A stretch of DNA of 64,000 bases from assembly GCF_028583545.1 (NCBI RefSeq), contig NZ_CP087106.1, positions 5,625,001-5,689,000 of the forward strand. The letters are read 5' to 3'. Under the pieces are notes generated by a model, which was not told the DNA's origin, made no database searches, and was given only the letters and a program-made list of their open reading frames with translations. Source of the stretch: Methylobacterium sp. NMS14P (GTDB lineage: Bacteria > Pseudomonadota > Alphaproteobacteria > Rhizobiales > Beijerinckiaceae). The translations under genes were made by a program, and so were the position numbers. Numbering within the stretch: position 1 is the first letter of the stretch; each line of letters starts with the position of its first letter. Below are positions 1 through 64,000 of this stretch, piece after piece.

Positions 1-195
1 GCGGTGACGGTGTTCTCGGCCGCCGGCGCGGCCCTGCGCACGGTCCGGTCCGAGGCTCAGCACTGCCTCTACGCGGACGAGGCGGCCGATTTCGGCGGCG
101 CCCAGACGGATCTCGACGTCGCGGTGGCGCAGATCGGGCTGGTCGCCGGCCCCGGACCCGCCTGCCGCGCCCGAATCCCCGTCCACTCGGCCTGA
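1..195 (+). CDS. C-terminal end of a GTA/phage baseplate (megatron-type) protein, partial
   Basis: The reading frame is open from the window edge to a TGA at 193-195, so only the last 64 codons are visible. The tail has the form V-T-V-F-x-x-x-G-A followed by ADFGG and VAVAQIG...GPGPACRARIPV. This resembles the C-terminus of the large TIM-barrel/multidomain baseplate protein of alphaproteobacterial gene transfer agents, where a fibronectin-like end reads 'VxVxQxSxxxGPGxPA'. The gene is followed 17 bases later by a DUF2793 gene, a usual GTA or phage neighbour. The assignment rests on a short tail plus context, so the family call is an inference. Confidence 0.5.
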   Translation, partial: AVTVFSAAGAALRTVRSEAQHCLYADEAADFGGAQTDLDVAVAQIGLVAGPGPACRARIPVHSA

Positions 196-212
196 CCGCC
201 CGGGAGCCGCCC

Positions 213-1469
213 ATGTCCGACGTCACGCTCCATCTCGGCCTGCCGCTGATCGCCGCGAGCCAAGCGCAGAAGCACGTCACCCACAACGAGGCGCTCGGCC
301 TGCTCGACGCGCTCGTCCAGCTCGCCTGCCTGGACAAGGACCTCGCCGCGCCGCCGCCGGGCCCCGCGGAGGGCGATCGCTACCTCGTGGTCGCCGCCGA
401 GCCCGGGGGCGCCTGGGCGGGGCTGGCGGGCCAGGTGGTGCGCTACGCCGATGGCGTCTGGACCGGCGCGGCGCCGCGGGCCGGCTGGCTCGCCTGGCTG
501 ATCGACGAGGCCGACCTCTACGTCTACGACGGCGCGGCCTGGACGAGCCTCCGCCGCGCGCTGAGCGCGCTCCAGAGTGTCGGCCGCCTCGGGATCAACA
601 CGGCGGCCGACGCCAACAACCGCCTCGCGCTGAAGTCCGATTCCGCGCTCCTGACCTGGGACGACACGACGCCGGGCACCGGCGACATGCGGGTCTTCGT
701 CAACCGGAAATCCGCCGCCCGCGACGCCGCCCTGGTCTTCGAGACCGGCTACGCGGCGCGGGCGCTGCTGGGCACCCTCGGGAGCGACGACTTCACCCTG
801 AAGGTCTCGCCCGACGGGGCCGCCTTCGCCACGGCGCTCACCGCCTCGGCGCGGACCGGCGGGATCGACTTCGCCTCGGCCGAGGCCGCGCTCGCGGCCG
901 CCCCCACCACCGACCTCGGCGCGGCCGGCACGCGGCGGGTCCTCGTCACCGGCGCGGCGCGGATCGCGAGCTTCGGCCCCGCGGCCGACCGGGAGCGGTT
1001 CGTGCGCTTCTCCGGCGCCGCGACCCTGGTGCACGATCCCGAGGCCCTGGCGCTGCCGACCCGGGCCGATCTCGTCACGGCCCCCGACGACACCTGCATC
1101 GCCACCTCGGACGGTGCGGGCCGCTGGCGCGTGCGCCATTACCAGCGCGCCGACGGGACGCCGCTCGCGACCGGCGCGCAGGTGATCGGCGCCAACGGGT
1201 CGGTCCGGCTCCCGGGCGGCCTGATCGCGCAATGGGGGCTCGTCACCGCGGCCGAGGCGGATGTCGCGGTGGCGTTCGGCATCGCCTTCCCGGGGAGCTG
1301 CCTCGGCGTCTGGGCGCAGCCGGTCGCCGGCGCCGGCGACGCGCTCCACGCCGCGCAGGTCGGCGACGTGGCGGCCACCGGGTTCACGCTCCGCACCCGC
1401 CGCGCGACGGCCGGTTCGGTGGCGGGCGTCGGGTCGGTGCCGACCTACTGGCTGGCGCTGGGCGCGTGA
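213..1469 (+). CDS. DUF2793 domain-containing phage/GTA-like protein
   Basis: The 418-residue protein begins with the DUF2793 signature: LPLIAASQAQKHVTHNEAL within the first 25 residues, then a small beta-rich domain with DRYLVV and a W-rich segment (GAWAGLAGQVV, GWLAWLIDEADLYVYDGAAWTS) to about residue 120. The remainder is a beta-rich, tail-fibre-like region ending in a head module (LPGGLIAQWG...). ATG at 213 is preceded by GGGAG at 202-206. DUF2793 proteins sit beside baseplate genes in prophages and GTA clusters of Rhizobiales and Rhodobacterales. They are presumed tail appendage or receptor-binding components, without proven biochemical function. Confidence 0.8.
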   Translation: MSDVTLHLGLPLIAASQAQKHVTHNEALGLLDALVQLACLDKDLAAPPPGPAEGDRYLVVAAEPGGAWAGLAGQVVRYADGVWTGAAPRAGWLAWLIDEADLYVYDGAAWTSLRRALSALQSVGRLGINTAADANNRLALKSDSALLTWDDTTPGTGDMRVFVNRKSAARDAALVFETGYAARALLGTLGSDDFTLKVSPDGAAFATALTASARTGGIDFASAEAALAAAPTTDLGAAGTRRVLVTGAARIASFGPAADRERFVRFSGAATLVHDPEALALPTRADLVTAPDDTCIATSDGAGRWRVRHYQRADGTPLATGAQVIGANGSVRLPGGLIAQWGLVTAAEADVAVAFGIAFPGSCLGVWAQPVAGAGDALHAAQVGDVAATGFTLRTRRATAGSVAGVGSVPTYWLALGA

Positions 1470-1491
1470 GCGCCCGATCCCGCGGCCGCCG

Positions 1492-2052
1492 TCATTCCGG
1501 AATGGCGTCGAGGGCCCGGAGCATCGCCGGCTCCACGGCCGCGTAGCCCGCGCCGTTGAGGTGGATGCCGTCGTCGGTGAAGTCCCGCCGGAGCGCGCCC
1601 GCCTCCGTGGCGAGCGGCGGCCCGTAATCGACGAGGCGGGCCGGGCCGGCCGCGCAGTAGGCGCGCAGCCACCCGTTCAGGGCGCGGATCCGCGCCACCG
1701 GCCGCAGCTCGGGGCGCCAGCCCCAGAAGTCGCTCGGCATCACGGTGCCGATCGTGAGCGGCAGCCCGGCCGCGAAGGCCATGCGCCCCATGGCCACGAT
1801 GTTCCCGGCGATCGCCCGGTCAGTTACCGGGCCGCCGATCTCCGCGATGTCGTTGATCCCGCACATCAGATGCACGCCCCGGGCGCCGGCCGTATCCCGC
1901 AGGAAGCGCGCCCGGATCTGCCCGCTCGTCTCGCCCGGCACGCCCCGGGCCACGAAGCCGTGGCGCGCGAAGGTCTCGGCCCGCACCGCGCCCCAGGCGG
2001 CGGTGATCGAGTCGCCGATGAACACGAGCGGCCGGTCCTGTCCGCGTCCCAC
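1492..2052 (-). CDS. SGNH/GDSL-family hydrolase
   Basis: This 186-residue protein starts at GTG 2052. It shows all SGNH blocks: FIGDSITAAW with the nucleophile Ser15, a Gly in RGVPGETS, CGINDI with Asn67, and DDGIHLNGAGY with Asp161 and His164 as the acid/base pair. No signal peptide is evident, so it is probably cytoplasmic or released by lysis. It lies on the opposite strand between two phage-like genes. Such esterases can deacetylate polysaccharides, and the position suggests a tail-associated or moron gene, but the substrate cannot be told from sequence. Confidence 0.8.
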   Translation of the reverse strand: MGRGQDRPLVFIGDSITAAWGAVRAETFARHGFVARGVPGETSGQIRARFLRDTAGARGVHLMCGINDIAEIGGPVTDRAIAGNIVAMGRMAFAAGLPLTIGTVMPSDFWGWRPELRPVARIRALNGWLRAYCAAGPARLVDYGPPLATEAGALRRDFTDDGIHLNGAGYAAVEPAMLRALDAIPE

Positions 2053-2131
2053 GCTTCCTCCTCGGCGCCGCGCCCGGCGCGGGCCGCCTTAGCCCGGCGC
2101 GTCCGGGCACGCCAGCTTCCGGAGCACGCCC

Positions 2132-2629
2132 ATGCCGCCTCCCGCTCCGGCCGCGCAGGAGCCCTTCGCCGCCGCCTGCCGCCGCCTCGGCCCGCGGCTG
2201 ATGCGCGATCTCGGTTTGAGCGACCTCCAGGCCGCCGGCCTGCTCGGCAATCTCGGCCACGAGACCGGCGGGTTCCGCCGCCTCCAGGAGGTCGCCCCCG
2301 CGGTGCCGGGCTCCCGCGGCGGCTGGGGGCTCGCCCAGTGGACCGGGCCCCGGCGCGTCGCCATGGAGGCGTGGTGCCGGGCGCGCGGCCTCGATCCCGC
2401 CGACCCCGAGGCGGGCTACGGCTACCTCTGCGCCGAGCTGCGCGGGACCGAGGCGTCGGCCCTCGCCGCCCTGCGGGCCACCACCACCCTCGCGGCCGCC
2501 GCCGAGGCGGTCTGGCGCCGCTACGAGCGGCCCGGCGTCGTCGCGCCCGCGCGCCGCCTCGCCTGGGCGCGCCGGGCCCTCGCCGCCCTGCGCGAGGCTC
2601 CCGTCACCCCGGCGTCGGGCAGACCCTGA
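2132..2629 (+). CDS. Phage tail-type lysozyme/endolysin
   Basis: The 165-residue protein matches the phage tail lysozyme family: LxxAGLLGNLGHETGGF near residues 34-48 with candidate catalytic Glu44, then RGGWGLAQWTGPRR and a C-terminal helical part. The LxNLxxEtGgf and GLxQWtgxR blocks are typical of muramidases that cut peptidoglycan during entry or release of phage or GTA particles. ATG 2132 has GGAG at 2121-2124. It is followed by two or three small membrane proteins, so the set may form a lysis cassette. Confidence 0.75.
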   Translation: MPPPAPAAQEPFAAACRRLGPRLMRDLGLSDLQAAGLLGNLGHETGGFRRLQEVAPAVPGSRGGWGLAQWTGPRRVAMEAWCRARGLDPADPEAGYGYLCAELRGTEASALAALRATTTLAAAAEAVWRRYERPGVVAPARRLAWARRALAALREAPVTPASGRP

Positions 2630-2690
2630 CCGTCGTCACCCGATCCCGAGCCGGCCGGGTCCGCCGCGCGCTCATCCACGGAGTTCCACG

Positions 2691-3227
2691 ATGATGCACC
2701 GTATCCGGACGGCCCTCGTCCTGGCCGTCACGGGCCTGCCGCTCGCCGCCCTCGCCGCGCCGGCCGGCGGTGCCGCGCCCGCCGTCGCTCCCGTCGCCGG
2801 CATGGCGCTGCCGTGGGGCGACTGGCTCTCCGGCCTGCTCCACCCGGTGACGGCCGCCCTCGTGCCGCTCGCCGCCGCCGCCGTCACCGCCGGCATCGCC
2901 CGGGTCGCGCCCTGGGCCGCCTCCGTGCTCACCCGCGACCGGATCGAGGCCGCGATCCGCGCCGGGGCCGAGTTCGGCCAGAACGCCGTGGCCGGCGCCG
3001 CCCGGGGCCGGACCGTCAGCGCCGATCTCGGCGCCGCGGTGGTGGCGGCCGGCGCCCGGCACGTGCTCGCCACCGCCCCCGCACACGTCGTGCGGAAGGC
3101 GGGTGGACCCGAGGGCGTGGCCGCGCGGATCTTCCGGGCGCTGCCCCTCGATCCGCAGGCGAGCGCCGCCAACGTCCTCGCGCCGGCGCTCGCGCAGCTG
3201 CGCGGGGCGGACAAGCGCCCGGTCTGA
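2691..3227 (+). CDS. Exported or membrane phage-associated protein, holin-like
   Basis: This 178-residue protein opens with a hydrophobic segment (residues 5-24, RTALVLAVTGLPLAALAAP) that reads as a signal peptide or first membrane span. A second hydrophobic stretch lies around residues 54-70 (ALVPLAAAAVTAGIARVAPW). The C-terminal half is an alanine-rich helix of the form 'RIEAAIRAGAEFGQNAVAG', reminiscent of LL-H-type phage holins whose soluble half carries repeated 'AxxAGAxxGE' helices. It directly follows the lysozyme gene, which supports a lysis role. Two in-frame ATGs occur at 2691 and 2694. The holin assignment is an inference. Confidence 0.6.
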   Translation: MMHRIRTALVLAVTGLPLAALAAPAGGAAPAVAPVAGMALPWGDWLSGLLHPVTAALVPLAAAAVTAGIARVAPWAASVLTRDRIEAAIRAGAEFGQNAVAGAARGRTVSADLGAAVVAAGARHVLATAPAHVVRKAGGPEGVAARIFRALPLDPQASAANVLAPALAQLRGADKRPV

Positions 3228-3282
3228 GACCGGCCGCCGCCGCGCCGGCGGCGCGGGGGGCCTTGAAACAGGGATCGTCGCC

Positions 3283-3627
3283 ATGAAGCCCCTCCCCACC
3301 GAGGCACGCCGGTCCGCGCCGCCCGAGGACGCGGCCGGTCCCGGGGTCGCCCTCGGCGGGCGTCCCCGGACGATCCGCTTCCCGCCCGTCTGGCACGCGT
3401 GGTTCGCCCGGCAGTCCGAGCCGCGCCTCGCCGCCCTCGACGAGCTGGTCGACGCGCATCTCGAGCGCCGCGCGCTGCGCCGCTACCTGCGCCGGCTCAA
3501 GCACGCGACGGTGCTCGCCTTCGTCGCCGCGGCGGCGGCCGCGCACTGGTTCTCCGACCAGGTCGCGTGGCTCGTCGCGCATATCCCGGCCCTGCGGGCC
3601 CTCTGGAAGCTGCTGACGGGAGCGTGA
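3283..3627 (+). CDS. Small membrane protein of the phage-like cluster
   Basis: A 114-residue protein with an Arg-rich soluble N-terminus (to about residue 75, ending in LERRALRRYLRRLKHATV) and one hydrophobic segment at about 76-90, then an amphipathic tail. The start at ATG 3283 is preferred because the frame upstream overlaps the previous gene and is low-complexity. It sits 55 bases after the holin-like gene and 1 base before the next gene, so the small proteins are probably co-transcribed. The family is not recognised. A positive N-terminus followed by one span suits a phage/GTA lysis accessory, but this is only context. Confidence 0.5.
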   Translation: MKPLPTEARRSAPPEDAAGPGVALGGRPRTIRFPPVWHAWFARQSEPRLAALDELVDAHLERRALRRYLRRLKHATVLAFVAAAAAAHWFSDQVAWLVAHIPALRALWKLLTGA

Positions 3628-3628
3628 G

Positions 3629-3847
3629 ATGCGCCTGCGCTGGGACAGGGTTCTCGACCGGGCGTGGCTCGGCCTGGCGGCCGCCGCGGCGGTGACGGTC
3701 GCCATCCACGAGGGTGCGGCGGTCGGCCGGCGGGCCTGGACGCTGGGGTCCGGCGGCGCCGCGCTGGCCGCGCCGGCGGAGGGCGGCCGGGCCGTCCCGC
3801 CGGCCCGCGCCGCGGCCTGCGGTCCCGCCCCGACGCCGTCACCGTGA
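3629..3847 (+). CDS. Small putative membrane protein, Pro/Ala-rich
   Basis: A 72-residue protein starting one base after the preceding stop (TGA-G-ATG). It has one hydrophobic stretch near residues 13-26 (AWLGLAAAAAVTVA) and a Pro/Ala-rich tail ending in a Cys-containing segment. Coupling with the upstream gene and the membrane topology resemble spanin-like or other small lysis proteins, but no motif decides this. It is the last gene of the phage-like block. Confidence 0.4.
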   Translation: MRLRWDRVLDRAWLGLAAAAAVTVAIHEGAAVGRRAWTLGSGGAALAAPAEGGRAVPPARAAACGPAPTPSP

Positions 3848-4044
3848 GACCGGCCGCGGCGCCTGTGGGAAGCGGCGCGCGGCGTGGAACCGGGCGCCGC
3901 CTCGGCCGTCATGTCCGCACGATGCCGCCCGTCACCGAATCGACCGCGAAGGGACTGTCCGGACCGCCGCCGACGACCGCCGGGGGCGACGCACGGCCAC
4001 GTATTCAGGACGCATTCAGTGCCCTGGGCGCACATCGTCTGCCA

Positions 4045-4416
4045 ATGCGCTACGCCATCGCCCTCGTCGCCATCAGCCTGACCGCCGCGGCCCTCGCCGC
4101 GGGCGGCCTCGGCTCCATGGCCGACGACGGGCCGGCCCCCCAGACGGGGGCGGTGTCCAGCCAGGCGCCGCTGCGGATCGAGAGCTGCCTGTCCCCCGCC
4201 GACCTGCGCGAGGAGGTCGGCGAGCGCCGGGTGATCCCGCCGGTCGCGGCGATCCGCGCGGCCCGCACGGTGATCCCCCGGGCCGAGATCCAGCGGGCGA
4301 GCCTCTGCCGTCACGCGGACGGCCTCGTCTACATGCTCACCGCCTTGCGCCGGGACGGGCATTTCGTGCACGTGATCGTCGACGCGCGCACCGGCACCGT
4401 GGCGGGACAGTATTGA
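4045..4416 (+). CDS. PepSY-domain exported protein
   Basis: The 123-residue protein has an N-terminal signal segment (residues 2-22) and a C-terminal PepSY-like fold: IESCLSPADLREEVGERRVIPPVAAIRAAR, then the final strand pair LRRDGHFVHVIVDARTGTVAGQY. PepSY proteins act in the periplasm and often sit beside PhoP/PhoQ- or FeuP/FeuQ-type two-component systems, whose kinases they can tune. That is the case here: a response regulator follows 35 bases downstream. ATG 4045 is chosen because it begins the signal peptide; longer in-frame extensions are Arg/Pro-rich and implausible. Confidence 0.8.
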   Translation: MRYAIALVAISLTAAALAAGGLGSMADDGPAPQTGAVSSQAPLRIESCLSPADLREEVGERRVIPPVAAIRAARTVIPRAEIQRASLCRHADGLVYMLTALRRDGHFVHVIVDARTGTVAGQY

Positions 4417-4451
4417 GCGGGCGCCGGAACCGTTTCGGAGGGGAGTGAGCC

Positions 4452-5125
<674 letters not shown>

Positions 5126-5129
<4 letters not shown>

Positions 5130-6286
5130 GCGCGGCCGCGCGTTCCGGCACGCTGCCGGCCGTCTTCATGCGCGGCGGCACCAGCAAGGCGCTGATGCTG
5201 CACCGCCGGGACGTGCCGGGGGATCTCGCCGCCTGGGAACCGGTCTTCCTCTCCGCCATGGACAGCCCCGACCCGTTCGGGCGGCAGCTCAACGGCATGG
5301 GCGGGGGCGTCTCGTCGGTCTCGAAGATCTGCGTGGTGGAGCGGTCCGCGCGGCCGGACGCCGACATCGACTACACCTTCGTGCAGGTCGTGGTCCGGGA
5401 CGGCCGCATCGACCTCTCGGGCAATTGCGGCAACATGCTCTCCGCCGTGGGACCGTTCGCGGTCGACGAGGGCCTCGTCGACGTCCCGGACGGCCCGGTG
5501 CGGCTGCGGATCTTCAACACCAACACGCGCAAGCTGATCGTGGCGGGCTTCGCGGCCGCGGGCGGCCGCAGCGTCTACCGCGGCGACCTCGCGATCCCCG
5601 GCGTCACCGGCACGGGCGCGCCGATCCGCCTCGACTTCCTGGATCCGGGCGGCGCCACGACCGGCCGGCTGCTCCCGACCGGCACCGTCCGCCAGTGGCT
5701 CGACGTGCCGGGCCTCGGCGCGATCGAGGCGTCGCTGGTCGACGCCGCCAACGCCTGCGTGTTCGTCCGCGCCGCCGATCTCGGCCTCGCCGGCACCGAG
5801 CTGCCCGCCGCCCTGGAGGCCGTGCCGGGCCTCCTCGACCGGCTGGCGCGGATCCGCCGGGCCGGCTCCGTGGCGATGGGCATCGCGCCGGACCTCGAGG
5901 CGGCGGCGCGCGTCGTCCACGTGCCCTTCGTCGGCCTCGTCGCCCCGCCGCGGGATTCCGGCAGCCTCTCCGGCGACGCGATCCGCGCCGCCGAGATCGA
6001 CCTGACCGCCCGGGTCATCTCCAACGGCGTGCCGCACCAGGCGCTGCCGCTCACCGCCACCCTGTGCCTCGCGGTCGCCGCCCGCCTCGAAGGCAGTCTC
6101 GTGCACGAGGCCGCCCGCCCCACCGACGCCGCCCTGCGGGTCGGCATGCCGTCGGGTATCCTGACCGCCGACGCCGCCGTGACCCGCGAGGCCGGCGGCT
6201 GGCGGGCCGAGCGCGGCGCCTTCTTCCGCACGGCGCGCCCGCTGATGCGCGGCGCGGTGTTCTACGATGCGCCGCCGCCCGTCTGA
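5126..6286 (+). CDS. PrpF-family isomerase (AcnD-accessory / 4-oxalomesaconate tautomerase-like)
   Basis: A 386-residue protein starting at GTG 5126 inside the regulator stop. Family hallmarks are FMRGGTSKALM near the N-terminus, the long GQLNGMGGGVSSVSKICVV motif, LSGNCGNM with Cys101, and the matching second half (SLVDAANACVFV; VSNGVPHQALPLTATLCLAVAA-like). PrpF folds like diaminopimelate epimerase and isomerises unsaturated tricarboxylic or oxaloacids such as aconitate in the 2-methylcitrate cycle or oxalomesaconate in gallate breakdown. No acnD, prpC or gallate gene is nearby, so the substrate is open. It lies between the regulator and kinase genes of one two-component system. Confidence 0.88.
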
Positions 6287-6301
6287 GCGACCGACGCATC
6301 C

Positions 6302-7720
6302 ATGATCGACCTCATCGGCCTCTTCTCCCTGCGCCGCCGCTCCATCGCGGTGCGGCTCGCCGTGTCGGCGTTCCTGTCGAGCTCCGCGATCCTGCTGATC
6401 GCGGCCTGGATCCTCACGACCCTCTACCGCGAGAACACCGAGCGCTCCTTCGACAGCCGGCTCCTCGTCTTCGCCAACAATCTCGCCACCGACCTCGTCT
6501 CGCCCAACGATCCCGAGAGCCGGACCTTCTCGCTCGGCGACCCGCGCTTCGACCTGCCCCTGTCGGGCTGGTACTGGCAGGTCGGCAAGCCCGACGCGAA
6601 GCCGCGCGACGTGCGCACCTCGCGCTCCCTCGTCGGCGTGCCGCTGCCGGCCGCGACCGATTCCGACGGCAAGGTCGGGGTCGGGCAGATCCGCCAGGGC
6701 TACGGCAAGGGGCAGGACGGACGCCTCCTGCGCATCATGGAGCGCGACGTCGATCTCGGCGAGGAGGGCCGCTACACGGTCCGGGTCGCGGGCCCCGCCG
6801 ACGAGATCGTCAACGACGTCGACCGGTTCAGGAACTCGCTGACCATCACGTTCGGCCTGCTCGGCCTGTCGCTGGCGATCACCACCCTGCTGCAGATCCG
6901 ATTCGGCCTCGCGCCGCTCAAGAAGATGCGCGCCGCGCTCGGCGCCGTCCGCCGGGGCGAGGCCGACCGCATCACCGGCACCTATCCCCGCGACATCGCG
7001 CCGCTCACCGGCGAGGTGAACCTCCTGATCGAGACCAACCGCGAGATCCTGGAGCGCGCCCGGACCCAGGTCGGCAACCTCGCCCACGCCCTGAAGACGC
7101 CGCTCTCGATCATCGTCAACGAGGTCGGGGCCTCCGACGCCCCCGAGGAGCTCGCGCAGAAGATCCGCGAGCAGGCCGCGGTCATGCGCGATCAGGTCAA
7201 CTACCACCTCGACCGGGCCCGGGCCGCCGCGCTCGCCGGCACGCTCGGCACCTCCACCGAGGTGGAGCCGGCGCTGGCCGGCCTCGTGCGCACCTTCGGG
7301 AAGATCTACCGCGACAAGGACATCGCCTACGACGTCCACGTCCCGCCGGGCCTGCGCTTCCGCGGCGAGCGCCAGGATTTCGAGGAGATGGTCGGCAACC
7401 TCGTCGACAACGCGTCCAAGTGGGCCCACGGCCGGGTGGCGATCCGGGCCGAGGCGGTGAACACGAACGATTATCCCCACCTCGTCGTCGCCATCGAGGA
7501 TGACGGCCCCGGCCTGCCGCCGGAGGCCCGCCAGGCCGTGCTCGGCCGCGGGCGGCGCCTCGACGAATCGAAGCCCGGCTCCGGCCTCGGCCTGTCGATC
7601 GTGGCCGACCTCGCCGCCCTGTACCGGGGGCGCTTCACCCTGGAGGAGGCGGCGCTCGGCGGCCTGCGGGCGGTGCTGGAGGTGCCGGGCGACCTGCCGG
7701 TCGGCACCCCGGCCCACTGA
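6302..7720 (+). CDS. Membrane sensor histidine kinase (FeuQ/PhoQ-like)
   Basis: The 472-residue protein has transmembrane helices near residues 20-43 and 180-200 flanking a periplasmic sensor of about 135 residues, then a HAMP-like linker. The H-box is NLAHALKTPLSIIVNE with His262. The ATPase domain shows NLVDNASKWA (N-box), EDDGPGLP (G1) and GSGLGLSIV (G2). It phosphorylates, by context, the OmpR-type regulator encoded at 4452-5129. The upstream PepSY protein could act on its periplasmic domain. ATG 6302 lies 15 bases after the PrpF stop, so all four genes may share a transcript. Confidence 0.92.
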   Translation: MIDLIGLFSLRRRSIAVRLAVSAFLSSSAILLIAAWILTTLYRENTERSFDSRLLVFANNLATDLVSPNDPESRTFSLGDPRFDLPLSGWYWQVGKPDAKPRDVRTSRSLVGVPLPAATDSDGKVGVGQIRQGYGKGQDGRLLRIMERDVDLGEEGRYTVRVAGPADEIVNDVDRFRNSLTITFGLLGLSLAITTLLQIRFGLAPLKKMRAALGAVRRGEADRITGTYPRDIAPLTGEVNLLIETNREILERARTQVGNLAHALKTPLSIIVNEVGASDAPEELAQKIREQAAVMRDQVNYHLDRARAAALAGTLGTSTEVEPALAGLVRTFGKIYRDKDIAYDVHVPPGLRFRGERQDFEEMVGNLVDNASKWAHGRVAIRAEAVNTNDYPHLVVAIEDDGPGLPPEARQAVLGRGRRLDESKPGSGLGLSIVADLAALYRGRFTLEEAALGGLRAVLEVPGDLPVGTPAH

Positions 7721-7908
7721 GGCCGTCCGCCCGTCCGGGCACGGAGTCGAGTCGCGGGACGCGGCCTCATGGCTCCGGCCGGGCCCTTGTCTTCGCAACA
7801 GAGTTGCGTGACACCGTGCCGCCGTCGGGAGGCGTCGTGGCGTCACGCTGCCGGCTCCACATGGCGTGGGGAGGGGCGGGCCGGTCCGGCTCGTTGGCGA
7901 TAAGGTCC

Positions 7909-9396
7909 ATGACGGCGATCTGGTTCATCCTGGCGGCCATGACCGCGGCGGCCGTGCTCGGCCTGCTCTGGCCGATGTCGCGGCGCGCCGCCGTGCCGAC
8001 CGGCGAGGCCGGCGGGAGCGGCCTCGCCACCGAGACGGCGTTCTACGAGGATCAGATCGCCGAGATCGACCGCGACCTCGAGCGCGGCCTGATCGCCCCC
8101 GACGAGGCCGAGACCGCCAAGGCCGAGGCGGCGCGCCGCCTGCTCCGGTCGAGCCGCGAGGCGCAGCGCGAGGCCGAGGATGCCGGCATCGCCGAGGCCG
8201 CGCGCCCGGCCGAGCCGCGCCTGCGCCGCCGGCGCGCCGCCTCGGCCTTCGCGCTCTCCACCATCCCCCTCGTGGCGCTGATCGCCTACGGGCTCTACGG
8301 CTCGCCCGAGGTGCCGGCGCAGACCGAGGCCGACCGGCAGGCCGCCCGCGGCGGCGCCGACGAGCTGATGAAGGCGGTCGGCCAGATCGAGGCGCGCCTC
8401 GCTCGGGACCCGAACGACGCCCGCGGCTGGGCCGTGCTCGCCCCGGTCTACATGCGCACCGGCCGCTTCGACGACGCCGCCCGCGCCTACGCCAACATCG
8501 CGCGGATCAAGGGCGAGACCGCCGACCTCCTGGCCGATCAGGGCGAAGCCCTCACGGCGGCCGGCGACGGCACCGTCTCGCCCGAGGCCAAGGCATTGTT
8601 CGAGAAGGCGCAGTCCAAGGAGCCGAACGCGCCAAAGCCCCGCTTCTACCTGGCCCGCGCGGCCGAGCAGGCCGGCGATGCCGGCGAGGCGATCCGCCAG
8701 CTCACCGAGCTCGAGGCCGGCAGCCCGCCGGACGCCCCCTGGCTCGGGATCGTCAAGCAGAGCCTCGCCCGTCTCAAGGGCGAGCCGCCGCCGCCCGCGA
8801 CCCCGCAGGCCGCCCCGAAGATCCCGGCCGAGCAGCAGGCGGCGATCCGCGGCATGGTCGACGGGCTCGACGCCCGCCTCAAGACCGGCGGCGGCACCCC
8901 CGACGAGTGGCTGCGGCTCGTCCGGTCCCGCGTGGTCCTCGGCGAGCGCGAGCAGGCGAACGACGCCCTGGCCCGGGCGCGCACGGCCCTCGCGGGCGAC
9001 CCGCAGGGCCTCGCCCAGGTGGAGCAGGGCGCCCGCGCCGTGGGGCTCGGCCCGGAGGGCGCGGCGCCGGCGCCGGCCGAATCAGGCCAGGCGGGACCGG
9101 GCCCCCGGGCCGAGAAGGAGGCCGCGATGGCGGCCGTGCGCGCCATGCCGCAGGCGGAGCAGCAGGCGGCGATTCGCGGGATGGTCGAGGGACTCGACCG
9201 GCGCCTCGCCGCGCGGGGCGGCACGCCGGACGAGTGGATGCGGCTGGTGCGCTCCTACAGCGCGCTGGGTGAGCGCGACCAGGCGGTGAAGGCCCTCGAC
9301 CGCGCCCGGATGGCGCTGGCCGCCAACAGCGAGGCTGTGGCGCGGCTCGACGGCCTCGCGCGGGAGCTGGACCTGTCCGCCAAGCCCAATCCCTGA
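7909..9396 (+). CDS. ccmI: Cytochrome c maturation protein CcmI with an extra C-terminal repeat
   Basis: This 495-residue protein has the CcmI plan: an N-terminal membrane helix (MTAIWFILAAMTAAAVLGLLWP), a cytoplasmic coiled part (FYEDQIAEIDRDLERGLI), a second helix near 118-137, then TPR-like repeats in the periplasm (ARDPNDARGWAVLAPVYMRTGRFDDAARAY). CcmI hands apocytochrome c to the CcmF/CcmH heme lyase. The last part contains two tandem copies of a unit reading EQQAAIRGMVxGLDxRL...GGTPDEWxRLVRS; the second copy (bases about 9154-9381) is an extension beyond the common Rhizobiales length. ATG 7909 is chosen because it starts the first helix. Confidence 0.9.
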   Translation: MTAIWFILAAMTAAAVLGLLWPMSRRAAVPTGEAGGSGLATETAFYEDQIAEIDRDLERGLIAPDEAETAKAEAARRLLRSSREAQREAEDAGIAEAARPAEPRLRRRRAASAFALSTIPLVALIAYGLYGSPEVPAQTEADRQAARGGADELMKAVGQIEARLARDPNDARGWAVLAPVYMRTGRFDDAARAYANIARIKGETADLLADQGEALTAAGDGTVSPEAKALFEKAQSKEPNAPKPRFYLARAAEQAGDAGEAIRQLTELEAGSPPDAPWLGIVKQSLARLKGEPPPPATPQAAPKIPAEQQAAIRGMVDGLDARLKTGGGTPDEWLRLVRSRVVLGEREQANDALARARTALAGDPQGLAQVEQGARAVGLGPEGAAPAPAESGQAGPGPRAEKEAAMAAVRAMPQAEQQAAIRGMVEGLDRRLAARGGTPDEWMRLVRSYSALGERDQAVKALDRARMALAANSEAVARLDGLARELDLSAKPNP

Positions 9397-9594
9397 CAAG
9401 CAGGCCCCCCGGCAAGCCCGGTCCCCGGCACCGCGAAATCGCGAGGCTGCCCCCGCGGACCGGCCCGTACGACAATCGGTCCCGACGCCCGCCCTTGACC
9501 CGCGGGCGCCTGGAGCCGACACCCTCAAGACTAGAATGAGAACGGTTCCGGTCGGGGCGGGTCTCCGCGCGCCGGACCGCGGGGTGGAAGTATC

Positions 9595-10107
9595 GTGACG
9601 CGTAAGAAACGCCGCCTGATCCTGATCGCCGTCTGCGGCAGCGTCCTGACGCTCGCCGTGGGACTGATCTTGTACGCCATGAGCGGCTCGATCGTGTTCT
9701 TCCGCTCGCCCACCGACATCGCCAAGCAGGCGATCGCCCCGGGCACGCGCCTGCGGCTCGGCGGCCTGGTGAAGGACGGCTCGCTCAAGCGCGGCCCCGA
9801 CCAGACGGTCGACTTCGCCGTCACCGACACGAACGAGACCGTCGAGGTCCACTACAAGGGCCAGCTGCCGGACCTGTTCCGGGAAGGGCAGGGCGTCGTC
9901 GCCGAGGGCGTGCTGGAGCCGGGCGGGCAGTTCCGCGCCGACACGGTGCTGGCCAAGCACGACGAATCCTACATGCCCCGCGAGGTGGCCGACGCGCTGA
10001 AGGCGCAGGGGCGCTGGCAGGAGGGCGGCCCGAACAAGGGCGGCCCGGCGCCGAAGCCCGCCACCGCGGCGGCGGACAGCACCCTCGGCCCCCGCAGCGA
10101 GCGGTGA
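9595..10107 (+). CDS. ccmE: Heme chaperone CcmE
   Basis: A 170-residue protein from GTG 9595. It has a short positive N-terminus (MTRKKRRL), one membrane helix (residues 8-29), then the CcmE OB-fold beginning [11 protein letters not shown] and [10 protein letters not shown]. The heme-binding histidine is His122 in [10 protein letters not shown], with Tyr126 nearby. The protein carries heme covalently in the periplasm and passes it to CcmF for attachment to apocytochromes. The tail from about residue 140 is Gly/Pro/Lys-rich and probably disordered. ccmF follows 10 bases downstream. A GTG start with only a weak Shine-Dalgarno may limit its expression relative to ccmF. Confidence 0.95.
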
Positions 10108-10117
10108 GGGAATCCGC

Positions 10118-12118
10118 ATGATCGTCGAGACCGGCCACTTCGCCCTCGCGCTCGCGCTGGCGATCTCCCTCGTCCAGGTGGTGATGCCGATCTGGGCGGC
10201 ACGCTCGGGCGATCCGGCGCTCCGCCAGACCGCCTCACAGGCGGCGCTCGGCGCGTTCGCCTGCGTGCTGTTCGCCTTCGCGGCGCTCACCTACGCGCAC
10301 GTCACCTCGGACTTCTCGGTCCAGAACGTCGTCGAGAACTCGCACACGCAGAAGCCGCTGATCTACAAGATCTCCGGCGTCTGGGGGAACCACGAGGGCT
10401 CGATGCTCCTCTGGGTCCTGATCCTCACGCTGTTCGGCGCCTGCGTGGCGGCGGCCAAGAACTCGGTGCCGCCGCGGCTGCGGGCCAACACGCTGGCCGT
10501 GCAGGGGCTGATCACCTTCGTGTTCGTGCTGTTCATCATCACGACCTCGAACCCGTTCACCCGGGTGATCCCGGCGCCGCTCGAGGGCAACGACCTCAAC
10601 CCGCTGCTGCAGGATCCGGGTCTCGCGGTCCACCCGCCGCTCCTCTACGTCGGCTATGTCGGCTTCTCGATCAGCTTCGCCTTCGCGGTGGCCGCGCTGA
10701 TCGACGGGCGGATCGACGCCGTCTGGGCCCGGGCGGTGCGGCCCTGGACGCTCGCCGCGTGGTGCTTCCTGACGCTCGGGATCGCGATGGGCTCCTACTG
10801 GGCCTATTACGAGCTCGGCTGGGGCGGCTGGTGGTTCTGGGATCCGGTCGAGAACGCCTCCCTGATGCCGTGGATCGCCGGGACGGCGCTGCTGCACTCC
10901 ACCGTGGTGATGGAGAAGCGCGACGCCCTGAAGGTCTGGACGGTGCTGCTCGCCATCCTGACTTTCTCGCTCTCGCTGATCGGCACCTTCCTGGTCCGGT
11001 CGGGCGTGATCACCTCGGTGCATTCCTTCGCCACCGACCCGACCCGCGGCGTGTTCATCCTGGCGATCCTGATCCTGTTCATCGGCGGCTCGCTGACGCT
11101 GTTCGCGTGGCGGGCGCCGCTGCTGCGGCAGGGGGGGCTGTTCGCGCCGATCTCCCGCGAGGGCTCGCTCGTCCTGAACAACCTGTTCCTCGTGGCCGCC
11201 TGCGCCACCGTGCTGGTCGGCACCCTCTACCCGCTGGTGCTCGAGATGCTGACCGGGGAGAAGATCACGGTCGGCCCGCCCTTCTTCAATTCCACCTTCG
11301 TACCGCTGGCGATCCCGCTGCTGCTGATCGTGCCCATGGGGCAGGCGCTCGCCTGGAAGCGCGGCGACGTGCTCGCCGCCGCACAGCGCCTGTTCGCCGC
11401 CCTGGCGGTCGCTCTGGTCGTCGGCCTCGCGGTGCTGGCGCTGACCTGGGGCGGGCCGGTCATGGCGCCGGTCGGGGTCGGCCTCGGCGCCTACCTGCTG
11501 ATCGGCTCCGCCCTGGAGATCGTCACCCGCGCCCGGGGCTACGGGGCGAGCCGCGCCCGCTCCCTCGGACAGATCGGCCGCCGCGCCGTCGGCCTCCCGC
11601 GCTCGGCCTGGGGCACCGCCCTCGCGCATGCCGGGGTCGGCGTCGTGGTGCTGGGCATCGCCGCGCAGGGCTGGGCCACCGAGGGTCTGGCGACCCTCAA
11701 GCCCGGTGAGAGCCTGGCGACGGGCCCGTACGTGGCGACCCTGGACCGCGTCGCGCCGCGCAAGGGACCGAACTACGAGGAGGCCGCCGCCTACCTGACC
11801 ATCCGCACCCGCGGCGGCGACGAGGTCGGGCAGGTCGAGACCGGCAAGCGCTTCTACCCGAGCCGCAAGATGGCGGTGACGGAATCGGGCCTGCTGACCA
11901 ACGGTGCCAGTCAGGTCTACGCGAGCCTCGGGGAGATCGGGCAGGACGGCGGCGTCGGCCTGCGCCTCTACTACAAGCCGCTGGTCCTGCTGATCTGGCT
12001 CGGGGCGGTGGTGATGGCCGCGGGCGGCGGCCTGTCGCTCACCGACCGCCGGATGCGCGTGGGCGTCCCCGCCAAGGCGAAGGCGCGGCCGCTCCCGGTC
12101 GCGGTGCCGGCCGAGTGA
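10118..12118 (+). CDS. ccmF: Heme lyase subunit CcmF
   Basis: The 666-residue polytopic protein carries the CcmF signatures: WGNHEGSMLLWV near residue 90, HPPLLYVGYVG, the tryptophan-rich WWD heme-handling segment WGGWWFWDPVENASLMPW, and RSGVITSVHSFA. The C-terminal half has the large periplasmic loop (about residues 525-620) and a last membrane helix. It ligates heme to CXXCH motifs of c-type cytochromes together with CcmH and CcmI. The stop overlaps the ccmH start (TGATG), indicating coupled translation. Confidence 0.97.
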   Translation: MIVETGHFALALALAISLVQVVMPIWAARSGDPALRQTASQAALGAFACVLFAFAALTYAHVTSDFSVQNVVENSHTQKPLIYKISGVWGNHEGSMLLWVLILTLFGACVAAAKNSVPPRLRANTLAVQGLITFVFVLFIITTSNPFTRVIPAPLEGNDLNPLLQDPGLAVHPPLLYVGYVGFSISFAFAVAALIDGRIDAVWARAVRPWTLAAWCFLTLGIAMGSYWAYYELGWGGWWFWDPVENASLMPWIAGTALLHSTVVMEKRDALKVWTVLLAILTFSLSLIGTFLVRSGVITSVHSFATDPTRGVFILAILILFIGGSLTLFAWRAPLLRQGGLFAPISREGSLVLNNLFLVAACATVLVGTLYPLVLEMLTGEKITVGPPFFNSTFVPLAIPLLLIVPMGQALAWKRGDVLAAAQRLFAALAVALVVGLAVLALTWGGPVMAPVGVGLGAYLLIGSALEIVTRARGYGASRARSLGQIGRRAVGLPRSAWGTALAHAGVGVVVLGIAAQGWATEGLATLKPGESLATGPYVATLDRVAPRKGPNYEEAAAYLTIRTRGGDEVGQVETGKRFYPSRKMAVTESGLLTNGASQVYASLGEIGQDGGVGLRLYYKPLVLLIWLGAVVMAAGGGLSLTDRRMRVGVPAKAKARPLPVAVPAE

Positions 12119-12582
12119 TGGCGCGCCGCTCGCTCCGGCCCGCGCTGGCGGCGCTCGCCCTGCTGGCGTCGCTGCCCGCCCTCGCGGTGCAGCCCGACGA
12201 GGTGCTGAAGGACCCCGTCCTGGAGCACCGCGCGCGGGAGATCTCGGCCGAACTGCGCTGCCTCGTCTGCCAGAACCAGTCGATCGACGATTCCGACGCG
12301 CCGCTCGCCAAGGACCTGCGCCTGATCGTTCGCGAGCGGCTGGAGAAGGGCGACAGCGACACGGCGGTGCTCGCCTACGTCGTGGCCCGCTACGGCGAGT
12401 TCGTGCTGCTGCGCCCGGTCTTCGCGCTGCACACCCTGCTGCTGTGGCTGACCCCGGTGCTCGCGATCCTGCTCGGCGGGCTCGGCATCTGGCGCCTCGC
12501 CCGTCGCCGCCCGGCCGCGCCGGCCCGGAACCTGTCGGCCGCCGAGGAAGCGGAGGTCGCGGCACTGCTGCGACGGGAGTAG
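12118..12582 (+). CDS. ccmH: Cytochrome c maturation thiol protein CcmH
   Basis: A 154-residue protein with a signal segment (residues 3-23), the redox-active motif LRCLVCQNQSIDDSDAPLAKDLR, and a C-terminal membrane helix (HTLLLWLTPVLAILLGGLGIW). CcmH reduces or holds apocytochrome cysteines for heme ligation by CcmF. ATG 12118 sits in the ccmF stop; a GTG codon one position upstream (12115) is an alternative start. No ccmG follows within the window, and ccmABCD are also elsewhere, as is common in Rhizobiales. Confidence 0.95.
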   Translation: MARRSLRPALAALALLASLPALAVQPDEVLKDPVLEHRAREISAELRCLVCQNQSIDDSDAPLAKDLRLIVRERLEKGDSDTAVLAYVVARYGEFVLLRPVFALHTLLLWLTPVLAILLGGLGIWRLARRRPAAPARNLSAAEEAEVAALLRRE

Positions 12583-12679
12583 AATCGCGGGCGGAAGCGA
12601 TTCGCCCGCCCCGTTCGGCACGAGTCTTGGATCGGGCCCTCGCAGACCGCACGATCGGCGACGCGCCCGGGGCAGGACG

Positions 12680-13336
12680 ATGACGGCCGCTACCCTCACC
12701 ATCTCGAGCCGCAATTACTCCTCGTGGTCCCTGCGGGGCTGGCTGATCTGCCGGATGGCCGGCCTCGACTTCCGGACCGAGGTCCTGTCCGGCACCGACG
12801 CCACCACCCGGGCGGAACTGCTGCATCTGTCGCCGTCGTTCCTGGTGCCGCGCCTGCGCCACGGCGACGTGGTCGTCTGGGACACCCTGGCGATCGCCGA
12901 GTACCTCGCCGAGACCTTTCCGGATGCCGGCTCCCTGCCCGGCAACGTGGCGGAGCGCGCCCATTGCCGGTCCATCTCCGGCGAGATGCATTCCGGCTTC
13001 GTCAATCTGCGCTCGGCGCTGCCGATGAACCTGCGCGCCTTCCACCCCGACTTCCGCGTGTTCAACGGTGCGAAGGCCGATATCGAGCGCATCGTCACGA
13101 TCTTCGACGACTGCCTGGACCGCTATGAGGGGCCGTACCTGTTCGGCGCGCGGCCGTGCCTGGCGGACGCCATGTTCGCCCCCGTCTGCACCCGTTTCCG
13201 CACCTACGACGTCGCGTTGCCGCCTCGCGCCGCCGCCTATCGCGACGCGATCCTGCACTGGCCGCTGATGGTCGAGTGGGCGGAAGCCGCCGCCGACGAG
13301 CCGGACGAGATCGAGGAACTGGAGATGGAGTTCTGA
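12680..13336 (+). CDS. Glutathione S-transferase family protein
   Basis: The 218-residue protein has an N-terminal thioredoxin-like domain (LTISSRNYSSWSLRGWLICRMAGLDF...; cis-Pro in SFLVPRL; VWDTLAIAEYLAETFP binding the glutathione gamma-glutamyl group) and an all-helical C-terminal domain with ARPCLADAMFAPVCTRFRTYDV. Residues in NYSS could supply the catalytic Ser or Tyr. It is monocistronic between ccmH and the formate dehydrogenase operon. The substrate is unknown. Confidence 0.88.
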   Translation: MTAATLTISSRNYSSWSLRGWLICRMAGLDFRTEVLSGTDATTRAELLHLSPSFLVPRLRHGDVVVWDTLAIAEYLAETFPDAGSLPGNVAERAHCRSISGEMHSGFVNLRSALPMNLRAFHPDFRVFNGAKADIERIVTIFDDCLDRYEGPYLFGARPCLADAMFAPVCTRFRTYDVALPPRAAAYRDAILHWPLMVEWAEAAADEPDEIEELEMEF

Positions 13337-13420
13337 GGCGTTCCCTGCGCGGTGACCGGACAGCCTGAGGAGGCTCCCCACTGTACGGCGGCAGACCTCC
13401 CGATCGGCGCGAAAATGCAG

Positions 13421-13463
13421 TTTCTTGCAGGGCACAAATTCATGTTGCGGCGCACGCAAGAAA
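13421..13463. repeat. Widely spaced inverted repeat TTTCTTGC / GCAAGAAA
   Basis: Perfect 8-base arms at 13421-13428 and 13456-13463, separated by 27 bases. It lies about 190 bases upstream of fdsG. It could be a loop-forming regulator site or chance; arm length is modest. Confidence 0.35.
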
Positions 13464-13547
13464 AATCAGGTTCCCCAGCGCCTCGAAAAGACAAGTCCTG
13501 ACAGCCAGTTAACGAACTTTGCTCGCTCCGCCGGGCGGCGAGTTACA

Positions 13548-13572
13548 GCTCGACAAACGTCCTTTGTCGAGC
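13548..13572. promoter_or_regulatory. 10-bp perfect inverted repeat, candidate operator of fdsGBAD
   Basis: Arms GCTCGACAAA and TTTGTCGAGC are perfect over 10 bases around a 5-base centre (CGTCC). The centre lies about 92 bases upstream of the fdsG start, which is where a LysR- or GntR-type regulator of formate oxidation would be expected to bind. No regulator gene is adjacent. No T-run follows, so it is not an intrinsic terminator. Confidence 0.55.
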
Positions 13573-13651
13573 GACCGGACTGCGCGATTGAAGCCAACCG
13601 GCATTTCTGTTCCTCTTCGCATTAGAACAGGAACAGACTGGGCTGGAAACC

Positions 13652-14125
13652 ATGGCGCGTCACGAGCCCTGGAGCGCCGAGCGCGCCACCGGGATCATCG
13701 CCGAACACACCCATCTCGAAGGGGCCACGCTGCCGATCCTGCACGCGCTGCAGGAGACGTTCGGCTACGTGGACCAGGGCGCCGTGCCGCTGATCGCGGA
13801 CGCCCTGAACCTGTCGCGCGCCGAGGTGCACGGCTGCATCACCTTCTACCACGACTTCCGCGCCCACCCCGCCGGCCGACACGAGGTGAAGCTGTGCCGG
13901 GCCGAGGCCTGCCAGGCCATGGGTTCGGACAAGCTCCACCGCGAGATCCTCGGCCGCCTCGGCTGCGGCTGGCACGAGACCACCGCCGACGGCAGCGCCA
14001 CGGTCGAGCCGGTCTACTGCCTCGGCCTCTGCGCCAACGGCCCCGCCGCGCTGGTCGACGGTGAGCCCGTCGCGCACCTGACCGCCGACGCCCTCGAAGC
14101 TGCCCTGACGGAGGTGCGCCAGTGA
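13652..14125 (+). CDS. fdsG: NAD-dependent formate dehydrogenase, gamma subunit (NuoE-like)
   Basis: A 157-residue protein of the NuoE/FdsG family. An N-terminal helical part (ILHALQETFGYVDQGAVPLIADALNLSRAEVHGCITFYHDF) precedes a thioredoxin-like [2Fe-2S] domain with the four cysteines in KLCRAEACQAMG and PVYCLGLCANGP. It passes electrons between FdsA and the flavin subunit FdsB in the cytoplasmic FdsABG complex. It corresponds to fdh2C of Methylorubrum extorquens. The last codons overlap the fdsB GTG start by 4 bases. Confidence 0.93.
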   Translation: MARHEPWSAERATGIIAEHTHLEGATLPILHALQETFGYVDQGAVPLIADALNLSRAEVHGCITFYHDFRAHPAGRHEVKLCRAEACQAMGSDKLHREILGRLGCGWHETTADGSATVEPVYCLGLCANGPAALVDGEPVAHLTADALEAALTEVRQ

Positions 14126-15681
14126 GCGTCACGCTCTACGTTCCGCGCGACGCCGTCGCGCTCGGCCTCGGCGCCAACAAGGTCGCCCGGGCGCTGTTCG
14201 CGGGCGCCGAGCGCCGCGGCCTGGACGTCACCATCGTCCGCACCGGTTCCCGCGGCCTGTTCTGGCTGGAGCCGATGGTCGAGGTCGGCACGCCCGAGGG
14301 GCGCGTCGCCTACGGGCCGGTGACGGTCAAGGATGTCGATGCCCTGCTGGATGCCGGCCTGACCTCGGGCGGCGACCACGCCCTGCGCCTCGGCGATCCG
14401 GAGGAGATCCCCTACCTCGCCCGGCAGCAGCGCCTGACCTTCCACCGCTGCGGCGTGATCGACCCGGTCTCCGTCGAGGATTACCGGACCCATGGCGGCT
14501 ATCGCGGCCTCGAGGCCGCCCTGAAGCTCGATGCCGAGGGCATCGTGGCGGCGGTGCGCGACTCCGGCCTGCGCGGCCGGGGCGGTGCCGGCTTCCCGGC
14601 CGGCATCAAGTGGAACACCGTGATGCTCGCCAAGGCGGACCAGAAATACGTGGTCTGCAACGCCGACGAGGGCGATTCCGGCACCTTCGCCGACCGGATG
14701 ATGATGGAGGGCGACCCCTTCAACCTCATCGAGGGCATGACCATCGCGGGCGTCGCGACCGGCGCCACCCGCGGTTACATCTACCTGCGCTCCGAGTACC
14801 CGCAGGCCTTCGCCACTCTGAAGGAGGCGATCGCCAACGGCGTGACGGCCGGCGTGCTCGGCGACAACATCCTGGGCTCGGGCAAGAGCTTCCACCTGGA
14901 AGTGCGCCTCGGCGCCGGCGCCTATATCTGCGGCGAGGAGACCTCGCTGCTCGAGAGCCTGGAGGGCAAGCGCGGCATCGTGCGGGCGAAGCCGCCGATC
15001 CCGGCGCTCAAGGGGTTCCTCGGCAAGCCGACGCTGGTCAACAACGTCATGACCTTCACGGCCGTGCCGTGGATCCTGGAGAACGGCGCCAAGGCCTACG
15101 CGGATTACGGCATGGGCCGATCGCTCGGCACCCTGCCGATCCAGCTCGCCGGCAACGTCAAGCACGGCGGCCTGATCGAGATGGCCTTCGGCATCACCCT
15201 CCGGCAGGTGATCGAGGATTTCGGCGGCGGCACCCGCTCGGGGAGGCCGGTCCGGGCCGTGCAGGTCGGCGGGCCGCTCGGGGCCTACTTCCCCGACCAT
15301 CTCCTCGACACGCCGCTCGACTACGAGGCGATGGCGGCCAAGAAGGGCCTCGTCGGTCACGGCGGCATCGTGGTGTTCGACGACACCGTCGACATGGCGA
15401 GCCAGGCCCGCTTCGCCTTCGAGTTCTGCGCCACCGAGTCCTGCGGCAAGTGCACCCCCTGCCGCATCGGCGCCACCCGCGGCGTCGAGACCATGGACAA
15501 GGTGATCGCCGGCATCCGGCCGGACGCGAACCTGAAGCTGGTCGAGGACCTCTGCGAGGTCATGACCGACGGGTCGCTCTGCGCCATGGGCGGGCTGACG
15601 CCCATGCCGGTGATGAGCGCGATCACCCACTTCCCCGAGGATTTCAGGCGCGCCGGCGATCTGCCGGCCGCGGCCGAGTAA
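14122..15681 (+). CDS. fdsB: NAD-dependent formate dehydrogenase, beta (flavin/diaphorase) subunit
   Basis: The 519-residue protein has an N-terminal thioredoxin-like domain (about 1-110) fused to a NuoF-like module: GLRGRGGAGFPAGIKW for FMN, YVVCNADEGDSGTFADR for NADH, GAGAYICGEETSLLESLEGKRG, and ESCGKCTPCRIGATRG plus a distal Cys (GSLCAMGG) for a [4Fe-4S] cluster. It reduces NAD+ with electrons from formate. GTG 14122 is used, inside the fdsG stop. It corresponds to fdh2B. Confidence 0.96.
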   Translation: MSVTLYVPRDAVALGLGANKVARALFAGAERRGLDVTIVRTGSRGLFWLEPMVEVGTPEGRVAYGPVTVKDVDALLDAGLTSGGDHALRLGDPEEIPYLARQQRLTFHRCGVIDPVSVEDYRTHGGYRGLEAALKLDAEGIVAAVRDSGLRGRGGAGFPAGIKWNTVMLAKADQKYVVCNADEGDSGTFADRMMMEGDPFNLIEGMTIAGVATGATRGYIYLRSEYPQAFATLKEAIANGVTAGVLGDNILGSGKSFHLEVRLGAGAYICGEETSLLESLEGKRGIVRAKPPIPALKGFLGKPTLVNNVMTFTAVPWILENGAKAYADYGMGRSLGTLPIQLAGNVKHGGLIEMAFGITLRQVIEDFGGGTRSGRPVRAVQVGGPLGAYFPDHLLDTPLDYEAMAAKKGLVGHGGIVVFDDTVDMASQARFAFEFCATESCGKCTPCRIGATRGVETMDKVIAGIRPDANLKLVEDLCEVMTDGSLCAMGGLTPMPVMSAITHFPEDFRRAGDLPAAAE

Positions 15682-15691
15682 GGAGGCGTCG

Positions 15692-18553
15692 ATGGGCCTG
15701 ATCAAGGAGATCGACTACGGCACGCCGATCCGCGTCAACGAGCAGACGGTGACGCTGACGATCGACGGCATGTCGGTGACGGTGCCGGCCGGCACCTCGG
15801 TGATGGCGGCGGCGATGCATGCCGGCACGCAGATCCCGAAGCTCTGCGCCACCGACTCGCTGGAGCCGTTCGGCTCCTGCCGCCTGTGCCTCGTGGAGAT
15901 CGAGGGCCGGCGCGGCACCCCGGCCTCCTGCACGACCCCGGCCGAGAACGGCATGGTGGTGCACACGCAGAACGAGAAGCTCGCCAAGCTCCGCAAGGGC
16001 GTGATGGAGCTCTACATCTCCGACCACCCGCTCGACTGCCTGACCTGCGCGGCCAACGGCGATTGCGAGCTGCAGACCCAGGCGGGCGTCGTCGGCCTGC
16101 GCGACGTGCGCTACGGCTACGAGGGTGACAACCACGTCCGGCCGAGCTCCGAGAAGTACCTGCCGAAGGACGAGTCGAACCCGTACTTCACCTACGACCC
16201 GTCGAAGTGCATCGTCTGCAACCGCTGCGTCCGGGCGTGCGAGGAGGTGCAGGGCACCTTCGCGCTGACCATCGCGGGTCGCGGCTTCGACAGCCGCGTG
16301 GCGGCCGGCCCGACCAACTTCTTCGAGTCCGAGTGCGTGTCCTGCGGCGCCTGCGTGCAGGCCTGCCCGACCGCGACCCTCCAGGAGAAGTCGATCCACG
16401 AGTTCGGCCAGCCCGAGCACGCGGAGGTGACCACCTGTGCCTATTGCGGCGTCGGCTGCTCGTTCAAGGCCGAGATGCAGGGCGAGCGCGTCGTCCGCAT
16501 GGTCCCGTACAAGGGCGGCAAGGCCAACGAGGGCCATTCCTGCGTCAAGGGCCGCTTCGCCTACGGCTACGCCACCCACAAGGACCGCATCACCAAGCCG
16601 ATGATCCGCGAGAAGATCACGGATCCGTGGCGCGAGGTCTCGTGGGAGGAGGCGATCGACCGCGCGGCCTCCGAGTTCAAGCGGATCCAGGCCAAGTACG
16701 GCAAGGACTCGGTCGGCGGCATCACCTCGTCGCGCTGCACCAACGAGGAGGCCTACCTCGTCCAGAAGCTCGTGCGCGCCGCCTTCGGCAACAACAACGT
16801 CGATACCTGCGCCCGCGTCTGCCACTCGCCGACCGGCTACGGCCTGATGTCGACGCTCGGCACCTCGGCCGGCACCCAGGACTTCAAGTCCGTCGAGAAC
16901 TCGGACGTGATCCTGGTGATCGGCGCCAACCCGACCGACGGCCACCCGGTCTTCGGCTCGCGGATGAAGAAGCGCTTGCGCGAGGGCGCCAAGCTGATCG
17001 TCGCCGATCCGCGCAAGATCGACCTCGTGAAGTCGCCCCACATCAAGGCCGACTATCACCTGCCGCTCAAGCCCGGCTCCAACGTCGCCTTCATCAACTC
17101 GCTGGCGCACGTGATCGTCACCGAGGGGCTGGTTGACGAGGCCTATGTCCGCGAGCGCTGCGACCTCGCCGAGTTCGAGTCATGGGCCCGGTTCATCGCC
17201 GACGAGCGCCACTCCCCGGAAGCGCAGCAGCCCTTCACCGGCCTCGACCCGGCGGAAGTCCGCGGCGCGGCCCGGCTCTACGCCAAGGGCGGCGCGGCCG
17301 GCATCTACTACGGGCTGGGCGTCACCGAGCACAGCCAGGGCTCGACCATGGTCATGGGCATGGCCAACATCGCCATGGCCACCGGCAACATCGGCAAGCT
17401 CGGCGCCGGCGTGAACCCGCTGCGCGGCCAGAACAACGTCCAGGGCTCCTGCGACATGGGCTCGTTCCCGCACGAGCTCACCGGCTACCGCCACGTCTCG
17501 GACGACGCCACCCGCGAGAGCTTCGAGGCCCTCTGGGGCGCCAAGCTCGACAACGCGCCGGGCCTGCGCATCACCAACATGCTGGACGAGGCCGTCGAGG
17601 GCACGTTCAAGGGCATGTACATCCAGGGCGAGGACATCGCCCAGTCCGACCCGGACACGCACCACGTGACGTCGGGCCTGATGGCGATGGAGTGCATCGT
17701 CGTCCAGGACCTGTTCCTGAACGAGACCGCCAAGTACGCCCACGTCTTCCTGCCGGGCGCCTCGTTCCTCGAGAAGGACGGGACCTTCACCAACGCCGAG
17801 CGCCGCATCTCGCGGGTCCGCAAGGTCATGGCGCCGATGGGCGGCTACGGCGACTGGGAGGGCACGGTGCTGCTCTCCAACGCGCTCGGCTACCCGATGA
17901 ACTACAATCACCCGTCCGAGATCATGGACGAGATCGCCTCGCTCACCCCGAGCTTCACCGGCGTGTCCTACGCCAAGCTCGACGAGCTCGGCTCGGTGCA
18001 GTGGCCCTGCAACGAGAAGGCGCCGCTCGGCACGCCGATGATGCACGTGGACCGGTTCGTCCGCGGCAAGGGCCGGTTCATGATCACCGAATTCGTGGCC
18101 ACCGAGGAGCGGACGGGGGCGAAGTTCCCGCTGATCCTGACCACGGGCCGGATCCTGTCCCAGTACAATGTCGGCGCGCAGACCCGGCGCACCGAGAACT
18201 CGCGCTGGCACGAGGAGGACGTGCTGGAGATCCACCCGTTCGACGCGGAGCTGCGCGGCATCGTCGACGGCGACCTCGTCGCCCTGGAGAGCCGCTCCGG
18301 CGACATCGCGCTGAAGGCCAAGGTCTCCGAGCGGATGCAGCCCGGCGTGGTCTACACGACGTTCCACCACGCCAAGACCGGCGCCAACGTCATCACCACC
18401 GACTACTCGGACTGGGCGACCAACTGCCCCGAGTACAAGGTGACGGCGGTGCAGGTCCGGCGAACCAACCGGCCCTCCGACTGGCAGGCGAAGTTCTACG
18501 AGGAGGACTTCTCCCTGACCCGGATCGCCCAGACGCTCGACGCGGCAGAGTAA
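15692..18553 (+). CDS. fdsA: NAD-dependent formate dehydrogenase, alpha (molybdopterin) subunit
   Basis: The 953-residue catalytic subunit has an N-terminal NuoG-like part: [2Fe-2S] cysteines in CATDSLEPFGSCRLC, HPLDCLTCAANGDCELQ, and ferredoxin motifs KCIVCNRCVRACEE and SECVSCGACVQACP. A further [4Fe-4S] site (TTCAYCGVGCSF) opens the molybdopterin domain. The metal-binding Cys377 and catalytic His378 lie in CARVCHSPTGYG; a Cys codon is used, not Sec. The bis-MGD enzyme oxidises formate to CO2, the last energy-yielding step of methylotrophy. ATG 15692 follows an AGGAGG ribosome site at 15681-15686. It corresponds to fdh2A. Confidence 0.97.
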   Translation: MGLIKEIDYGTPIRVNEQTVTLTIDGMSVTVPAGTSVMAAAMHAGTQIPKLCATDSLEPFGSCRLCLVEIEGRRGTPASCTTPAENGMVVHTQNEKLAKLRKGVMELYISDHPLDCLTCAANGDCELQTQAGVVGLRDVRYGYEGDNHVRPSSEKYLPKDESNPYFTYDPSKCIVCNRCVRACEEVQGTFALTIAGRGFDSRVAAGPTNFFESECVSCGACVQACPTATLQEKSIHEFGQPEHAEVTTCAYCGVGCSFKAEMQGERVVRMVPYKGGKANEGHSCVKGRFAYGYATHKDRITKPMIREKITDPWREVSWEEAIDRAASEFKRIQAKYGKDSVGGITSSRCTNEEAYLVQKLVRAAFGNNNVDTCARVCHSPTGYGLMSTLGTSAGTQDFKSVENSDVILVIGANPTDGHPVFGSRMKKRLREGAKLIVADPRKIDLVKSPHIKADYHLPLKPGSNVAFINSLAHVIVTEGLVDEAYVRERCDLAEFESWARFIADERHSPEAQQPFTGLDPAEVRGAARLYAKGGAAGIYYGLGVTEHSQGSTMVMGMANIAMATGNIGKLGAGVNPLRGQNNVQGSCDMGSFPHELTGYRHVSDDATRESFEALWGAKLDNAPGLRITNMLDEAVEGTFKGMYIQGEDIAQSDPDTHHVTSGLMAMECIVVQDLFLNETAKYAHVFLPGASFLEKDGTFTNAERRISRVRKVMAPMGGYGDWEGTVLLSNALGYPMNYNHPSEIMDEIASLTPSFTGVSYAKLDELGSVQWPCNEKAPLGTPMMHVDRFVRGKGRFMITEFVATEERTGAKFPLILTTGRILSQYNVGAQTRRTENSRWHEEDVLEIHPFDAELRGIVDGDLVALESRSGDIALKAKVSERMQPGVVYTTFHHAKTGANVITTDYSDWATNCPEYKVTAVQVRRTNRPSDWQAKFYEEDFSLTRIAQTLDAAE

Positions 18554-18562
18554 GAGTATCCG

Positions 18563-18856
18563 ATGAGTGCCGTGACGCAGGCGGACAAGCTCGTCCGCAT
18601 GGCCAACCAGATCGCCACCTTCTTCCGGTCCTACCCGGAGGAGGAGGCGGTTGCCGGGATCCAGAAGCACATCAAGGCGTTCTGGACGCCCAAGATGATC
18701 GCGCATCTCGAGGCCGCGCTGCCGGAGCAGGGCGACCGGGTCGACGCCTACGTGCGGCGGGCGCTCCACGGCGAGGAGCCGGCGGCCGACAGCCCGGTGC
18801 GCCCGGCGACCCGCGATCCGCAACTCGCCGGCGCGGGCGCCAGCGACGCGGGCTGA
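18563..18856 (+). CDS. fdsD: Formate dehydrogenase delta subunit
   Basis: A 97-residue protein nine bases after fdsA. The motif KLVRMANQIATFFRSYPEEEAVAGIQKHIKAFWTPKM is diagnostic of FdsD, a small protein needed for an active Mo-FDH complex and seen bound to FdsAB. The C-terminal 20 residues are variable. It ends the operon (fdh2D equivalent). Confidence 0.94.
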   Translation: MSAVTQADKLVRMANQIATFFRSYPEEEAVAGIQKHIKAFWTPKMIAHLEAALPEQGDRVDAYVRRALHGEEPAADSPVRPATRDPQLAGAGASDAG

Positions 18857-18875
18857 CCCGCCGTCGTCCGGCGGG
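18857..18875 (+). terminator. Weak hairpin after fdsD
   Basis: Arms CCCGCCG and CGGCGGG around a 5-base loop start directly after the fdsD stop. No clear T-run follows, so it may stabilise the 3' end or act weakly in termination. Confidence 0.35.
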
Positions 18876-18994
18876 GACCTCCAGCCCGAATTTCGCCGGG
18901 CCGTCACGCGATCACGCGAAACATCTCCTGTCCCGACTGGGAGCGGAGGTGTTCCGCGTCCGATACCGTTTCCGGGTCATCGATCGGTTCCGCC

Positions 18995-19082
18995 GTCTTT
19001 GCGAGCGGAGCGAAGCGATCCAGCAGCGCCGCGCTCTGCACGATGGCGCGACCCTCGGTCACTTCGCTGCGCTCGTGATGAC
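18995..19082. repeat. REP-like palindromic element (GCGAGCGGAGCGAAGC ... GCTTCGCTGCGCTCG type)
   Basis: Two imperfect inverted arms, about 18995-19020 (core GCGAGCGGAGCGAAGCGATC) and 19058-19082 (core CACTTCGCTGCGCTCGTGAT), flank a 37-base middle. When translated, such elements give the familiar 'ERSEAIQ ... LAMT'-like strings found in many intergenic regions of Methylobacterium and Bradyrhizobium. The gap between fdsD and scoB (18857-19216) contains this element and nothing gene-like. Confidence 0.65.
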
Positions 19083-19216
19083 GGAGCGGGACGTCTGAAC
19101 CGAAGGCCGCCTGAGCCGATGTGGAAAGGCGTTGGGCGGCGCCACCGCGGGACGGTCGGGTGCCCGGCCGTCCCGCCCGGCGGACCCGGCGACGTCGGCC
19201 GCCGGGCCCCGGGGCG

Positions 19217-19879
<663 letters not shown>

Positions 19880-19903
19880 CGTTCTCGCTCCCTTCCCGTC
19901 CGA

Positions 19904-20644
19904 TCAGTGCGTGCCGCCGCCGGCCGCCGCGGCCGGGGTGCTGTCGCCGCGCTTGCGCGTGGTGCGCTGCTCGATGCGCTTGTCGCGCTGCCCGACGTCG
20001 ATGATCCGCTTCACGAAGATGCCGGGCGTGTGGATCGTGTCCGGATCGATCTCGCCGGGCTTCACGAGGTGCTCGACCTGCGCCACCGTCATCTTGGCGG
20101 CGGTGGCCATCATCGGGTTGAAGTTGCGCGCGGTCATCCGGTAGCGCAGGTTCCCCTCGGTGTCGCCGGTGTGGGCGTGGACCAGGGCGAGGTCGGCGAA
20201 CAGACCGCGCTCCATCACGTACTGCTCGCCGTCGAACTCGCGGACTTCCTTGCCCTCGGCGACCTTGGTGCCGACGCCGGTCTTGGTGAAGAAGGCCGGG
20301 ACGCCGGCGCCGCCGGCGCGGATCCGCTCGGCGAGCGTGCCTTGGGGGTTGAACTCGATCTCCAGCTCGCCGCCGAGATACTGGCGGGCGAACTCCTTGT
20401 TCTCGCCCACGTAGGACGAGATCATCTTGGCGACCTGGCGGGTGTCCAGGAGCTTGCCGAGGCCGACCCCGTCGATGCCGGCATTGTTCGACACGACGGT
20501 GAGGCCCTTGACGCCCGAGAGGCGCACCGCCTCGATCAGCTCGTCGGGGATGCCGCAGAGGCCGAAGCCGCCGCACATCACCATCATGTCGTCGCGCAGG
20601 AGGCCGGCCAGGGCCGCGGCGGCATCCGTGTAGACCTTCTTCAT
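19904..20644 (-). CDS. scoA: 3-oxoacid CoA-transferase subunit A
   Basis: A 246-residue protein starting at ATG 20644 (MKKVYTDAAAAL). Family features are the glycine loop MVMCGGFGLCGIPDELI, TVVSNNAGIDGVGLGKLL, and the GGAGVPAFFTKTGVGTKVAEGKEVREFDGE block. It is the N-terminal-type half of SCOT and forms a heterotetramer with ScoB. An upstream in-frame extension to 20833 is low-complexity and rejected. The C-terminus (about 20 residues) is Thr/Arg-rich and unlike the conserved core. Confidence 0.94.
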   Translation of the reverse strand: MKKVYTDAAAALAGLLRDDMMVMCGGFGLCGIPDELIEAVRLSGVKGLTVVSNNAGIDGVGLGKLLDTRQVAKMISSYVGENKEFARQYLGGELEIEFNPQGTLAERIRAGGAGVPAFFTKTGVGTKVAEGKEVREFDGEQYVMERGLFADLALVHAHTGDTEGNLRYRMTARNFNPMMATAAKMTVAQVEHLVKPGEIDPDTIHTPGIFVKRIIDVGQRDKRIEQRTTRKRGDSTPAAAAGGGTH

Positions 20645-20948
20645 CGAACCGTCCTTTTCCCGCCGGACCCGACCGGCCGAAACCTTGGGAAGCGCGTGTC
20701 CTCGCGCCTGCTCTCCCCGATTCCGCGCGCGAAATCCAGTGGTGCGCCGCACCGGCCCGCGCGGTCCCGGGCGATCCGTAACCGGCACTGCGTTGGGGAG
20801 GGCAGGGCGGCCCTGCGTGGGCGCGGCAGACAAAGCCGGCCGGGGACGCTAAGTTGCCCGCTCGACGTGCAGACCCTGCCGGGCCGTGGCAGCCCGAGGG
20901 GCCGGCGCGGCGTCCGGCTTCCGGCCACAGCCGCCGCCCCTTCGGAGC
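20645..20948. other. Divergent promoter region of scoAB and the AsmA-like gene
   Basis: This 304-base gap separates two divergent transcription units and must hold both promoters. The only structure noticed is a perfect 7-base-arm palindrome GCAGGGC-G-GCCCTGC at 20802-20816. No protein-coding or RNA gene is evident. Confidence 0.5.
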
Positions 20949-22784
20949 ATGATGTCGCTGCGCCGCCCGATCTTCGTCCTCGCACTCGGGAGCCTGATCG
21001 CTGCCGGCTTCGGCCTGCGCGACTGGCCCCTCGAGGACGGCCGGGTCACGGCGTTCGCGCGCCGCGCCTTCGATGCCTACGGCCTCGGTCTGACGCTGCA
21101 GGGACCCGCGAGCCTCGCTGTGCTGCCCTGGCCGCGCCTGACCCTCGACCGCGTCCGGCTCGCCGCCGGTTCCGACGGCCCGGTCCTGGCGGATGAGGGC
21201 CGCCTGACCATCGACCTTGACCCGCTGAGCCTCCTCGGCGGGCGCGCGGCCGTGAGCGGGCTCCGCCTGGAGGGCGCGCGGCTGTCGGACGACCCCGGCG
21301 GCTGGGACGAACCCCTCGCGCGCCTCGCCGAGCAGGCCAGGTCCGGCGAGGCGGCCCGGCCCCGCCGGATCGTCGTGCGCGACGCGCGCCTCGCCTCCGG
21401 CGACACGGCCCGGGACATCGACCTCGACGTCGCGTGGCCGCTCTGGGGCAAGGCCGCCGAGGGCCGCGCCAGCCTCATCTGGCGCGGCGTGCCGACCCGG
21501 ATCGCCCTGACCCACCTGCGTCCGGCCGAGTTGGCCCATCGCCGCGGCAGCCCGTTCACCGCGGAGATCACGTGGCCGGACGGCAGCCTCGCGGCCGACG
21601 GAACGGTGACGCTGCCCGCGAAGGGCAGCGCGCTGCCCGTCATGGCGGGGCAGGTCCGGTTCGAGACGCGATCGCTGCCGGAGAGCCTGGCCTGGATCGG
21701 CCGTGATGTGCCGCTGGCGCCGCTCGCCGGTGCCTTCTCGATCGACGGCCGGTTCGAGACGGCCGAGCGGTCCGTCTCGTGGCCGAGCCTGCGCATCGGC
21801 CTGGGCCAGAACGTGCTCGAGGGGGCCGGCGCCGTCGCGTTCGGTCCCGGCAAGGCGCCGCGCCTCTCGGTGCAGGCGACCCTGGCGGCCGAGACGCTCG
21901 ATCTCACGCCTCTCGTCGCGGATCTGTCGCGGCTCCTCGACCCCGCGCCCGCGTCGATCGCCCTGGCGCCCTTCACGCGGGGCGACCTCGACCTGCGCCT
22001 GTCGGCGGCCGAGGGGCGCGCCGGCGCGGTCCGGGTGCAGGATCTGGCGGCGAGCGTCCTGGTGCGGGACGCTTCCCTGGAAGTGGCGGTGAACCGGGCC
22101 CGGATCCAGGACGGCACGTTCAAGGGGCGCGTGAACCTGACGAGCGGTGCCGACCCGGCCGCGACCGAGTTGCGCACACAGGGGAGCCTCGACCGCGTCG
22201 ATCTCGGCGCGCTCCTCGGCGAGATCGGCGCGGCGCGGTGGGTGGTCGGGCCCGTGCAGGGGCATTTCGCCCTCGACGCCAGGGCCCGCGACACGGCCGG
22301 GCTGCTGGCGCATCTGAACGGTCGGGCGACCCTCGCCATGGACGGCGGTGCCATCGCGGGCCTCGACCTCGCCGACGTCATCCATCGCAACGGCGCGGTG
22401 GCCTCCGGGGCCCTGGCGCGCCGGAACGGCCGGACGGCCTTCGAGCGGGCCGTGGTGACGCTGCGCTTCGTCGACGGCGTGGGCGAGATCGCCGAGTCGG
22501 GGCTCCTGGGGCCGAGCGTCGGGGCGACCCTGCACGGTCAGGTGTCGCTGCCGGAGCGGCGGCTCGATGCCAAGGGCGACCTCGTCCTGCGTCCGCCCGG
22601 CGATTCCTCTCGCGGGATCCTGTTCGCGGTCACGGGGCCCTGGAGCGCCCTGACGGCGCAGACGGTCGCCCACAGCGAGGCCACCGATCCGGCCGGCCGG
22701 TACGGGGACGCGATGCTCCCCGATCCGCTCAAGCTGCCCGCGACGCTCGGCCTGCCCGGCAACGCCCGCGCCTATGCGCCGTGA
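20949..22784 (+). CDS. AsmA-family membrane-anchored protein
   Basis: The 611-residue protein has a single N-terminal hydrophobic anchor (about residues 6-20, PIFVLALGSLIAAGF). It then shows the AsmA/TamB-like beta pattern: LTLDRVRLAAG...LADEGRLTIDLDPLSLLGGRAAVSGLRLEGARL and repeated 'L-D-G-R-F' strands up to the AsmA C-terminal domain (GRVNLTSG-like; TALRATVSL-like ends). AsmA-like proteins bridge the periplasm and are linked to lipid transport or outer-membrane assembly. ATG 20949 has GGAG upstream; ATG 20952 is an equal alternative. Confidence 0.8.
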   Translation: MMSLRRPIFVLALGSLIAAGFGLRDWPLEDGRVTAFARRAFDAYGLGLTLQGPASLAVLPWPRLTLDRVRLAAGSDGPVLADEGRLTIDLDPLSLLGGRAAVSGLRLEGARLSDDPGGWDEPLARLAEQARSGEAARPRRIVVRDARLASGDTARDIDLDVAWPLWGKAAEGRASLIWRGVPTRIALTHLRPAELAHRRGSPFTAEITWPDGSLAADGTVTLPAKGSALPVMAGQVRFETRSLPESLAWIGRDVPLAPLAGAFSIDGRFETAERSVSWPSLRIGLGQNVLEGAGAVAFGPGKAPRLSVQATLAAETLDLTPLVADLSRLLDPAPASIALAPFTRGDLDLRLSAAEGRAGAVRVQDLAASVLVRDASLEVAVNRARIQDGTFKGRVNLTSGADPAATELRTQGSLDRVDLGALLGEIGAARWVVGPVQGHFALDARARDTAGLLAHLNGRATLAMDGGAIAGLDLADVIHRNGAVASGALARRNGRTAFERAVVTLRFVDGVGEIAESGLLGPSVGATLHGQVSLPERRLDAKGDLVLRPPGDSSRGILFAVTGPWSALTAQTVAHSEATDPAGRYGDAMLPDPLKLPATLGLPGNARAYAP

Positions 22785-22842
22785 CGGCTGCGCCATGGCG
22801 CCGGCCCCGGCCAAGCTCTAAGATCGGGCCTCGAACGCCTTC

Positions 22843-23631
22843 ATGATCCCCATGCGCCGTCTGCTCATCGAGGAACCCGTCACCCGCGCGGGGCCGCTGG
22901 CCCGGCGGCTGGCCGTGTTCGCCGTCATCGCCACCGGGATCGCCCTCGTCCTCGTCCGGGATCCGCGCTCCGACACGAACGCCGCCCTCGTGGCCCTCGT
23001 GGCCGGGCTCGGCGTCGCGCTGCTGGCGGCCGCGGCCGCGATCTTCGCCTTCGTGCGGGTCTGGCGCGAGGGTGCCCGCGGCCTCGGGGCCGCCCTCGCC
23101 GGGCTCGTCCTCGCGCTGGCGGTGCTGGGCTACCCCGCCTTCCTGGGACTGCGCGGCCTGCGGCTGCCCGCCCTGTCGGACATCACCACCGACATCGACA
23201 ATCCGCCGGCCTTCTCGCGCTCGCGGGCGGCCTTCGCGGCCCGCGGCGGACGCTACCCGGCGGATCCGAGCCCGGCGGCACGCGAGAGCCAGCGCGGCGC
23301 CTACCCGCAGATCGCGCCGCTGACGCTCGATATCGGCGCCGACGAGGCCTTCGAACTCGCCCGGCAGGCGGCCCTGAAGCGGCACTGGCAGATCGTCGAG
23401 GCGATCCGGCCGGGCGGCCGAACCGGCAACGGCCGGATCGAGGCCGTGGCACGGGGGCTGATCCTCAACCTGCCGGACGATGTCACCGTGCGCATCCGTC
23501 CCCGCGCGGACGGGGCGCGGATCGACGTGCGCTCGGCCTCGCGTCTCGGCGGCCGGGATCTCGGCAGCAACGCCGACCGGATCCGGGCCTATCTCGACGA
23601 CGTCGCCAACCTCGCCCTCGCGGTGAAGTGA
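22843..23631 (+). CDS. DUF1499 membrane protein
   Basis: A 262-residue protein with three hydrophobic segments in the first 110 residues (about 24-40, 48-68, 80-100). A soluble DUF1499 domain follows: [15 protein letters not shown] opens it, with [34 protein letters not shown] and [36 protein letters not shown]. The family is common in alphaproteobacteria and its function is unknown. It begins 58 bases after the AsmA-like gene on the same strand. Confidence 0.82.
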
Positions 23632-23644
23632 GCCGCCGCGCCCT

Positions 23645-24565
23645 TCAGGCCGGCGCGTAGGTGCCGTCGAGCCGGGGCGCGCCGTCGCAGGTCGCGAGCC
23701 CCCGGCCGACCAGGTCCTCCAGGTGGGCGAAGACCGACAGGGCCGCCGCGCCGCGGAGCCGGGGGTCGAGCCCCTGGTAGATCGCCGCGACGATGTCGGC
23801 GATCCGCCCGTCGCCGGCTGCCAGCCGCGCGCGGATCGCCGCCTCCCGCTGGCGGCGATGCCCGGCCAAGCCTCGGAGGAACCGGGCGGGCTCGCGCACC
23901 GGCCCACCATGGCCCGGCCAGTAGACCGTCTCGTCGCGCCCGCGCAGCTTGTCGAGGGACTCCATGTAGGCCCGCATCGCGCCGTCCGGCGGGGCCACGA
24001 TCGTGGTCGACCACGCCATGACGTGGTCGCCCGAGAACAGCGCCTGCGCCTCCGGCAGCGCGAAGGCGAGATGGTTCATCGTGTGGCCGGGGGTCTCGAT
24101 CGCCGTGAGGGTCCAGCTGGGCCCGGCAACGGTATCACCCTCCGCCATGATCCGATCGGGCGCGTGGGACCGGTCGGCGCTGGCGTCGAGCATCGGGGTC
24201 TCCGCCTCCGACAGGGCCCGCGCGGCCCTGTGCGGCGCGCATCCGACGATCGGCGCACCGGTGCGCGCGGCGAGCAGCCGTGCCCCGGGCGAGTGATCCC
24301 GATGGGTATGGGTGACCACGATGGCCTCGACCCGCTCGGTGCCGAGATCCTGAAGCAGCGCTTCGACATGGTTCGGATCGTCCGGGCCCGGATCGATCAC
24401 CGCGACGCGATCCTGGCCCACCACGTAGGTGCAGGTGCCGCTCGCCGTGAACGGACCTCCGTTCGGCGCGACCCGTCGGCGAATCAGCGGCGCGACTCGG
24501 TCCAGCCGGCCGACCGATGGCATCGACGGATCGAAGGTCAGGGTGTTCTCGTCGGTGTCCGCCAT
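23645..24565 (-). CDS. MBL-fold metallohydrolase (LACTB2/RNase Z-like)
   Basis: A 306-residue protein starting at ATG 24565. The metal site is [10 protein letters not shown] (His86, His88, Asp90, His91), completed by [16 protein letters not shown] and YWPGHGG. A C-terminal winged-helix part ([15 protein letters not shown]...[16 protein letters not shown]) is typical of LACTB2-like hydrolases, some of which are endoribonucleases. It converges with the DUF1499 gene with 13 bases between stops. The actual substrate is unknown. Confidence 0.87.
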
Positions 24566-24798
24566 CGCGATCCCGTGCGATCGAAACGGCGGTTCCATGG
24601 ACGGTTCGCGGCCGCGTGGCAATCGCCTCGGAGTCTGAGCGGACCGCCGGCCGCCACGGCGCAAGGATGTCGGGCGGGGTCAGGATCCGTTCGCTGTGTT
24701 GGCCACGGATCCGACGCGGCAGCGATCCCGCTTCGGACCGGACCGGGAGGACGCGGCGAGGGCCGCGTCCGATCCCGCGGCTCGCGCCGGTCGGAAGG

Positions 24799-24975
24799 TC
24801 AGTCCTGGCGGCGCGGCTGCCGTGCACGCACGCGGACCGGTACGGGCGCCGGTGCCGGCATGAGACCGAGCGTGGCCGCGCGCAGGGCGTCGCCGGCCCT
24901 GTCGACGATCTCGGTCACGCGCTCCGCCATCGCGGCGGCCTTCGATCGAACGGCACTCTTGGCAGATTGCAGCAT
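24799..24975 (-). CDS. Small hypothetical protein, 58 residues
   Basis: An ATG at 24975 opens a 58-codon frame ending at TGA 24801-24799. The first 38 residues form a likely amphipathic helix ([34 protein letters not shown]) and the tail is Pro/Arg-rich ([18 protein letters not shown]). The helix has a sensible Lys/Glu/Arg pattern, which makes it more likely real than the surrounding frames, but there is no recognised family. It is the only candidate gene in the 24566-25180 gap. Confidence 0.4.
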
Positions 24976-25099
24976 CGCAAATCCCGGATCGAGCCTGGAG
25001 ACCTATCTTCGAACGCTAGCGCCCCTGTCTCGTTCCGTCACCCCGTGTCGCGGACGGCGCGCGCAGCCGCAGGGACTCACAGGACTTCGCGATAGGGGC

Positions 25100-25124
25100 G
25101 GAACCGGAGCTAAACCTTGGCGTT
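25100..25124 (+). promoter_or_regulatory. EcfG-type general stress promoter upstream of DUF1328 gene
   Basis: GGAAC at 25100-25104, 16-base spacer, CGTT at 25121-25124. This is an exact match to the alphaproteobacterial EcfG consensus GGAAC-N16/17-CGTT. The -10 end is 57 bases from the ATG at 25181. Confidence 0.8.
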
Positions 25125-25180
25125 TTCGTGTTCAGAACGACGCGGCCCGCCCGCGTTGGTACTCTCTAAGGATACGAACC

Positions 25181-25357
25181 ATGCTCGGTTGGGCCGTAAC
25201 TTTTCTCGTCGTCGCCCTCGTGGCCGCTCTGCTTGGCTTCGGCGGCATCGCCGGCACCGCAATGGAAGCGGCCAAGCTGGTGTTCTTCGTGGCGATCGTG
25301 CTGTTCGCGATCTCGGCCGTCGTCGGCCTGATGCGGGGCCGTTCGCCGACTCTCTGA
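25181..25357 (+). CDS. DUF1328 (YtjA-like) small membrane protein
   Basis: A 58-residue protein with two membrane helices: [20 protein letters not shown], a short [12 protein letters not shown] turn, then [19 protein letters not shown]. This is the DUF1328 pattern. AAGGA at 25168-25172 is its ribosome site. An exact EcfG promoter upstream places it in the general stress regulon, consistent with reports that this small family is stress-induced in alphaproteobacteria. Its biochemical role is unknown. Confidence 0.9.
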
Positions 25358-25411
25358 CGCGTGACCGAATTTGCCGGCCCTGAACGCGGGCCGGTGCGCG
25401 GGCACACAGGG

Positions 25412-25441
25412 AAGCCGTCGCCCCAGGGCGGCGGCTTTTTC
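25412..25441 (+). terminator. Intrinsic terminator after DUF1328 gene
   Basis: Arms AAGCCGTCGCCC and GGGCGGCGGCTT (one G-U pair) are followed directly by T residues. It ends the DUF1328 transcript, 55 bases after the stop. Confidence 0.75.
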
Positions 25442-25562
25442 CGTCGCGATTGTGCCGCCGCGCGAGACGGTGACTGCCGGTTCGATCGCCACGCTCGCGT
25501 GAGGCAAAGTGAGGGGTGGGCCGAGGATTGACTGGATCGACGTCGGAATATTCGACGACGAC

Positions 25563-25838
25563 TCAGGCCTTGCGGTCGGCGCCGTCGAGTCGCGCGATCA
25601 GCTCGGCGAAGCGGTCAGGGACCGGTTGCTGTGTGACCGTGTCGTACATCGCGCGCAATTGCGCGGCGATGCGATTGCGAGTCTGATCACTCAGGCCGTT
25701 CCTGCTCCTGGCGCGGTCGGGCTGGTCGGAAACAGCTGCGTCGACGGGGCTGTTCTCAGGCGCCGATGAGCGATCCGAAGCAATCTCGGCGTGCGGATCG
25801 CGCGCGCGAAGACCTGCCTCCTTCCCCTGGTCCACCAT
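25563..25838 (-). CDS. nepR: NepR-family anti-sigma factor of the general stress response
   Basis: A 91-residue protein. The C-terminal half carries the NepR signature LSDQTRNRIAAQLRAMYDTVTQQPVPDRFAELIARLD (two amphipathic helices joined at the conserved P-x-P/RF region). The first 50 residues are charged and probably disordered. NepR binds sigma EcfG and keeps it inactive until phosphorylated PhyR captures NepR. ATG 25838 is preferred to ATG 25901, because the mapped EcfG promoter predicts transcription starting only a few bases before 25901. It is divergent from phyR. No ecfG gene is in this window. Confidence 0.9.
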   Translation of the reverse strand: MVDQGKEAGLRARDPHAEIASDRSSAPENSPVDAAVSDQPDRARSRNGLSDQTRNRIAAQLRAMYDTVTQQPVPDRFAELIARLDGADRKA

Positions 25839-25913
25839 CAACACGCCCCTTGTTGCCGAAGTCGGCACGGCCGCATTGTGCTGCGGCTCGACATACGCCA
25901 TGGCTGCGGCGGC

Positions 25914-25939
25914 AACGCCTGCGCGCCGGCATCGGTTCC
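25914..25939 (-). promoter_or_regulatory. EcfG-type promoter of nepR
   Basis: On the minus strand, GGAAC (25939-25935), 17-base spacer, CGTT (25917-25914). It points to nepR, leaving a leader of about 70 bases to ATG 25838. It would give negative feedback on the stress response. Confidence 0.8.
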
Positions 25940-25949
25940 GCCGGGGGGT

Positions 25950-25974
25950 GGAACGGAGTGCGGGCCTCCGCGTT
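25950..25974 (+). promoter_or_regulatory. EcfG-type promoter of phyR
   Basis: GGAAC at 25950-25954, 16-base spacer, CGTT at 25971-25974. It points to phyR (ATG 26076), and its -35 box starts only 11 bases from that of the divergent nepR promoter. Confidence 0.8.
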
Positions 25975-26075
25975 GGGCGGTAGGCTGCGCAGGACAGAAA
26001 GCCGGCCCCGGCAGGCCCTCGATAACGGATCGAGGCGCTCGCGGCCGGGCAACACGGCGAGGCACAGGGGATCGA

Positions 26076-26879
26076 ATGTCGACATCGCAACTCGTGGTAC
26101 AGCACCTGCCGTACCTGCGCCGCTACGCGCGCGCGCTCACGGGTAGCCAAGTGGCGGGTGACGCGTACGTCGCCGCCACCCTGGAGACCCTCGTCAACGA
26201 GCCGGACACGCTCGGTCGCAGCACCAACATCAAGGCCGACCTCTTCCGCGTGTTCACGCGGATCTGGAACTCGCTCTCGGTCAACGGCCGCAGTGAGCAG
26301 GTCCAGCACGACCTGCCGGCGGAGGTCCGCCTCGGCCAGATCACGCCGCTGCCCCGCCAAGCCTTCCTGCTCTCCTGCCTCGAGGGCTTCTCCGAGGAGG
26401 ATGCGGCGATCATCCTGGGCGTCGACGTGTCCGAGGTTCGCGATCTCGTGGACGAGGCTGGCCGCGAACTCGCCGCCGACATGGCGACCGAGATCCTCAT
26501 CATCGAGGACGAGCCCCTGATCGCGATGGATCTGGAGGCGCTGGTCGAGGGTCTCGGGCACAACGTCATCGGCGTCGCCCGCACCCGCACCGAGGCGATC
26601 AAGATCGCCGGCGAGGGCAAGCGCCCCGGCCTGATCCTGGCCGACATTCAGCTCGCCGACGGCTCCTCCGGCCTCGACGCGGTGAACGACCTCCTGAAGT
26701 CCTTCGAGGTGCCGGTGATCTTCATCACCGCCTATCCGGAGCGCTTCCTGACCGGTGAGCGGCCGGAGCCGGCCTTCCTCATCGCCAAGCCGTTCCAGCC
26801 CGCCAACGTCTCGGCGGTGATCAGCCAGGCGCTGTTCTTCCAGCAGACCGCCCGTCGGCGCGAAGCCAAGACGGCCTGA
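26076..26879 (+). CDS. phyR: General stress response regulator PhyR
   Basis: The 267-residue protein joins an N-terminal sigma-factor-like domain (about 1-135: QHLPYLRRYARALTGSQVAGDAYV; LPRQAFLLSCLEGFSEEDAAIILGVDVSEVRDLV) to a C-terminal receiver (ILIIEDEPLIAMDLEALV; phosphoacceptor Asp190 in ILADIQLADG; FITAYPERFLTG; IAKPFQP). The length and Asp190 equal those described for the Methylorubrum extorquens PhyR. When phosphorylated, its sigma-like domain binds NepR and frees EcfG. An EcfG promoter lies upstream and a strong bidirectional terminator downstream. Confidence 0.98.
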   Translation: MSTSQLVVQHLPYLRRYARALTGSQVAGDAYVAATLETLVNEPDTLGRSTNIKADLFRVFTRIWNSLSVNGRSEQVQHDLPAEVRLGQITPLPRQAFLLSCLEGFSEEDAAIILGVDVSEVRDLVDEAGRELAADMATEILIIEDEPLIAMDLEALVEGLGHNVIGVARTRTEAIKIAGEGKRPGLILADIQLADGSSGLDAVNDLLKSFEVPVIFITAYPERFLTGERPEPAFLIAKPFQPANVSAVISQALFFQQTARRREAKTA

Positions 26880-26937
26880 GCCCGGCCCGGAGGGTCGCGC
26901 CAGGGTTTCGCCCGGGCCGCCCGAGACGGAGAGTGGT

Positions 26938-26979
26938 GGCAACAAAAAACCCCGGCTTGCGCCGGGGTTTTTTGTTGCC
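26938..26979. terminator. Long perfect bidirectional terminator after phyR
   Basis: Perfect 19-base arms (GGCAACAAAAAACCCCGGC and its complement) around a TTGC loop. A6 on the left and T6 on the right flank the GC core, so it can stop transcription from both sides: phyR from the left, and anything passing the small RNA unit from the right. Confidence 0.92.
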
Positions 26980-27007
26980 TGCCCGCCACCTCTGCCCGAT
27001 CGCACGC

Positions 27008-27099
27008 AAAAAAACGGGCCGGAGAAGGCTCCAGCCCGTCGCGAAGGTTCCGGCCGATGCACAAGGGGAATGCGGGGAGGACCAGGTGGCCGGGTGCAC
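27008..27099 (-). ncRNA. Candidate EcfG-dependent GsrN-like small RNA, about 92 nt
   Basis: An exact EcfG promoter (27104-27128, minus strand) sits 4 bases before the predicted 5' end near 27099-27097. The transcript can fold into a 5' hairpin, UGCAC (27098-27094) pairing with GUGCA (27062-27058), exposing a C-rich loop with CCUCCCC and UUCCCC that resembles anti-Shine-Dalgarno sequence. The 3' end is an intrinsic terminator: 11-base stem 27039-27029/27024-27014 with one G-U pair, AAGG-complement loop, then seven U. No open frame of credible composition spans it. It lies beside phyR/nepR, as described for GsrN-type stress RNAs. The exact ends are predictions. Confidence 0.72.
27014..27039 (-). 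terminator. Intrinsic terminator of the candidate small RNA
   Basis: Read on the minus strand, ACGGGCUGGAG pairs with CUCCGGCCCGU around CCUU, followed by seven U (27014-27008). It only makes sense for leftward transcription. Confidence 0.85.
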
Positions 27100-27103
27100 A
27101 GAG

Positions 27104-27128
27104 AACGAGTGCCGGCGCAGGAGGTTCC
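27104..27128 (-). promoter_or_regulatory. EcfG-type promoter of the candidate small RNA
   Basis: Minus strand GGAAC (27128-27124), 16-base spacer, CGTT (27107-27104). It directs transcription toward the terminator at 27039-27008, giving a unit too short for a normal gene. Confidence 0.8.
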
Positions 27129-27259
27129 AGAACGGTCGCTTTTTCGTAGCGAGTGATTTTTATGCAACGGACCGGGTCTGTGGATAGCGGGCGTGCGCCG
27201 CCGCACCAACGGCCGAGCCGCGTTCGAATACTCAGGTTGCGTAGACGCGGCACAGTCTA

Positions 27260-27284
27260 GGAACCTGCGATTGCAGGGCGCGTT
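27260..27284 (+). promoter_or_regulatory. EcfG-type promoter of the exported protein gene at 27326
   Basis: GGAAC at 27260-27264, 16-base spacer, CGTT at 27281-27284. The next ATG with a signal peptide is 42 bases downstream. Confidence 0.78.
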
Positions 27285-27325
27285 GTAGAAACATCCTGTC
27301 AAGCTCTCGCGATGAGGTCGGGGCG

Positions 27326-27688
27326 ATGCTGCGGTCTGGTTTCATTCTGGGCGTGAGTGCTCCTGCCGCTCTTCTCACCGTTCTGATCCAGCCGGTCGTT
27401 CGCGACACGGCGGATCGCTGGACGATGCCGGTCCCCACGGCTCAGGCGATCCAGGCGCCGCTGCCGGGAATGCGTCCCGCCTCCCTGTCGATCAGCCCGA
27501 CGCGGGTGGCGGGCGTGCAGCGGCTCGAGAGCCGGAACGCGCCCGTCGCGGGCGAGGCCCAGGATCTCGAGATCAAGCCAATCCTGCGGCAGCCGCCGCG
27601 ACGGATGCGCGAGGGGTGCGAGGCGTCCCTGAGTTCACTGGTCGGCCCCGAGGCGCGCCGCATGACCCCCGGCCGCTGCATCTCCTGA
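27326..27688 (+). CDS. Hypothetical exported protein under EcfG control
   Basis: A 120-residue protein with a hydrophobic N-terminal segment (residues 4-24, SGFILGVSAPAALLTVLIQPV) likely to be a signal anchor. The rest is basic and proline-rich, ending in MREGCEASLSSLVGPEARRMTPGRCIS with two cysteines that could pair in the periplasm. No known domain is recognised. An exact EcfG promoter upstream and a strong hairpin downstream make it an isolated stress-regulated gene. Confidence 0.7.
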   Translation: MLRSGFILGVSAPAALLTVLIQPVVRDTADRWTMPVPTAQAIQAPLPGMRPASLSISPTRVAGVQRLESRNAPVAGEAQDLEIKPILRQPPRRMREGCEASLSSLVGPEARRMTPGRCIS

Positions 27689-27705
27689 TCGGCGCCGACG
27701 AGGAC

Positions 27706-27754
27706 CACACAGCCAAAAGGCCCCGCCGTCTCGGCGGGGCCTTTTGGCTGTGTG
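27706..27754. terminator. 23-bp perfect hairpin, probable bidirectional terminator
   Basis: Arms 27706-27728 and 27732-27754 are perfectly complementary over 23 bases (CACACAGCCAAAAGGCCCCG...), with only TCT between. The AAAA/TTTT tracts inside the arms allow terminator action on both strands: for the exported protein gene (plus) and for the KGG gene (minus, whose stop is about 100 bases away). Confidence 0.75.
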
Positions 27755-27855
27755 AACGGTGCTGGATCGAAGTTCCCGACCGTTGGCCTGAATCGAAAAC
27801 GGCGCCGGTCCCCTGGGGACGCGGCGCCGCTACGCAGTGCGGTTCGGCAGCGGCC

Positions 27856-28044
27856 TCACTCGGCCCGGCCGGTCCCCGTTGACTGCCCGCCCTTGCGGCC
27901 GGCGGACGAGGCGAGCTCGCGATCCTGCGAGAAGGAACGCTTCTCGGCCGGCACGCTGCGGCCGCCCTTGCTGGCGATCTCGCGCTGCCGCTCCAGATCC
28001 ATCGAGGCAAAGCCCCGCTTCGAGGTCGAATTTCCGGATGCCAT
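27856..28044 (-). CDS. KGG-motif general stress protein
   Basis: A 62-residue hydrophilic protein: MASGNSTSKRGFASMDLERQREIASKGGRSVPAEKRSFSQDRELASSAGRKGG... It carries two copies of the stress-protein repeat 'GFASMD-x-ERQREIASKGG' and 'SFSQDRELASSAGRKGG'. The family includes Con-10-like and GsiB-like hydrophilins that protect against desiccation or osmotic stress. A GAGGA ribosome site lies upstream of ATG 28044. An EcfG-like promoter precedes it. Confidence 0.9.
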   Translation of the reverse strand: MASGNSTSKRGFASMDLERQREIASKGGRSVPAEKRSFSQDRELASSAGRKGGQSTGTGRAE

Positions 28045-28078
28045 CAGTTCCTCCTCAGGCTTCGCTTCACCCCGCAAC

Positions 28079-28103
28079 AACCTTCAGCAATAACCAAGGT
28101 TCC
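28079..28103 (-). promoter_or_regulatory. EcfG-like promoter variant of the KGG gene
   Basis: Minus strand GGAAC (28103-28099), 16-base spacer, GGTT (28082-28079) instead of CGTT. Position (35 bases from ATG 28044) and gene family fit a stress promoter, but the first -10 base deviates. Confidence 0.55.
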
Positions 28104-28284
28104 TATCCCGAGACCTGCTCAAGCTTCCGCCAGCTAAGCTTGGCAGCAACCCGGACTTGTGTCCCGCGTTGGTCGACATTCGACCTTGGTAGAGGTCCGC
28201 GTTCGCTCCGGTTGGCCCGGGAGCCCGGCGACTTGTTCCGGGCGGACGGCGCCGCCGCGCGGCACGAGAGAAGGGTTTTCGCGT

Positions 28285-28491
28285 ATGACGAACCGCAACA
28301 TGGTCAAGGGTACCGTTCCGAACGACCCGGTGACGCAGCCGAACACGCCACCGCTGCCGCCGATGCCCGCGCCGGAGGACTCCGCCACGCCGACCACCCG
28401 CGAGGAGCCGACGGATTCGCCGCACCTGAATGCCAGTCTCAAGCGCGACGCGCCCCCTCCCGGCGGCCAGGGCCTCTCGACGAAGCGCTGA
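28285..28491 (+). CDS. Small hypothetical proline-rich protein
   Basis: A 68-residue hydrophilic, proline- and threonine-rich protein (NDPVTQPNTPPLPPMPAPEDSATPTTREEPTDSPHLNASLKRDAPPPGG). It is probably intrinsically disordered. GAGAAGG at 28267-28273 lies 12-18 bases upstream. No EcfG match was found upstream. It belongs to no family recognised here; the composition and location beside the stress genes suggest a stress-related disordered protein. Confidence 0.6.
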   Translation: MTNRNMVKGTVPNDPVTQPNTPPLPPMPAPEDSATPTTREEPTDSPHLNASLKRDAPPPGGQGLSTKR

Positions 28492-28507
28492 GTCGGGCGA
28501 GAAGGTC

Positions 28508-29341
28508 TCAGGTCTCACGCCCGCGCGTGAGGCGCGTCAGGCCCGCGACGAGAAGGGCGATCGCCAGGATCGTGACGATCCCGGCCACCGTCAGGATCCG
28601 CTGGATGAGCGGCGTGTAGACACCGCGTGCGGCATCGTAGCCGTAGCAGAGCAGGGTGAGCCGGTCGGTGATGCTGCCGACCCGGCCCTCGCCGGCCTCG
28701 GTCAGGGCGAGGCGGAGGTCACGCCCGGTCAGCGCGAGGGGCGACAGCACCCGGGCCACCCGGCCGTCGGCGGCGAGAAGAAGCGCCGCTGCGGGATGCG
28801 CGAAGCTGTCGGTCCCGGCATCGTAGACCGCCTTGTAGCCCAGCGCACCGGTAAGGCGCGCGAGCGCGCCGTCCGACACGATGAGCGCCCGGGGTCGGAC
28901 CGACTTCGCCCGGTCCCCGAGGGTCTCCGCCAGCATGCGGCGCGCGGCCGCGGCGTCGTCGCGCGGGTCGATCCCGACGAGCACGAGGGCGTAGTCGTCG
29001 GACGGCAGGCCCGTGGCTGCCAGGGCGTCCGCCGATAGGGACAGCATCGGGTCGCAGACATTCCCGCAGGTGTAATCCACCGGCAGCAGCAGGGCCGCGC
29101 GGCCTCCCAGCGCCTGCCCCAGAGTGGTCGGCCGGTCGGTGCGCGCGTCGGTGACGGCGAGGTCGAGCGGGGCCTGAGCACCTGGAGGCGGCGCGACCGC
29201 GACGCGGGCGAGGTCGGCCTGGACGAGGCGGGCCGCGGCCGGTCCCGGCGCCAGACCGAGGCCCAGCGCCAGCAGGGCGCCCAGACCACACCGACAGGTT
29301 GCGTCAGGCGCGGGGCTGGACAAGTGCCTGACGAACCGCAT
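28508..29341 (-). CDS. SCO1/SenC-like thioredoxin-fold protein with C-terminal anchor
   Basis: A 277-residue protein: a signal peptide (about 1-37), a thioredoxin-like domain with CGNVCDP (Cys92 and Cys96 as in SCO CxxxC copper sites), and the distal His in DSFAHPAAALLLAADGRVARVL. A C-terminal membrane helix follows (ILTVAGIVTILAIALLVAGLTRL). SCO proteins deliver copper to cytochrome oxidase CuA or keep cysteines reduced. No cox gene is adjacent. ATG 29341 starts the signal peptide. Confidence 0.8.
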   Translation of the reverse strand: MRFVRHLSSPAPDATCRCGLGALLALGLGLAPGPAAARLVQADLARVAVAPPPGAQAPLDLAVTDARTDRPTTLGQALGGRAALLLPVDYTCGNVCDPMLSLSADALAATGLPSDDYALVLVGIDPRDDAAAARRMLAETLGDRAKSVRPRALIVSDGALARLTGALGYKAVYDAGTDSFAHPAAALLLAADGRVARVLSPLALTGRDLRLALTEAGEGRVGSITDRLTLLCYGYDAARGVYTPLIQRILTVAGIVTILAIALLVAGLTRLTRGRET

Positions 29342-29402
29342 GGATAAGCGGGCCCGTCCGGCCCCGCCGTCCTGGGCGTGAGACCCGTCGCGGAGCCCCC
29401 GA

Positions 29403-29846
29403 ATGACCCTCGACACCGAGGTTTCCTCCCTGAAGCAGGTGCCGCTCTTCCGCGAGGTGGAGCCGGCGCGCCTGAAGCTTCTCGCCTTCACCAGCGAGCG
29501 GGTGCATTTCGAGCCGGGGCAGCGCTTCTTCGCCCGCGGCGACGTCGCGGATGCGGCCTACGTGATCCTCTCGGGCACGGCGGATGTCAGCATCGACGGT
29601 CCGGCCGGGCCGGTGCGGCTGGCGCTGCTCGGCCAGGACGCCCTCGTCGGCGAGATGGGCATCCTGGCCGAGCAGCCCCGCTCCGCCACTGTGACGGCGC
29701 AATCCGCGGTGACCGCGCTGCGCATCGACCGCGGCGTGTTCCTGGAACTCCTGGCACAGTTTCCACAGATCAGCATCGCCCTGATGCGCGTGCTGGCGCT
29801 GCGGCTGGAGCAGACCAATCAGGCGCTGGCCGAGAGCCGGAGCTGA
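29403..29846 (+). CDS. Stand-alone cyclic nucleotide-binding domain protein
   Basis: A 147-residue protein consisting of one CNB domain: SLKQVPLFREVEPARLKLLAF, FEPGQRFFARGDVADAAYVILSGTADV, LLGQDALVGEMGILAEQPRSATVTAQ and a final helix. The phosphate-binding cassette position reads GEMGILAEQPRSATV, close to the usual GE-[IL]-(x)n-R-[ST]-A. There is no helix-turn-helix or membrane part, so it is not a Crp-type regulator. It probably acts by protein interaction. Divergent from the SCO-like gene. Confidence 0.85.
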   Translation: MTLDTEVSSLKQVPLFREVEPARLKLLAFTSERVHFEPGQRFFARGDVADAAYVILSGTADVSIDGPAGPVRLALLGQDALVGEMGILAEQPRSATVTAQSAVTALRIDRGVFLELLAQFPQISIALMRVLALRLEQTNQALAESRS

Positions 29847-30287
29847 TCATACCGCGTAGGTGATGAACTCCAGGAGCGAGCCGTCCGGATCCCGGAAGTA
29901 GACGCTGATCCCGGTGCCCGCGGCGCCGTGCCGCTCGACCGGGCCGAGTTCCACCGGGACCCCGGCGGCCTCGAGATGCGCGATCGCGGTCTCGATCGCG
30001 CCCGACCAGCGGAAGCACAGGTCGCTGTTGCCCGGCTGGACAGGTGTCGCTGCCACGGGCACGGCCTCGACGCCCGGGCCGTGGCAGTTGAGCTGGACGC
30101 CGCCGAACCGGTAGGCGAAGCCGGGGCCGCGCTCGATGATCTCGGCACCCACCACGTCCCGGTAGAACGCGTTGGAGCGCGCCCAGTCGCTGACGTGGAT
30201 CACGCAGTGATCGAGGTGGATCGCCGGGCTGAGCGGGACATCGGCAGCGACTGTCGCCTCGGTCGGAAGAGTTTCGGTCTCGGGCAT
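29847..30287 (-). CDS. VOC-family (glyoxalase-like) protein
   Basis: A 146-residue protein with two beta-alpha-beta-beta-beta modules: HLDHCVIHVSDWARSNAFYRDVVGAEIIERG...YRFGGVQLNCHGPG, and NSDLCFRWSGAIETAIAHLEAAGVPVELGPVERHG...ISVYFRDPDGSLLEFITY. Candidate metal ligands are His near the start and Glu in LLEF. It could be a dioxygenase-like, lyase or resistance enzyme. Its stop abuts the stop of the CNB gene. Confidence 0.85.
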   Translation of the reverse strand: MPETETLPTEATVAADVPLSPAIHLDHCVIHVSDWARSNAFYRDVVGAEIIERGPGFAYRFGGVQLNCHGPGVEAVPVAATPVQPGNSDLCFRWSGAIETAIAHLEAAGVPVELGPVERHGAAGTGISVYFRDPDGSLLEFITYAV

Positions 30288-30458
30288 CGTTGACCTCCGC
30301 GCCGGGCGCAATAGAGCGCCTCTGCGATTCAGAATTAGGGCACAACCGTGGCCGTGGGAGCGGCCCGCGCGCGGCTCGCTGCGGCGGAAAAGCTACATCG
30401 TCACCGGCGCGGAGACGGTAGGCATGGCGCGACGACCGTATCCCGCACGACAGGACCT

Positions 30459-31139
30459 ATGATCGCCACGCTTCCCTCGGCCTGGAGCCGCCTGCGCCGG
30501 ATCGTTCTCTCGCGAATCCTCCTCGCCGTCGTGGCGATCGCGCCCCTCGCGGCCTGCCAGACCCGTCCGGTCCAGGTCGCCCAGGACGACGAGGCGGCGT
30601 GGTACGTCGGCAGCAAGCCCGACAAGCCCTTCGACATTCCGCTTGTCGATACCCAGCGCCTCGATCCGAAGTACCGCCGCCAGCAGGTGAGCTACAACGG
30701 CCCCGAGCAGCCCGGGACGATCGTGGTCGACATCGACAAGCGTCAGCTCGTCCTCGTCCAGGCCGACGGCACGGCGATGCAATACGGTGTCGGTGTCGGC
30801 AAGGCCGGCTTCTCGTGGAAGGGCGAGGCACGGGTCGGGCGCAAGGGCGTATGGCCGGACTGGAGCCCGACCGTCACGATGGTCTCGCTGCATCCCGACC
30901 TGCCGCGCACCCGCAAGGGCGGCCTCGACAACCCCCTCGGCGCGCGCGCCCTCTACCTCTACCAGGGCAACCGCGACATCCTGTTCCGCATCCACGGTAC
31001 CAACGAGCCCTGGAGCATCGGCGAGCAGATGTCGTCGGGCTGCGTCCGGATGCTGAACGAGGATATCGCCGACCTGTACGAGCGCGTGCCGGTAGGCACC
31101 CGCGTCCTCATCAAGCGCAACGGCAAGTACCGGACCTGA
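30459..31139 (+). CDS. L,D-transpeptidase lipoprotein (YkuD domain)
   Basis: The 226-residue protein has a lipoprotein signal with lipobox LAAC near residue 33. The mature part holds a YkuD catalytic domain: PGTIVVDIDKRQLVLVQADGTAMQYGVGVGK at the start and HGTN...SSGCVRM with His179 and catalytic Cys195. It makes 3-3 cross-links in peptidoglycan or attaches proteins to it, which is a common mode in Rhizobiales. ATG 30459 begins the signal peptide. Confidence 0.92.
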   Translation: MIATLPSAWSRLRRIVLSRILLAVVAIAPLAACQTRPVQVAQDDEAAWYVGSKPDKPFDIPLVDTQRLDPKYRRQQVSYNGPEQPGTIVVDIDKRQLVLVQADGTAMQYGVGVGKAGFSWKGEARVGRKGVWPDWSPTVTMVSLHPDLPRTRKGGLDNPLGARALYLYQGNRDILFRIHGTNEPWSIGEQMSSGCVRMLNEDIADLYERVPVGTRVLIKRNGKYRT

Positions 31140-31166
31140 TCGGACGGGGCGCGGATTCCTGGCCGG

Positions 31167-31460
31167 TCAGCCGGCCGGCGTCCCCGCGGCGGACGCATCG
31201 CGGACCTCGCCGGAAACCCGCTTGGCGAGGCGGTCCAGAGCCGCTCGATCCAGATCGCCCCGATCCGGGCCGCCGAGGGCCGCGGCCGGCTCGCCCGGTC
31301 GACCGTCCGGCGCCATGCCGTCGCTGGCCAGCACCGCGGCGGTGGTCAGGCCCGGTCCGGTCCTGTCGGTCGGCCGTTCCGGGCCGATCGCGAAACCGGC
31401 CCAGACGAGGAGCGCCGCGCACAGGGCCAAGCTGGCCAGCAGGGTCTTGAGAAAGGTCAT
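31167..31460 (-). CDS. Small hypothetical exported protein with EcfG promoter at its start
   Basis: A 97-residue protein with a signal segment (MTFLKTLLASLALCAALLVWAGFA) followed by a Gly/Pro/Asp-rich, probably disordered region and a charged C-terminal helix (DRAALDRLAKRVSGEVRDASA). No family is recognised. An exact EcfG promoter ends 7 bases before the ATG, which would give a leaderless or near-leaderless stress mRNA. Confidence 0.65.
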   Translation of the reverse strand: MTFLKTLLASLALCAALLVWAGFAIGPERPTDRTGPGLTTAAVLASDGMAPDGRPGEPAAALGGPDRGDLDRAALDRLAKRVSGEVRDASAAGTPAG

Positions 31461-31467
31461 GTTTCAT

Positions 31468-31493
31468 AACGAGCGGCTCCGGGCCGTCGTTCC
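31468..31493 (-). promoter_or_regulatory. EcfG-type promoter adjoining ATG 31460
   Basis: Minus strand GGAAC (31493-31489), 17-base spacer, CGTT (31471-31468). It is exact but unusually close to the start codon, so chance occurrence is less easily excluded than in the phyR region. Confidence 0.6.
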
Positions 31494-31671
31494 GTTGCCA
31501 AGCTTGGCCCAGGCGGGCGGAACGCTTTGGCAACCACGGCGGTCGAAACTCGGCATCGCGCTCGCGAGGCCGATTCGGTCGCCCGGCAAATTCGCCACAT
31601 TGGCCGGGCACCGTCGCGGCCTCGACGCCCCCGTCACCAGCTTACTCGCCACGCGCGTGGACATTCCCACT

Positions 31672-32175
31672 ATGATCAGACCGATGCTCGCCCTGCTCCT
31701 CCTCTGCGGCCCCGCGGCCGCGGCCGGGACGGTCAGCGGCCCCGCGACCGTGATCGACGGTGACACGATCGAGGTGCAGGGTACGCGTATCAACCTCTAC
31801 GGTATCGACGCTCCCGAGACCGCGCAGCGCTGCGAAACCGCCAATGGCCAGGAGTATCGCTGCGGCAGCGAGGCCGCGCAGGCCCTGCGCGCGCGGATCG
31901 GCAGCGGCGCGGTCACGTGCGAGCGGCGGGAGGGCGGCGTGCCCGGTCGCGTCACCGGGATCTGCCACGTCCACGGCGAGGACCTGTCCGCCTGGATGGT
32001 CGGGCAGGGGCTGGCGCTGGCCAACCGTCAAGTGACGGCTCCCTATATCCGCCAGGAGGGCCACGCCTGGGCGACCCGCCGCGGCATCTGGGCCGGCACC
32101 TTCGAGAAGCCGGCCGACTGGCGCCAGGACCGGCGCCGAGTCGAGGCCGCGGCCGGCACGAGCGCGGCCGACTAG
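31672..32175 (+). CDS. Exported staphylococcal-nuclease-type thermonuclease
   Basis: A 167-residue protein with a signal peptide (MIRPMLALLLLCGPAAAA) and an SNase fold: VIDGDTIEVQGTRINLYGIDAPETAQRC (catalytic Asp/Arg/Glu region), VTGICHVHGEDLSAWMVGQGLALA and a C-terminal GHAWATRRGIWAGTFEKPADW. Cysteines at the AQRCET, EYRCGS, VTCERR and GICHVH positions suggest disulfides. It probably degrades nucleic acid in the periplasm or outside. Confidence 0.88.
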   Translation: MIRPMLALLLLCGPAAAAGTVSGPATVIDGDTIEVQGTRINLYGIDAPETAQRCETANGQEYRCGSEAAQALRARIGSGAVTCERREGGVPGRVTGICHVHGEDLSAWMVGQGLALANRQVTAPYIRQEGHAWATRRGIWAGTFEKPADWRQDRRRVEAAAGTSAAD

Positions 32176-32188
32176 CCGCTCCGGCGGC

Positions 32189-33307
32189 TCAGGCCGTCGC
32201 GTCCTGTCCCTCGGTGAATTCCCGCCAGAGCAGGACCAGGGCGGCCATCACGGCCGGCCCGAGGAACAGGCCGAGGAGCCCGAAGGTCTCGACGCCGCCG
32301 AGGATGCCGAGGAGCACCCACAGGAAGGGCAGCTTGGTCGTGCCGCCGATCAGCGCCGGGCGGATGAAGTGGTCGGCCACGAAGGTCACGACGAAGCCCG
32401 CCGCCGCCACCACGAGAGCCGCTTTCACCGACCCGGCCGCCACCAGGAGGAGCGCCGCGATCGCGATGGCCACGGCGGCGCCGAACGGGATCATCGCCGC
32501 GACCGCCGTGAAGGCGCCGAGCAGGACCGGGTGGGGCACGCCCGCGAAGTGGTAGACGATCCCGAGCACGAAGCCCTCGCCGAGGCCGACCAGCACCAGC
32601 CCGTCGACCGTGCCGTGCACCGAGGCCACCATCTGGCGGGCGACGCGCTCGCCGCGCGGCCCGAACAGCCGGTGGCAGGCGGTGAGCGACTGGTCCCGCA
32701 CCGTCCGCCAGTCGCGGAACAGGAAGAACAGCGCCACGAGGCTGAAGCCGAACAGGACGATGCGGTGCAGCACCTCGCGGCCGACATTGCGGGAGGCCCC
32801 GAGCACCGAGTGGTTCTCGAACCGGCGCAGCAGATCGGAGCCCGCCTGCGCGTGGCCGAGATTGTCGTTCCACCACGCGGTCGCCTGCGCGGCGCCGTAG
32901 GGCAGGTGCTGCAGGAATTCCGGCGCCGGCACCCCGTTCGCCTCGGCGTTCCGAACGAACTCGGCCACGTCGTGGGCCTCGCGGGCGGCCTGGATGCCGA
33001 GGATCGCGAGCGGCGCCAGGAAGACCAGCGCCACGGCCGCGGTCATCAGCGTGGGCAGGAGGATGTTGTGCTTGCCCGGCGGGAAACGGTGCTCGAGCCG
33101 CTGGTAGACCGGCCAGAGGGCGATCGCCAGGACCACCGCCCAGGCGAGCGCCGGCAGGAACTCGTGCAGGATCCAGAGGCCGAGCGCCGTCAGGGTCAGG
33201 ACCAGCAGGACCCGGGCCGCTCCCTGGGAGCGCGCGCGCTCCTGCGGCGGCAGGGGCGGCGTCTCGACGCGCGCCGGCGGAGCGGCGGGCTTGGTGATCG
33301 GTGGCAT
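32189..33307 (-). CDS. AI-2E family transporter (PerM/YdiK-like)
   Basis: The 372-residue protein has a Pro-rich N-terminus and about eight hydrophobic segments in the AI-2E layout. Family signatures are HEFLPALAWAVVLAIALWPVYQRLE, PTLMTAAVALVFLAPL, VDGLVLVGLGEGFVLGIVYHFAGVPHPVLLGAFTAVAAMIPFG and the final GILGGVETFGLLGLFLGPAVMA. Members are secondary transporters with varied cargo (autoinducer-2, Na+/H+), so the substrate is open. Confidence 0.9.
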   Translation of the reverse strand: MPPITKPAAPPARVETPPLPPQERARSQGAARVLLVLTLTALGLWILHEFLPALAWAVVLAIALWPVYQRLEHRFPPGKHNILLPTLMTAAVALVFLAPLAILGIQAAREAHDVAEFVRNAEANGVPAPEFLQHLPYGAAQATAWWNDNLGHAQAGSDLLRRFENHSVLGASRNVGREVLHRIVLFGFSLVALFFLFRDWRTVRDQSLTACHRLFGPRGERVARQMVASVHGTVDGLVLVGLGEGFVLGIVYHFAGVPHPVLLGAFTAVAAMIPFGAAVAIAIAALLLVAAGSVKAALVVAAAGFVVTFVADHFIRPALIGGTTKLPFLWVLLGILGGVETFGLLGLFLGPAVMAALVLLWREFTEGQDATA

Positions 33308-33608
33308 CCGTCTGGTCTCCTGAGGACGCGCCTCGTCTCGCCGTCAAGCTAGGGCCGGCGCGTCCGGAGCGTACGCGCGTCCCCGCACCCGGCGGCGCAC
33401 GCCTGTGGACAGGCGCTGAAACGCCGGGGAAGCGCCGCGGTTGCCGCTTCTGACACCCTCGTGTAGAGGTCGCCGCCATTCGACCGGGCCGCGTTCCAGG
33501 GCCCGTCCACGCGTAGGGCGGCCGCGCGAGGCGCTTGCGCCGGGCCGCCCGGGCGGCGAGGGGGCTCCCGCACGACCGATCCGGAACTCGAACAGCCCGC
33601 GAGATTAC
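33308..33608. other. Divergent region between the AI-2E gene and acpXL
   Basis: About 301 bases without a gene. It should contain promoters for both flanking units. The one structure seen is the palindrome CGCCTGTGGACAGGCG at 33400-33415, which recurs elsewhere in this window. Confidence 0.5.
33400..33415. repeat. 16-base palindrome CGCCTGTGGACAGGCG, copy 1
   Basis: Seven-base perfect arms around GG. The same 16 bases occur at 43972-43987, and a one-mismatch copy at 39357-39372. The centre contains TGTCCACA, close to high-GC DnaA boxes, but a role is unproven. Confidence 0.45.
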
Positions 33609-33917
33609 ATGTCCGACGAGCCCGCCCACGGCAGCGCCACCTTCGAGCGCGTGGCCGACATCATAGCCGAGACCGCCGACATCCCGCGGGACAAGATCAC
33701 GCCCGAGAGTCACGCCATCGACGACCTCGGTATCGACAGCCTCGCCTTCCTCGACATCGCCTTCGCGGTGGACAAGGCCTTCGGGATCAAGCTGCCGCTC
33801 GAGCGGTGGACCCAGGAGGTCAACGAGGGCAAGGTCCCGGCCGAGGAGTACTTCGTCCTCAAGAACCTGTGCGCGCGCATCGACGGCCTCGTGGCCGAGA
33901 AGGCCGCCAAGGTCTGA
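33609..33917 (+). CDS. acpXL: Special acyl carrier protein for very-long-chain lipid A acyl groups
   Basis: A 102-residue ACP with phosphopantetheine Ser44 in [30 protein letters not shown]. It is longer than housekeeping ACP and has the extra segment [32 protein letters not shown], typical of AcpXL. In rhizobia AcpXL carries the C26-C28 hydroxy fatty acid attached to lipid A. Neighbours (dehydratase and a KS-like protein) match the rhizobial acpXL cluster order. Confidence 0.9.
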
Positions 33918-33939
33918 ACCAAGGCCGATCCGACCCATC

Positions 33940-34419
33940 ATGCGCCTCGAATATTTCGAGATGATCGACTCCGTGCGGCTCCTCGACAGGGCCGCCGGCC
34001 GCATCGAGGCGCTCGCCCGGGTGCCGATGGCGAGCCCGGTCTTCGAGGGCCACTTTCCCGGTCATCCCCTCGTGCCGGGCGTGCTCCTGACCGAGACGAT
34101 GGCCCAGGCCTCCGGGTACCTCGTGCTCGCCCATCTCGACTTCGCCCGAATGCCGTTCCTCACCGGGGTCGACAAAGCGCGCTTCCGGTCTTTCGTCGGG
34201 CCCGGCGCGGACCTCCTCGTCACGGCGACCCTCGAGCATGACGGCTCGGGCTACGCGGTGACCAAGGCTGCGATCAGCCACGACGGCAAGGCGCTGTGCG
34301 ACGCGGAACTCCGCTTCCGCACCATGCCGTTCCCGGACGGCCTCGACGCGCCGATGCGCGAGCGGGCGCGGACGATCGGCCTGTTTCCCGATTCGGCACC
34401 GGCCGAACGCGAGCCCTGA
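33940..34419 (+). CDS. FabZ-like 3-hydroxyacyl-ACP dehydratase of the acpXL cluster
   Basis: A 159-residue hotdog-fold protein. The catalytic pair is His38 in FEGHFPGHPLVPGVLL and Glu52 in TETMAQASGY. This is the FabZ arrangement, adapted to the very-long-chain pathway by its location 22 bases after acpXL. It dehydrates the 3-hydroxyacyl intermediate during chain extension. The C-terminal 25 residues extend beyond housekeeping FabZ. Confidence 0.9.
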   Translation: MRLEYFEMIDSVRLLDRAAGRIEALARVPMASPVFEGHFPGHPLVPGVLLTETMAQASGYLVLAHLDFARMPFLTGVDKARFRSFVGPGADLLVTATLEHDGSGYAVTKAAISHDGKALCDAELRFRTMPFPDGLDAPMRERARTIGLFPDSAPAEREP

Positions 34420-34426
34420 GTCTGCC

Positions 34427-35566
34427 ATGAGCCGCCCCGTCGTCGTCACCGGCCTCGGCCTCGTCTCCTGCGCGGGCGAGGGCGTCGACGCTCACCTGGC
34501 CGCCCTCGCCGGGGAGGCGGCCCCGCGCACCGACAGCGAGACCTTCGCGCCCTATCCGGTCCATCCGGCCCCAGCGATCGTGTGGGACGGTCAGATTCCC
34601 AAGCGCAGCGACCAGCGGCAGATGGAGGCGTGGCAGCGGCTCGGCGTCTACGCCGCCGGCCTCGCCCTCGACGAAGCGGGCGTGAAGGACGACGCCGCCT
34701 TCAAGCAGGCGCTTCACCTCGTCGTGGCCGCGGGCGGCGGTGAGCGCGACTACGCGGCGGACGGAGCGATCCTGACCGGCCTGCGCGACGCCGCGGACCC
34801 GGGCGCCTACCTGAACGAGCGGCTCCAGAACGATCTCCGCCCGACGCTGTTCCTCGCCCAGCTCTCGAACCTGCTCGCCGGCAACATCGCCATCGTGCAC
34901 GGGGTGACGGGCGCCTCGCGCACGTTCATGGGCGAGGAATCCGCCGGGGTCGACGCCCTGCGGATCGCCCAGGCGCGGGTGGCGTCGGGCCAGATCGACG
35001 CGATCCTGGTCGGCGGCTCCTACAGCGCCGAGCGGCCGGACGTGCTGGTGATCCACGAGATGGGCGGCTACCTCGCCCGCGACGCCTACCGTCCGGTCTT
35101 CGCACGGGGCGAGGCGGGTGGCGAGGCAGGCGGGTTCATCCTCGGAAGCTGCGCGGCCTTCCTGATGCTCGAATCCGCCGCGCACGCGGCCGCCCGCGGC
35201 GCCCGCGCCCTGGCGCGGCTGGAGCCGGTGGCGAGCGACCGGACCCGGCGCGCGCCGGGCAGCGTCGCCGGCAGCCTCGAGACCCTCTGGCGAAAGGCCG
35301 GCCTCTCGGACCCCGACCACGTCCTGTCCGGCGCCACCGGCGTCGCCCCGATCACCGCGGAGGAGCGCGCGACGCTGGCACAGCTCGCACCGGGCGCGCC
35401 CCTGCGGGCCCTCGGGGACGTGATCGGGCACGGGCTCGAGGTGGCGGCGCCGTTCGGGGCGGCCCTCGCCGCCGCCCTCGTCGCCGAGGGCCGCGCCCGC
35501 GAGGTCGCCGTGACCGCTGTCGGCCACCGGCGCGGCGAGGGTGTCCTGCGCCTTGTCGCGGCCTGA
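34427..35566 (+). CDS. Beta-ketoacyl synthase-like protein lacking the active-site cysteine (FabF2XL-type)
   Basis: The 379-residue protein has a thiolase fold start (RPVVVTGLGLVSCAGEGVDAHLAAL) and the usual KS blocks, yet the nucleophilic Cys position is replaced: aligning GxxDAILVGGS with FabF places Glu171 (in FMGEESAGVDAL) where Cys should be. The first catalytic His is also absent (SGATGVAPI instead of HGTxT), while the second is kept (DVIGHGLEVAAPFGAA). It resembles the chain-length-factor partners of KS dimers and the rhizobial FabF2XL. It starts 7 bases after the dehydratase gene. Confidence 0.85.
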   Translation: MSRPVVVTGLGLVSCAGEGVDAHLAALAGEAAPRTDSETFAPYPVHPAPAIVWDGQIPKRSDQRQMEAWQRLGVYAAGLALDEAGVKDDAAFKQALHLVVAAGGGERDYAADGAILTGLRDAADPGAYLNERLQNDLRPTLFLAQLSNLLAGNIAIVHGVTGASRTFMGEESAGVDALRIAQARVASGQIDAILVGGSYSAERPDVLVIHEMGGYLARDAYRPVFARGEAGGEAGGFILGSCAAFLMLESAAHAAARGARALARLEPVASDRTRRAPGSVAGSLETLWRKAGLSDPDHVLSGATGVAPITAEERATLAQLAPGAPLRALGDVIGHGLEVAAPFGAALAAALVAEGRAREVAVTAVGHRRGEGVLRLVAA

Positions 35567-35937
35567 GCGAACCTGCCTCCCGGGGTGCGCGTCGGCCGCG
35601 TCCGATCGTCCGGTCGGCAGCACAGGTTTAGCGCGGCCGCGCCGCATTGAAACCCCTTATGCCGTTGTTCAAGCGACCGTTCTGGCGCTGCTCAACCGGA
35701 ATTTGCGAACATCATCTCCCGCATCGCTGCGGCGTCTGCCGAGGGAAATATTTCCCTGCGCTTGCCAAAGAACCCCCGGCGGTCTACTTCTACCGCATCG
35801 GCACGTGTCCGGATATCTTGGACCGTTACGCCTTCGCAGGGCGGTTCTGACTTTCCTATCGCTATCGGTCGATGCCGGCGCCCACTCGTTCGAGCGGGTG
35901 CCATCTCTCACTATGCCTGCGAAGATCAAGGACTTCC
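35567..35937 (+). other. Long leader region of cspA
   Basis: About 371 bases, clearly less GC-rich than the surroundings from 35640 on. A 67-codon frame (35647-35850) exists but has no credible family or ribosome site. The region probably holds the cspA promoter and a long structured 5' UTR, as is typical for cold-shock genes. A TTGAAA box at 35647-35652 is a weak -35 candidate. Confidence 0.45.
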
Positions 35938-36147
35938 ATGAGCACCGGAACCGTCAAGTGGTTCAACGAGACCAAGGGCTACGGCTTCATCCAGCCGGAT
36001 GACGGCGGCAAGGACGTGTTCGTCCACATCTCGGCCGTCGAGCGCGCCGGCCTGCGCGGCCTGAACGAGGGCCAGAAGGTCACGTACGAGCTGGAGACCG
36101 ACCGTCGCAGCGGCAAGCAGTCCGCCGGTCAGCTCCAGACGGCTTGA
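35938..36147 (+). CDS. cspA: Cold-shock protein, CspA family
   Basis: A 69-residue cold-shock domain: [52 protein letters not shown]1 is KGYGFI and RNP2 is VFVHI. It binds single-stranded nucleic acid and melts mRNA structure. An intrinsic terminator follows. Confidence 0.97.
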
Positions 36148-36170
36148 TCGCCGTCCTCAGCGTTTCTCCG

Positions 36171-36198
36171 GAAGCCGCTCCTCTGGGAGCGGCTTCTT
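36171..36198 (+). terminator. Intrinsic terminator of cspA
   Basis: Arms GAAGCCGCTCC and GGAGCGGCTTC, 11 bases perfect, four-base loop, followed by TTC. It lies 24 bases after the cspA stop. Confidence 0.75.
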
Positions 36199-36271
36199 CG
36201 TATCTACTGTCGTGTCTCTACCTTCCCCTCTGCGGGTGGCGGCATCCGCCGCACCCGATCCAGGAGTGTCT

Positions 36272-36640
36272 GTGAGCTTTTTGAACAAGCAGGGTGTCGC
36301 CGATCGCCTGGAGACCGCCGCCAAGGCGCGATCCGAGATGCTGGCCCGCTTCAGGGCGCGCCCGTCCGCCGATGACCCGTCCGTCCTCGCCCGCCAGTCC
36401 GCCCGCCGCGCGGTGGTCGATGCCCGCGAGGCCCGTGCGGCCGAACGCGCCGCGCAGCGTCAGGCCGAGATCGAGCGCGCCGCCGCCCTGGCCGAGGCCG
36501 AACGCCTCGCCGAGATCGAGCGCAAGCACGCCGAGCAACTGGCCGCCCAGGAGCGCGCCAAGGCCCTGCAGGCCGAGCAGAAGGCCCAGCGCGACGCGCG
36601 CTATCTCGCCCGCAAGGCGAAGGCTCAGAAGAAGCGCTGA
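36272..36640 (+). CDS. DUF6481-like coiled-coil protein
   Basis: A 122-residue protein starting at GTG 36272, with AGGAG at 36262-36266. After SFLNKQGVADRLETAAKARSEMLARFRARP the sequence is a long Ala/Glu/Arg helix (about residues 45-120) ending in KAKAQKKR. The pattern matches the DUF6481 family, often found beside cold-shock genes in Methylobacteriaceae. The basic tail suggests RNA or ribosome association. The function is unproven. Confidence 0.75.
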   Translation: MSFLNKQGVADRLETAAKARSEMLARFRARPSADDPSVLARQSARRAVVDAREARAAERAAQRQAEIERAAALAEAERLAEIERKHAEQLAAQERAKALQAEQKAQRDARYLARKAKAQKKR

Positions 36641-36676
36641 GGCGCGACTGCAGCGATATCCGTCCAGGAGCCCGGC

Positions 36677-36877
36677 ATGTCCCACAAGTTCAAGATCGGC
36701 GAGCGCGTCTGCCGGCCCCGATCGGGAATCCCGGGCGAGACGGGCGAGGGCGAGGTGTTCGAGATCCTGCGGCTCATGCCGGAGGATCAGACCGGCGAGC
36801 CGAGCTACCGGATCCGCACGAAGACCGGCGAGCGGGCGATCCGCGAGGGCGACCTCGTCGCGGCCCCGCAGCCCTGA
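36677..36877 (+). CDS. Small SH3-like hypothetical protein
   Basis: A 66-residue beta-rich protein: KFKIGERVCRPRSG...GEGEVFEILRLMPEDQTGEPSYRIRTKTGERAIREGDL. The alternation of 'KIGERV', 'EVFEILRL' and 'YRIRT' strands resembles KOW/SH3-like or DUF2158-like folds. CCAGGAG at 36664-36670 serves as ribosome site. No function is assigned. Confidence 0.7.
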   Translation: MSHKFKIGERVCRPRSGIPGETGEGEVFEILRLMPEDQTGEPSYRIRTKTGERAIREGDLVAAPQP

Positions 36878-36887
36878 TCCGGGCGCC

Positions 36888-37376
36888 TCAGAGCGTCCGG
36901 AACATCACCAGCGCGTCGACCGGCCCGAGGGCCGGGTGCCGGAAGGCGCCCGGTAACCGGCCGACCACGTCGAAGCCGAGGCCCTCCCACAGGCGGACGG
37001 CCCGGACGTTGGTGCTCACCACGAAGTTGAACTGCATCGCCGCGAAGCCCCGCGCCCGCGCCCGATCGAGGGCGTGCGCGCACATGGCCCGGGCGACTCC
37101 GCGGCCCAGGGCGGCCGCTCCGGTCATGAAGCCGCAATTGGCGACGTGGGCGCCCCCGCCCGCTTGGTTCGCGCGCAGATAGTACGTGCCGAGCACCGTC
37201 CCCGAGTCCTCGGCCACGAAGGTCTCGCGGTCCGTGCCGGTCCAGTACGCGAGTGCCGCGGCCTCGCCGAGGTCGCGGTCCAGCGCGTAGGTCTCGCCGG
37301 CCCGGATGGTCGGCACGATGATGCGGGTGATGGCCGCGTGGTCGGCCGCCTGCGCGGCCCTGATGTGCAGGCTCAC
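36888..37376 (-). CDS. GNAT-family N-acetyltransferase
   Basis: A 162-residue protein starting at GTG 37376, overlapping the NAD kinase stop by 4 bases. GNAT features are [15 protein letters not shown] at the start, [49 protein letters not shown] (acetyl-CoA loop G-x-G-V/A) and [32 protein letters not shown]. The substrate is unknown. Confidence 0.88.
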
Positions 37377-38140
37377 CCGAATTGCTCCCGCAGGATGCGC
37401 TCGTCGAGGCTGTGACCGGGATCGTGCAGCAGCACGAGCTCGGTGGCGCGGTCGAGGGAGGTCTCCACCGTGCAGACCCGGCGGAACTCGGTGTGGTCGG
37501 CGACCGCCGCCACGGGACGGTGGGGCGCGTCGAGCACGTCGATCCGGATTCGGGCGTAGTCCGGCAGGAGTGCGCCGCGCCAGCGCCGGGGGCGGAACGC
37601 CGAGATCGGTGTCAGCGCCAGCAGCTTGGCGTCGAGCGGCAGGATCGGGCCCCCGACCGACAGGTTGTAGGCCGTCGAGCCCGCCGCGGTGGCGACGAGC
37701 ACACCGTCGGCGATCAGCAGGTCGAGCCGGACATTGCCGTCGACGGCGATCTTCAGCTTGGCGGTCTGGTGCGTCTGGCGCAGCAGGTACACCTCGTTGA
37801 TCGCTCGCGCCCGATGGGAGCGGCCCTCCGTGTCGAGCACGTCCATCACCAGCGGGTGGATGACGCTGCGCTGGGCGTTCTCCAGGTGCTCGAGGAGATC
37901 GTCGTCGCGGAACTCGTTCATCAGGAAGCCGACCGTGCCGCGGTTCATCCCGTAGATCGGCTTCGGGTGGTCCATGAAGCGGTGCAGCACCTGAAGCATC
38001 AGGCCGTCACCGCCGAGGGCGACGACGACGTCGGCCTCCTCGGGCGAGACGTGGTCGTAGCGCCGCATCAGGGCTGCCGCGGCCTCGCGGGCATGGCCGG
38101 TCGGGCTCGCCACGAAGGCGATCTTCTGGAAGCGCGGCAT
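37373..38140 (-). CDS. nadK: NAD kinase
   Basis: A 255-residue protein with the GGDG nucleotide motif (Asp45 in [12 protein letters not shown]), [23 protein letters not shown] and the [18 protein letters not shown] binding loop. It makes NADP+ from NAD+ and ATP. The length suits the short alphaproteobacterial form. It is first in a two-gene unit with the acetyltransferase. Confidence 0.95.
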
Positions 38141-38283
38141 GGATCAGGCGCAGCCGCGCAGGCGCGTCGGGATCGCCTCAGGGTTCACGTCACGGCTCCA
38201 GTCTGACGAGCGAACCGCCCGGTTGACGTCCTTGCCCGGCATGCGCCTCACTCCGCGAGCACACGCGCTAACGGAGGCATAGC

Positions 38284-38637
38284 ATGGAGCGTCCGCTCCT
38301 CGTCTACACCACCTTTCCCGACCTCGCCTCGGCGCTGAACATCGGCGAGGCCCTGGTCCGCGAGCGTCTCATCGCCTGCATCAACGTGCTTCCGGGCATG
38401 CAGTCCGTCTACAGCTGGAAGGGCGCGGTGGAGCGCGGTGCGGAGGTCGCCGCCATCCTCAAGAGCCGGGAGGGTCTGGCCGACGCGCTGGCGGTCGCGC
38501 TGAAGGCGCGTCATCCCTACGATACGCCGATCATCCTGCATCTTCCGGTCGCCGGGGCGGACGCCGACACAGCCGCCTGGATCCTGGCGGAGACGCTGCC
38601 CTGCGGGCCGGCGGGCGCCGGGACTCAGACGGACTGA
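38284..38637 (+). CDS. cutA: CutA1-family divalent cation tolerance protein
   Basis: A 117-residue protein: VYTTFPDLASALNIGEALVRERLIACINVLPGMQSVYSWKGAVERGAEVAAILKSR and LKARHPYDTPIIL. These are the CutA trimer core motifs. GGAGG at 38273-38277 is the ribosome site. CutA1 proteins have been tied to copper tolerance, but their precise role is uncertain. Its 3' end overlaps the converging LpxA-like gene by 13 bases. Confidence 0.93.
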   Translation: MERPLLVYTTFPDLASALNIGEALVRERLIACINVLPGMQSVYSWKGAVERGAEVAAILKSREGLADALAVALKARHPYDTPIILHLPVAGADADTAAWILAETLPCGPAGAGTQTD

Positions 38638-39242
38638 TCCACCAGACCGAGCCGCGGCACGACCGTCCCGCGCGGAAGCGCGGCGCCGGGGGCGATCACC
38701 GCGTTGGCACCGACCCGGACCCCGTCTCCGACGAGGGCGCCGAACTTCCGCGCGCCGGTCTCGATGCGCCGCCCCGCCAGCGTGAGGACGATGCGGGTCT
38801 CCGGCGCCTCGTTGCGGTGATTGGCGATGACGGCGCCGGCCTCCAGGTTCACGCCCGCGCCGAGCAGGCTGTCGCCGACGAAGTTGAAATGCGCGACCGC
38901 GGCGCCGGCGAACAGGAACGCGGATTTGAGTTCGGAGCCGGGGCCGACGGTGCAGCCCGCCTCTAGCCAGCAGCCGCCCCGGAGATAGGAGCCCGCTGCC
39001 ACGCGGCATTCCGGGCCGATGATCGCCGGCGCCTTCACGGTGGCCCCCGCCTCGACGACGGCGCGCCGATGCACGGCGACGCCGTCGGCGACCCGGTATT
39101 CCGGATCGAGACTCGCGAGGCGCGCGCCGATCAGGTCGGCCGCCTCTTCCGTAAGGGCCCAGGGCGCGCGGTCGAGGGCCGCGAGCCATGAGACGGGATA
39201 GCCGGCGATGTAGGCTCCGATCTCGGCGTCTGTCGGCTTCAT
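38625..39242 (-). CDS. Left-handed beta-helix (hexapeptide repeat) protein
   Basis: A 205-residue protein. After an N-terminal helical part (DAEIGAYIAGYPVSWLAALDRAPWALTEEAADLI), hexapeptide repeats run from about residue 60 to the end (AVVEAGATVKAPAIIGPECRVAAGSYLRGGCWLEAGCTVGPGSELKS..., GVRVGANAVIAPGAALPRGTVV). The layout is like the acyl/acetyltransferase half of GlmU-type sugar nucleotide enzymes without the nucleotidyltransferase part. The substrate is unknown. Confidence 0.82.
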   Translation of the reverse strand: MKPTDAEIGAYIAGYPVSWLAALDRAPWALTEEAADLIGARLASLDPEYRVADGVAVHRRAVVEAGATVKAPAIIGPECRVAAGSYLRGGCWLEAGCTVGPGSELKSAFLFAGAAVAHFNFVGDSLLGAGVNLEAGAVIANHRNEAPETRIVLTLAGRRIETGARKFGALVGDGVRVGANAVIAPGAALPRGTVVPRLGLVDQSV

Positions 39243-39614
39243 CTGCGCTCCGATCGAATGCTGTCGCCCGCGGTTCGCGTGCGAGGGACGAGCCGCACCG
39301 CTTCCCGTCCCCGCCGTATCCACCGACTCTGGCAGTCCGCCGGACAGGGAGCCAGACGCCTGTGGACAAGCGCGGCGCGTCGCCGGTGCGGGCGTCTCGA
39401 TGGCTCACCGGCGAGCGGTGTCGTGATCTTGATGATCGAGCTGGATATTTCTGAGAAATGCTTTCGTAATTGTCTGTAGTATAGCATCTGATATCGTGCT
39501 CTCGACTGAAAGTGCTAAACAGAATAATGATGAAGTCCGTTGAATTTGTCGGGGGCGCAGAACTAGATGATACCTGTGCGTTCGCCGCACACGAAGCGAC
39601 GCGGAGGGAAAATC
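39243..39614 (+). other. AT-rich intergenic region before the cupin gene
   Basis: This 372-base gap drops in GC from about 39410 to 39560, with several TA-rich tracts (for example GTAGTATAGCATCTGATATCG). It probably contains the cupin gene promoter. A one-mismatch copy of the 16-base palindrome lies at 39357-39372. No gene is apparent. The composition shift could mark an insertion boundary. Confidence 0.45.
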
Positions 39615-40226
39615 ATGGGATGGTTCAGGTGTGCAGGGCGGGTCGAGCTGGCCCTGCTCGCGTCGGTCGCGGGCGCGTTGGGGGCTCAGGCGGCCGGGGC
39701 GCCGAAGAGCGAGCCGCTGATGACCATCGCGCCGGCGCCGTCCGGTCCGGCCGGCCTCGCATCGGCCGACCCGCCCGCCCTGCGATACGGTGTCCTCTAT
39801 GCCGACGACAAAGGCCACAGCCACGTCCAGTATTGCGACCTGAAGAACTTCATTTTCAAGAGCTACGCGCCCCCGGCTGCGCCGCAATACGTCGGCTTTC
39901 CGCCGGGTGAGGTGACGTCGATCAAGTACGCGGTTCTGCCGGTCGGCTATGTCGGCACGTGGCACACGGCGCCGGGTCCCCAATGGGTGATCACCCTGTC
40001 GGGCCGCTGGTCCGTGGAGGCCACGGACGGGTCGGTGCTGGAGCAGGGGCCCGGCGAGGTGGAATTCAACGCCGACAAGGGATCGACGCCGCAGGGGCCT
40101 GAGGGCCATGTCGGACACCTGACCCGGCAAGTCGGCGATGTGCCGAATGTGCAGCTCATCGTCTCGCTGAAGCCGCAGACCGGAAAGGCCCGCTCCACCG
40201 ATCCGTGCCAGCCGTCCCAGCCGTGA
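39615..40226 (+). CDS. Exported cupin-fold protein
   Basis: The 203-residue protein has a signal peptide (to about residue 27, LLASVAGALGAQAAG). The body is a single small beta-barrel: LPVGYVGTWHTAPGPQWVITLSGRWSVEATDGSVLEQGPGEVEFNADKG, with WHTAPGPQW supplying a possible metal His, and GHVGHLTRQVGDVPNVQLIVSL. GGAGGGAA at 39603-39610 supports ATG 39615. The family is unassigned beyond a cupin superfamily impression. Confidence 0.7.
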   Translation: MGWFRCAGRVELALLASVAGALGAQAAGAPKSEPLMTIAPAPSGPAGLASADPPALRYGVLYADDKGHSHVQYCDLKNFIFKSYAPPAAPQYVGFPPGEVTSIKYAVLPVGYVGTWHTAPGPQWVITLSGRWSVEATDGSVLEQGPGEVEFNADKGSTPQGPEGHVGHLTRQVGDVPNVQLIVSLKPQTGKARSTDPCQPSQP

Positions 40227-40272
40227 GCCCCGGGCGCGGGTCGGCGTCCTCAGTTCCGCCGGCCCGCGCGGG

Positions 40273-41412
40273 TCAGCCGCCGCTCACCGGGTAGCTGCGG
40301 CCCTTCCAGGTCGCCGCGCCGGCCCGTTCGCGGCGCAGAAGCACGTTCCACTGTATCGCCAGGGCCACCGCGACCGCCGCCGGATGGATCGGGATCGTCG
40401 CCCACGGGGCCCGGACCGCCACGGTGACGGCCGTCCGGGTCGCCAGGGACAGGCCGAGAGCCAGTGCGGACGGGGTCAGGGCGGAGGCCGGCAGCAGCCC
40501 GAGCAGCCCGGCCAGGACGAGGATCGGCGGCAGGACCTGACCGCAGCCGAGGAGAAGGGTCCAGACCGGAAGGGCGCGGGGCGTGGCCATGCCCTCGTGG
40601 GCGTTCTTGGAGAAGCCGGCCCAGGCCTGGGCGAAGCCGTCGTACATGCGGCAGGTGGCCAGCGCGGCGGCGGCCACGAGATCCGTCCGGTAGCCCGCGG
40701 CCCGTAGCAGCCGGGGCAGGCGGACCCCGTCGTGCAGGGAGGTGCGGATCGCGCCGTGGCCGCCAGTGGCCGCGTAGGCGCCCCGCTCGATCAGGATCAA
40801 CTGACCGCAGGCCGCGCCGAGCGACGGGTCCGACAGCCGGCGCATCAGCGGCACGGGCAGGAAGCCGAGGAGCAGGAAGTCGATCATCGGCACCGTCAGC
40901 ATCTCGCCGACTGTGTCGGTCCGCTGCCGGGGCACGCCGCTGACGAGGGCCGCGCCGGTGTGGCGGGCCTGCGCCGCGAGGGCGGCGGCCGCCCCGGCCT
41001 CGAGGCGCACATCGGCGTCGATGAACAGCAGGTGTTCGCCGCGGGCGATCCCGGCCATGTGGCAGCAGGCGTGGTTCTTGCCCGTCCAGCCCTCGGGCAG
41101 GGGCGGCACCGGGACGAGACGCAGACGCGGGTCGCCGACGGCCCGAACGATCTCGGCGGTCGCGTCGGTGGAATGGTCGTCGCCGACGATCACCTCCACC
41201 GGGACCGCGACGCTGGCGAGCGCCGCCCGCACGGTGGCGTCGATGTTGCCGGCCTCGTTGCGCGCCGGGATCAGGATCGAGACGAGGCCCGTTCCGGTCT
41301 CCGCCACGGGGCGGCGCAGGACCGCGAGATTCACCGCCGCCAGCGCGGCCGGCAGGAGAGCGGCGACCAAGCAGAGCAGGGCCAGAGCCGTGAGGATCGA
41401 GTCGGTCATCAT
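40273..41412 (-). CDS. Membrane glycosyltransferase family 2, CrtQ-like
   Basis: A 379-residue protein from ATG 41412 (ATG 41409 is an equal choice). It has an N-terminal membrane helix, then a GT-A domain: LVSILIPARNEAGNIDATV, VGDDHSTDAT, LLFIDADVRL (DxD), and a C-terminal membrane region with several helices (WTLLLGCGQVLPPILVLAGLLGLLP and others). The layout equals CrtQ-type enzymes that glucosylate C30 carotenoic acids. The neighbouring acyltransferase and CrtI-like oxidase support this role. Confidence 0.75.
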   Translation of the reverse strand: MMTDSILTALALLCLVAALLPAALAAVNLAVLRRPVAETGTGLVSILIPARNEAGNIDATVRAALASVAVPVEVIVGDDHSTDATAEIVRAVGDPRLRLVPVPPLPEGWTGKNHACCHMAGIARGEHLLFIDADVRLEAGAAAALAAQARHTGAALVSGVPRQRTDTVGEMLTVPMIDFLLLGFLPVPLMRRLSDPSLGAACGQLILIERGAYAATGGHGAIRTSLHDGVRLPRLLRAAGYRTDLVAAAALATCRMYDGFAQAWAGFSKNAHEGMATPRALPVWTLLLGCGQVLPPILVLAGLLGLLPASALTPSALALGLSLATRTAVTVAVRAPWATIPIHPAAVAVALAIQWNVLLRRERAGAATWKGRSYPVSGG

Positions 41413-41476
41413 CCGCGCCGGAAGGGTGTCGCGCCGCGATAAGGCATCGCACGGGGCCGGGCGCGAGCGGAAGGTC

Positions 41477-42334
41477 TCATCCGACGCGATCCTGTCCACC
41501 CGCAGCGCGGTGCGCCGGGTCGAACCGGCGCCCGGAGAGCCGCGCCGCGACACGCCGCCACAAGTCGTAGAGGCCGCCGACACCCTTCCGGCCGGAGAGC
41601 AGGGTGCGGAAGCGTCCAGGTTCCCGGCTGATCACGTCGGCGCTCAGGCGGTCGAGGGTCCGGGTCAGATCGGCTTCCAGGCGCGCGAGCCGCTGCTCGC
41701 GCGGGAGCGCCGCGAGTTCGGATCCGGCAATCCCCGGCCCGAAGGCCGCGAAAGCCCCCGCGCCGCGCTCGTCCCAGAAGGTGTACTCGACGGCGAGCGG
41801 GACGAAGAGCGCGTCCGGGGCGATCTCGGCGAGCCGCGCCACCCCGGGACGCAGGGACAGAGGCCGCGCACGGGCATCGGCGAAGCGGCCCTGCGCGGTG
41901 ATCCAGAGCATGCCGTCGGGCGCTCCCAGGATCGACCGGGCGGCGGCCAGGAACTGCGCCGCCCCGCGCGGGCTGTCGAGGTCGACGCCGAAGGCGCCGA
42001 TCCGCTCGAAGATGCGGTAGCGTGCCAGCATCGCGGCGTCGAACGGCGCGCGGCTCGCCCGCTCCGGATAGAGCCGGCCGGCCAGCACGATGATCAGCGC
42101 GGCATCCCACCACGCCGGATGGTTGCAGTAGACCACGATCGCGCCGGGATGGCTCGCGTCAGGCGGTGTGCTCCAGAGGGGCAGTCGCAGGGCGTCGAGG
42201 TGGCGGTGCAGGTAGCGCTCGAACCACGCCACCATGAAGGCGCGGATCCGGGGCGAGACCGGGGGCAGGGGGGCGCCGCGCTTGCCTCTCCCGCCCCCCG
42301 CACCGGAGGGTGGAGATGGCGGCGTCGCGGTCAC
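41477..42334 (-). CDS. Lysophospholipid-type acyltransferase, probably carotenoid glycoside acyltransferase
   Basis: The 285-residue protein starts at GTG 42334 within the stop of the CrtI-like gene. The PlsC-type active site is CNHPAWWDAALII (His-x4-Asp). A second block, MLWITAQGRFADAR, takes the place of the usual FPEGTR motif, and PLAVEYTFWDERG follows. Such proteins in staphyloxanthin-like pathways (CrtO role) esterify the sugar of a glycosylated C30 carotenoid. The first 25 residues are Gly/Pro-rich. Confidence 0.75.
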   Translation of the reverse strand: MTATPPSPPSGAGGGRGKRGAPLPPVSPRIRAFMVAWFERYLHRHLDALRLPLWSTPPDASHPGAIVVYCNHPAWWDAALIIVLAGRLYPERASRAPFDAAMLARYRIFERIGAFGVDLDSPRGAAQFLAAARSILGAPDGMLWITAQGRFADARARPLSLRPGVARLAEIAPDALFVPLAVEYTFWDERGAGAFAAFGPGIAGSELAALPREQRLARLEADLTRTLDRLSADVISREPGRFRTLLSGRKGVGGLYDLWRRVAARLSGRRFDPAHRAAGGQDRVG

Positions 42335-43860
42335 GCCGAGGCGCGCAGGGCGCCGCGGGCATCCTGGTCGTGCGCGTCGGCGGCGATCCAGCCCGACATC
42401 ATCACCATCGGCATGCCGGGCCCCGGATGGGCGGCGCCGCCCGCGAGGTAGAGGCCGCGCACCTGCCGCGAGCGGTTACCGGGCTTGAACGCCCCCATCA
42501 CACGCCCGTGCGAGGCGAGGCCGTAGATCGCGCCGTTGAGGACCTTGTAGCGCTCGTGGATGTCCTGCGGCGTGAGGTGGCGCTCGACGACGATGCGCTC
42601 CTCCAGATCTGGCATGCCGGCGGTCCGCTTCAGCTTGTCGAGGATCGTCCGGCGGTAGTTCTGGAACAGCGGCCCGTCCGGGCGCCAGTCGTGGTGCGGC
42701 CGCAGATACGGCGTGTGCACGAGGACGTAGAGCGCCTCGCCGCCCTCGGGCGCCACGCTCGGATCGGTGGAGGAGGGGGCCGCCAGGTAGGCGGTCGGGT
42801 CCGGGGCCGGCTCGCCCTTGCTGTAGATGTAGTCGAACTCCTCCTCCGGGTCGCGGGAGAAGACGAAATCGTGGTGGTTCAGGTGCTCGTAGCGCTTGTT
42901 CAGGCCGAGATAGAGCACCACGCCCGAGCAGGCCGGTTCGGGGTTCTTCTTGGCGTAGGCCTTGGCGGCCTCGCCGCCCACGAGCTCGCGGTAGGTGCGC
43001 ACCGAGTCCATGTTGGAGATCACCGCGTCGTAGGGCGTGACGCCCGCGGCCGTTCGCACGCCCCGGACTGCGCCGTTGGCGGTCTCGATCCCGGTCACCT
43101 CGGTGTCGGTCTTGCAGGTGGCGCCGAGCTCCTGGGCGAGCTTCGCCAGTCCTTCGGCGACGGCGCGGGTGCCGCCCATCGGGTACCAGACGCCGTCGGC
43201 CGTCTGCATGTGGGCGATGGCGCAGAGCACCGCAGGCGCACCGTAGGGCGAGGAGCCGACATACTGCACGAAGTGGTCGAGCATCTGCGCGAGCCGGGCA
43301 TCCTTGACCTTGCCGCGGATCGTCGAGGCCACCGAGGCGTGCATGCGCAGGGACAGCACGTCGCGCAGCGTGCCCGGGTTCATGTTGGCGCGGATGTTGA
43401 TCGTGTCGAACAGGTCCTCGACGGGCTTCCAGAAGAAGAATTTCTCTGAAACGCCGTGCAGATGCTCGGAGATCGAGAGGAATTTCTTGTAGCCCTCGCC
43501 GGTGCCGGGGGCGAAGCGTTCCATGTCGCCGGCCATCCGCTCGACGTCCTGCATCAGGTCGATGTGGGTTCCGTCGTCGAAGAAGCAGCGCCACTGCGGG
43601 TCGAGGCGGCGCAGGTCCATGTAGTCGTGGACCGAGCGGCCGGCCTCCGCGAAGATCCGCTCCAGCACCCGGGGCACGGTCAGGATGGTCGGGCCCATGT
43701 CGAAGCGGAAGCCGCCCTCGTGGAGCACCGCCGCCTTGCCGCCGAGCCAGCCGTTCTTGTCGTAGACCGTCACGCGGTGGCCCCGCGCGGCGGCGACGCA
43801 CGCGGCCGCGAGTCCGCCGAGCCCGCTGCCGATGACGGCGACCGTGGAATCCTGGCTCAT
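42331..43860 (-). CDS. CrtI/CrtN-family carotenoid desaturase or oxidase (CrtP/CrtNb-like)
   Basis: The 509-residue flavoprotein has the FAD dinucleotide-binding start VIGSGLGGLAAACVAAARGHRVTVYDKNGWLGGKA, the substrate core GFRFDMGPTILTVPRVLERIF, the CrtI-family NPGTLRDVLSLRMHASVAST, and the C-terminal LYLAGGAAHPGPGMPMVMMSGWIAAD. It fits the clade of phytoene or diapolycopene desaturases and terminal oxidases. Given the adjacent acyl- and glycosyltransferase, it may oxidise the terminal methyl of a C30 carotenoid to a carboxylic acid. Confidence 0.82.
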   Translation of the reverse strand: MSQDSTVAVIGSGLGGLAAACVAAARGHRVTVYDKNGWLGGKAAVLHEGGFRFDMGPTILTVPRVLERIFAEAGRSVHDYMDLRRLDPQWRCFFDDGTHIDLMQDVERMAGDMERFAPGTGEGYKKFLSISEHLHGVSEKFFFWKPVEDLFDTINIRANMNPGTLRDVLSLRMHASVASTIRGKVKDARLAQMLDHFVQYVGSSPYGAPAVLCAIAHMQTADGVWYPMGGTRAVAEGLAKLAQELGATCKTDTEVTGIETANGAVRGVRTAAGVTPYDAVISNMDSVRTYRELVGGEAAKAYAKKNPEPACSGVVLYLGLNKRYEHLNHHDFVFSRDPEEEFDYIYSKGEPAPDPTAYLAAPSSTDPSVAPEGGEALYVLVHTPYLRPHHDWRPDGPLFQNYRRTILDKLKRTAGMPDLEERIVVERHLTPQDIHERYKVLNGAIYGLASHGRVMGAFKPGNRSRQVRGLYLAGGAAHPGPGMPMVMMSGWIAADAHDQDARGALRASA

Positions 43861-43957
43861 CCTGCTGGCTGGCTCCCCGGGCCAAAGAAGGTGTGGCCCG
43901 CAGAGCGAAGCTAGACCTGGGGTCGGGCGGGTCAACGCGCCACCCGGTCGCGGCAGC

Positions 43958-44806
43958 CTACCGGTGGCGCTCGCCTGTGGACAGGCGCGCCAGGAAGTTG
44001 CCGATCTCCCGGCGGCGGAGACCGGCCTCCAGCACCTCGGGCCCGATGCCGTGACGCCAGGCGAGGCGGCGCCCGGCCTCCGGGTCGCTGCCCTGGAGCG
44101 CCGCGATCTCGTCGGCGTAGGCTGCCACGGCCCGCGGACTCTCGGCGAGGCCCGCCGCGACGATCGCGGTGTCGCAGAGGCGCAGCATCGCGGCCAGTTC
44201 GTCGAGGTCGAGCTCGGGATGATACTGCGTTCCCCAGAACCAGCCGCGCTCCTGGCGGATCTCGATGGCCTGAATGCCGAGCAGGCGGTTGCCGGCGAGA
44301 ACGCGGGCGCCCGGAGGCGGCTCCAGGACGGCGTCGGAGTGGATCGCCGGGGCATCCCAGGTTCCCGGGCGGCCGGCCAGCAGAGGATGGGTCCGGCCCT
44401 CCTCGGTCGGGGTGATCGCCCGCGCGAAACCGTATTCCGGCCCGCGCGGGTTGGCGGCGGCGTGGCCGCCCGCCACCGTGGCGGCGACCTGCACACCCCA
44501 GCACGAGCCGAAGACCGCGCGCCCGGCCTCGAAGGCCACGCGCATCAGGTCGAGCTGCCGGATCACGGCCGGCGTACCCTCCGAGACCTTGAGGGTCGAA
44601 CCGGTGAAGATCAGCCCGTCGAACTCCGTGAGGTCTGCCGGCAGCGCCGCGTCGGCGTCGGCGGCGTTGACGTGCTGGCAGACGGAACCCGGCGCGAGGT
44701 CCCGCACCACCGCCGCGTAGGATTCGGCCGAGGTTCGTCCGGTGGCCGCGACGTGGCGGTCGCGGGCGGCGCGATCGTTGCCGTCGGCGATGAGCAGGCG
44801 GAGCAT
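43958..44806 (-). CDS. Type 1 glutamine amidotransferase-like protein
   Basis: A 282-residue protein: class I GATase core with FDGLIFTGSTLKVSEGTP, nucleophile Cys in FGSCWGVQVAATVAGG, and catalytic His/Glu in GTQYHPELDLDEL. The C-terminal ~70 residues (IAALQGSDPEAGRRLAWRHGIGPEVLEAGLRRREIGNFLARL) form an extra helical extension. It may be a GMP synthase-like or glutamine-hydrolysing enzyme with an unknown acceptor. Its 3' end contains one copy of the 16-base palindrome. Confidence 0.83.
   Translation of the reverse strand: MLRLLIADGNDRAARDRHVAATGRTSAESYAAVVRDLAPGSVCQHVNAADADAALPADLTEFDGLIFTGSTLKVSEGTPAVIRQLDLMRVAFEAGRAVFGSCWGVQVAATVAGGHAAANPRGPEYGFARAITPTEEGRTHPLLAGRPGTWDAPAIHSDAVLEPPPGARVLAGNRLLGIQAIEIRQERGWFWGTQYHPELDLDELAAMLRLCDTAIVAAGLAESPRAVAAYADEIAALQGSDPEAGRRLAWRHGIGPEVLEAGLRRREIGNFLARLSTGERHR
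43972..43987. repeat. 16-base palindrome CGCCTGTGGACAGGCG, copy 2 (inside a gene)
   Basis: Identical to 33400-33415. It encodes the RLSTG segment near the C-terminus of the amidotransferase-like protein, so it is inside coding DNA. This weakens a purely intergenic regulatory explanation. Confidence 0.45.
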
Positions 44807-45003
44807 GCGGGATTCCGGGGAGCGCGGCCGTAGCGGAAGCGCCTCTATGTCGGTGCGCACCGCGTCGCAGGAACGGCGCGGATCGTCGCGGGAGGCAGGC
44901 TCCGCGAGCGGAGGCGGCTCCTCCAAACGGGTGATGCGCGCCGCCGTGCCGGGTTTATCCCTGCCGTGTCGGACTCCGAGGAGCGATCATCGCGGAGGAC
45001 AAG

Positions 45004-45318
45004 ATGCCAGATCTCGCAGAGGTGGAGCTCTACTGCGCGGAAGCCCGGGACATCCTCGCTCACGCGGAGGACATCGTTCACGACCTGGGCCAGAGAGGTG
45101 CCTGCGAGGGGCACCGCATGATGGCGAACCAGGGCCTCGCGGCGCTGCGGAACCTCGACCGCATCATCGAGCGCCACCGCAGGCGCCTGACGTTCCAGGC
45201 CCTGCCCAACGCGGTCGGCCCGCCCGCGACTCCACCCCCGCCGCAGAAGCGGAACTGGCTGGTCTTCCTCCGGCAGCGCGGTGGGCACGCGGGCCATGGC
45301 ATCGAGGCGCACTCCTAG
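45004..45318 (+). CDS. Small hypothetical helical protein
   Basis: A 104-residue protein: DLAEVELYCAEARDILAHAEDIVHDLGQRGACEGHRMMANQGLAALRNLDRIIERHRRRL, then a Pro-rich tail. It looks like an all-helical, soluble protein with no family recognised. GCGGAGGA at 44992-44999 is a clear ribosome site and supports the ATG at 45004. Its end overlaps the start assigned to the next gene. Confidence 0.65.
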   Translation: MPDLAEVELYCAEARDILAHAEDIVHDLGQRGACEGHRMMANQGLAALRNLDRIIERHRRRLTFQALPNAVGPPATPPPPQKRNWLVFLRQRGGHAGHGIEAHS

Positions 45319-45946
45319 GGCCATCTCGCCTAGGCGCATCTTGGTTGGGCGTCCGATCCTGCGCGCTCCGGCCGTCGCGCTCGCGATCGGACGGGTCTCG
45401 CGCGGCGGGCCCTGTCGCGCGAGGCAGGGAGATCCTCGGGTTCCGGCGGCGCAGTGGTGCGCCGGCCTGTCGAGAGCCCTGCTGATCTGGGTCGTGCTGA
45501 TCGTGCTGGAGGCGGCCATTCCGGCCACCGCCCGGCGAGCACCCCCGCCGCTGCACCAAGCGGCCGAGATCGAAGCCCTCGTCAACAGGGCAGCCGACAT
45601 GCTGGAAACCGAGGGCGTGCGGGCGTTCGAGGCGTTCCGGCGCAGGGGAAGCGCCTGGCGATACGGGGACGTCTACCTGTTCGTCGTCGATCTGCGGGGG
45701 ATCGTCCTCTTCAACGCCGCCCACCCGAACCGCGAGGGGCACGACCTGCTCCGCGAGCGCGACGCCGACGGGAAGCAGTTCCATCAGGACTTCATCGACG
45801 CCGTCACGCGGTTCGGGTCCGGCTGGGTCGACTACATGTTCCCGAAACCCGGCCAGTCGGCGCCGAGCGTGAAATGGAGCTACGTCTGCGCGACGCGCGT
45901 GGCGGGCGCGGAGGCGCTCGTCGGTGCCGGCGTCTACGTGGAGTAG
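45281..45946 (+). CDS. Stand-alone Cache-domain sensor-like protein
   Basis: A protein of up to 221 residues. A hydrophobic segment (about residues 66-83, ALLIWVVLIVLEAAIPA) precedes a single Cache-type fold: EIEALVNRAADMLETEGVRAFEAFRRRGSAWRYGDVYLFVVDLRGIVLFNAAHPNREGHDLLRERDADGKQFHQDFIDAVTRFGSGWVDYMFPKPGQ. Cache domains bind small ligands outside the cell and are usually part of chemoreceptors or kinases; here no signalling output follows. The start is uncertain: GTG 45281 overlaps the previous gene, and a later start just before the hydrophobic segment is likely. Confidence 0.7.
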   Translation: MGTRAMASRRTPRAISPRRILVGRPILRAPAVALAIGRVSRGGPCRARQGDPRVPAAQWCAGLSRALLIWVVLIVLEAAIPATARRAPPPLHQAAEIEALVNRAADMLETEGVRAFEAFRRRGSAWRYGDVYLFVVDLRGIVLFNAAHPNREGHDLLRERDADGKQFHQDFIDAVTRFGSGWVDYMFPKPGQSAPSVKWSYVCATRVAGAEALVGAGVYVE

Positions 45947-45975
45947 CGCTGTCCGGATCGGGACGGCGCCGCACC

Positions 45976-47184
45976 CTAGGCCGTCCGCCGCGCCGCCAGC
46001 GCGAGGGCGAAGGCGAGACCGGCCAGGGTCAGCGCCGCCAGGACCCCCAGGGCCGGGGCGGCGGCGGAGAACCCCTCGCCGAGCGCGCTCTGGTACGCCT
46101 CGATCGCCCAGGCATTGGGGGTGAGCCATCCGGCCTGTTGCAGCCAGGGCGGCATCAGGAACCGCGGGACCATGGAGCCTCCGACGGCCGAGAGCAGCAG
46201 CACACCGAAAGTCGAGGCGAGATGCGCCTGCTGACGGGAGGCCGCGAGCGCGCAGGCCGCGAGCGCCAGACCGGCCGCCATCGCGGAGACCAGCAGGCAG
46301 GCGGCCAGGAAGGCCGGCCAGTGCGGCCCGATCTCGACGCCGTAGAGGAGGGCGGCGGCCAGGAAGATCAGACCGGCCTGAACGAGCCCCTGCAGCGTCA
46401 GGAAGGCGAACTTTCCGAGCACCACGACGGGCAATCCGCCCGGCCCGGCCATCAGCCGCTCGGTGAGGCCCGTCTCGCGCTCCTCGACCAGCGACATCGC
46501 GCCCTGCATGGCGGCGAAGAGGAGGAAAACGGCGGTGATCGCGCCGGCGTAGTAGCTCACCCGGGCATTGGCGGTCCCGGACGCGGTGCTGCGGCGTTCC
46601 ACCAGGGAGGCGAAGCTGAACGGCTCTTTCTTGGCGCGCTGCTCCGCAAAGGCCTCGTCCAGGAAGCGGCGCTCGTCGGGCCCGATCTTGCCCGTGCGCT
46701 CGACGTCGGCGACGACCCGCGACAGGACCACGTCGGGCAACGCCTCGTTCAGGACCCGCTGCAGCTGGCCGAGGGCGATCGGCGTCGCCAGCGCCTTGGC
46801 GGGGTTCTCGACCAGCACCACCGGCTGATCCGCTGGGCCGGGCACCGCCTCCGCAGGCGCGGCGATCAGGTCCCCGCGCAGGACCAGCGCCACGTCGACC
46901 TCGCCGGCCCGCACCGCCTGCGCCACGGCGTCGATGTCGGTCGCGGGCAGCCGCGTCACGCGGAGCGAGGGATCGGCCGCGAGCGCGTCAGCGAGGCGCC
47001 CTGTCGCCGCAGTGTGGGCCAAGTCGGCCAGGCCGAGATGGATGCGGATTCGGTCGCCGATCGCTCCCGAGAAGATCGCCGCGAAGATCGAGAAGATCAC
47101 GGTCGGCAGCACGAAGGCCATCACCAGCGCGGCCCGGTCGCGCAGGAGGGTCAGGAGCATCACGCGGAAGGCGGCGGCGATCAT
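45976..47184 (-). CDS. ABC-2 type exporter permease
   Basis: A 402-residue protein with one N-terminal membrane helix ([21 protein letters not shown]), a large extracytoplasmic region (about 50-190), then five helices from about residue 197 to the end. Signatures are [40 protein letters not shown] and [38 protein letters not shown], typical of ABC2_membrane_3 exporters. It overlaps the ATPase gene by 4 bases. Position in the crtN operon suggests export of a lipid-like or carotenoid product. Confidence 0.85.
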
Positions 47185-48158
47185 CCGGCGGCTCCGGCCC
47201 GGAGCGGGGTGGCCGCGGGATCCGTCAGCTCCCGCGGACGGAGGGCGTCGAGATAGAGCGTCTCCAGCCGCGGCGCCCGCACTCGGATCTCGGCTACCGG
47301 AACGTTCTGGGCGCGCAGGGCGCCCAGCAGGGCCGCGCCGTCGAGGCCGGACCGTTCGACCGACCGCCAGACGAGGCCCCCCGCCTCGGCGGGCACGAAG
47401 CCGGCGCGGCGCAGCACACCCTCGGCCGGCCCCGTCGCCGGACCGGCGAGACTCAGCTCGCGCTCGGGCGCGCCGGTGCGCAGCTGCGCGAGCAGGTCGG
47501 CGAGACGGCCGGCGCGCACGACGCGGCCCTGGGTCAGGAACGCCACCCGGGAGGCGAGGCGCTCCGCCTCGGCGAAATCGTGGGTGGCAATCAGGATCGC
47601 GGTGCCGGCGGCCTTCAGGCGGTCGAGCACCGCGTGGATCGCGGCCCGCGCAGCGAGGTCGACGCCGCTGGTCGGCTCGTCGAGCAGGACCAGTCGGGGT
47701 CGGTTCATCAGGCTCGCGGCGATGTTCACCCGGCGCCGGTACCCGCCCGACAGGACGCCGACCGGGCGTCCGGCCACGTCGCCGATGTCGGCCATGGTCA
47801 GGGCGGCCTCCACGGCCGCCCTCCGGTCGCGCCGGGAAACCCCCGCCAGCTGCCCGAACACGCCGAGATTCTCCGAGACGGTCAGCCGCGGGTAGAGGGC
47901 GATCTCTTGCGGCACCCATCCGATGGCGCGGCGGGCCTGTCCCGCGCGGTACGGGTCCGACCCGGCCACGCGCACCGATCCCGCACTCGGAGCGAGACGC
48001 CCCGCCACGAGGCGCATCAGCGAGGACTTGCCGGCTCCGTTCGGTCCGAGCAGCGCCAGAGTCTCGCCGGCTCCGAGGTCGAGATCGACCTGGTCCAGCA
48101 CCCGTCGGCCGCGGAGGTCGAGGCCGACGCCCGCGATCCGGACGAGGGGATCGTCCAT
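47181..48158 (-). CDS. ABC exporter ATP-binding protein
   Basis: The 325-residue protein has all ABC motifs: Walker [11 protein letters not shown]-loop [18 protein letters not shown], signature LSGGYRRRV, Walker [14 protein letters not shown] and H-loop ATHDF. The C-terminal ~90 residues form the extra domain of drug/lipid-type ABC-2 exporters (NodI/CcmA group). It starts 4 bases after the DUF2141 stop and overlaps the permease gene. Confidence 0.93.
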
Positions 48159-48162
48159 CGGG

Positions 48163-48630
48163 TCACCGGCTCGGCAGGGCACGGCCGAGGCGCACCCGCA
48201 CGGCGGCGCCGGGCTCCCGGAGGGCGAAGGCCGCCTCGGCGAAATCGGGCCTCGCGCGCCGCCCGACAGCCCCCGAGAAGCCGTAGGGCTCCAGCGGCAG
48301 GCCGAGGCCGGTGCGGTCGAGGCGCCCGTTGCCGTTGGCATCCTGGTAGGCCGCCACCGCGTAGGTGCCCGGCGGGACATCCCGGAAGGTGAACCGGGCC
48401 CTGTCGGCGGTGGCCGGCGCGTCGTCGCCGCGCAGGCACGACGTCTCCGAGAGACCGCCCTGGCAGAGGGCGACGCGCACCCGGCCGCCGCCGGGCTCGA
48501 TCCCGTCGACCTCGACCTGCACGGCGGCGGCCCAGGCCGGCACGGTCGCGGCGCAGAGCCAAGCGGTCAGGGCAACCGTCGCGCGGCCCGTCGGCCTCCG
48601 GAGCTGCCTCCGGTCGGTGGCCGCGCTCAC
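48163..48630 (-). CDS. Exported DUF2141 protein
   Basis: A 155-residue protein. The start at GTG 48630 overlaps the crtN stop (GTGA). The signal peptide is [22 protein letters not shown]. The DUF2141 beta-sandwich follows: [23 protein letters not shown]...[41 protein letters not shown]. The family is periplasmic or outer-membrane-linked and often sits beside carotenoid genes; its biochemical role is not established. Confidence 0.85.
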
Positions 48631-50216
48631 GAGGCTTCGCCGGAGGTCGCCAGCGGGGCGGTGTCGGGGATGCCGGCCGAGGCGGCGGCGCGAGCGCCGG
48701 CGAGCTCCTCGATCAGCAGCCGGGCCGAGATGCGGGCGCCCTCGTAGATCACCGGCAAGCCGGAGCCCGGATGGGTGCCGCCGCCGACGATGTAGAGACC
48801 CGGTCCGAAGCGGTTGTGCGGCCGGAAATACAGCATCTGCATCAGGTCGTGGGCGAGGTTGAAGGTGGCGCCCTCGTGGACGGCGAAATCCTCCTCCCAC
48901 TGGGTCGGATCGATGATCCGCTCGTACCGGATCCGGGACTCGAGATCGTCGATCCCGAGGAGCTTCAGACGCTCCAGGATCAGGGCCCGGTAGGTCTCCC
49001 GCATCGACGCCCAGTCGATCCCCGCCTTCAGGTTAGGCACCGGTACCAGTACGTAGAGGGCCGTGTGACCGGGCGGCGCCATGCCGCCATCCGTGTAGCC
49101 CGCGTGCTGCACGTACAGGGACGGCTGCATCGGCAGCGTGCCCTCGGTGATCTCGCGGATGTTCTTCTCGTAGCCGTCCGCCAGGAGGATCGTGTGGTGC
49201 CCGAGACTGTCGGGCATTTTCCCCTCGAGGCCGAGATACAGCATGAAGGTCGAGCAGGAGAGCCGGGCCTTCTGGATCTTGGCATCGCGCCAGCGCGGCC
49301 GGTGCCGCTCCGGAACGAGGGCGCGGACAACCTTCGCGAAATCGCCGTTGATCAGCACCGCGTCGGCGTTGAACGTCTCGCCGTCCGCCACCAGACCGCT
49401 GGCGCGCTTGCCGTCGAACAGCACACGCTCGACGGTGCTGTTGAGCCGGAGGTCGACGCCCATCCGGCCGGCCAGACCCGCCATCGCGTCGGAGACGGCG
49501 CCGCAGCCGCCCACCGGGTGATAGACCCCGTGCTCGTATTCGAGAAACGAAAGGATCGTGAACAGGCTCGGGCACCGGAACGGCGACATGCCGAGGTATT
49601 TGGTCTGGAACGAGAAGGCGAGGCGCACCCGCGGGTCGGCGAAGTGGCGCTTGAGGTCGCGGTCGACGCTCCGGCCCGGATGCAGGTAGGGCAGGGCGGC
49701 CAGCATCGCCGGGCTCGCCATGCTGCGCAGGGTGTGGAAGGCCTGCTCCAGGACCGGCTTGAAGTGGTTCAGCTTGGTCCGGTTCTCGGCGAAGAAGGCT
49801 TTGACGTTCTTGGCGTCGTCCGGCGCGAGGCGGGCGATCTCGCGCTCCAGGCGCTCCACGTCACCGGTGGCGCGGATCGTCCCCGAGATACCCTCCGCGC
49901 CCTCGAACACGAGGTGATACTGCGGGTCGAGCCGCTCGAGCTTGACGTGGTCCTCCAGCCGCTCCCCGCAGCTCGCGAAGATGTCGGCGAGAATCTGTGG
50001 ATAGAGGAAGAAGGTCGGGCCGATATCGAACCGGTACCCGCCGGGCGCCTCGACCGTCTTCGTCCGACCCCCGACCTGCGCGTCCTTCTCGAAGAGGGTG
50101 ACGTGAATCCCGGCGCGCGCGAGCAGCAGGGCGGCGGCCAGTCCGCCCGGCCCGGCCCCGACCACGGCCACCCGGCGTCCGGTCAGCGCCCGCAACCCAT
50201 CCCCAGACTGAAGCAA
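48627..50216 (-). CDS. crtN: CrtN/CrtI-type carotenoid (probably dehydrosqualene/phytoene) desaturase
   Basis: The 529-residue protein starts best at TTG 50216, which has GAGG 7-10 bases upstream; an extension to TTG 50285 is possible. Features: [60 protein letters not shown] (FAD), [35 protein letters not shown], and [29 protein letters not shown]. It introduces conjugated double bases in a C30 or C40 carotenoid backbone. It heads an operon with DUF2141 and ABC exporter genes. Confidence 0.82.
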
Positions 50217-50439
50217 CGTCCTCGACTCCTCACAGAATCCCGACACCCCATGCGGCCAAGCTAGCTTCGCATCATCGCGCGGCAATTGCAGCCGTTTGTC
50301 GCGCGCAGAACGCTGTATACGATCATACCGTGGACACGCATCCGCAAGGTTTCCGAAGGCGGGACGCGCCGGCGAGGGAGCAACGGGGTGCGGGCCCCGC
50401 TGAACGGTGGATCGCGCAACCGAACCGCTCGGTGCGGCC
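50217..50439. other. Promoter region of the crtN operon
   Basis: A 223-base gap between convergent/divergent units. It has a spaced palindrome GTAT-ACGATC-ATAC at about 50316-50329, in an AT-richer patch, which could be part of a promoter or an operator. No stress-type promoter match was found. Confidence 0.4.
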
Positions 50440-51267
50440 TCACGCGTCGCCGAGGCGACCCTGTCCGCGGGCGATGGTGTAGAGGGCGATGCCCGCCGCG
50501 GTGGCGACGTTGAGCGAGTCGAAACCGGCGGCCATGGGGATCCGGATCGGCCGCGCCCTGGACAGCGTCGCCGCGTCGAGGCCGGGCCCCTCGGTGCCGA
50601 GGATCAGGAGCGCCCTCGGCGGGACGGCACGGGCGTCCAGGGTCTCGGACGCCCCCGGGCTGAAGGCCAGGGGCCGAAGGTCGAGGGTTTCGGCGAGCCG
50701 CAGCCAGTCCTGCCCGCCCGGGATCCGCGCGAAGGGCTGGATCATGGCGGCTCCGGCCGAGACGCGGATGCTCTTGCGGTACAGCGGGTCGCAGCTCGCC
50801 CCGTCGAGAAGCACGGCGTCGGCCCCGAAGGCCGCCGCGTTGCGGAAGGCGGCGCCGACATTGTCGTGATTGGTCAGGCCGGCCAAGCCGACCACCAGGG
50901 CGGGAGCGGGCGGTGGCGGCACGAGGGCGGCCGCGTCGGGCTCCGGCCCGCGCAGGCCGATCGCGAGGACGCCGCGGTGGATCGGGAAGCCCGTCACGGC
51001 ACTCATCACCGCCTTCGAGGCGCTGTAGACCGGCGGCGGCTCCGGGCAGGCGGCCACGTCGGCGGCCAGGCCCGGCCAGCGCTCGGGCGCGACCAGGATC
51101 GATTCGGCGCGGAACCGGCTGCGGCGGCCGAGGAGCAGCCGCAGGGTCACCTCACCCTCGACGATGAAGCGCCCGGCGCGGCCCACGAGATCGCGCTCGC
51201 GCATCCGGGTGTAGGGCTCGAGGCGCGGGTCGTCCGGATCGGTGAGGGGCTCCGGGGCCGGGTTCAC
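50440..51267 (-). CDS. SpoU/TrmH-family RNA 2'-O-methyltransferase
   Basis: A 275-residue protein from GTG 51267, one base after the MaoC stop. SPOUT motifs are [55 protein letters not shown] (motif 1 N..R), [12 protein letters not shown] (motif 2) and [23 protein letters not shown] (motif 3). It methylates ribose in rRNA or tRNA; the N-terminal ~100 residues are the substrate-binding domain. Confidence 0.92.
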
Positions 51268-51268
51268 C

Positions 51269-51742
51269 TCAGCCCTGGGGCCGATCGGAGCGGCTCGCGA
51301 GCGGGTCGGCCTCGGCCTTGGTCGGCACCTTCACCAGTGCCTCGCCGTCGAGGACCGTCTCACCGCCCACCGAGCACCGGCAGGCCAGGCGCGCGCGCCG
51401 TCGCTCGGGCATGAGTTCGGCCACCGTCACGGTCACGTCGACGACGTCCCCGATCCGCACCGGGGCCCGGAAGTTCAGGGTCTGCGAGATGTAGACGGCG
51501 CCGGGGCCCGGCAGGCGCGTGCCGAGCACCGCCGAGATCAGCCCGGCCGTGTAGAGGCCGTGGGCGATGCGGGTGCCGAACGGCGTGCGCGCGGCGAAGT
51601 GCTCGGACAGGTGGATCGGGTTGCGGTCGCCGGTGATCTCGGCGAAGCCCACCACGTCCGACGAGGCGATGGTCTTCGACAGGGTCTCCGACAGGCCGAC
51701 CTCGAGATCCTCGAAATAGAGCACGCGCAGTTCGGGCAGCAT
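51269..51742 (-). CDS. MaoC-like (R)-specific enoyl-CoA hydratase
   Basis: A 157-residue hotdog protein. The hydratase 2 motif ITGDRNPIHLSEHFAARTPFGTRIAHGLYTAGL supplies the Asp-His pair and NP-x-H; later YISQTLNFRAPVRIGDVVDVTVTV is typical. It makes (R)-3-hydroxyacyl-CoA, a precursor for polyhydroxyalkanoate in Methylobacterium. ATG 51742 is chosen over an Arg-rich upstream extension. Confidence 0.88.
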   Translation of the reverse strand: MLPELRVLYFEDLEVGLSETLSKTIASSDVVGFAEITGDRNPIHLSEHFAARTPFGTRIAHGLYTAGLISAVLGTRLPGPGAVYISQTLNFRAPVRIGDVVDVTVTVAELMPERRRARLACRCSVGGETVLDGEALVKVPTKAEADPLASRSDRPQG

Positions 51743-51930
51743 GACGCGGCAGACCTCCGGTTCCGGCCGGTCATTCGTCTCGTGTTGCCGGCTCCGGCAA
51801 CGGCGTCGCACGATCGCGGCGCCGAATCCACCCGGACAAAGGCGTAACGGTCTCGAACTTTCTTGAGCCGCGGACAGGCTTTTCTCAACGGCCGCTCGAC
51901 AGGGCCGCGCGCGTCGGCGAAGAGGCTCCC

Positions 51931-52536
51931 GTGATCGCCGATGATGCGCCCCGGCCCGCGCCGCCCGCCCTCCGCCCGGTCGTCGTCCGCGTGGCGGCGC
52001 TCAACCTCGGCTATTTCGGCATCGAGATCGCGGTGGCGCTCGCCATCGGCTCGGTGGCGCTGATCGCCGACAGCCTCGATTTCCTCGAGGACGCGGCGAT
52101 CAACCTGCTGATCTTCGCGGGCCTCGGCTGGAGCGCGCGCAACCGCGCCCGACTCGGGACCGCCATGGCGGGGATCCTGCTCCTGCCGGCGCTGGCGGGG
52201 GCCTGGGCGGCCTACGGCAAGATCGCCGATTTCACCGCCCCCGCGGCACTGCCCCTGACCCTCGCGGGGCTCGGTGCGCTCGCCGTCAACCTCACCTGCG
52301 CGCTCATGCTCGCCCGGCACCGCTCCGGCTCGGGTAGCCTGACGCGGGCGGCCTACCTCTCGGCGCGCAACGACGCCGTCGCCAACCTGGCGATCATCGC
52401 CGCCGGTCTGGTGACGGCCCTCCACCCGTCCCCCTGGCCCGACCTCGTCGTGGCGGCCGGGATCGCGATCCTCAACGCCGACTCGGCCGCCGACATCCTC
52501 AAGGCAGCCGCGGCCGAGCGCAGAGCCGCGCGGTAG
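51931..52536 (+). CDS. Short CDF-type cation transporter-like membrane protein
   Basis: A 201-residue protein starting at GTG 51931 with about six hydrophobic segments. CDF metal-site residues are seen as IADSLDFLEDAAIN (D...D) and SARNDAVAN (N-D). It lacks the soluble C-terminal domain that normally mediates dimerisation, and no His-rich loop is present. It resembles the short CDF-like 'cation transporter' family common in Rhizobiales. The cargo is not defined. Confidence 0.75.
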   Translation: MIADDAPRPAPPALRPVVVRVAALNLGYFGIEIAVALAIGSVALIADSLDFLEDAAINLLIFAGLGWSARNRARLGTAMAGILLLPALAGAWAAYGKIADFTAPAALPLTLAGLGALAVNLTCALMLARHRSGSGSLTRAAYLSARNDAVANLAIIAAGLVTALHPSPWPDLVVAAGIAILNADSAADILKAAAAERRAAR

Positions 52537-52568
52537 CGGTCCCGAGCGGCGACACGGCAGCGACCATC

Positions 52569-53420
52569 ATGCGCATATTTCCCATCTCGGACCTGCACCT
52601 GGAGCGGCGCCGCCTCGACCTGATCGCGCCGCCCGCGGAACCGTTCGACCTGCTCGCCTGCCCGGGCGACCTTCACGAGGGGCATCCCGAGCGGGGGCTC
52701 GCGGCGCTGCTGCACCTCGCCCAGGGGCGGCCAGTCGTGCTGGTGCCGGGCAACCACGAGCGCTACGCGCCGACCGGGGACCGGCGGACCGCGCCGCAGC
52801 TTCTCGCCGCCCTCGAGGCCGAGGTCGGCCGACTCAACGGCCTCGGCGCGCGGATCCACCTGCTTCAGCACGCGCGGAGCTGCGTCATCCACGGCGTCCG
52901 CTTCGTCGGCACCACCCTGTGGAGCGACTGGGCCCTCGCCGGGCGCTGGCTCGCACCGGACGCGCCGAACCGGCCCGACGATCCGGTGGCCTACGCGGCG
53001 TCCCGCATGACCGACCCCGTGACGGGCTCGCGGGAATATCTCGGCTCGATCCGCAAGGCCGACGGCAGCCCCTGGCAGCCGGCGGACGCGATGGTGGAGC
53101 ACCGGATCGAGCGGGCGGCCCTGCACGCGGCGCTCCGGACCCCGCACGACGGACCGACCGTGGTGGTGACCCATCACCCGGCGAGCCCGCTCGCGGCCGA
53201 CCGCTTCCGGGACGCGGCCGGCGTCCCCTGGTGGGTGCCGGCCTTCTACGCCAGCACGGCCCTCGACGACCTCGCGGAGGCCGAGCGACCGGAGCTTTGG
53301 ATCTCCGGGCATTTCCACGCCGGCCACGACTTGCGGATCGGCCGTTGCCGCTGGATCTCGAACCCGGTGGAGGGCACGACCTACCGCGGCGACTTCGTCG
53401 TCGAAGTCGAGGGCCAGTGA
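52569..53420 (+). CDS. Calcineurin-like metallophosphoesterase
   Basis: The 283-residue protein carries all metal motifs: ISDLHLERRRLD, CPGDLHEG, VPGNHERYAP, VTHHPASP and ISGHFHAGHD. It is a cytoplasmic binuclear metalloenzyme. The target phosphodiester or phosphomonoester is unknown. It follows the CDF-like gene by 32 bases. Confidence 0.9.
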   Translation: MRIFPISDLHLERRRLDLIAPPAEPFDLLACPGDLHEGHPERGLAALLHLAQGRPVVLVPGNHERYAPTGDRRTAPQLLAALEAEVGRLNGLGARIHLLQHARSCVIHGVRFVGTTLWSDWALAGRWLAPDAPNRPDDPVAYAASRMTDPVTGSREYLGSIRKADGSPWQPADAMVEHRIERAALHAALRTPHDGPTVVVTHHPASPLAADRFRDAAGVPWWVPAFYASTALDDLAEAERPELWISGHFHAGHDLRIGRCRWISNPVEGTTYRGDFVVEVEGQ

Positions 53421-53454
53421 TCTAGTCCGGCCGCAAAGAGGTCGATCTGTCGAC

Positions 53455-53474
53455 GCTGTGCGATCGCGCACAGC
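53455..53474. repeat. Inverted repeat GCTGTGCG-ATCG-CGCACAGC
   Basis: Eight-base perfect arms with a four-base loop, 35 bases after the phosphoesterase stop and about 88 bases before the porin-like ATG. It could be a 3'-end hairpin or an operator; no T-run follows. Confidence 0.45.
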
Positions 53475-53561
53475 TTGGCCGTAACGGCGGGATGCCGTCG
53501 GAGTGAACGCTCGTCAAACCCTGATCGGCCCCGAATGACGGGGCCCAGGTTCGGGGTTCTC

Positions 53562-54455
53562 ATGGCCGGATTTAGCCTGACGTCACGTTGGGTCGCGGCG
53601 GCGGCTCTTGCCGTCTCGGCCGCGCTCGCCGCCGCGTCGACGGCGACGACCGCTCGGGCAGCGTCCGCGGCGCAGCCGGGACAGACGGTCGGCCTGCCGG
53701 TGGGCGACCAGCTGCCGGTCGGCCTGTACTTCGTGAACCTGTCGAGCTTCGGCGTGCGCGGCACCCTCCCGCGGGACTCGTCGACCAACGTCAACCTGCC
53801 GACCTTCGCGTGGGCGACGCCCTGGGATGTCGCGGGGGCGCGCCTGCAGTTCTTCTTCACCCAGCCGATCGCGGCGGCGAGCAGCCAGGGGGCGCCCTAT
53901 CAGAGCGGCGTCGGGCAGCAGCTGCTGGCGGCCCAGCTCGCCTGGGACCTCGGCGGCGATGTCGGCTTCAGCTACCTGTTCGGCGGCTACTTGCCGATTC
54001 AGACCCGGTTCCTGACGCAGTCAGCCTCGCTGACCCACCGCTTCGCGCTGAGCTACACCGGCCAGGGCTGGAACCTCACGGCGAACCTGCTCTACGGCGT
54101 CTTCCTCGACACGCGCTCGCCCAGCGGCACCCTCTACCCGGACTACATGAACCTCGACCTGACCATGACGAAGAAATTCGGCTCCTGGCAGATCGGCGCG
54201 GTGGCCTTCGGGTCGACGGACCTTCCCACCGGGGTGGCGAGCTACCGTCCGCAGGGCCAGATCGCGGTGGGCGGGCTCGTCGGCTACAATTTCGGGCCCG
54301 TGAACCTGCAGGCCTACCTCACCCACGACGTGGTCGAGCGCGATTACGGCGGCCGCGAGGTCCGCGGCTGGCTGCGCGCGATCGTGCCGCTGTACCAAGA
54401 CAAGAACGAGGTCGAGCCGGGCCGCACCCTCGTGACGCGGCGGCAGGCCGAGTAG
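53562..54455 (+). CDS. Outer-membrane beta-barrel transporter (MetA-pathway/phenol-degradation type)
   Basis: The 297-residue protein has a signal peptide (residues 1-33) and repeated amphipathic strands with alternating aromatic residues: LPVGLYFVNLSSFGVRG, WDVAGARLQFFFTQPI, LAWDLGGDVGFSYLFGGYLP, RFALSYTGQGWNLTANLLYGVFLDTRSPSGTLYPDYMNLDLTMTKKFGSWQIGAVAFG and LVGYNFGPVNLQAYLTHDVVERDYGG. This is the usual pattern of small 'transporter' barrels of the MetA/phenol-degradation family. The cargo is unknown. ATG 53562 is preferred, ATG 53535 possible. Confidence 0.82.
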   Translation: MAGFSLTSRWVAAAALAVSAALAAASTATTARAASAAQPGQTVGLPVGDQLPVGLYFVNLSSFGVRGTLPRDSSTNVNLPTFAWATPWDVAGARLQFFFTQPIAAASSQGAPYQSGVGQQLLAAQLAWDLGGDVGFSYLFGGYLPIQTRFLTQSASLTHRFALSYTGQGWNLTANLLYGVFLDTRSPSGTLYPDYMNLDLTMTKKFGSWQIGAVAFGSTDLPTGVASYRPQGQIAVGGLVGYNFGPVNLQAYLTHDVVERDYGGREVRGWLRAIVPLYQDKNEVEPGRTLVTRRQAE

Positions 54456-54539
54456 CCGCCCGTTCAGGCACCGGCTCGTTTCCCCGCGTCCGGGCAGGGG
54501 CCGCGCGTGGGACTCGCCGATGCGCCGAAGCCTTGCGGG

Positions 54540-54590
54540 GACGGCGGTTCTGGGTTCCGGGCTCGCCCGCGGCGCTCCGGAATGACGGCC
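54540..54590. repeat. Short dispersed repeat unit in an intergenic gap
   Basis: The gap 54456-54741 contains GGTTCCGGGCTCGCCCGCGGCGCTCCGGAATGACGG, a unit whose ends (TTCCGG and CCGGAA) are complementary and which resembles intergenic repeat strings frequent in Methylobacterium genomes. Nothing gene-like is present in the gap. Confidence 0.45.
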
Positions 54591-54741
54591 GGGTTCAGGG
54601 ACACGAGCCGTCGACGCGGGGGATGAACTGTCCTCCGCGTGATGCCCCGGGCGCTTGCGGGCGTGAACCGACCGCCGGTCCCGCCCCGCCCGGATCGGGC
54701 CTGCCCGATGAGCAGGCCCGGTACCGGCGTCGCGCAGAGCC

Positions 54742-56187
54742 TCAGCCGTGCACCAGCACGTTGCGGAACTGCCAGGGATCGCTGGTGTCGATGTCCTCCG
54801 GGAACAGGCCCGGGCGGTCGGTGAGCGGCGTCCAGTCCGTGTACACGCCCACGACCGGGCCGAGATACGGGGTCTGGACCTCCAGGCAGCGGCGGAAGTC
54901 CATCTCGTCGGCCTCGACGATGCCGGCCTCCGGGTTCTCCAGGGCCCAGACCATGCCGGCGAGCACCGCCGAGGTCACCTGCAGGCCGGTGGCGTTCTGG
55001 TAGGGGGCGACCCGGCGGGTCTCCTCGATGGAGAGCTGCGAGCCGTACCAGTAGGCGTTCTTCGTGTGGCCGTAGACGAGCACGCCGAGCTCGTCGATGC
55101 CGTCGACGATCTCGGTCTCGTCGAGGATGTGGTGCTGCTCCTGCACCTGGGCCGCCTTGCCGAACATCTCGTGGAGCGACAGCACGGCGTCGTCGGCCGG
55201 GTGGTAGGCGTAGTGGCAGGTGGGCCGGAAGACAGGCTTATCGCCCTCGCGCACCGTGTAGTAGTCGGCGATCGAGATCGCCTCGTTGTGGGTCACGAGG
55301 AAGCCGAACTGCGAGCCGGCGGTCGGCACCCAGGTGCGCACCCGCGTGTCGGCGCCCGGCTGAAGCAGGTAGATGGCGCAGCGCGAACCCTTCTCCTGCC
55401 CGTGGGCGTTGGCGGGCTTCCAGGTCTCGTGCGTGCCCCAGCCCAGCTCGGCCGGCTGGTTGCCCTCGGAGACGAAGCCCTCGACCGACCACGTGTTGAC
55501 GAACACGCCCCGCGGCTTCGGGGTCTTGGCGCGCTGCGTGTCCCGCTCGGCGATGTGGACGCCCTTCACGCCCAGATCTTTCATCAGGGCGGCCCACTCG
55601 GCCTTGGTCTTCGGCTCAGGCCGCTGCAGGCCGGTGTCCTGGGCGATGTTCAGGAGCGCCTGCTTGACGAACCACGAGACCATGCCGGGATTGGCGCCGC
55701 AGCACGACACCGCCGTGGTGCCGCCAGGCTTCTGCGCGCGGGCGTCGAGGATGTTCTCGCGGAGCGCGTAGTTGGTGCGGTCGCCCTGGCTCTTGGTCTT
55801 GTCGAAGTAGAAGCCCGGCCAGGGCTCGGCCACCGTGTCGATGTAGAGGGCGCCGAGCTCACGGCAGAGTTCCATGATCGCCCGCGAGGAGGTATCGACC
55901 GACAGGTTCACGCAGAAGCCTTGGCCGCCACCCTCGGTGAGGAGCGGGGTGAGCACGTCGCGGTAATTCTCGGGCGTCAGGGCCACCTTCTCGAACCGCA
56001 GGCCGTGCTTCTCGGCGAGGGGCCGATGCGTGTCGACCGGGTCGATCACGGTGAAGCGGGCGCGATCGTACTCGAAGTGGCGTTCGATGAGCGGCAGGGT
56101 GCCGCGGCCGATCGAGCCGAAGCCGATCATCACGATGGGGCCGGTGATGCGGCCATGGATCGGGTGATGGGTCGGCTGGTCGGTCAT
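54742..56187 (-). CDS. hss: Homospermidine synthase
   Basis: The 481-residue protein has a Rossmann start (HGRITGPIVMIGFGSIGRGTLPLIERHFEYD) and the saccharopine-dehydrogenase-like core NLSVDTSSRAIMELCRELGALYIDTVAEPW, SCCGANPGMVSWFVKQAL, and the family tail QVTSAVLAGMVWALENPEAGIVEADEMDFRRCLEVQTPYLGPVVGVYTDWTPL. It makes sym-homospermidine from putrescine with NAD+, the main polyamine of many alphaproteobacteria. ATG 56187 follows GAGGATATC. Confidence 0.95.
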   Translation of the reverse strand: MTDQPTHHPIHGRITGPIVMIGFGSIGRGTLPLIERHFEYDRARFTVIDPVDTHRPLAEKHGLRFEKVALTPENYRDVLTPLLTEGGGQGFCVNLSVDTSSRAIMELCRELGALYIDTVAEPWPGFYFDKTKSQGDRTNYALRENILDARAQKPGGTTAVSCCGANPGMVSWFVKQALLNIAQDTGLQRPEPKTKAEWAALMKDLGVKGVHIAERDTQRAKTPKPRGVFVNTWSVEGFVSEGNQPAELGWGTHETWKPANAHGQEKGSRCAIYLLQPGADTRVRTWVPTAGSQFGFLVTHNEAISIADYYTVREGDKPVFRPTCHYAYHPADDAVLSLHEMFGKAAQVQEQHHILDETEIVDGIDELGVLVYGHTKNAYWYGSQLSIEETRRVAPYQNATGLQVTSAVLAGMVWALENPEAGIVEADEMDFRRCLEVQTPYLGPVVGVYTDWTPLTDRPGLFPEDIDTSDPWQFRNVLVHG

Positions 56188-56564
56188 GCGGGATATCCTC
56201 GTCTGGCGGACGCCGGGCGCGTCCACTCATCTGGCTCGCGGGCGGGTTATGGCGCGCGTGTGACAGTGCAGCGACAGGCCCGCGCCGCCGGAGCGGTGCC
56301 GGTGCGGTCCAGGGTCCGAGTCGCCGGAAACGCGCTCAATGGCGGCTTGCCCGTCGCCGGTCAACCGCGCCCGCTCAACGCTTCGTTAACGCGGCCCTAC
56401 CCGAAAGCAACCCGAACCATGATATCGATGCATGCGTCCTCCACCATCTGCTCAGTGGCAGGCTCGGGGTGCAGGTCTCATATTGCGGTGCAGCAAGGTC
56501 GCGCAGAGGGCCGCAGGAACTGGGGAACTCTGAAACGCCCGGCACCTCGCATCTGGAGTCCGCC
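56188..56564. other. Upstream region of hss and the small ORF
   Basis: A 377-base gap containing divergent promoter space. No stress-type promoter or long inverted repeat was seen. AT-richer DNA from about 56385 to 56430 (ACGCTTCGTTAACGCGG...ATGATATCGATGC) is the likeliest promoter area. Confidence 0.4.
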
Positions 56565-56741
56565 ATGCTCGCGCTCATCACATCCCGGATCCCCGGCCCG
56601 GCCATCGAGACCGCCGATCGCGATCCCGGCTTCCTGACCCTCGTCTTCGCGGTCGCCCGCACGCTGCGCAGCGGCGCGGAGAGCGCCTTCGCGCGCCGCT
56701 GCGCGCTCGCCCGTTCCATCGGCGGTCCGAACCCTCTCTGA
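56565..56741 (+). CDS. Small hypothetical protein, 58 residues
   Basis: MLALITSRIPGPAIETADRDPGFLTLVFAVARTLRSGAESAFARRCALARSIGGPNPL: a short helical protein with a hydrophobic LTLVFAVARTL segment and a basic end. Start at ATG 56565 is supported by GGAGTCCGCC upstream. The family is not known; real coding is plausible from composition but not certain. Confidence 0.45.
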   Translation: MLALITSRIPGPAIETADRDPGFLTLVFAVARTLRSGAESAFARRCALARSIGGPNPL

Positions 56742-56843
56742 GAAGCGCGCAACCCACCGGCGCTGCCCCTGGCGATTGCGTCGTCCCGGCTTGAGCATTA
56801 GGCGGCACTGCCGCCCAATGGCTCTCCGGGGGATCGTGATTCC

Positions 56844-57533
56844 ATGCCGACACTTCGTGCGCTCCTGCGTCTCAGCCTGATCGCGACGTCGCTCACGGCG
56901 GTCCCGATCGTGGCGGCGCGCGCGCAGGATGCCGAGCCCGAGGCCGCTCCGGCCGCCGAAGCGCCCGCGAAGCCCAAGCCGAAACCGCGGCCGAAGCCGG
57001 CTCCCCACAAGGCGGCCAAGCCCGCCGAAGCGGCGAAGCCCGATGAGGCCGCCCCGCCCGCGGCCGCGGCGACGCACGCCGCGTGGCCCACCGGCGCCAG
57101 CACCGTCAGCGAGAGCTACGGCGACTGGACGATGACCTGCACGCGCCCGAGCGACAAGGTCACCTGCATCGTGGCCCAGGCGCAGGGCGATTCGCGGACC
57201 GGCCGGCGCAAGTTCGGCTTCGAGCTGCAGACGCCCGCGAACGGCCGGGCCGAGGGGATCGTGCTGATGCCCTTCGGGCTCGCCATCGAGCCGGGCGTGA
57301 CCTTCAAGCTCGACGAGCAGACCCTCGGCAAGGGCGCGCCCTACACGACCTGCAGCGCCGAGGGCTGCATCGTGGCGATCAGCTTCCCGACGCTCGCCCT
57401 CGACGGCATGCGCACCGCCAAGGCCCTCACGGTGACCGGCGAGAAGGCGGGCGGCACCGATCCTGCCACCGTCACGGTGCCGCTGACAGGCTTCTCGCAG
57501 GCCTTCGACCGGGCCGTCGCCCTGAGCGGCTGA
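56844..57533 (+). CDS. Invasion-associated locus B (IalB)-like exported protein
   Basis: The 229-residue protein has a signal peptide (residues 1-27), a Lys/Pro/Ala-rich linker (about 30-80) and an IalB domain: SESYGDWTMTCTRPSDKVTCIVAQAQGD...RAEGIVLMPFGLAIEPGVTFKLDEQTLGKGAPYTTCSAEGCIVAISFPTLALDGMRTAKALTV. The four cysteines in the domain suggest two disulfides. IalB-like proteins are periplasmic and are not limited to pathogens; the role is undefined. Confidence 0.9.
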   Translation: MPTLRALLRLSLIATSLTAVPIVAARAQDAEPEAAPAAEAPAKPKPKPRPKPAPHKAAKPAEAAKPDEAAPPAAAATHAAWPTGASTVSESYGDWTMTCTRPSDKVTCIVAQAQGDSRTGRRKFGFELQTPANGRAEGIVLMPFGLAIEPGVTFKLDEQTLGKGAPYTTCSAEGCIVAISFPTLALDGMRTAKALTVTGEKAGGTDPATVTVPLTGFSQAFDRAVALSG

Positions 57534-57670
57534 GCCGCGCCGCGGCCCGCGGCCTTTTCCGGTTACGGTTAAGCCAGCGTTAGCCGCGGTCGATCAGGAT
57601 CCCGCCGAGATGTGGCGCCGCGCGCCGCGGCCCCTCGGGTGCCGCGCGCCGGGTTCGGATCGGCGAGGCG

Positions 57671-60600
57671 ATGGGATCGGTGGGCGGGCGACCCCGGGTC
57701 GGTCGAGGACGTGGCGCGCGGCTGCTGACCGCGTCGCTGGCGCTGCTCGCCCTTCTGGCGGGGCTCGCTCCGGCGCTGGCCGCGCGGCTCGTCAGCATGA
57801 AGGGCAGCGAGACCGGAACCGGGGCCGGTGGCTACGGCCGGATCGTGCTCACCTTCGACAAGCCGGTCACGGTCAAGGCGAAGCTCGCTGGCGGCGTGCT
57901 GCTCGTGAGCTACGGCGAGCGGGTCGCGCCCGGGCCCGAGCATCTCGCGGACGAGATGCCGGCCTTCATCGCCAGCGTCCGGCGCGATCCCGACGGCACG
58001 GGTCTCCGCCTCGCCCTGCAGCGTCCTTTCCGGGTCAACGTCCAGTCGGCCGGCGAGCGCGTGTTCGTGGACCTGCTTCCGGAAGGTTGGTCCGGCCTCG
58101 TGCCCCCGCTGCCGCCCGAGGTGGTTGCCGAGCTCGCCCGCCGGGCCCGGGTGGCCGAGGAGGCGCTGAAGGCGCGCATGCCGGAGCCGGTGCGTCGGAC
58201 CCTGCCGCTCGAGCTGGCGCTGCTTCCGACCCTGACGCGGCTGTCGCTGCGCCTCCCCGCGGAGGCCGTCTCCACGGTGACCGCCGAGGGGCCCGCGACG
58301 CGCGTGCGGGTGATCGGCGCCTGGACCATCGATCCGAGCGGCACCCGCGGCCGTCCGCGCCCCGGAATCGCCAAGCTGGCGACGGAGACCGACGCGAACT
58401 CGGCGAGCCTCCTGATCACGCCCGAGGACGGGTTCACGATCGGCACCGAGCGCGAGGACGGCGCCATGTTGGTGGACGTGGTCCGCCGCAAGCCGCTGGA
58501 GCCGGCCACGGTTGCCGTCGACGTGCCGAGTCCCGCCGCGAAGCCGGCCCCGTCGCCGCCGGTCGCGCCGCGCCCGGCGCCGGCCACCGCCTCGGCGCCT
58601 GCGGTCACGTCTCGCCCGCCCGAGCCGCCGCCGACGCGCCGGGCCGGCGGCGGCCTGCTGTTCGCGTTCCAGACCCTCCCGCCGGCCGTCCTGTTCGAGC
58701 GCGGCGGCATCGCGACGCTGGCCTTCGAGACCGCCGAGCCGGTGGTCGTCCCGCCGTCGAGCCAGGGCCTCGCGCCGATGGGCGCGCCCACCCGGACGGG
58801 TCCGCTCACGGTCGTGCGGTTCCCGGTCCCGCCCGGCCGCCTCGTCGATCTCAACGCCGTCACCACCGGGACCGGCGTGGCCTGGGAGCTCTCGGCGGGC
58901 GATACCCTGAGTCCGAGCGACACGATCGACCCCGTCCGCAAGCCCGACCCGTCCGGCCGCATCGCCGTCACCCTGACGCTGCCGCATCCCGGGTCGACGA
59001 CGTGGCTCGCCCTCGACGACGAGCGGATCGCGGTGGTCACGTCGGCCGCGCAGCGCCCTGTCGGCAATCCCAAGAACCGTCGCTTCGTCGATTTCGAGAT
59101 CCTGCCGAGCCGGCACGGACTCGCGGTGCTCGCCGGCGCCGACGACCTGGCGGTGCGGCCCGAATTCGAGGGCGTCTCGATCGGTCGCGAGGGCGGCCTC
59201 GCCGCCTCGATGGCGGCGCGCAAGCCGGACGCGGTGCTCACCGACGCGGGGACCCTCGCGATCGCGCGGGAGCCCTGGGAGCGGGCCCGGATGGGGAATG
59301 CGCGCGAGACCCTGCGTGGCCTCTTCGACGCGGCTGTGGCGGCGCCGCCGTCGGAGCGCGGGCCGGCTCGCCTCGCGCTGGCACGCGCGGATCTCGCCAA
59401 CGGCCTCGACTACGAGGGCCTGACCGCACTCGAGATCGCGGCCGCCGACGATCCGCTCCTGGCCACGCAGCGCGAGACCGCCGTCCTGCGAGGCATCGCC
59501 CTGGTGCGGATGGGCCGGAACGCCGAGGCGCTGAAGGCCCTCAGCGTCCCGCTCCTGATCGACGATCGCGAGGCCGCTCTGTGGCGGGCGATGGCCTCGG
59601 CCGGGGCGGGCGACTGGAAGACGGCGGAGGCGGGCTTTCTCAAGGTGCTGCCGCTGGCCAACGGCTATCCCGCGGACGTCACGCAGCTGATCCAGGCCCG
59701 CGCCGCCGAATCGGCGATCGAGAACGGCGATGCCGAGACCGCCGCCGCGCGCGCCGAGGCGGAGCGCGCCCTGCCGCCCTGGATCCGTGACCGGCTGGCC
59801 CTGGTTCGCGCCCGCGTGGCCGAGGCCACCGGCCAGACCGAGGCGGCCCTGGACGCCTATGCCCGGCTCGACGATTCGGCCGTGCGCCCGGTCTCGGTCG
59901 AGGCCGCCCTGCGAGGCGCGCTCCTGGCTCAGGCCTCCGGCAAGCTGGCGCCGGACGCCGCCATCGAGAAGCTGGAGCGGCTCGGCCTGACCTGGCACGG
60001 CGGCCCGACCGAGGATGGCATCACCGCCGGTCTCGCCCGCCTCTATCTCGCCGCCGGCCGGTGGCGGGACGCCTTCACGGCGGTGCGCCGGGCCAACGTC
60101 GCCGCGCCCAACGCCCCCGGGACGGCGGCCCTGACGCGGGAAGCGCAGACGGCCTTCGAGGACCTCTACCTCACCGACAAGGGCAACAAGCTGCCCGGGG
60201 TCGAGGCCGTGGCACTCTTCTTCGATTTCCGCGAGCTGAGCCCGATCGGGCGGCGCGGCGACGAGGTGGTGCGCCGGCTGGCCGACCGCCTCGTGACCCT
60301 CGACCTGCTCGATCCGGCCGCCGACCTGCTGCAGTACCAGATCGACAATCGCCTCACCGGCCCGGCGCGATCTGCGGTGGCGGCGCGGCTCGCGACCGTC
60401 CGTTTGATGGACGACAAGCCGATGGAGGCCCTGAAGGTCCTCGACGCCACCGAGCTGCCCGAGCTTCCGGGCGAGCTCAAGCGCGCCCGCGGGCTGGTCC
60501 GCGCCAGGGCCCTGTCGGACCTGACCCGCACCGACCTCGCGCTGGAAACGATCGAGGACGAGAGCGGCCCGGATATCGAGCGTCTGCGCGCCGACATCTA

Positions 60601-61036
60601 CTGGGGCGCGCGCCGCTGGCGCGAGGCCGGGGAGGCCCACGAGGCGCTGCTCGGCGATTCGTGGCAGTCCGGCCAGCCGCTGGACGATCAGGCGCGCGCC
60701 GACGTCGTGCGCGCCGCGATCGCCTACGATCTCGCGCACGAGGCCATGGGCCTGGAGCGGCTCAAAGCGAAATTCTCGGAGGGGATGGCGGCGAGCCCGG
60801 ACGCCCGCACCTTCGCGCTGCTGACCGGCACCGACCCGACGCGGGCACCGGGCTTCCGGGACATCGCGGCGCGCGCCACGAAGGTCCAGACGCTGTCGGC
60901 CTTCCTCGCCGAGTATCGCAAGCGGTATCCGGATGCCGCCGCGCCCGATCGCGGCCGTCCCGAGGCGCCGGCCGGTGGCGCGCAGGGGGGGCAGCAGCAG
61001 AGCAGCGCCGAGACACCCGGCGCGCCGCCCGGGTGA
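57671..61036 (+). CDS. Large exported AMIN-like/TPR protein
   Basis: The 1121-residue protein has a long signal peptide (about 1-38), an AMIN-like domain (about 45-135: YGRIVLTFDKPVTVKAKLAGGVLLVSYGERV...GTGLRLALQRPFRVNVQSAGERVFVDLLPEGW), a Pro/Ala-rich linker (about 275-325), and a long TPR-like helical region from about residue 530 to 1080 (LRGIALVRMGRNAEALKALSVPLLI; LVRARVAEATGQTEAALDAYARL). It looks like a periplasmic scaffold that binds peptidoglycan through AMIN-like modules. A GTGA overlap joins it to the P-loop kinase gene. The function is unknown. Confidence 0.8.
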   Translation: MGSVGGRPRVGRGRGARLLTASLALLALLAGLAPALAARLVSMKGSETGTGAGGYGRIVLTFDKPVTVKAKLAGGVLLVSYGERVAPGPEHLADEMPAFIASVRRDPDGTGLRLALQRPFRVNVQSAGERVFVDLLPEGWSGLVPPLPPEVVAELARRARVAEEALKARMPEPVRRTLPLELALLPTLTRLSLRLPAEAVSTVTAEGPATRVRVIGAWTIDPSGTRGRPRPGIAKLATETDANSASLLITPEDGFTIGTEREDGAMLVDVVRRKPLEPATVAVDVPSPAAKPAPSPPVAPRPAPATASAPAVTSRPPEPPPTRRAGGGLLFAFQTLPPAVLFERGGIATLAFETAEPVVVPPSSQGLAPMGAPTRTGPLTVVRFPVPPGRLVDLNAVTTGTGVAWELSAGDTLSPSDTIDPVRKPDPSGRIAVTLTLPHPGSTTWLALDDERIAVVTSAAQRPVGNPKNRRFVDFEILPSRHGLAVLAGADDLAVRPEFEGVSIGREGGLAASMAARKPDAVLTDAGTLAIAREPWERARMGNARETLRGLFDAAVAAPPSERGPARLALARADLANGLDYEGLTALEIAAADDPLLATQRETAVLRGIALVRMGRNAEALKALSVPLLIDDREAALWRAMASAGAGDWKTAEAGFLKVLPLANGYPADVTQLIQARAAESAIENGDAETAAARAEAERALPPWIRDRLALVRARVAEATGQTEAALDAYARLDDSAVRPVSVEAALRGALLAQASGKLAPDAAIEKLERLGLTWHGGPTEDGITAGLARLYLAAGRWRDAFTAVRRANVAAPNAPGTAALTREAQTAFEDLYLTDKGNKLPGVEAVALFFDFRELSPIGRRGDEVVRRLADRLVTLDLLDPAADLLQYQIDNRLTGPARSAVAARLATVRLMDDKPMEALKVLDATELPELPGELKRARGLVRARALSDLTRTDLALETIEDESGPDIERLRADIYWGARRWREAGEAHEALLGDSWQSGQPLDDQARADVVRAAIAYDLAHEAMGLERLKAKFSEGMAASPDARTFALLTGTDPTRAPGFRDIAARATKVQTLSAFLAEYRKRYPDAAAPDRGRPEAPAGGAQGGQQQSSAETPGAPPG

Positions 61037-61512
61037 GCGCGGCGGTCATCATCGACCCGGACGCGTTCCTGGAGACCGAGAGCGGCCGCGTCTGGACGCC
61101 CGAACGGAACGCCGAGGCGTGGCGGCTGGCCCTCGCGGCGCTGCGCGCGGCGCTCGCCGCGGACTCGGCCGAGCGGCTCGTGGTCGTGTGCGGCCTGCAG
61201 GGGGCCGGCAAGTCCACCTGGATCGCCCGGCAGCCGCCGCAGGTCGGCCGCGTCTACCTCGACGCCGCCTTGCCCGGCCGGCGGCACCGCGCCCCGATCC
61301 TCGCCATCGCGCGAGCCTGCGGCGTCGCCGCGGAGGCGGTCTGGATTCGCGCGCCGCTCGCGGTCGCCCTCGAGCGGAACCGGCGGCGCACCGCCGACCG
61401 GCAGGTTCCCGAGGCGAGCATCCGCTCCGTCGACCGTCTGTTCGAGCCGCCGTCGCGCGCGGAGGGCTTCGCGGCGGTCCGGATCGTCGACGCGACCTCC
61501 CTCGCCGGCTGA
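61033..61512 (+). CDS. P-loop kinase-like protein (AAA/zeta-toxin-like ATPase domain)
   Basis: A 159-residue protein from GTG 61033, overlapping the previous stop. Walker A is VVVCGLQGAGKSTW, followed by LDAALPGRRHRAPILAIARACGVAAEAVWIRAPLAVALERNRRRTADRQVPEASIRSVDRLFEPPSRAEGF, a layout of small kinases that modify sugars, polynucleotide ends or murein precursors. Translational coupling to the AMIN/TPR protein suggests a linked role, but the substrate is unknown. Confidence 0.78.
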   Translation: MSAAVIIDPDAFLETESGRVWTPERNAEAWRLALAALRAALAADSAERLVVVCGLQGAGKSTWIARQPPQVGRVYLDAALPGRRHRAPILAIARACGVAAEAVWIRAPLAVALERNRRRTADRQVPEASIRSVDRLFEPPSRAEGFAAVRIVDATSLAG

Positions 61513-61531
61513 CGGCCCGGGACGGCCGCCG

Positions 61532-62299
61532 TCATCCGCCGTAGCTCTGGACCAGGGAGCCGGCGACGAGGGTCCAGCCGTCGACCAGCACGAAGAAGAT
61601 CAGCTTGAACGGCAGCGCGACCGTCGCCGGCGGGACCATCATCATGCCGACGGCCATCAGCACCGAGGCGACCACGAGGTCGATGATCAGGAACGGGATG
61701 AACAGCAGGAAGCCGATCTCGAAGGCGCGACGCAGCTCCGAGATCATGAAGGCCGGTGTGACGATCTCCAGGCCGACATCCTCGGGGCCCTTCGGCGTGG
61801 GCACCTTGGCGAGGTCAAGGAACAGCTTCAGGTCCTTCTCGCGGACGTTGCGCAGCATGAAGGTCTTGAACGGCGCCGAGGCGCGCTCGAACGCCTGCGC
61901 CTGCGTGATCCGGCCGGCGATCAGCGGCTCGATGCCGGCGCTGTAGGCGGCGCGGCCGGTCGGGGCCATCACGAAGGCGGTCAGGAACAGCGCGAGGCTG
62001 ACGAGCACCGCGGTCGGCGGCGCCGTCTGGGTGCCCAGCGCCGACCGCAGGATCGACAGCACCACGACGATGCGGGTGAAGGCCGTGGCCATCACCAGCA
62101 CCGAGGGAGCCACCGCCAGGACGGTGATCAGCGCCACGAGCTGAAGGGCGCGCTCGGTGGTGCCGCCGGCACCGAGATCGAGGGTGACGCTCTGCGCGAG
62201 GGCCGGACCGGCGGCGAGCAGTCCTCCGACCAGCGCGCCCAACGCGGCGAGCGCGATCCGCCGCGGGGACGGCTTCGGGACCTTGCGCGTCCGGCGCAT
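61532..62299 (-). CDS. fliP: Flagellar export gate protein FliP
   Basis: The 255-residue protein has a signal peptide (ALAALGALVGGLLAAGPALAQ) and the FliP/SctR core: LQLVALITVLAVAPSVLVMATAFTRIVVVLSILRSALGTQTAPPTAVLVSLALFLTAFVM, TPAFMISELRRAFEIGFLLFIPFLIIDLVVASVLMAVGMMMVPPATVALPFKLIFFVLVDGW. It forms the export gate of the flagellar type III system. No other flagellar gene is in the window. ATG 62299 is chosen as the start of the signal peptide. Confidence 0.95.
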   Translation of the reverse strand: MRRTRKVPKPSPRRIALAALGALVGGLLAAGPALAQSVTLDLGAGGTTERALQLVALITVLAVAPSVLVMATAFTRIVVVLSILRSALGTQTAPPTAVLVSLALFLTAFVMAPTGRAAYSAGIEPLIAGRITQAQAFERASAPFKTFMLRNVREKDLKLFLDLAKVPTPKGPEDVGLEIVTPAFMISELRRAFEIGFLLFIPFLIIDLVVASVLMAVGMMMVPPATVALPFKLIFFVLVDGWTLVAGSLVQSYGG

Positions 62300-62328
62300 C
62301 GGGCGTGTCGGCACGGGGAGGTCTCGGG

Positions 62329-63396
62329 TCACGGACGATCGCAACTGGGTGTGGCCGGGCGCACGCCGGCGCGGCGGGCCTCGAGGTTCTGCCAGACGAG
62401 CAGGGCCGGCAGGCCGAGCACCACGTCGGGCACGCGGCGCGCGAGCGACAGGGCCAAGGCGGTCCCCGCATCGATGCCGAACAGGCCGCAGACCAGCACG
62501 AGCCCGCCTTCCTGGACGCCGAGCCCGCTCGGGACGAGGAAGGCGGCGGCCTTGATCGCCTGGCTCAGCGCCTCGATCACCAGGATGTCGGTCCAGCCGA
62601 CATGGTCCACGCCGATGCAGGCGAGCACCACCGCGACCTCGACCGTGCCGAGCAGCCAGGCCAGGGCGTGGAGGGCGAAGGACTGGGCGAGATGACCCCG
62701 GCGGCCCGGAGCCCAGACCGTGTCCAGGGCGCCCTGGATCCGGCGGTTCGGCTCGGGGCGGACCTCGGCCTCGCGCACGAAGCGCCGGCCGAGGGCGGCG
62801 AGGCGGTCCTCGAGCACCCGCACGATGCCGGTCCGCTGCAGGGCGAAGAACGCCGCCACCGCCAGCCCGGCCACGACGAGCGTCCGCAGCGTCCAGCTGG
62901 CGAGCGCGGCCGCCTCGGCGCCCTCGACCCGGCTCAGGAGGCCGGCGCCGAGACCGGCGAACAGGGCGAGCGTTCCGACTTGGAACAGCATGTCGGCCAG
63001 GACGGAGGCGGCCGCCAGCGTGCCGGCGACACCCCAGAAGGTCAGCAGGCGGGCGCCCAGGACGTCCCCGCCCACCGAGGCCACGGGCAGCAGCACGTTG
63101 ATGCCTTCGCGGACGAAGCGCAGGATCAGGCAGGCCGAAGCCGTCGCGGGCGCCACCCCGTCGAGGATGCGCGCCCAGGCGAGGCCGCAGAGCAGGATCA
63201 CCGCGATCCGCACCAGGGTGACGCCGACGAAGCCCGCCACGCCGATCCGCCCGAAGGCCGCGGCGACCGCGCCGAGATCGTTGGTCGCCACGAGCCAGAC
63301 GGCGAGGCCGAGGCCGATCAGGGTGCCGAACAGCGGCAGGCGACGCAGCACGGCGTGGGCCGCCCGCCGCTTCCGGGAAACAGGGTCGCCGGTCAC
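62329..63396 (-). CDS. UPF0104/YbhN-type polytopic protein, HpnL-like
   Basis: The 355-residue protein starts at GTG 63396 and has about eight membrane helices. Family features are LPLFGTLIGLGLAVWLVATNDLGAVAAAFGRIG, REGINVLLPVASVGGDVLGARLLTFWGVAGTLAAASVLADMLFQVG and VPSGLGVQEGGLVLVCGLFG. This group includes hopanoid-linked HpnL and flippase-like LPG-synthase transmembrane domains. Methylobacterium makes hopanoids, so a hopanoid lipid role is plausible. No other hpn gene is in view. Confidence 0.8.
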   Translation of the reverse strand: MTGDPVSRKRRAAHAVLRRLPLFGTLIGLGLAVWLVATNDLGAVAAAFGRIGVAGFVGVTLVRIAVILLCGLAWARILDGVAPATASACLILRFVREGINVLLPVASVGGDVLGARLLTFWGVAGTLAAASVLADMLFQVGTLALFAGLGAGLLSRVEGAEAAALASWTLRTLVVAGLAVAAFFALQRTGIVRVLEDRLAALGRRFVREAEVRPEPNRRIQGALDTVWAPGRRGHLAQSFALHALAWLLGTVEVAVVLACIGVDHVGWTDILVIEALSQAIKAAAFLVPSGLGVQEGGLVLVCGLFGIDAGTALALSLARRVPDVVLGLPALLVWQNLEARRAGVRPATPSCDRP

Positions 63397-63451
63397 GGTG
63401 TGCGGGCCTCGCGTCGAGAGGCGGGCAAGAGCGCGCTCCAGGTTGTGCCGG

Positions 63452-63883
63452 TCAGCGGACCGGCGGCGATTCGTCGGGTGGTATCGCCGCTAGAGCGGTA
63501 TTGGGGCCGAATTCGGGGACCGCACGACGCGGCAGGACGGGATTGAGCACCGCGGCGAGCGCGTCGGCGGAGTCGGCGGCCGGGTCGAGCAGGACGACCC
63601 GGCCCGCGGCCAGGCTCGCGCCCGTCGCGACCGCCACGGCGCGCTTCGGGCAGGGACCCAGGCAGCCCGTTTCCACGATGCAGAGCTTCTGCCGGCGCCC
63701 GGTCCCCCCGTCGCGGGCGGCCCGCTTCCCGGCCTTCTTCAGCAGCGCGCGGAGGTCCCGCCCGCGCAGGCCCTGCCGCTTGGCGCATTTGGAGCAGACG
63801 ACCACGATCTCGGACAGTTTGGTCTTGGCCGTGCGGCCGGCCGGGCGGCCATCCGGGGCCGCGGCACGCGGTTCTGTCATCAT
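63452..63883 (-). CDS. Thioredoxin-like [2Fe-2S] ferredoxin
   Basis: A 143-residue protein. Cluster cysteines are VVCSKCAKRQGL and LCIVETGCLGPCPKRAVAV, matching the four-Cys pattern of thioredoxin-fold ferredoxins and small (2Fe-2S) domain proteins. It starts at ATG 63883 (a second ATG at 63880). It may supply electrons to a nearby enzyme; the HpnL-like gene is 55 bases downstream on the same strand. Confidence 0.78.
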   Translation of the reverse strand: MMTEPRAAAPDGRPAGRTAKTKLSEIVVVCSKCAKRQGLRGRDLRALLKKAGKRAARDGGTGRRQKLCIVETGCLGPCPKRAVAVATGASLAAGRVVLLDPAADSADALAAVLNPVLPRRAVPEFGPNTALAAIPPDESPPVR

Positions 63884-64000
63884 TCAGAGACTGTAGGACG
63901 CGATACCCGTCCCGGGCTACAGCGCCCGTCGCCGCGGTGCAGCAGCCGAGGGGCGGTCGGGCCGGGCGCCATAAAAAGGGCCTAAAAGAACGGGATCCCG

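Follow-up and report, generated by a model that had tools for sequence, protein, structure and literature searches.

A conserved EcfG-type small RNA gene, putatively of the general stress response, convergent with phyR in Methylobacterium and related genera

In Methylobacterium sp. NMS14P, the interval beyond phyR carries a promoter of the EcfG type on the minus strand, followed after 89 bases by seven T that are preceded by a strong terminator hairpin. What is encoded in so short a unit, and is it tied to the stress genes beside it? We addressed this question in a stretch of 64,000 nucleotides of contig NZ_CP087106.1 (hereafter the window), for which a first-pass annotation, made from the letters alone, had proposed a GsrN-like stress small RNA (sRNA). 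Our analysis indicates that the unit is probably a stand-alone, trans-acting non-coding RNA gene of the general stress response, and the most likely reading of its sequence is a trans-acting stress sRNA with seeds of the anti-Shine-Dalgarno type.

Pattern matching returned an exact EcfG-type promoter, GGAAC-N16-CGTT, reading from 27128 to 27104 on the minus strand, exactly as first annotated. The window contains eight strict EcfG matches versus one for the control, and six of the eight fall between 25012 and 27284, in about 2.3 kb around nepR and phyR. Genome-wide, 89 strict matches were found (both spacings), versus 33 for the pattern read backward. Among the window's eight strict matches, the promoter at 27128 is the only one with a terminator within 220 bases. 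The positions of the features are given in the table.

Coordinates of the predicted sRNA gene and neighbouring features in the window
Feature	Position	Strand	Basis or remark
EcfG-type promoter GGAAC-N16-CGTT	27104-27128	-	exact match; boxes conserved 0.94-1.00, spacer 0.41 (110 genus rows)
Predicted sRNA, about 90 nt	27008-27097	-	conservation block and fold; promoter spacing gives the inferred start, the T run the inferred end
CCGGCC, 5′ arm of conserved stem	27088-27093	-	99.5% of cells paired (35 sequences); three rows have U-A for C-G
GGCCGG, 3′ arm of conserved stem	27050-27055	-	pair counts
32-nt loop with both C tracts	27056-27087	-	loop length over 113 loci
C tract 1, UCCUCCCC, anti-Shine-Dalgarno-like	27074-27081	-	nearly invariant
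C tract 2, UUCCCCUU	27063-27070	-	nearly invariant
Intrinsic terminator, hairpin and seven T	27008-27040	-	fold; strong covariation in alignment A2
phyR, convergent with sRNA gene	26076-26879	+	Pfam PhyR_sigma2, PhyR_sigma-like, receiver
nepR, divergent from phyR	25563-25901	-	Pfam NepR, 53.5 bits
Probable phyR terminator: inverted repeat with runs of A and T, lying between phyR and the sRNA end	26938-26979	.	sequence
Other strict EcfG-type sites	25012-25036, 25100-25124, 25914-25939, 25950-25974, 27260-27284, 31468-31493, 34829-34853	-, +, -, +, +, -, -	

Several other genes of this region lie next to sites of the same type. The sites at 25914 and 25950 face nepR and phyR, a DUF1328 gene (25181-25357) lies downstream of the site at 25100, and a 58-aa ORF (24799-24975) downstream of that at 25012. 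Downstream of the site at 27260 is a 120-aa ORF (27326-27688) with no Pfam match, directly followed by a long near-perfect inverted repeat (27706-27754), probably a terminator. A small protein with KGG repeats (27856-28080, minus strand; Pfam stress-induced repeat, 64 bits) is likely another stress gene nearby.

A DNA search gave matches in all 111 genomes of the same genus. The G074 match spans just 45 bases, lacks promoter, core and phyR, and is spurious; the other 110 of the 111 genomes have both stem arms and a terminator hairpin with a T-rich tail. The promoter is strict in 103 of the 111 and reads GGAAC/GGTT in five; of the remaining three, two (L075 and L089) have TGTT at −10 and the third is the spurious match. 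Over 110 rows, the window included, mean identity to the window sequence was 0.99–1.00 in the −35 box, 0.94–1.00 in the −10 box and 0.975 in the 51-nt core (lowest column 0.59), versus 0.36 in the upstream flank, 0.41 in the promoter spacer and 0.29 downstream. Conservation rests on the promoter boxes and the RNA, not on the spacer or the flanks. The first-pass annotation had named loss of the promoter, the C-rich loop and the terminator in relatives as evidence against its proposal; our comparison showed all three to be conserved.

The wider surveys used samples of 199 family, 397 order and 289 class genomes. In the family sample, 25 of 199 genomes matched, 10 within the genus and 15 outside it. 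One of the latter (L057, genus g35) was a spurious 28-base match without promoter; the remaining 14 belong to genera g20, g32 and g36, and have the stem arms and the terminator in 14 of 14 cases and a strict promoter in 13. A search with the DNA pattern TGGTCCTCCCCGCATTCCCCTT found 105 matching stretches in named genomes. By a hand count of titles, these comprised 51 of Methylobacterium, 40 of Microvirga, nine of Methylorubrum, one of Salinarimonas, strain YIM 77505, and three metagenome-assembled genomes titled Rhizobiaceae, Beijerinckiaceae and Methylobacteriaceae. Their promoters were strict in 101, relaxed in two and neither in two, and phyR was convergent downstream in 99, the other six having no phyR inside the stretch.

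In the order and class samples, scoring with model R1 was limited to the best 10 (order) or 14 (class) candidates per genome and was insensitive for that reason. It recovered nine same-genus genomes and five weak matches among the 397 order genomes, and two same-genus genomes and two weak matches among the 289 class genomes, so that this insensitive search gave no credible match outside the clade in either sample. The weak matches (L141-L145, L349 and L350; 31–35 bits) have no EcfG promoter near them and were taken as chance; L141-L145 also have no phyR in the locus.

The gene order is equally constant. Of 128 loci in the synteny set, 120 have phyR in the stretch (106 of the genus and 14 of the family), and the sRNA gene is convergent with phyR in every one, in agreement with the proposal of a stand-alone EcfG-type sRNA gene beside phyR and nepR. 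The distance from the end of the sRNA match to the extrapolated end of phyR is 50–616 bases, mostly about 0.1 kb. The eight loci without phyR in the stretch are the spurious L057, L059 and L130, the second copy L058, and four real genes in short stretches.

The predicted 92-nt RNA is more stable than 200 out of 200 dinucleotide shuffles (z −3.2), the terminator being the main contributor; the 58-nt 5′ part alone is unremarkable (z −0.9; 36 of 200 dinucleotide shuffles equally stable). The terminator, ACGGGCUGGAG-CCUU-CUCCGGCCCGU at 27039-27014, has 12 pairs in the fold including one G-U, with seven T at 27014-27008. The annotated intrinsic terminator with seven U about 90 bases from the promoter was thus recovered, and its hairpin is kept in 110 of the 111 genus genomes.

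The pairing was examined in alignment A2, which holds 35 of 109 distinct transcripts, picked for divergence and length and without L044 (cut too short). Eight loci with an interrupted T run had been left out of the transcript set and were later scored under a laxer tail rule. Our analysis showed a conserved 5′ stem, CCGGCC/GGCCGG, with 99.5% of cells paired. Four of its six pairs are invariant and C-G is replaced by U-A in three g20 rows, so the comparative support for this predicted stem is one covarying pair. The terminator stem shows strong covariation. For stem and terminator together, eight of 17 pairs carry double changes versus 4.6 in shuffles, and 40 cells are doubly changed versus 12.4, values that none of 500 shuffles reached in either case; the number of further pair types is unexceptional (16 versus 13.7, reached by 39 of 500 shuffles). 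The UGCAC/GUGCA hairpin that had been proposed to expose the loop is not conserved: 63.3% of its cells are paired versus 62.6% in shuffles, with its U-A pair found in five of 32 rows and its G-C position paired in 16 of 35. Nor do we claim an inner hairpin, GCAU/GUGC, that appears in the predicted fold; two of its pairs are each broken in two of 35 rows.

The loop closed by CCGGCC/GGCCGG is 32 nt long in 82 loci, 33 in 25, 34 in five and 36 in one (n = 113), and presents both C tracts. About 28 nt of it are near-invariant across genera. The anti-Shine-Dalgarno-like C-rich stretches of the original description were therefore upheld as two near-invariant tracts, held by a different stem from the one described. 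The segment UCCCCU in the region of tract 2 has a mean unpaired probability of 0.985 over 99 transcripts; in the predicted fold of the window sequence, the first four bases of tract 1 are open and the last four partly paired. The C run of the core is CCCC in 90 loci, CCCCC in 17, CCCCCC in seven and CAACC in two (n = 116). Any reading frame would be shifted by these changes between species, and no frame is kept, which bears out the earlier statement that no coding frame explains the unit.

Diverged forms were found further out. Among the rows listed, PhyR identity is 74–100% in genera g1, g20, g32, g36, g41 and g34, and at most 64% elsewhere. The RNA or a diverged form of it is present in g1, g20, g32, g36 and g41; no RNA and no unit of EcfG promoter and terminator was found in the four g34 loci examined. 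Two of five g41 loci (L263 and L264) carry a diverged homologue, convergent with phyR and with promoter and terminator kept. It shares the stem and the 3′ flank (ACCGGCC ... GGCCGGCACCTT) of the main sRNA; its loop is shorter and bears a single C tract. From this homologue, the loop seems to be replaceable on a kept stem. Genome G182 has a second EcfG-driven unit (L058) with a strict promoter, the stretch CCCCGCATTCCCCTTGTGCA, and a stem of its own (CGGCCCGU/ACGGGCCG) and terminator of its own, both differing from those of the main sRNA; no phyR was found within this 3-kb locus.

The g41 and g34 loci belong to a set of 40 further phyR loci that we examined for terminator-bounded units behind EcfG promoters. 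Among the other genera, such units lie 1.2–1.4 kb downstream of phyR, convergent with it, in L276 and L302 (g10) and in L291 (g13), and upstream of phyR in L297 (g38). All four contain C-rich stretches and are not alignable by eye with the Methylobacterium sRNA. These loci hold 90 strict EcfG matches versus 2–4 per control (five controls), and a terminator follows five of the 90 versus one of 14 control matches. The phyR loci are rich in EcfG sites, and some of the terminator-bounded units in other genera may be chance, because one of the 14 control matches also has a terminator.

How does this RNA compare with those already described? GsrN of Caulobacter crescentus has an EcfG/SigT promoter, a length of about 100 nt, an intrinsic terminator and a C-rich 5′ loop, which pairs with the katG leader and activates katG; it is cleaved to a stable 5′ isoform, and Hfq affects the full-length RNA (PMC5869019). 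Its homologues in Caulobacteraceae usually lie near the phyR-nepR-ecfG genes, C. crescentus excepted, and the published BLASTn matches are confined to that family (PMC5869019). GsrN-like RNAs have been predicted in Rhizobium etli, Sinorhizobium meliloti, Brucella abortus, Agrobacterium, Rhodopseudomonas palustris and Bradyrhizobium diazoefficiens from their locus, their EcfG site and, for some, transcription, and those of Rhizobiaceae have an exposed C-rich 5′ loop (PMC5869019); Methylobacterium is absent from the main text of that report on GsrN-like RNAs. The Methylobacterium sRNA resembles GsrN in its stress-sigma promoter, C-rich 5′ loop, own terminator and site near phyR and nepR, and differs from it in a loop of two C tracts closed by CCGGCC/GGCCGG. 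It resembles the predicted RNAs in locus and EcfG site and, as regards those of Rhizobiaceae, in the C-rich 5′ loop. The label GsrN-like thus stands with respect to promoter type, locus and the logic of the C-rich loop; it is the hairpin once claimed that is not supported.

Among other rhizobial sRNAs, AbcR/alpha-r15 and NfeR1/alpha-r14 have unpaired anti-Shine-Dalgarno motifs whose targets, presumed or demonstrated, are translation start regions (PMC7143759). The Methylobacterium sRNA appears to share such an unpaired motif with them; unlike it, they are not described in that account as EcfG-driven units beside phyR. The Rfam ar15 model scores 10.7 bits at the sRNA region, versus a cut-off of 40. 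Rfam 15 gave no match at the gathering score in the window, the best weak match in the region being Pyrobac-1 with 19.9 bits. The Methylobacterium-1 RNA motif (RF01712) is reported from Methylobacterium (PMC2864571); it has no gathering-score match in the window and is not among the six weak matches of the region. By its own account, a study of strain AM1 left sRNA transcripts unexamined (PMC6520949). We found no published description of this sRNA in the open-licence literature, which takes in few subscription papers; together with the lack of an Rfam match, this agrees with the suggestion that it is undescribed in Methylobacterium. It appears, then, to be a new EcfG-linked stress sRNA of the GsrN-like kind, its resemblance to GsrN being one of promoter type, locus and loop.

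Which mRNAs might it pair with? In the window's species, the katG leader has GGGGGACCA over the start region, and two of 55 background genes are equally good. By longest contiguous pairing, five out of nine species have katG leaders that rank within the top 5.5% of a crude 55-gene background, and the other four are ordinary; L310 was excluded for lack of an identified start. This background, built from crude gene calls, did not outscore random 40-mers and is therefore weak. Among 16 genomes of the genus, five lack katG itself and one has a partial copy with stop codons. Because the species are related and the background is crude, the fit of katG as a target is suggestive only.

The genome has eight NepR-type matches, of which the leaders of seven were tested. 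By duplex energy, no ecfG or nepR leader rose above a 54-gene background, and the ecfG leaders of the window's genome were unremarkable by both duplex energy and contiguous pairing. By longest contiguous pairing against 55 genes, L257 (NepR-like/receiver) is the only ecfG or nepR leader in the top 4%; it stands out by contiguous match, not by duplex energy. Its gene (1075-1668 of L257, minus strand, in the window's own genome) joins a weak NepR-like stretch, below the Pfam cut-off, to a receiver domain. The perfect complement AAGGGGAATG occurs at three genome sites, namely the sRNA locus itself, the inside of an ORF on the other strand and a position upstream of a small ORF, which is no more than chance predicts. 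When up to three mismatches were allowed, an 18-mer complement gave 62 sites besides the sRNA in eight genomes, versus 40 for the control, and none stood out. One complement recurring in four of the eight genomes was rejected: the copy scanned (L380 1461-1655) proved to be a cobalamin riboswitch (104.6 bits), which mimics a complement of the sRNA loop.

The partner switch of PhyR, NepR and EcfG is known, and with the promoter it suggests how the RNA would act. Under stress, PhyR would bind NepR, and the EcfG-type sigma factors thus freed would transcribe the sRNA gene from its EcfG promoter. The product, an RNA of about 90 nt ending at its own terminator, would keep its large loop with the two C tracts open by means of the short G-C stem, as conservation and fold suggest. 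Probably together with Hfq, for which the window's genome has one gene, the C tracts would then base-pair with target mRNAs at their G-rich Shine-Dalgarno regions. Such pairing would alter translation or stability of the targets, with repression where the ribosome-binding site is covered, and by analogy with the action of GsrN on katG some targets might be activated. That the loop is near-invariant agrees with one seed serving several targets. We regard it as a long shot that this sRNA supplies the post-transcriptional control missing so far from the Methylobacterium stress cascade and closes a feed-forward loop. No tie between the sRNA and ecfG3 was found, the ecfG leaders of the window's genome being unremarkable as noted, and leader pairing is made less likely by a published test in which the ORF had been cloned in a plasmid.

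Other explanations of the locus need to be weighed against a trans-acting stress sRNA. The one that deserves most attention, although we think it unlikely, is that the gene is a true GsrN orthologue diverged beyond sequence recognition, descended from an ancestral alphaproteobacterial sRNA of the stress locus whose loop was rewritten in each lineage. The promoter type, the locus and the C-rich 5′ loop logic are those of GsrN (PMC5869019), the g41 homologue shows a changed loop on a kept stem, and L276, L291 and L302 place EcfG-driven, terminator-bounded units downstream of phyR in other genera of the family. Those units, however, cannot be aligned with the sRNA and some may be chance, the BLASTn matches of GsrN stop at Caulobacteraceae (PMC5869019), and the insensitive R1 search of 397 order and 289 class genomes yielded no credible match outside the genus. 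Less probable still is that the partner of the C-rich loop is a protein, or the ribosome, and not many mRNAs, the RNA acting for instance as a decoy. Some 28 near-invariant loop nucleotides are more than a short pairing seed needs, and the target search found no clear complement, which would suit such a role; yet the length of the C run varies, and we know of no candidate protein for a C-rich loop. The C tracts moreover resemble the anti-Shine-Dalgarno seeds with which other alphaproteobacterial sRNAs pair with mRNA (PMC7143759).

The convergent arrangement, seen in all 120 loci and with the gene mostly some 0.1 kb away from the end of phyR, could also reflect an action in cis on phyR, through read-through antisense RNA or convergent transcription. 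We consider this very unlikely, since the sRNA has its own strong terminator, a second inverted repeat stands before phyR, the distance to phyR reaches 616 bases, and it is the RNA core, not the spacer toward phyR, that is under selection. That the unit encodes a small peptide is barely credible: stop-free frames do cross the region in the window's own species, but this reading is contradicted by frame-shifting changes in core length (a C run of 4, 5 or 6, or CAACC).

A trans-acting stress sRNA at this locus would provide a concrete RNA candidate for the general stress response of Methylobacterium, which the published accounts we draw on have so far described in terms of its sigma and anti-sigma proteins. 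The candidate is common to Methylobacterium, Methylorubrum and Microvirga. With it, the open question of post-transcriptional control in the stress cascade becomes directly testable. The finding further strengthens the view that EcfG-linked, C-rich sRNAs with changing loops turn up repeatedly at the stress loci of alphaproteobacteria.
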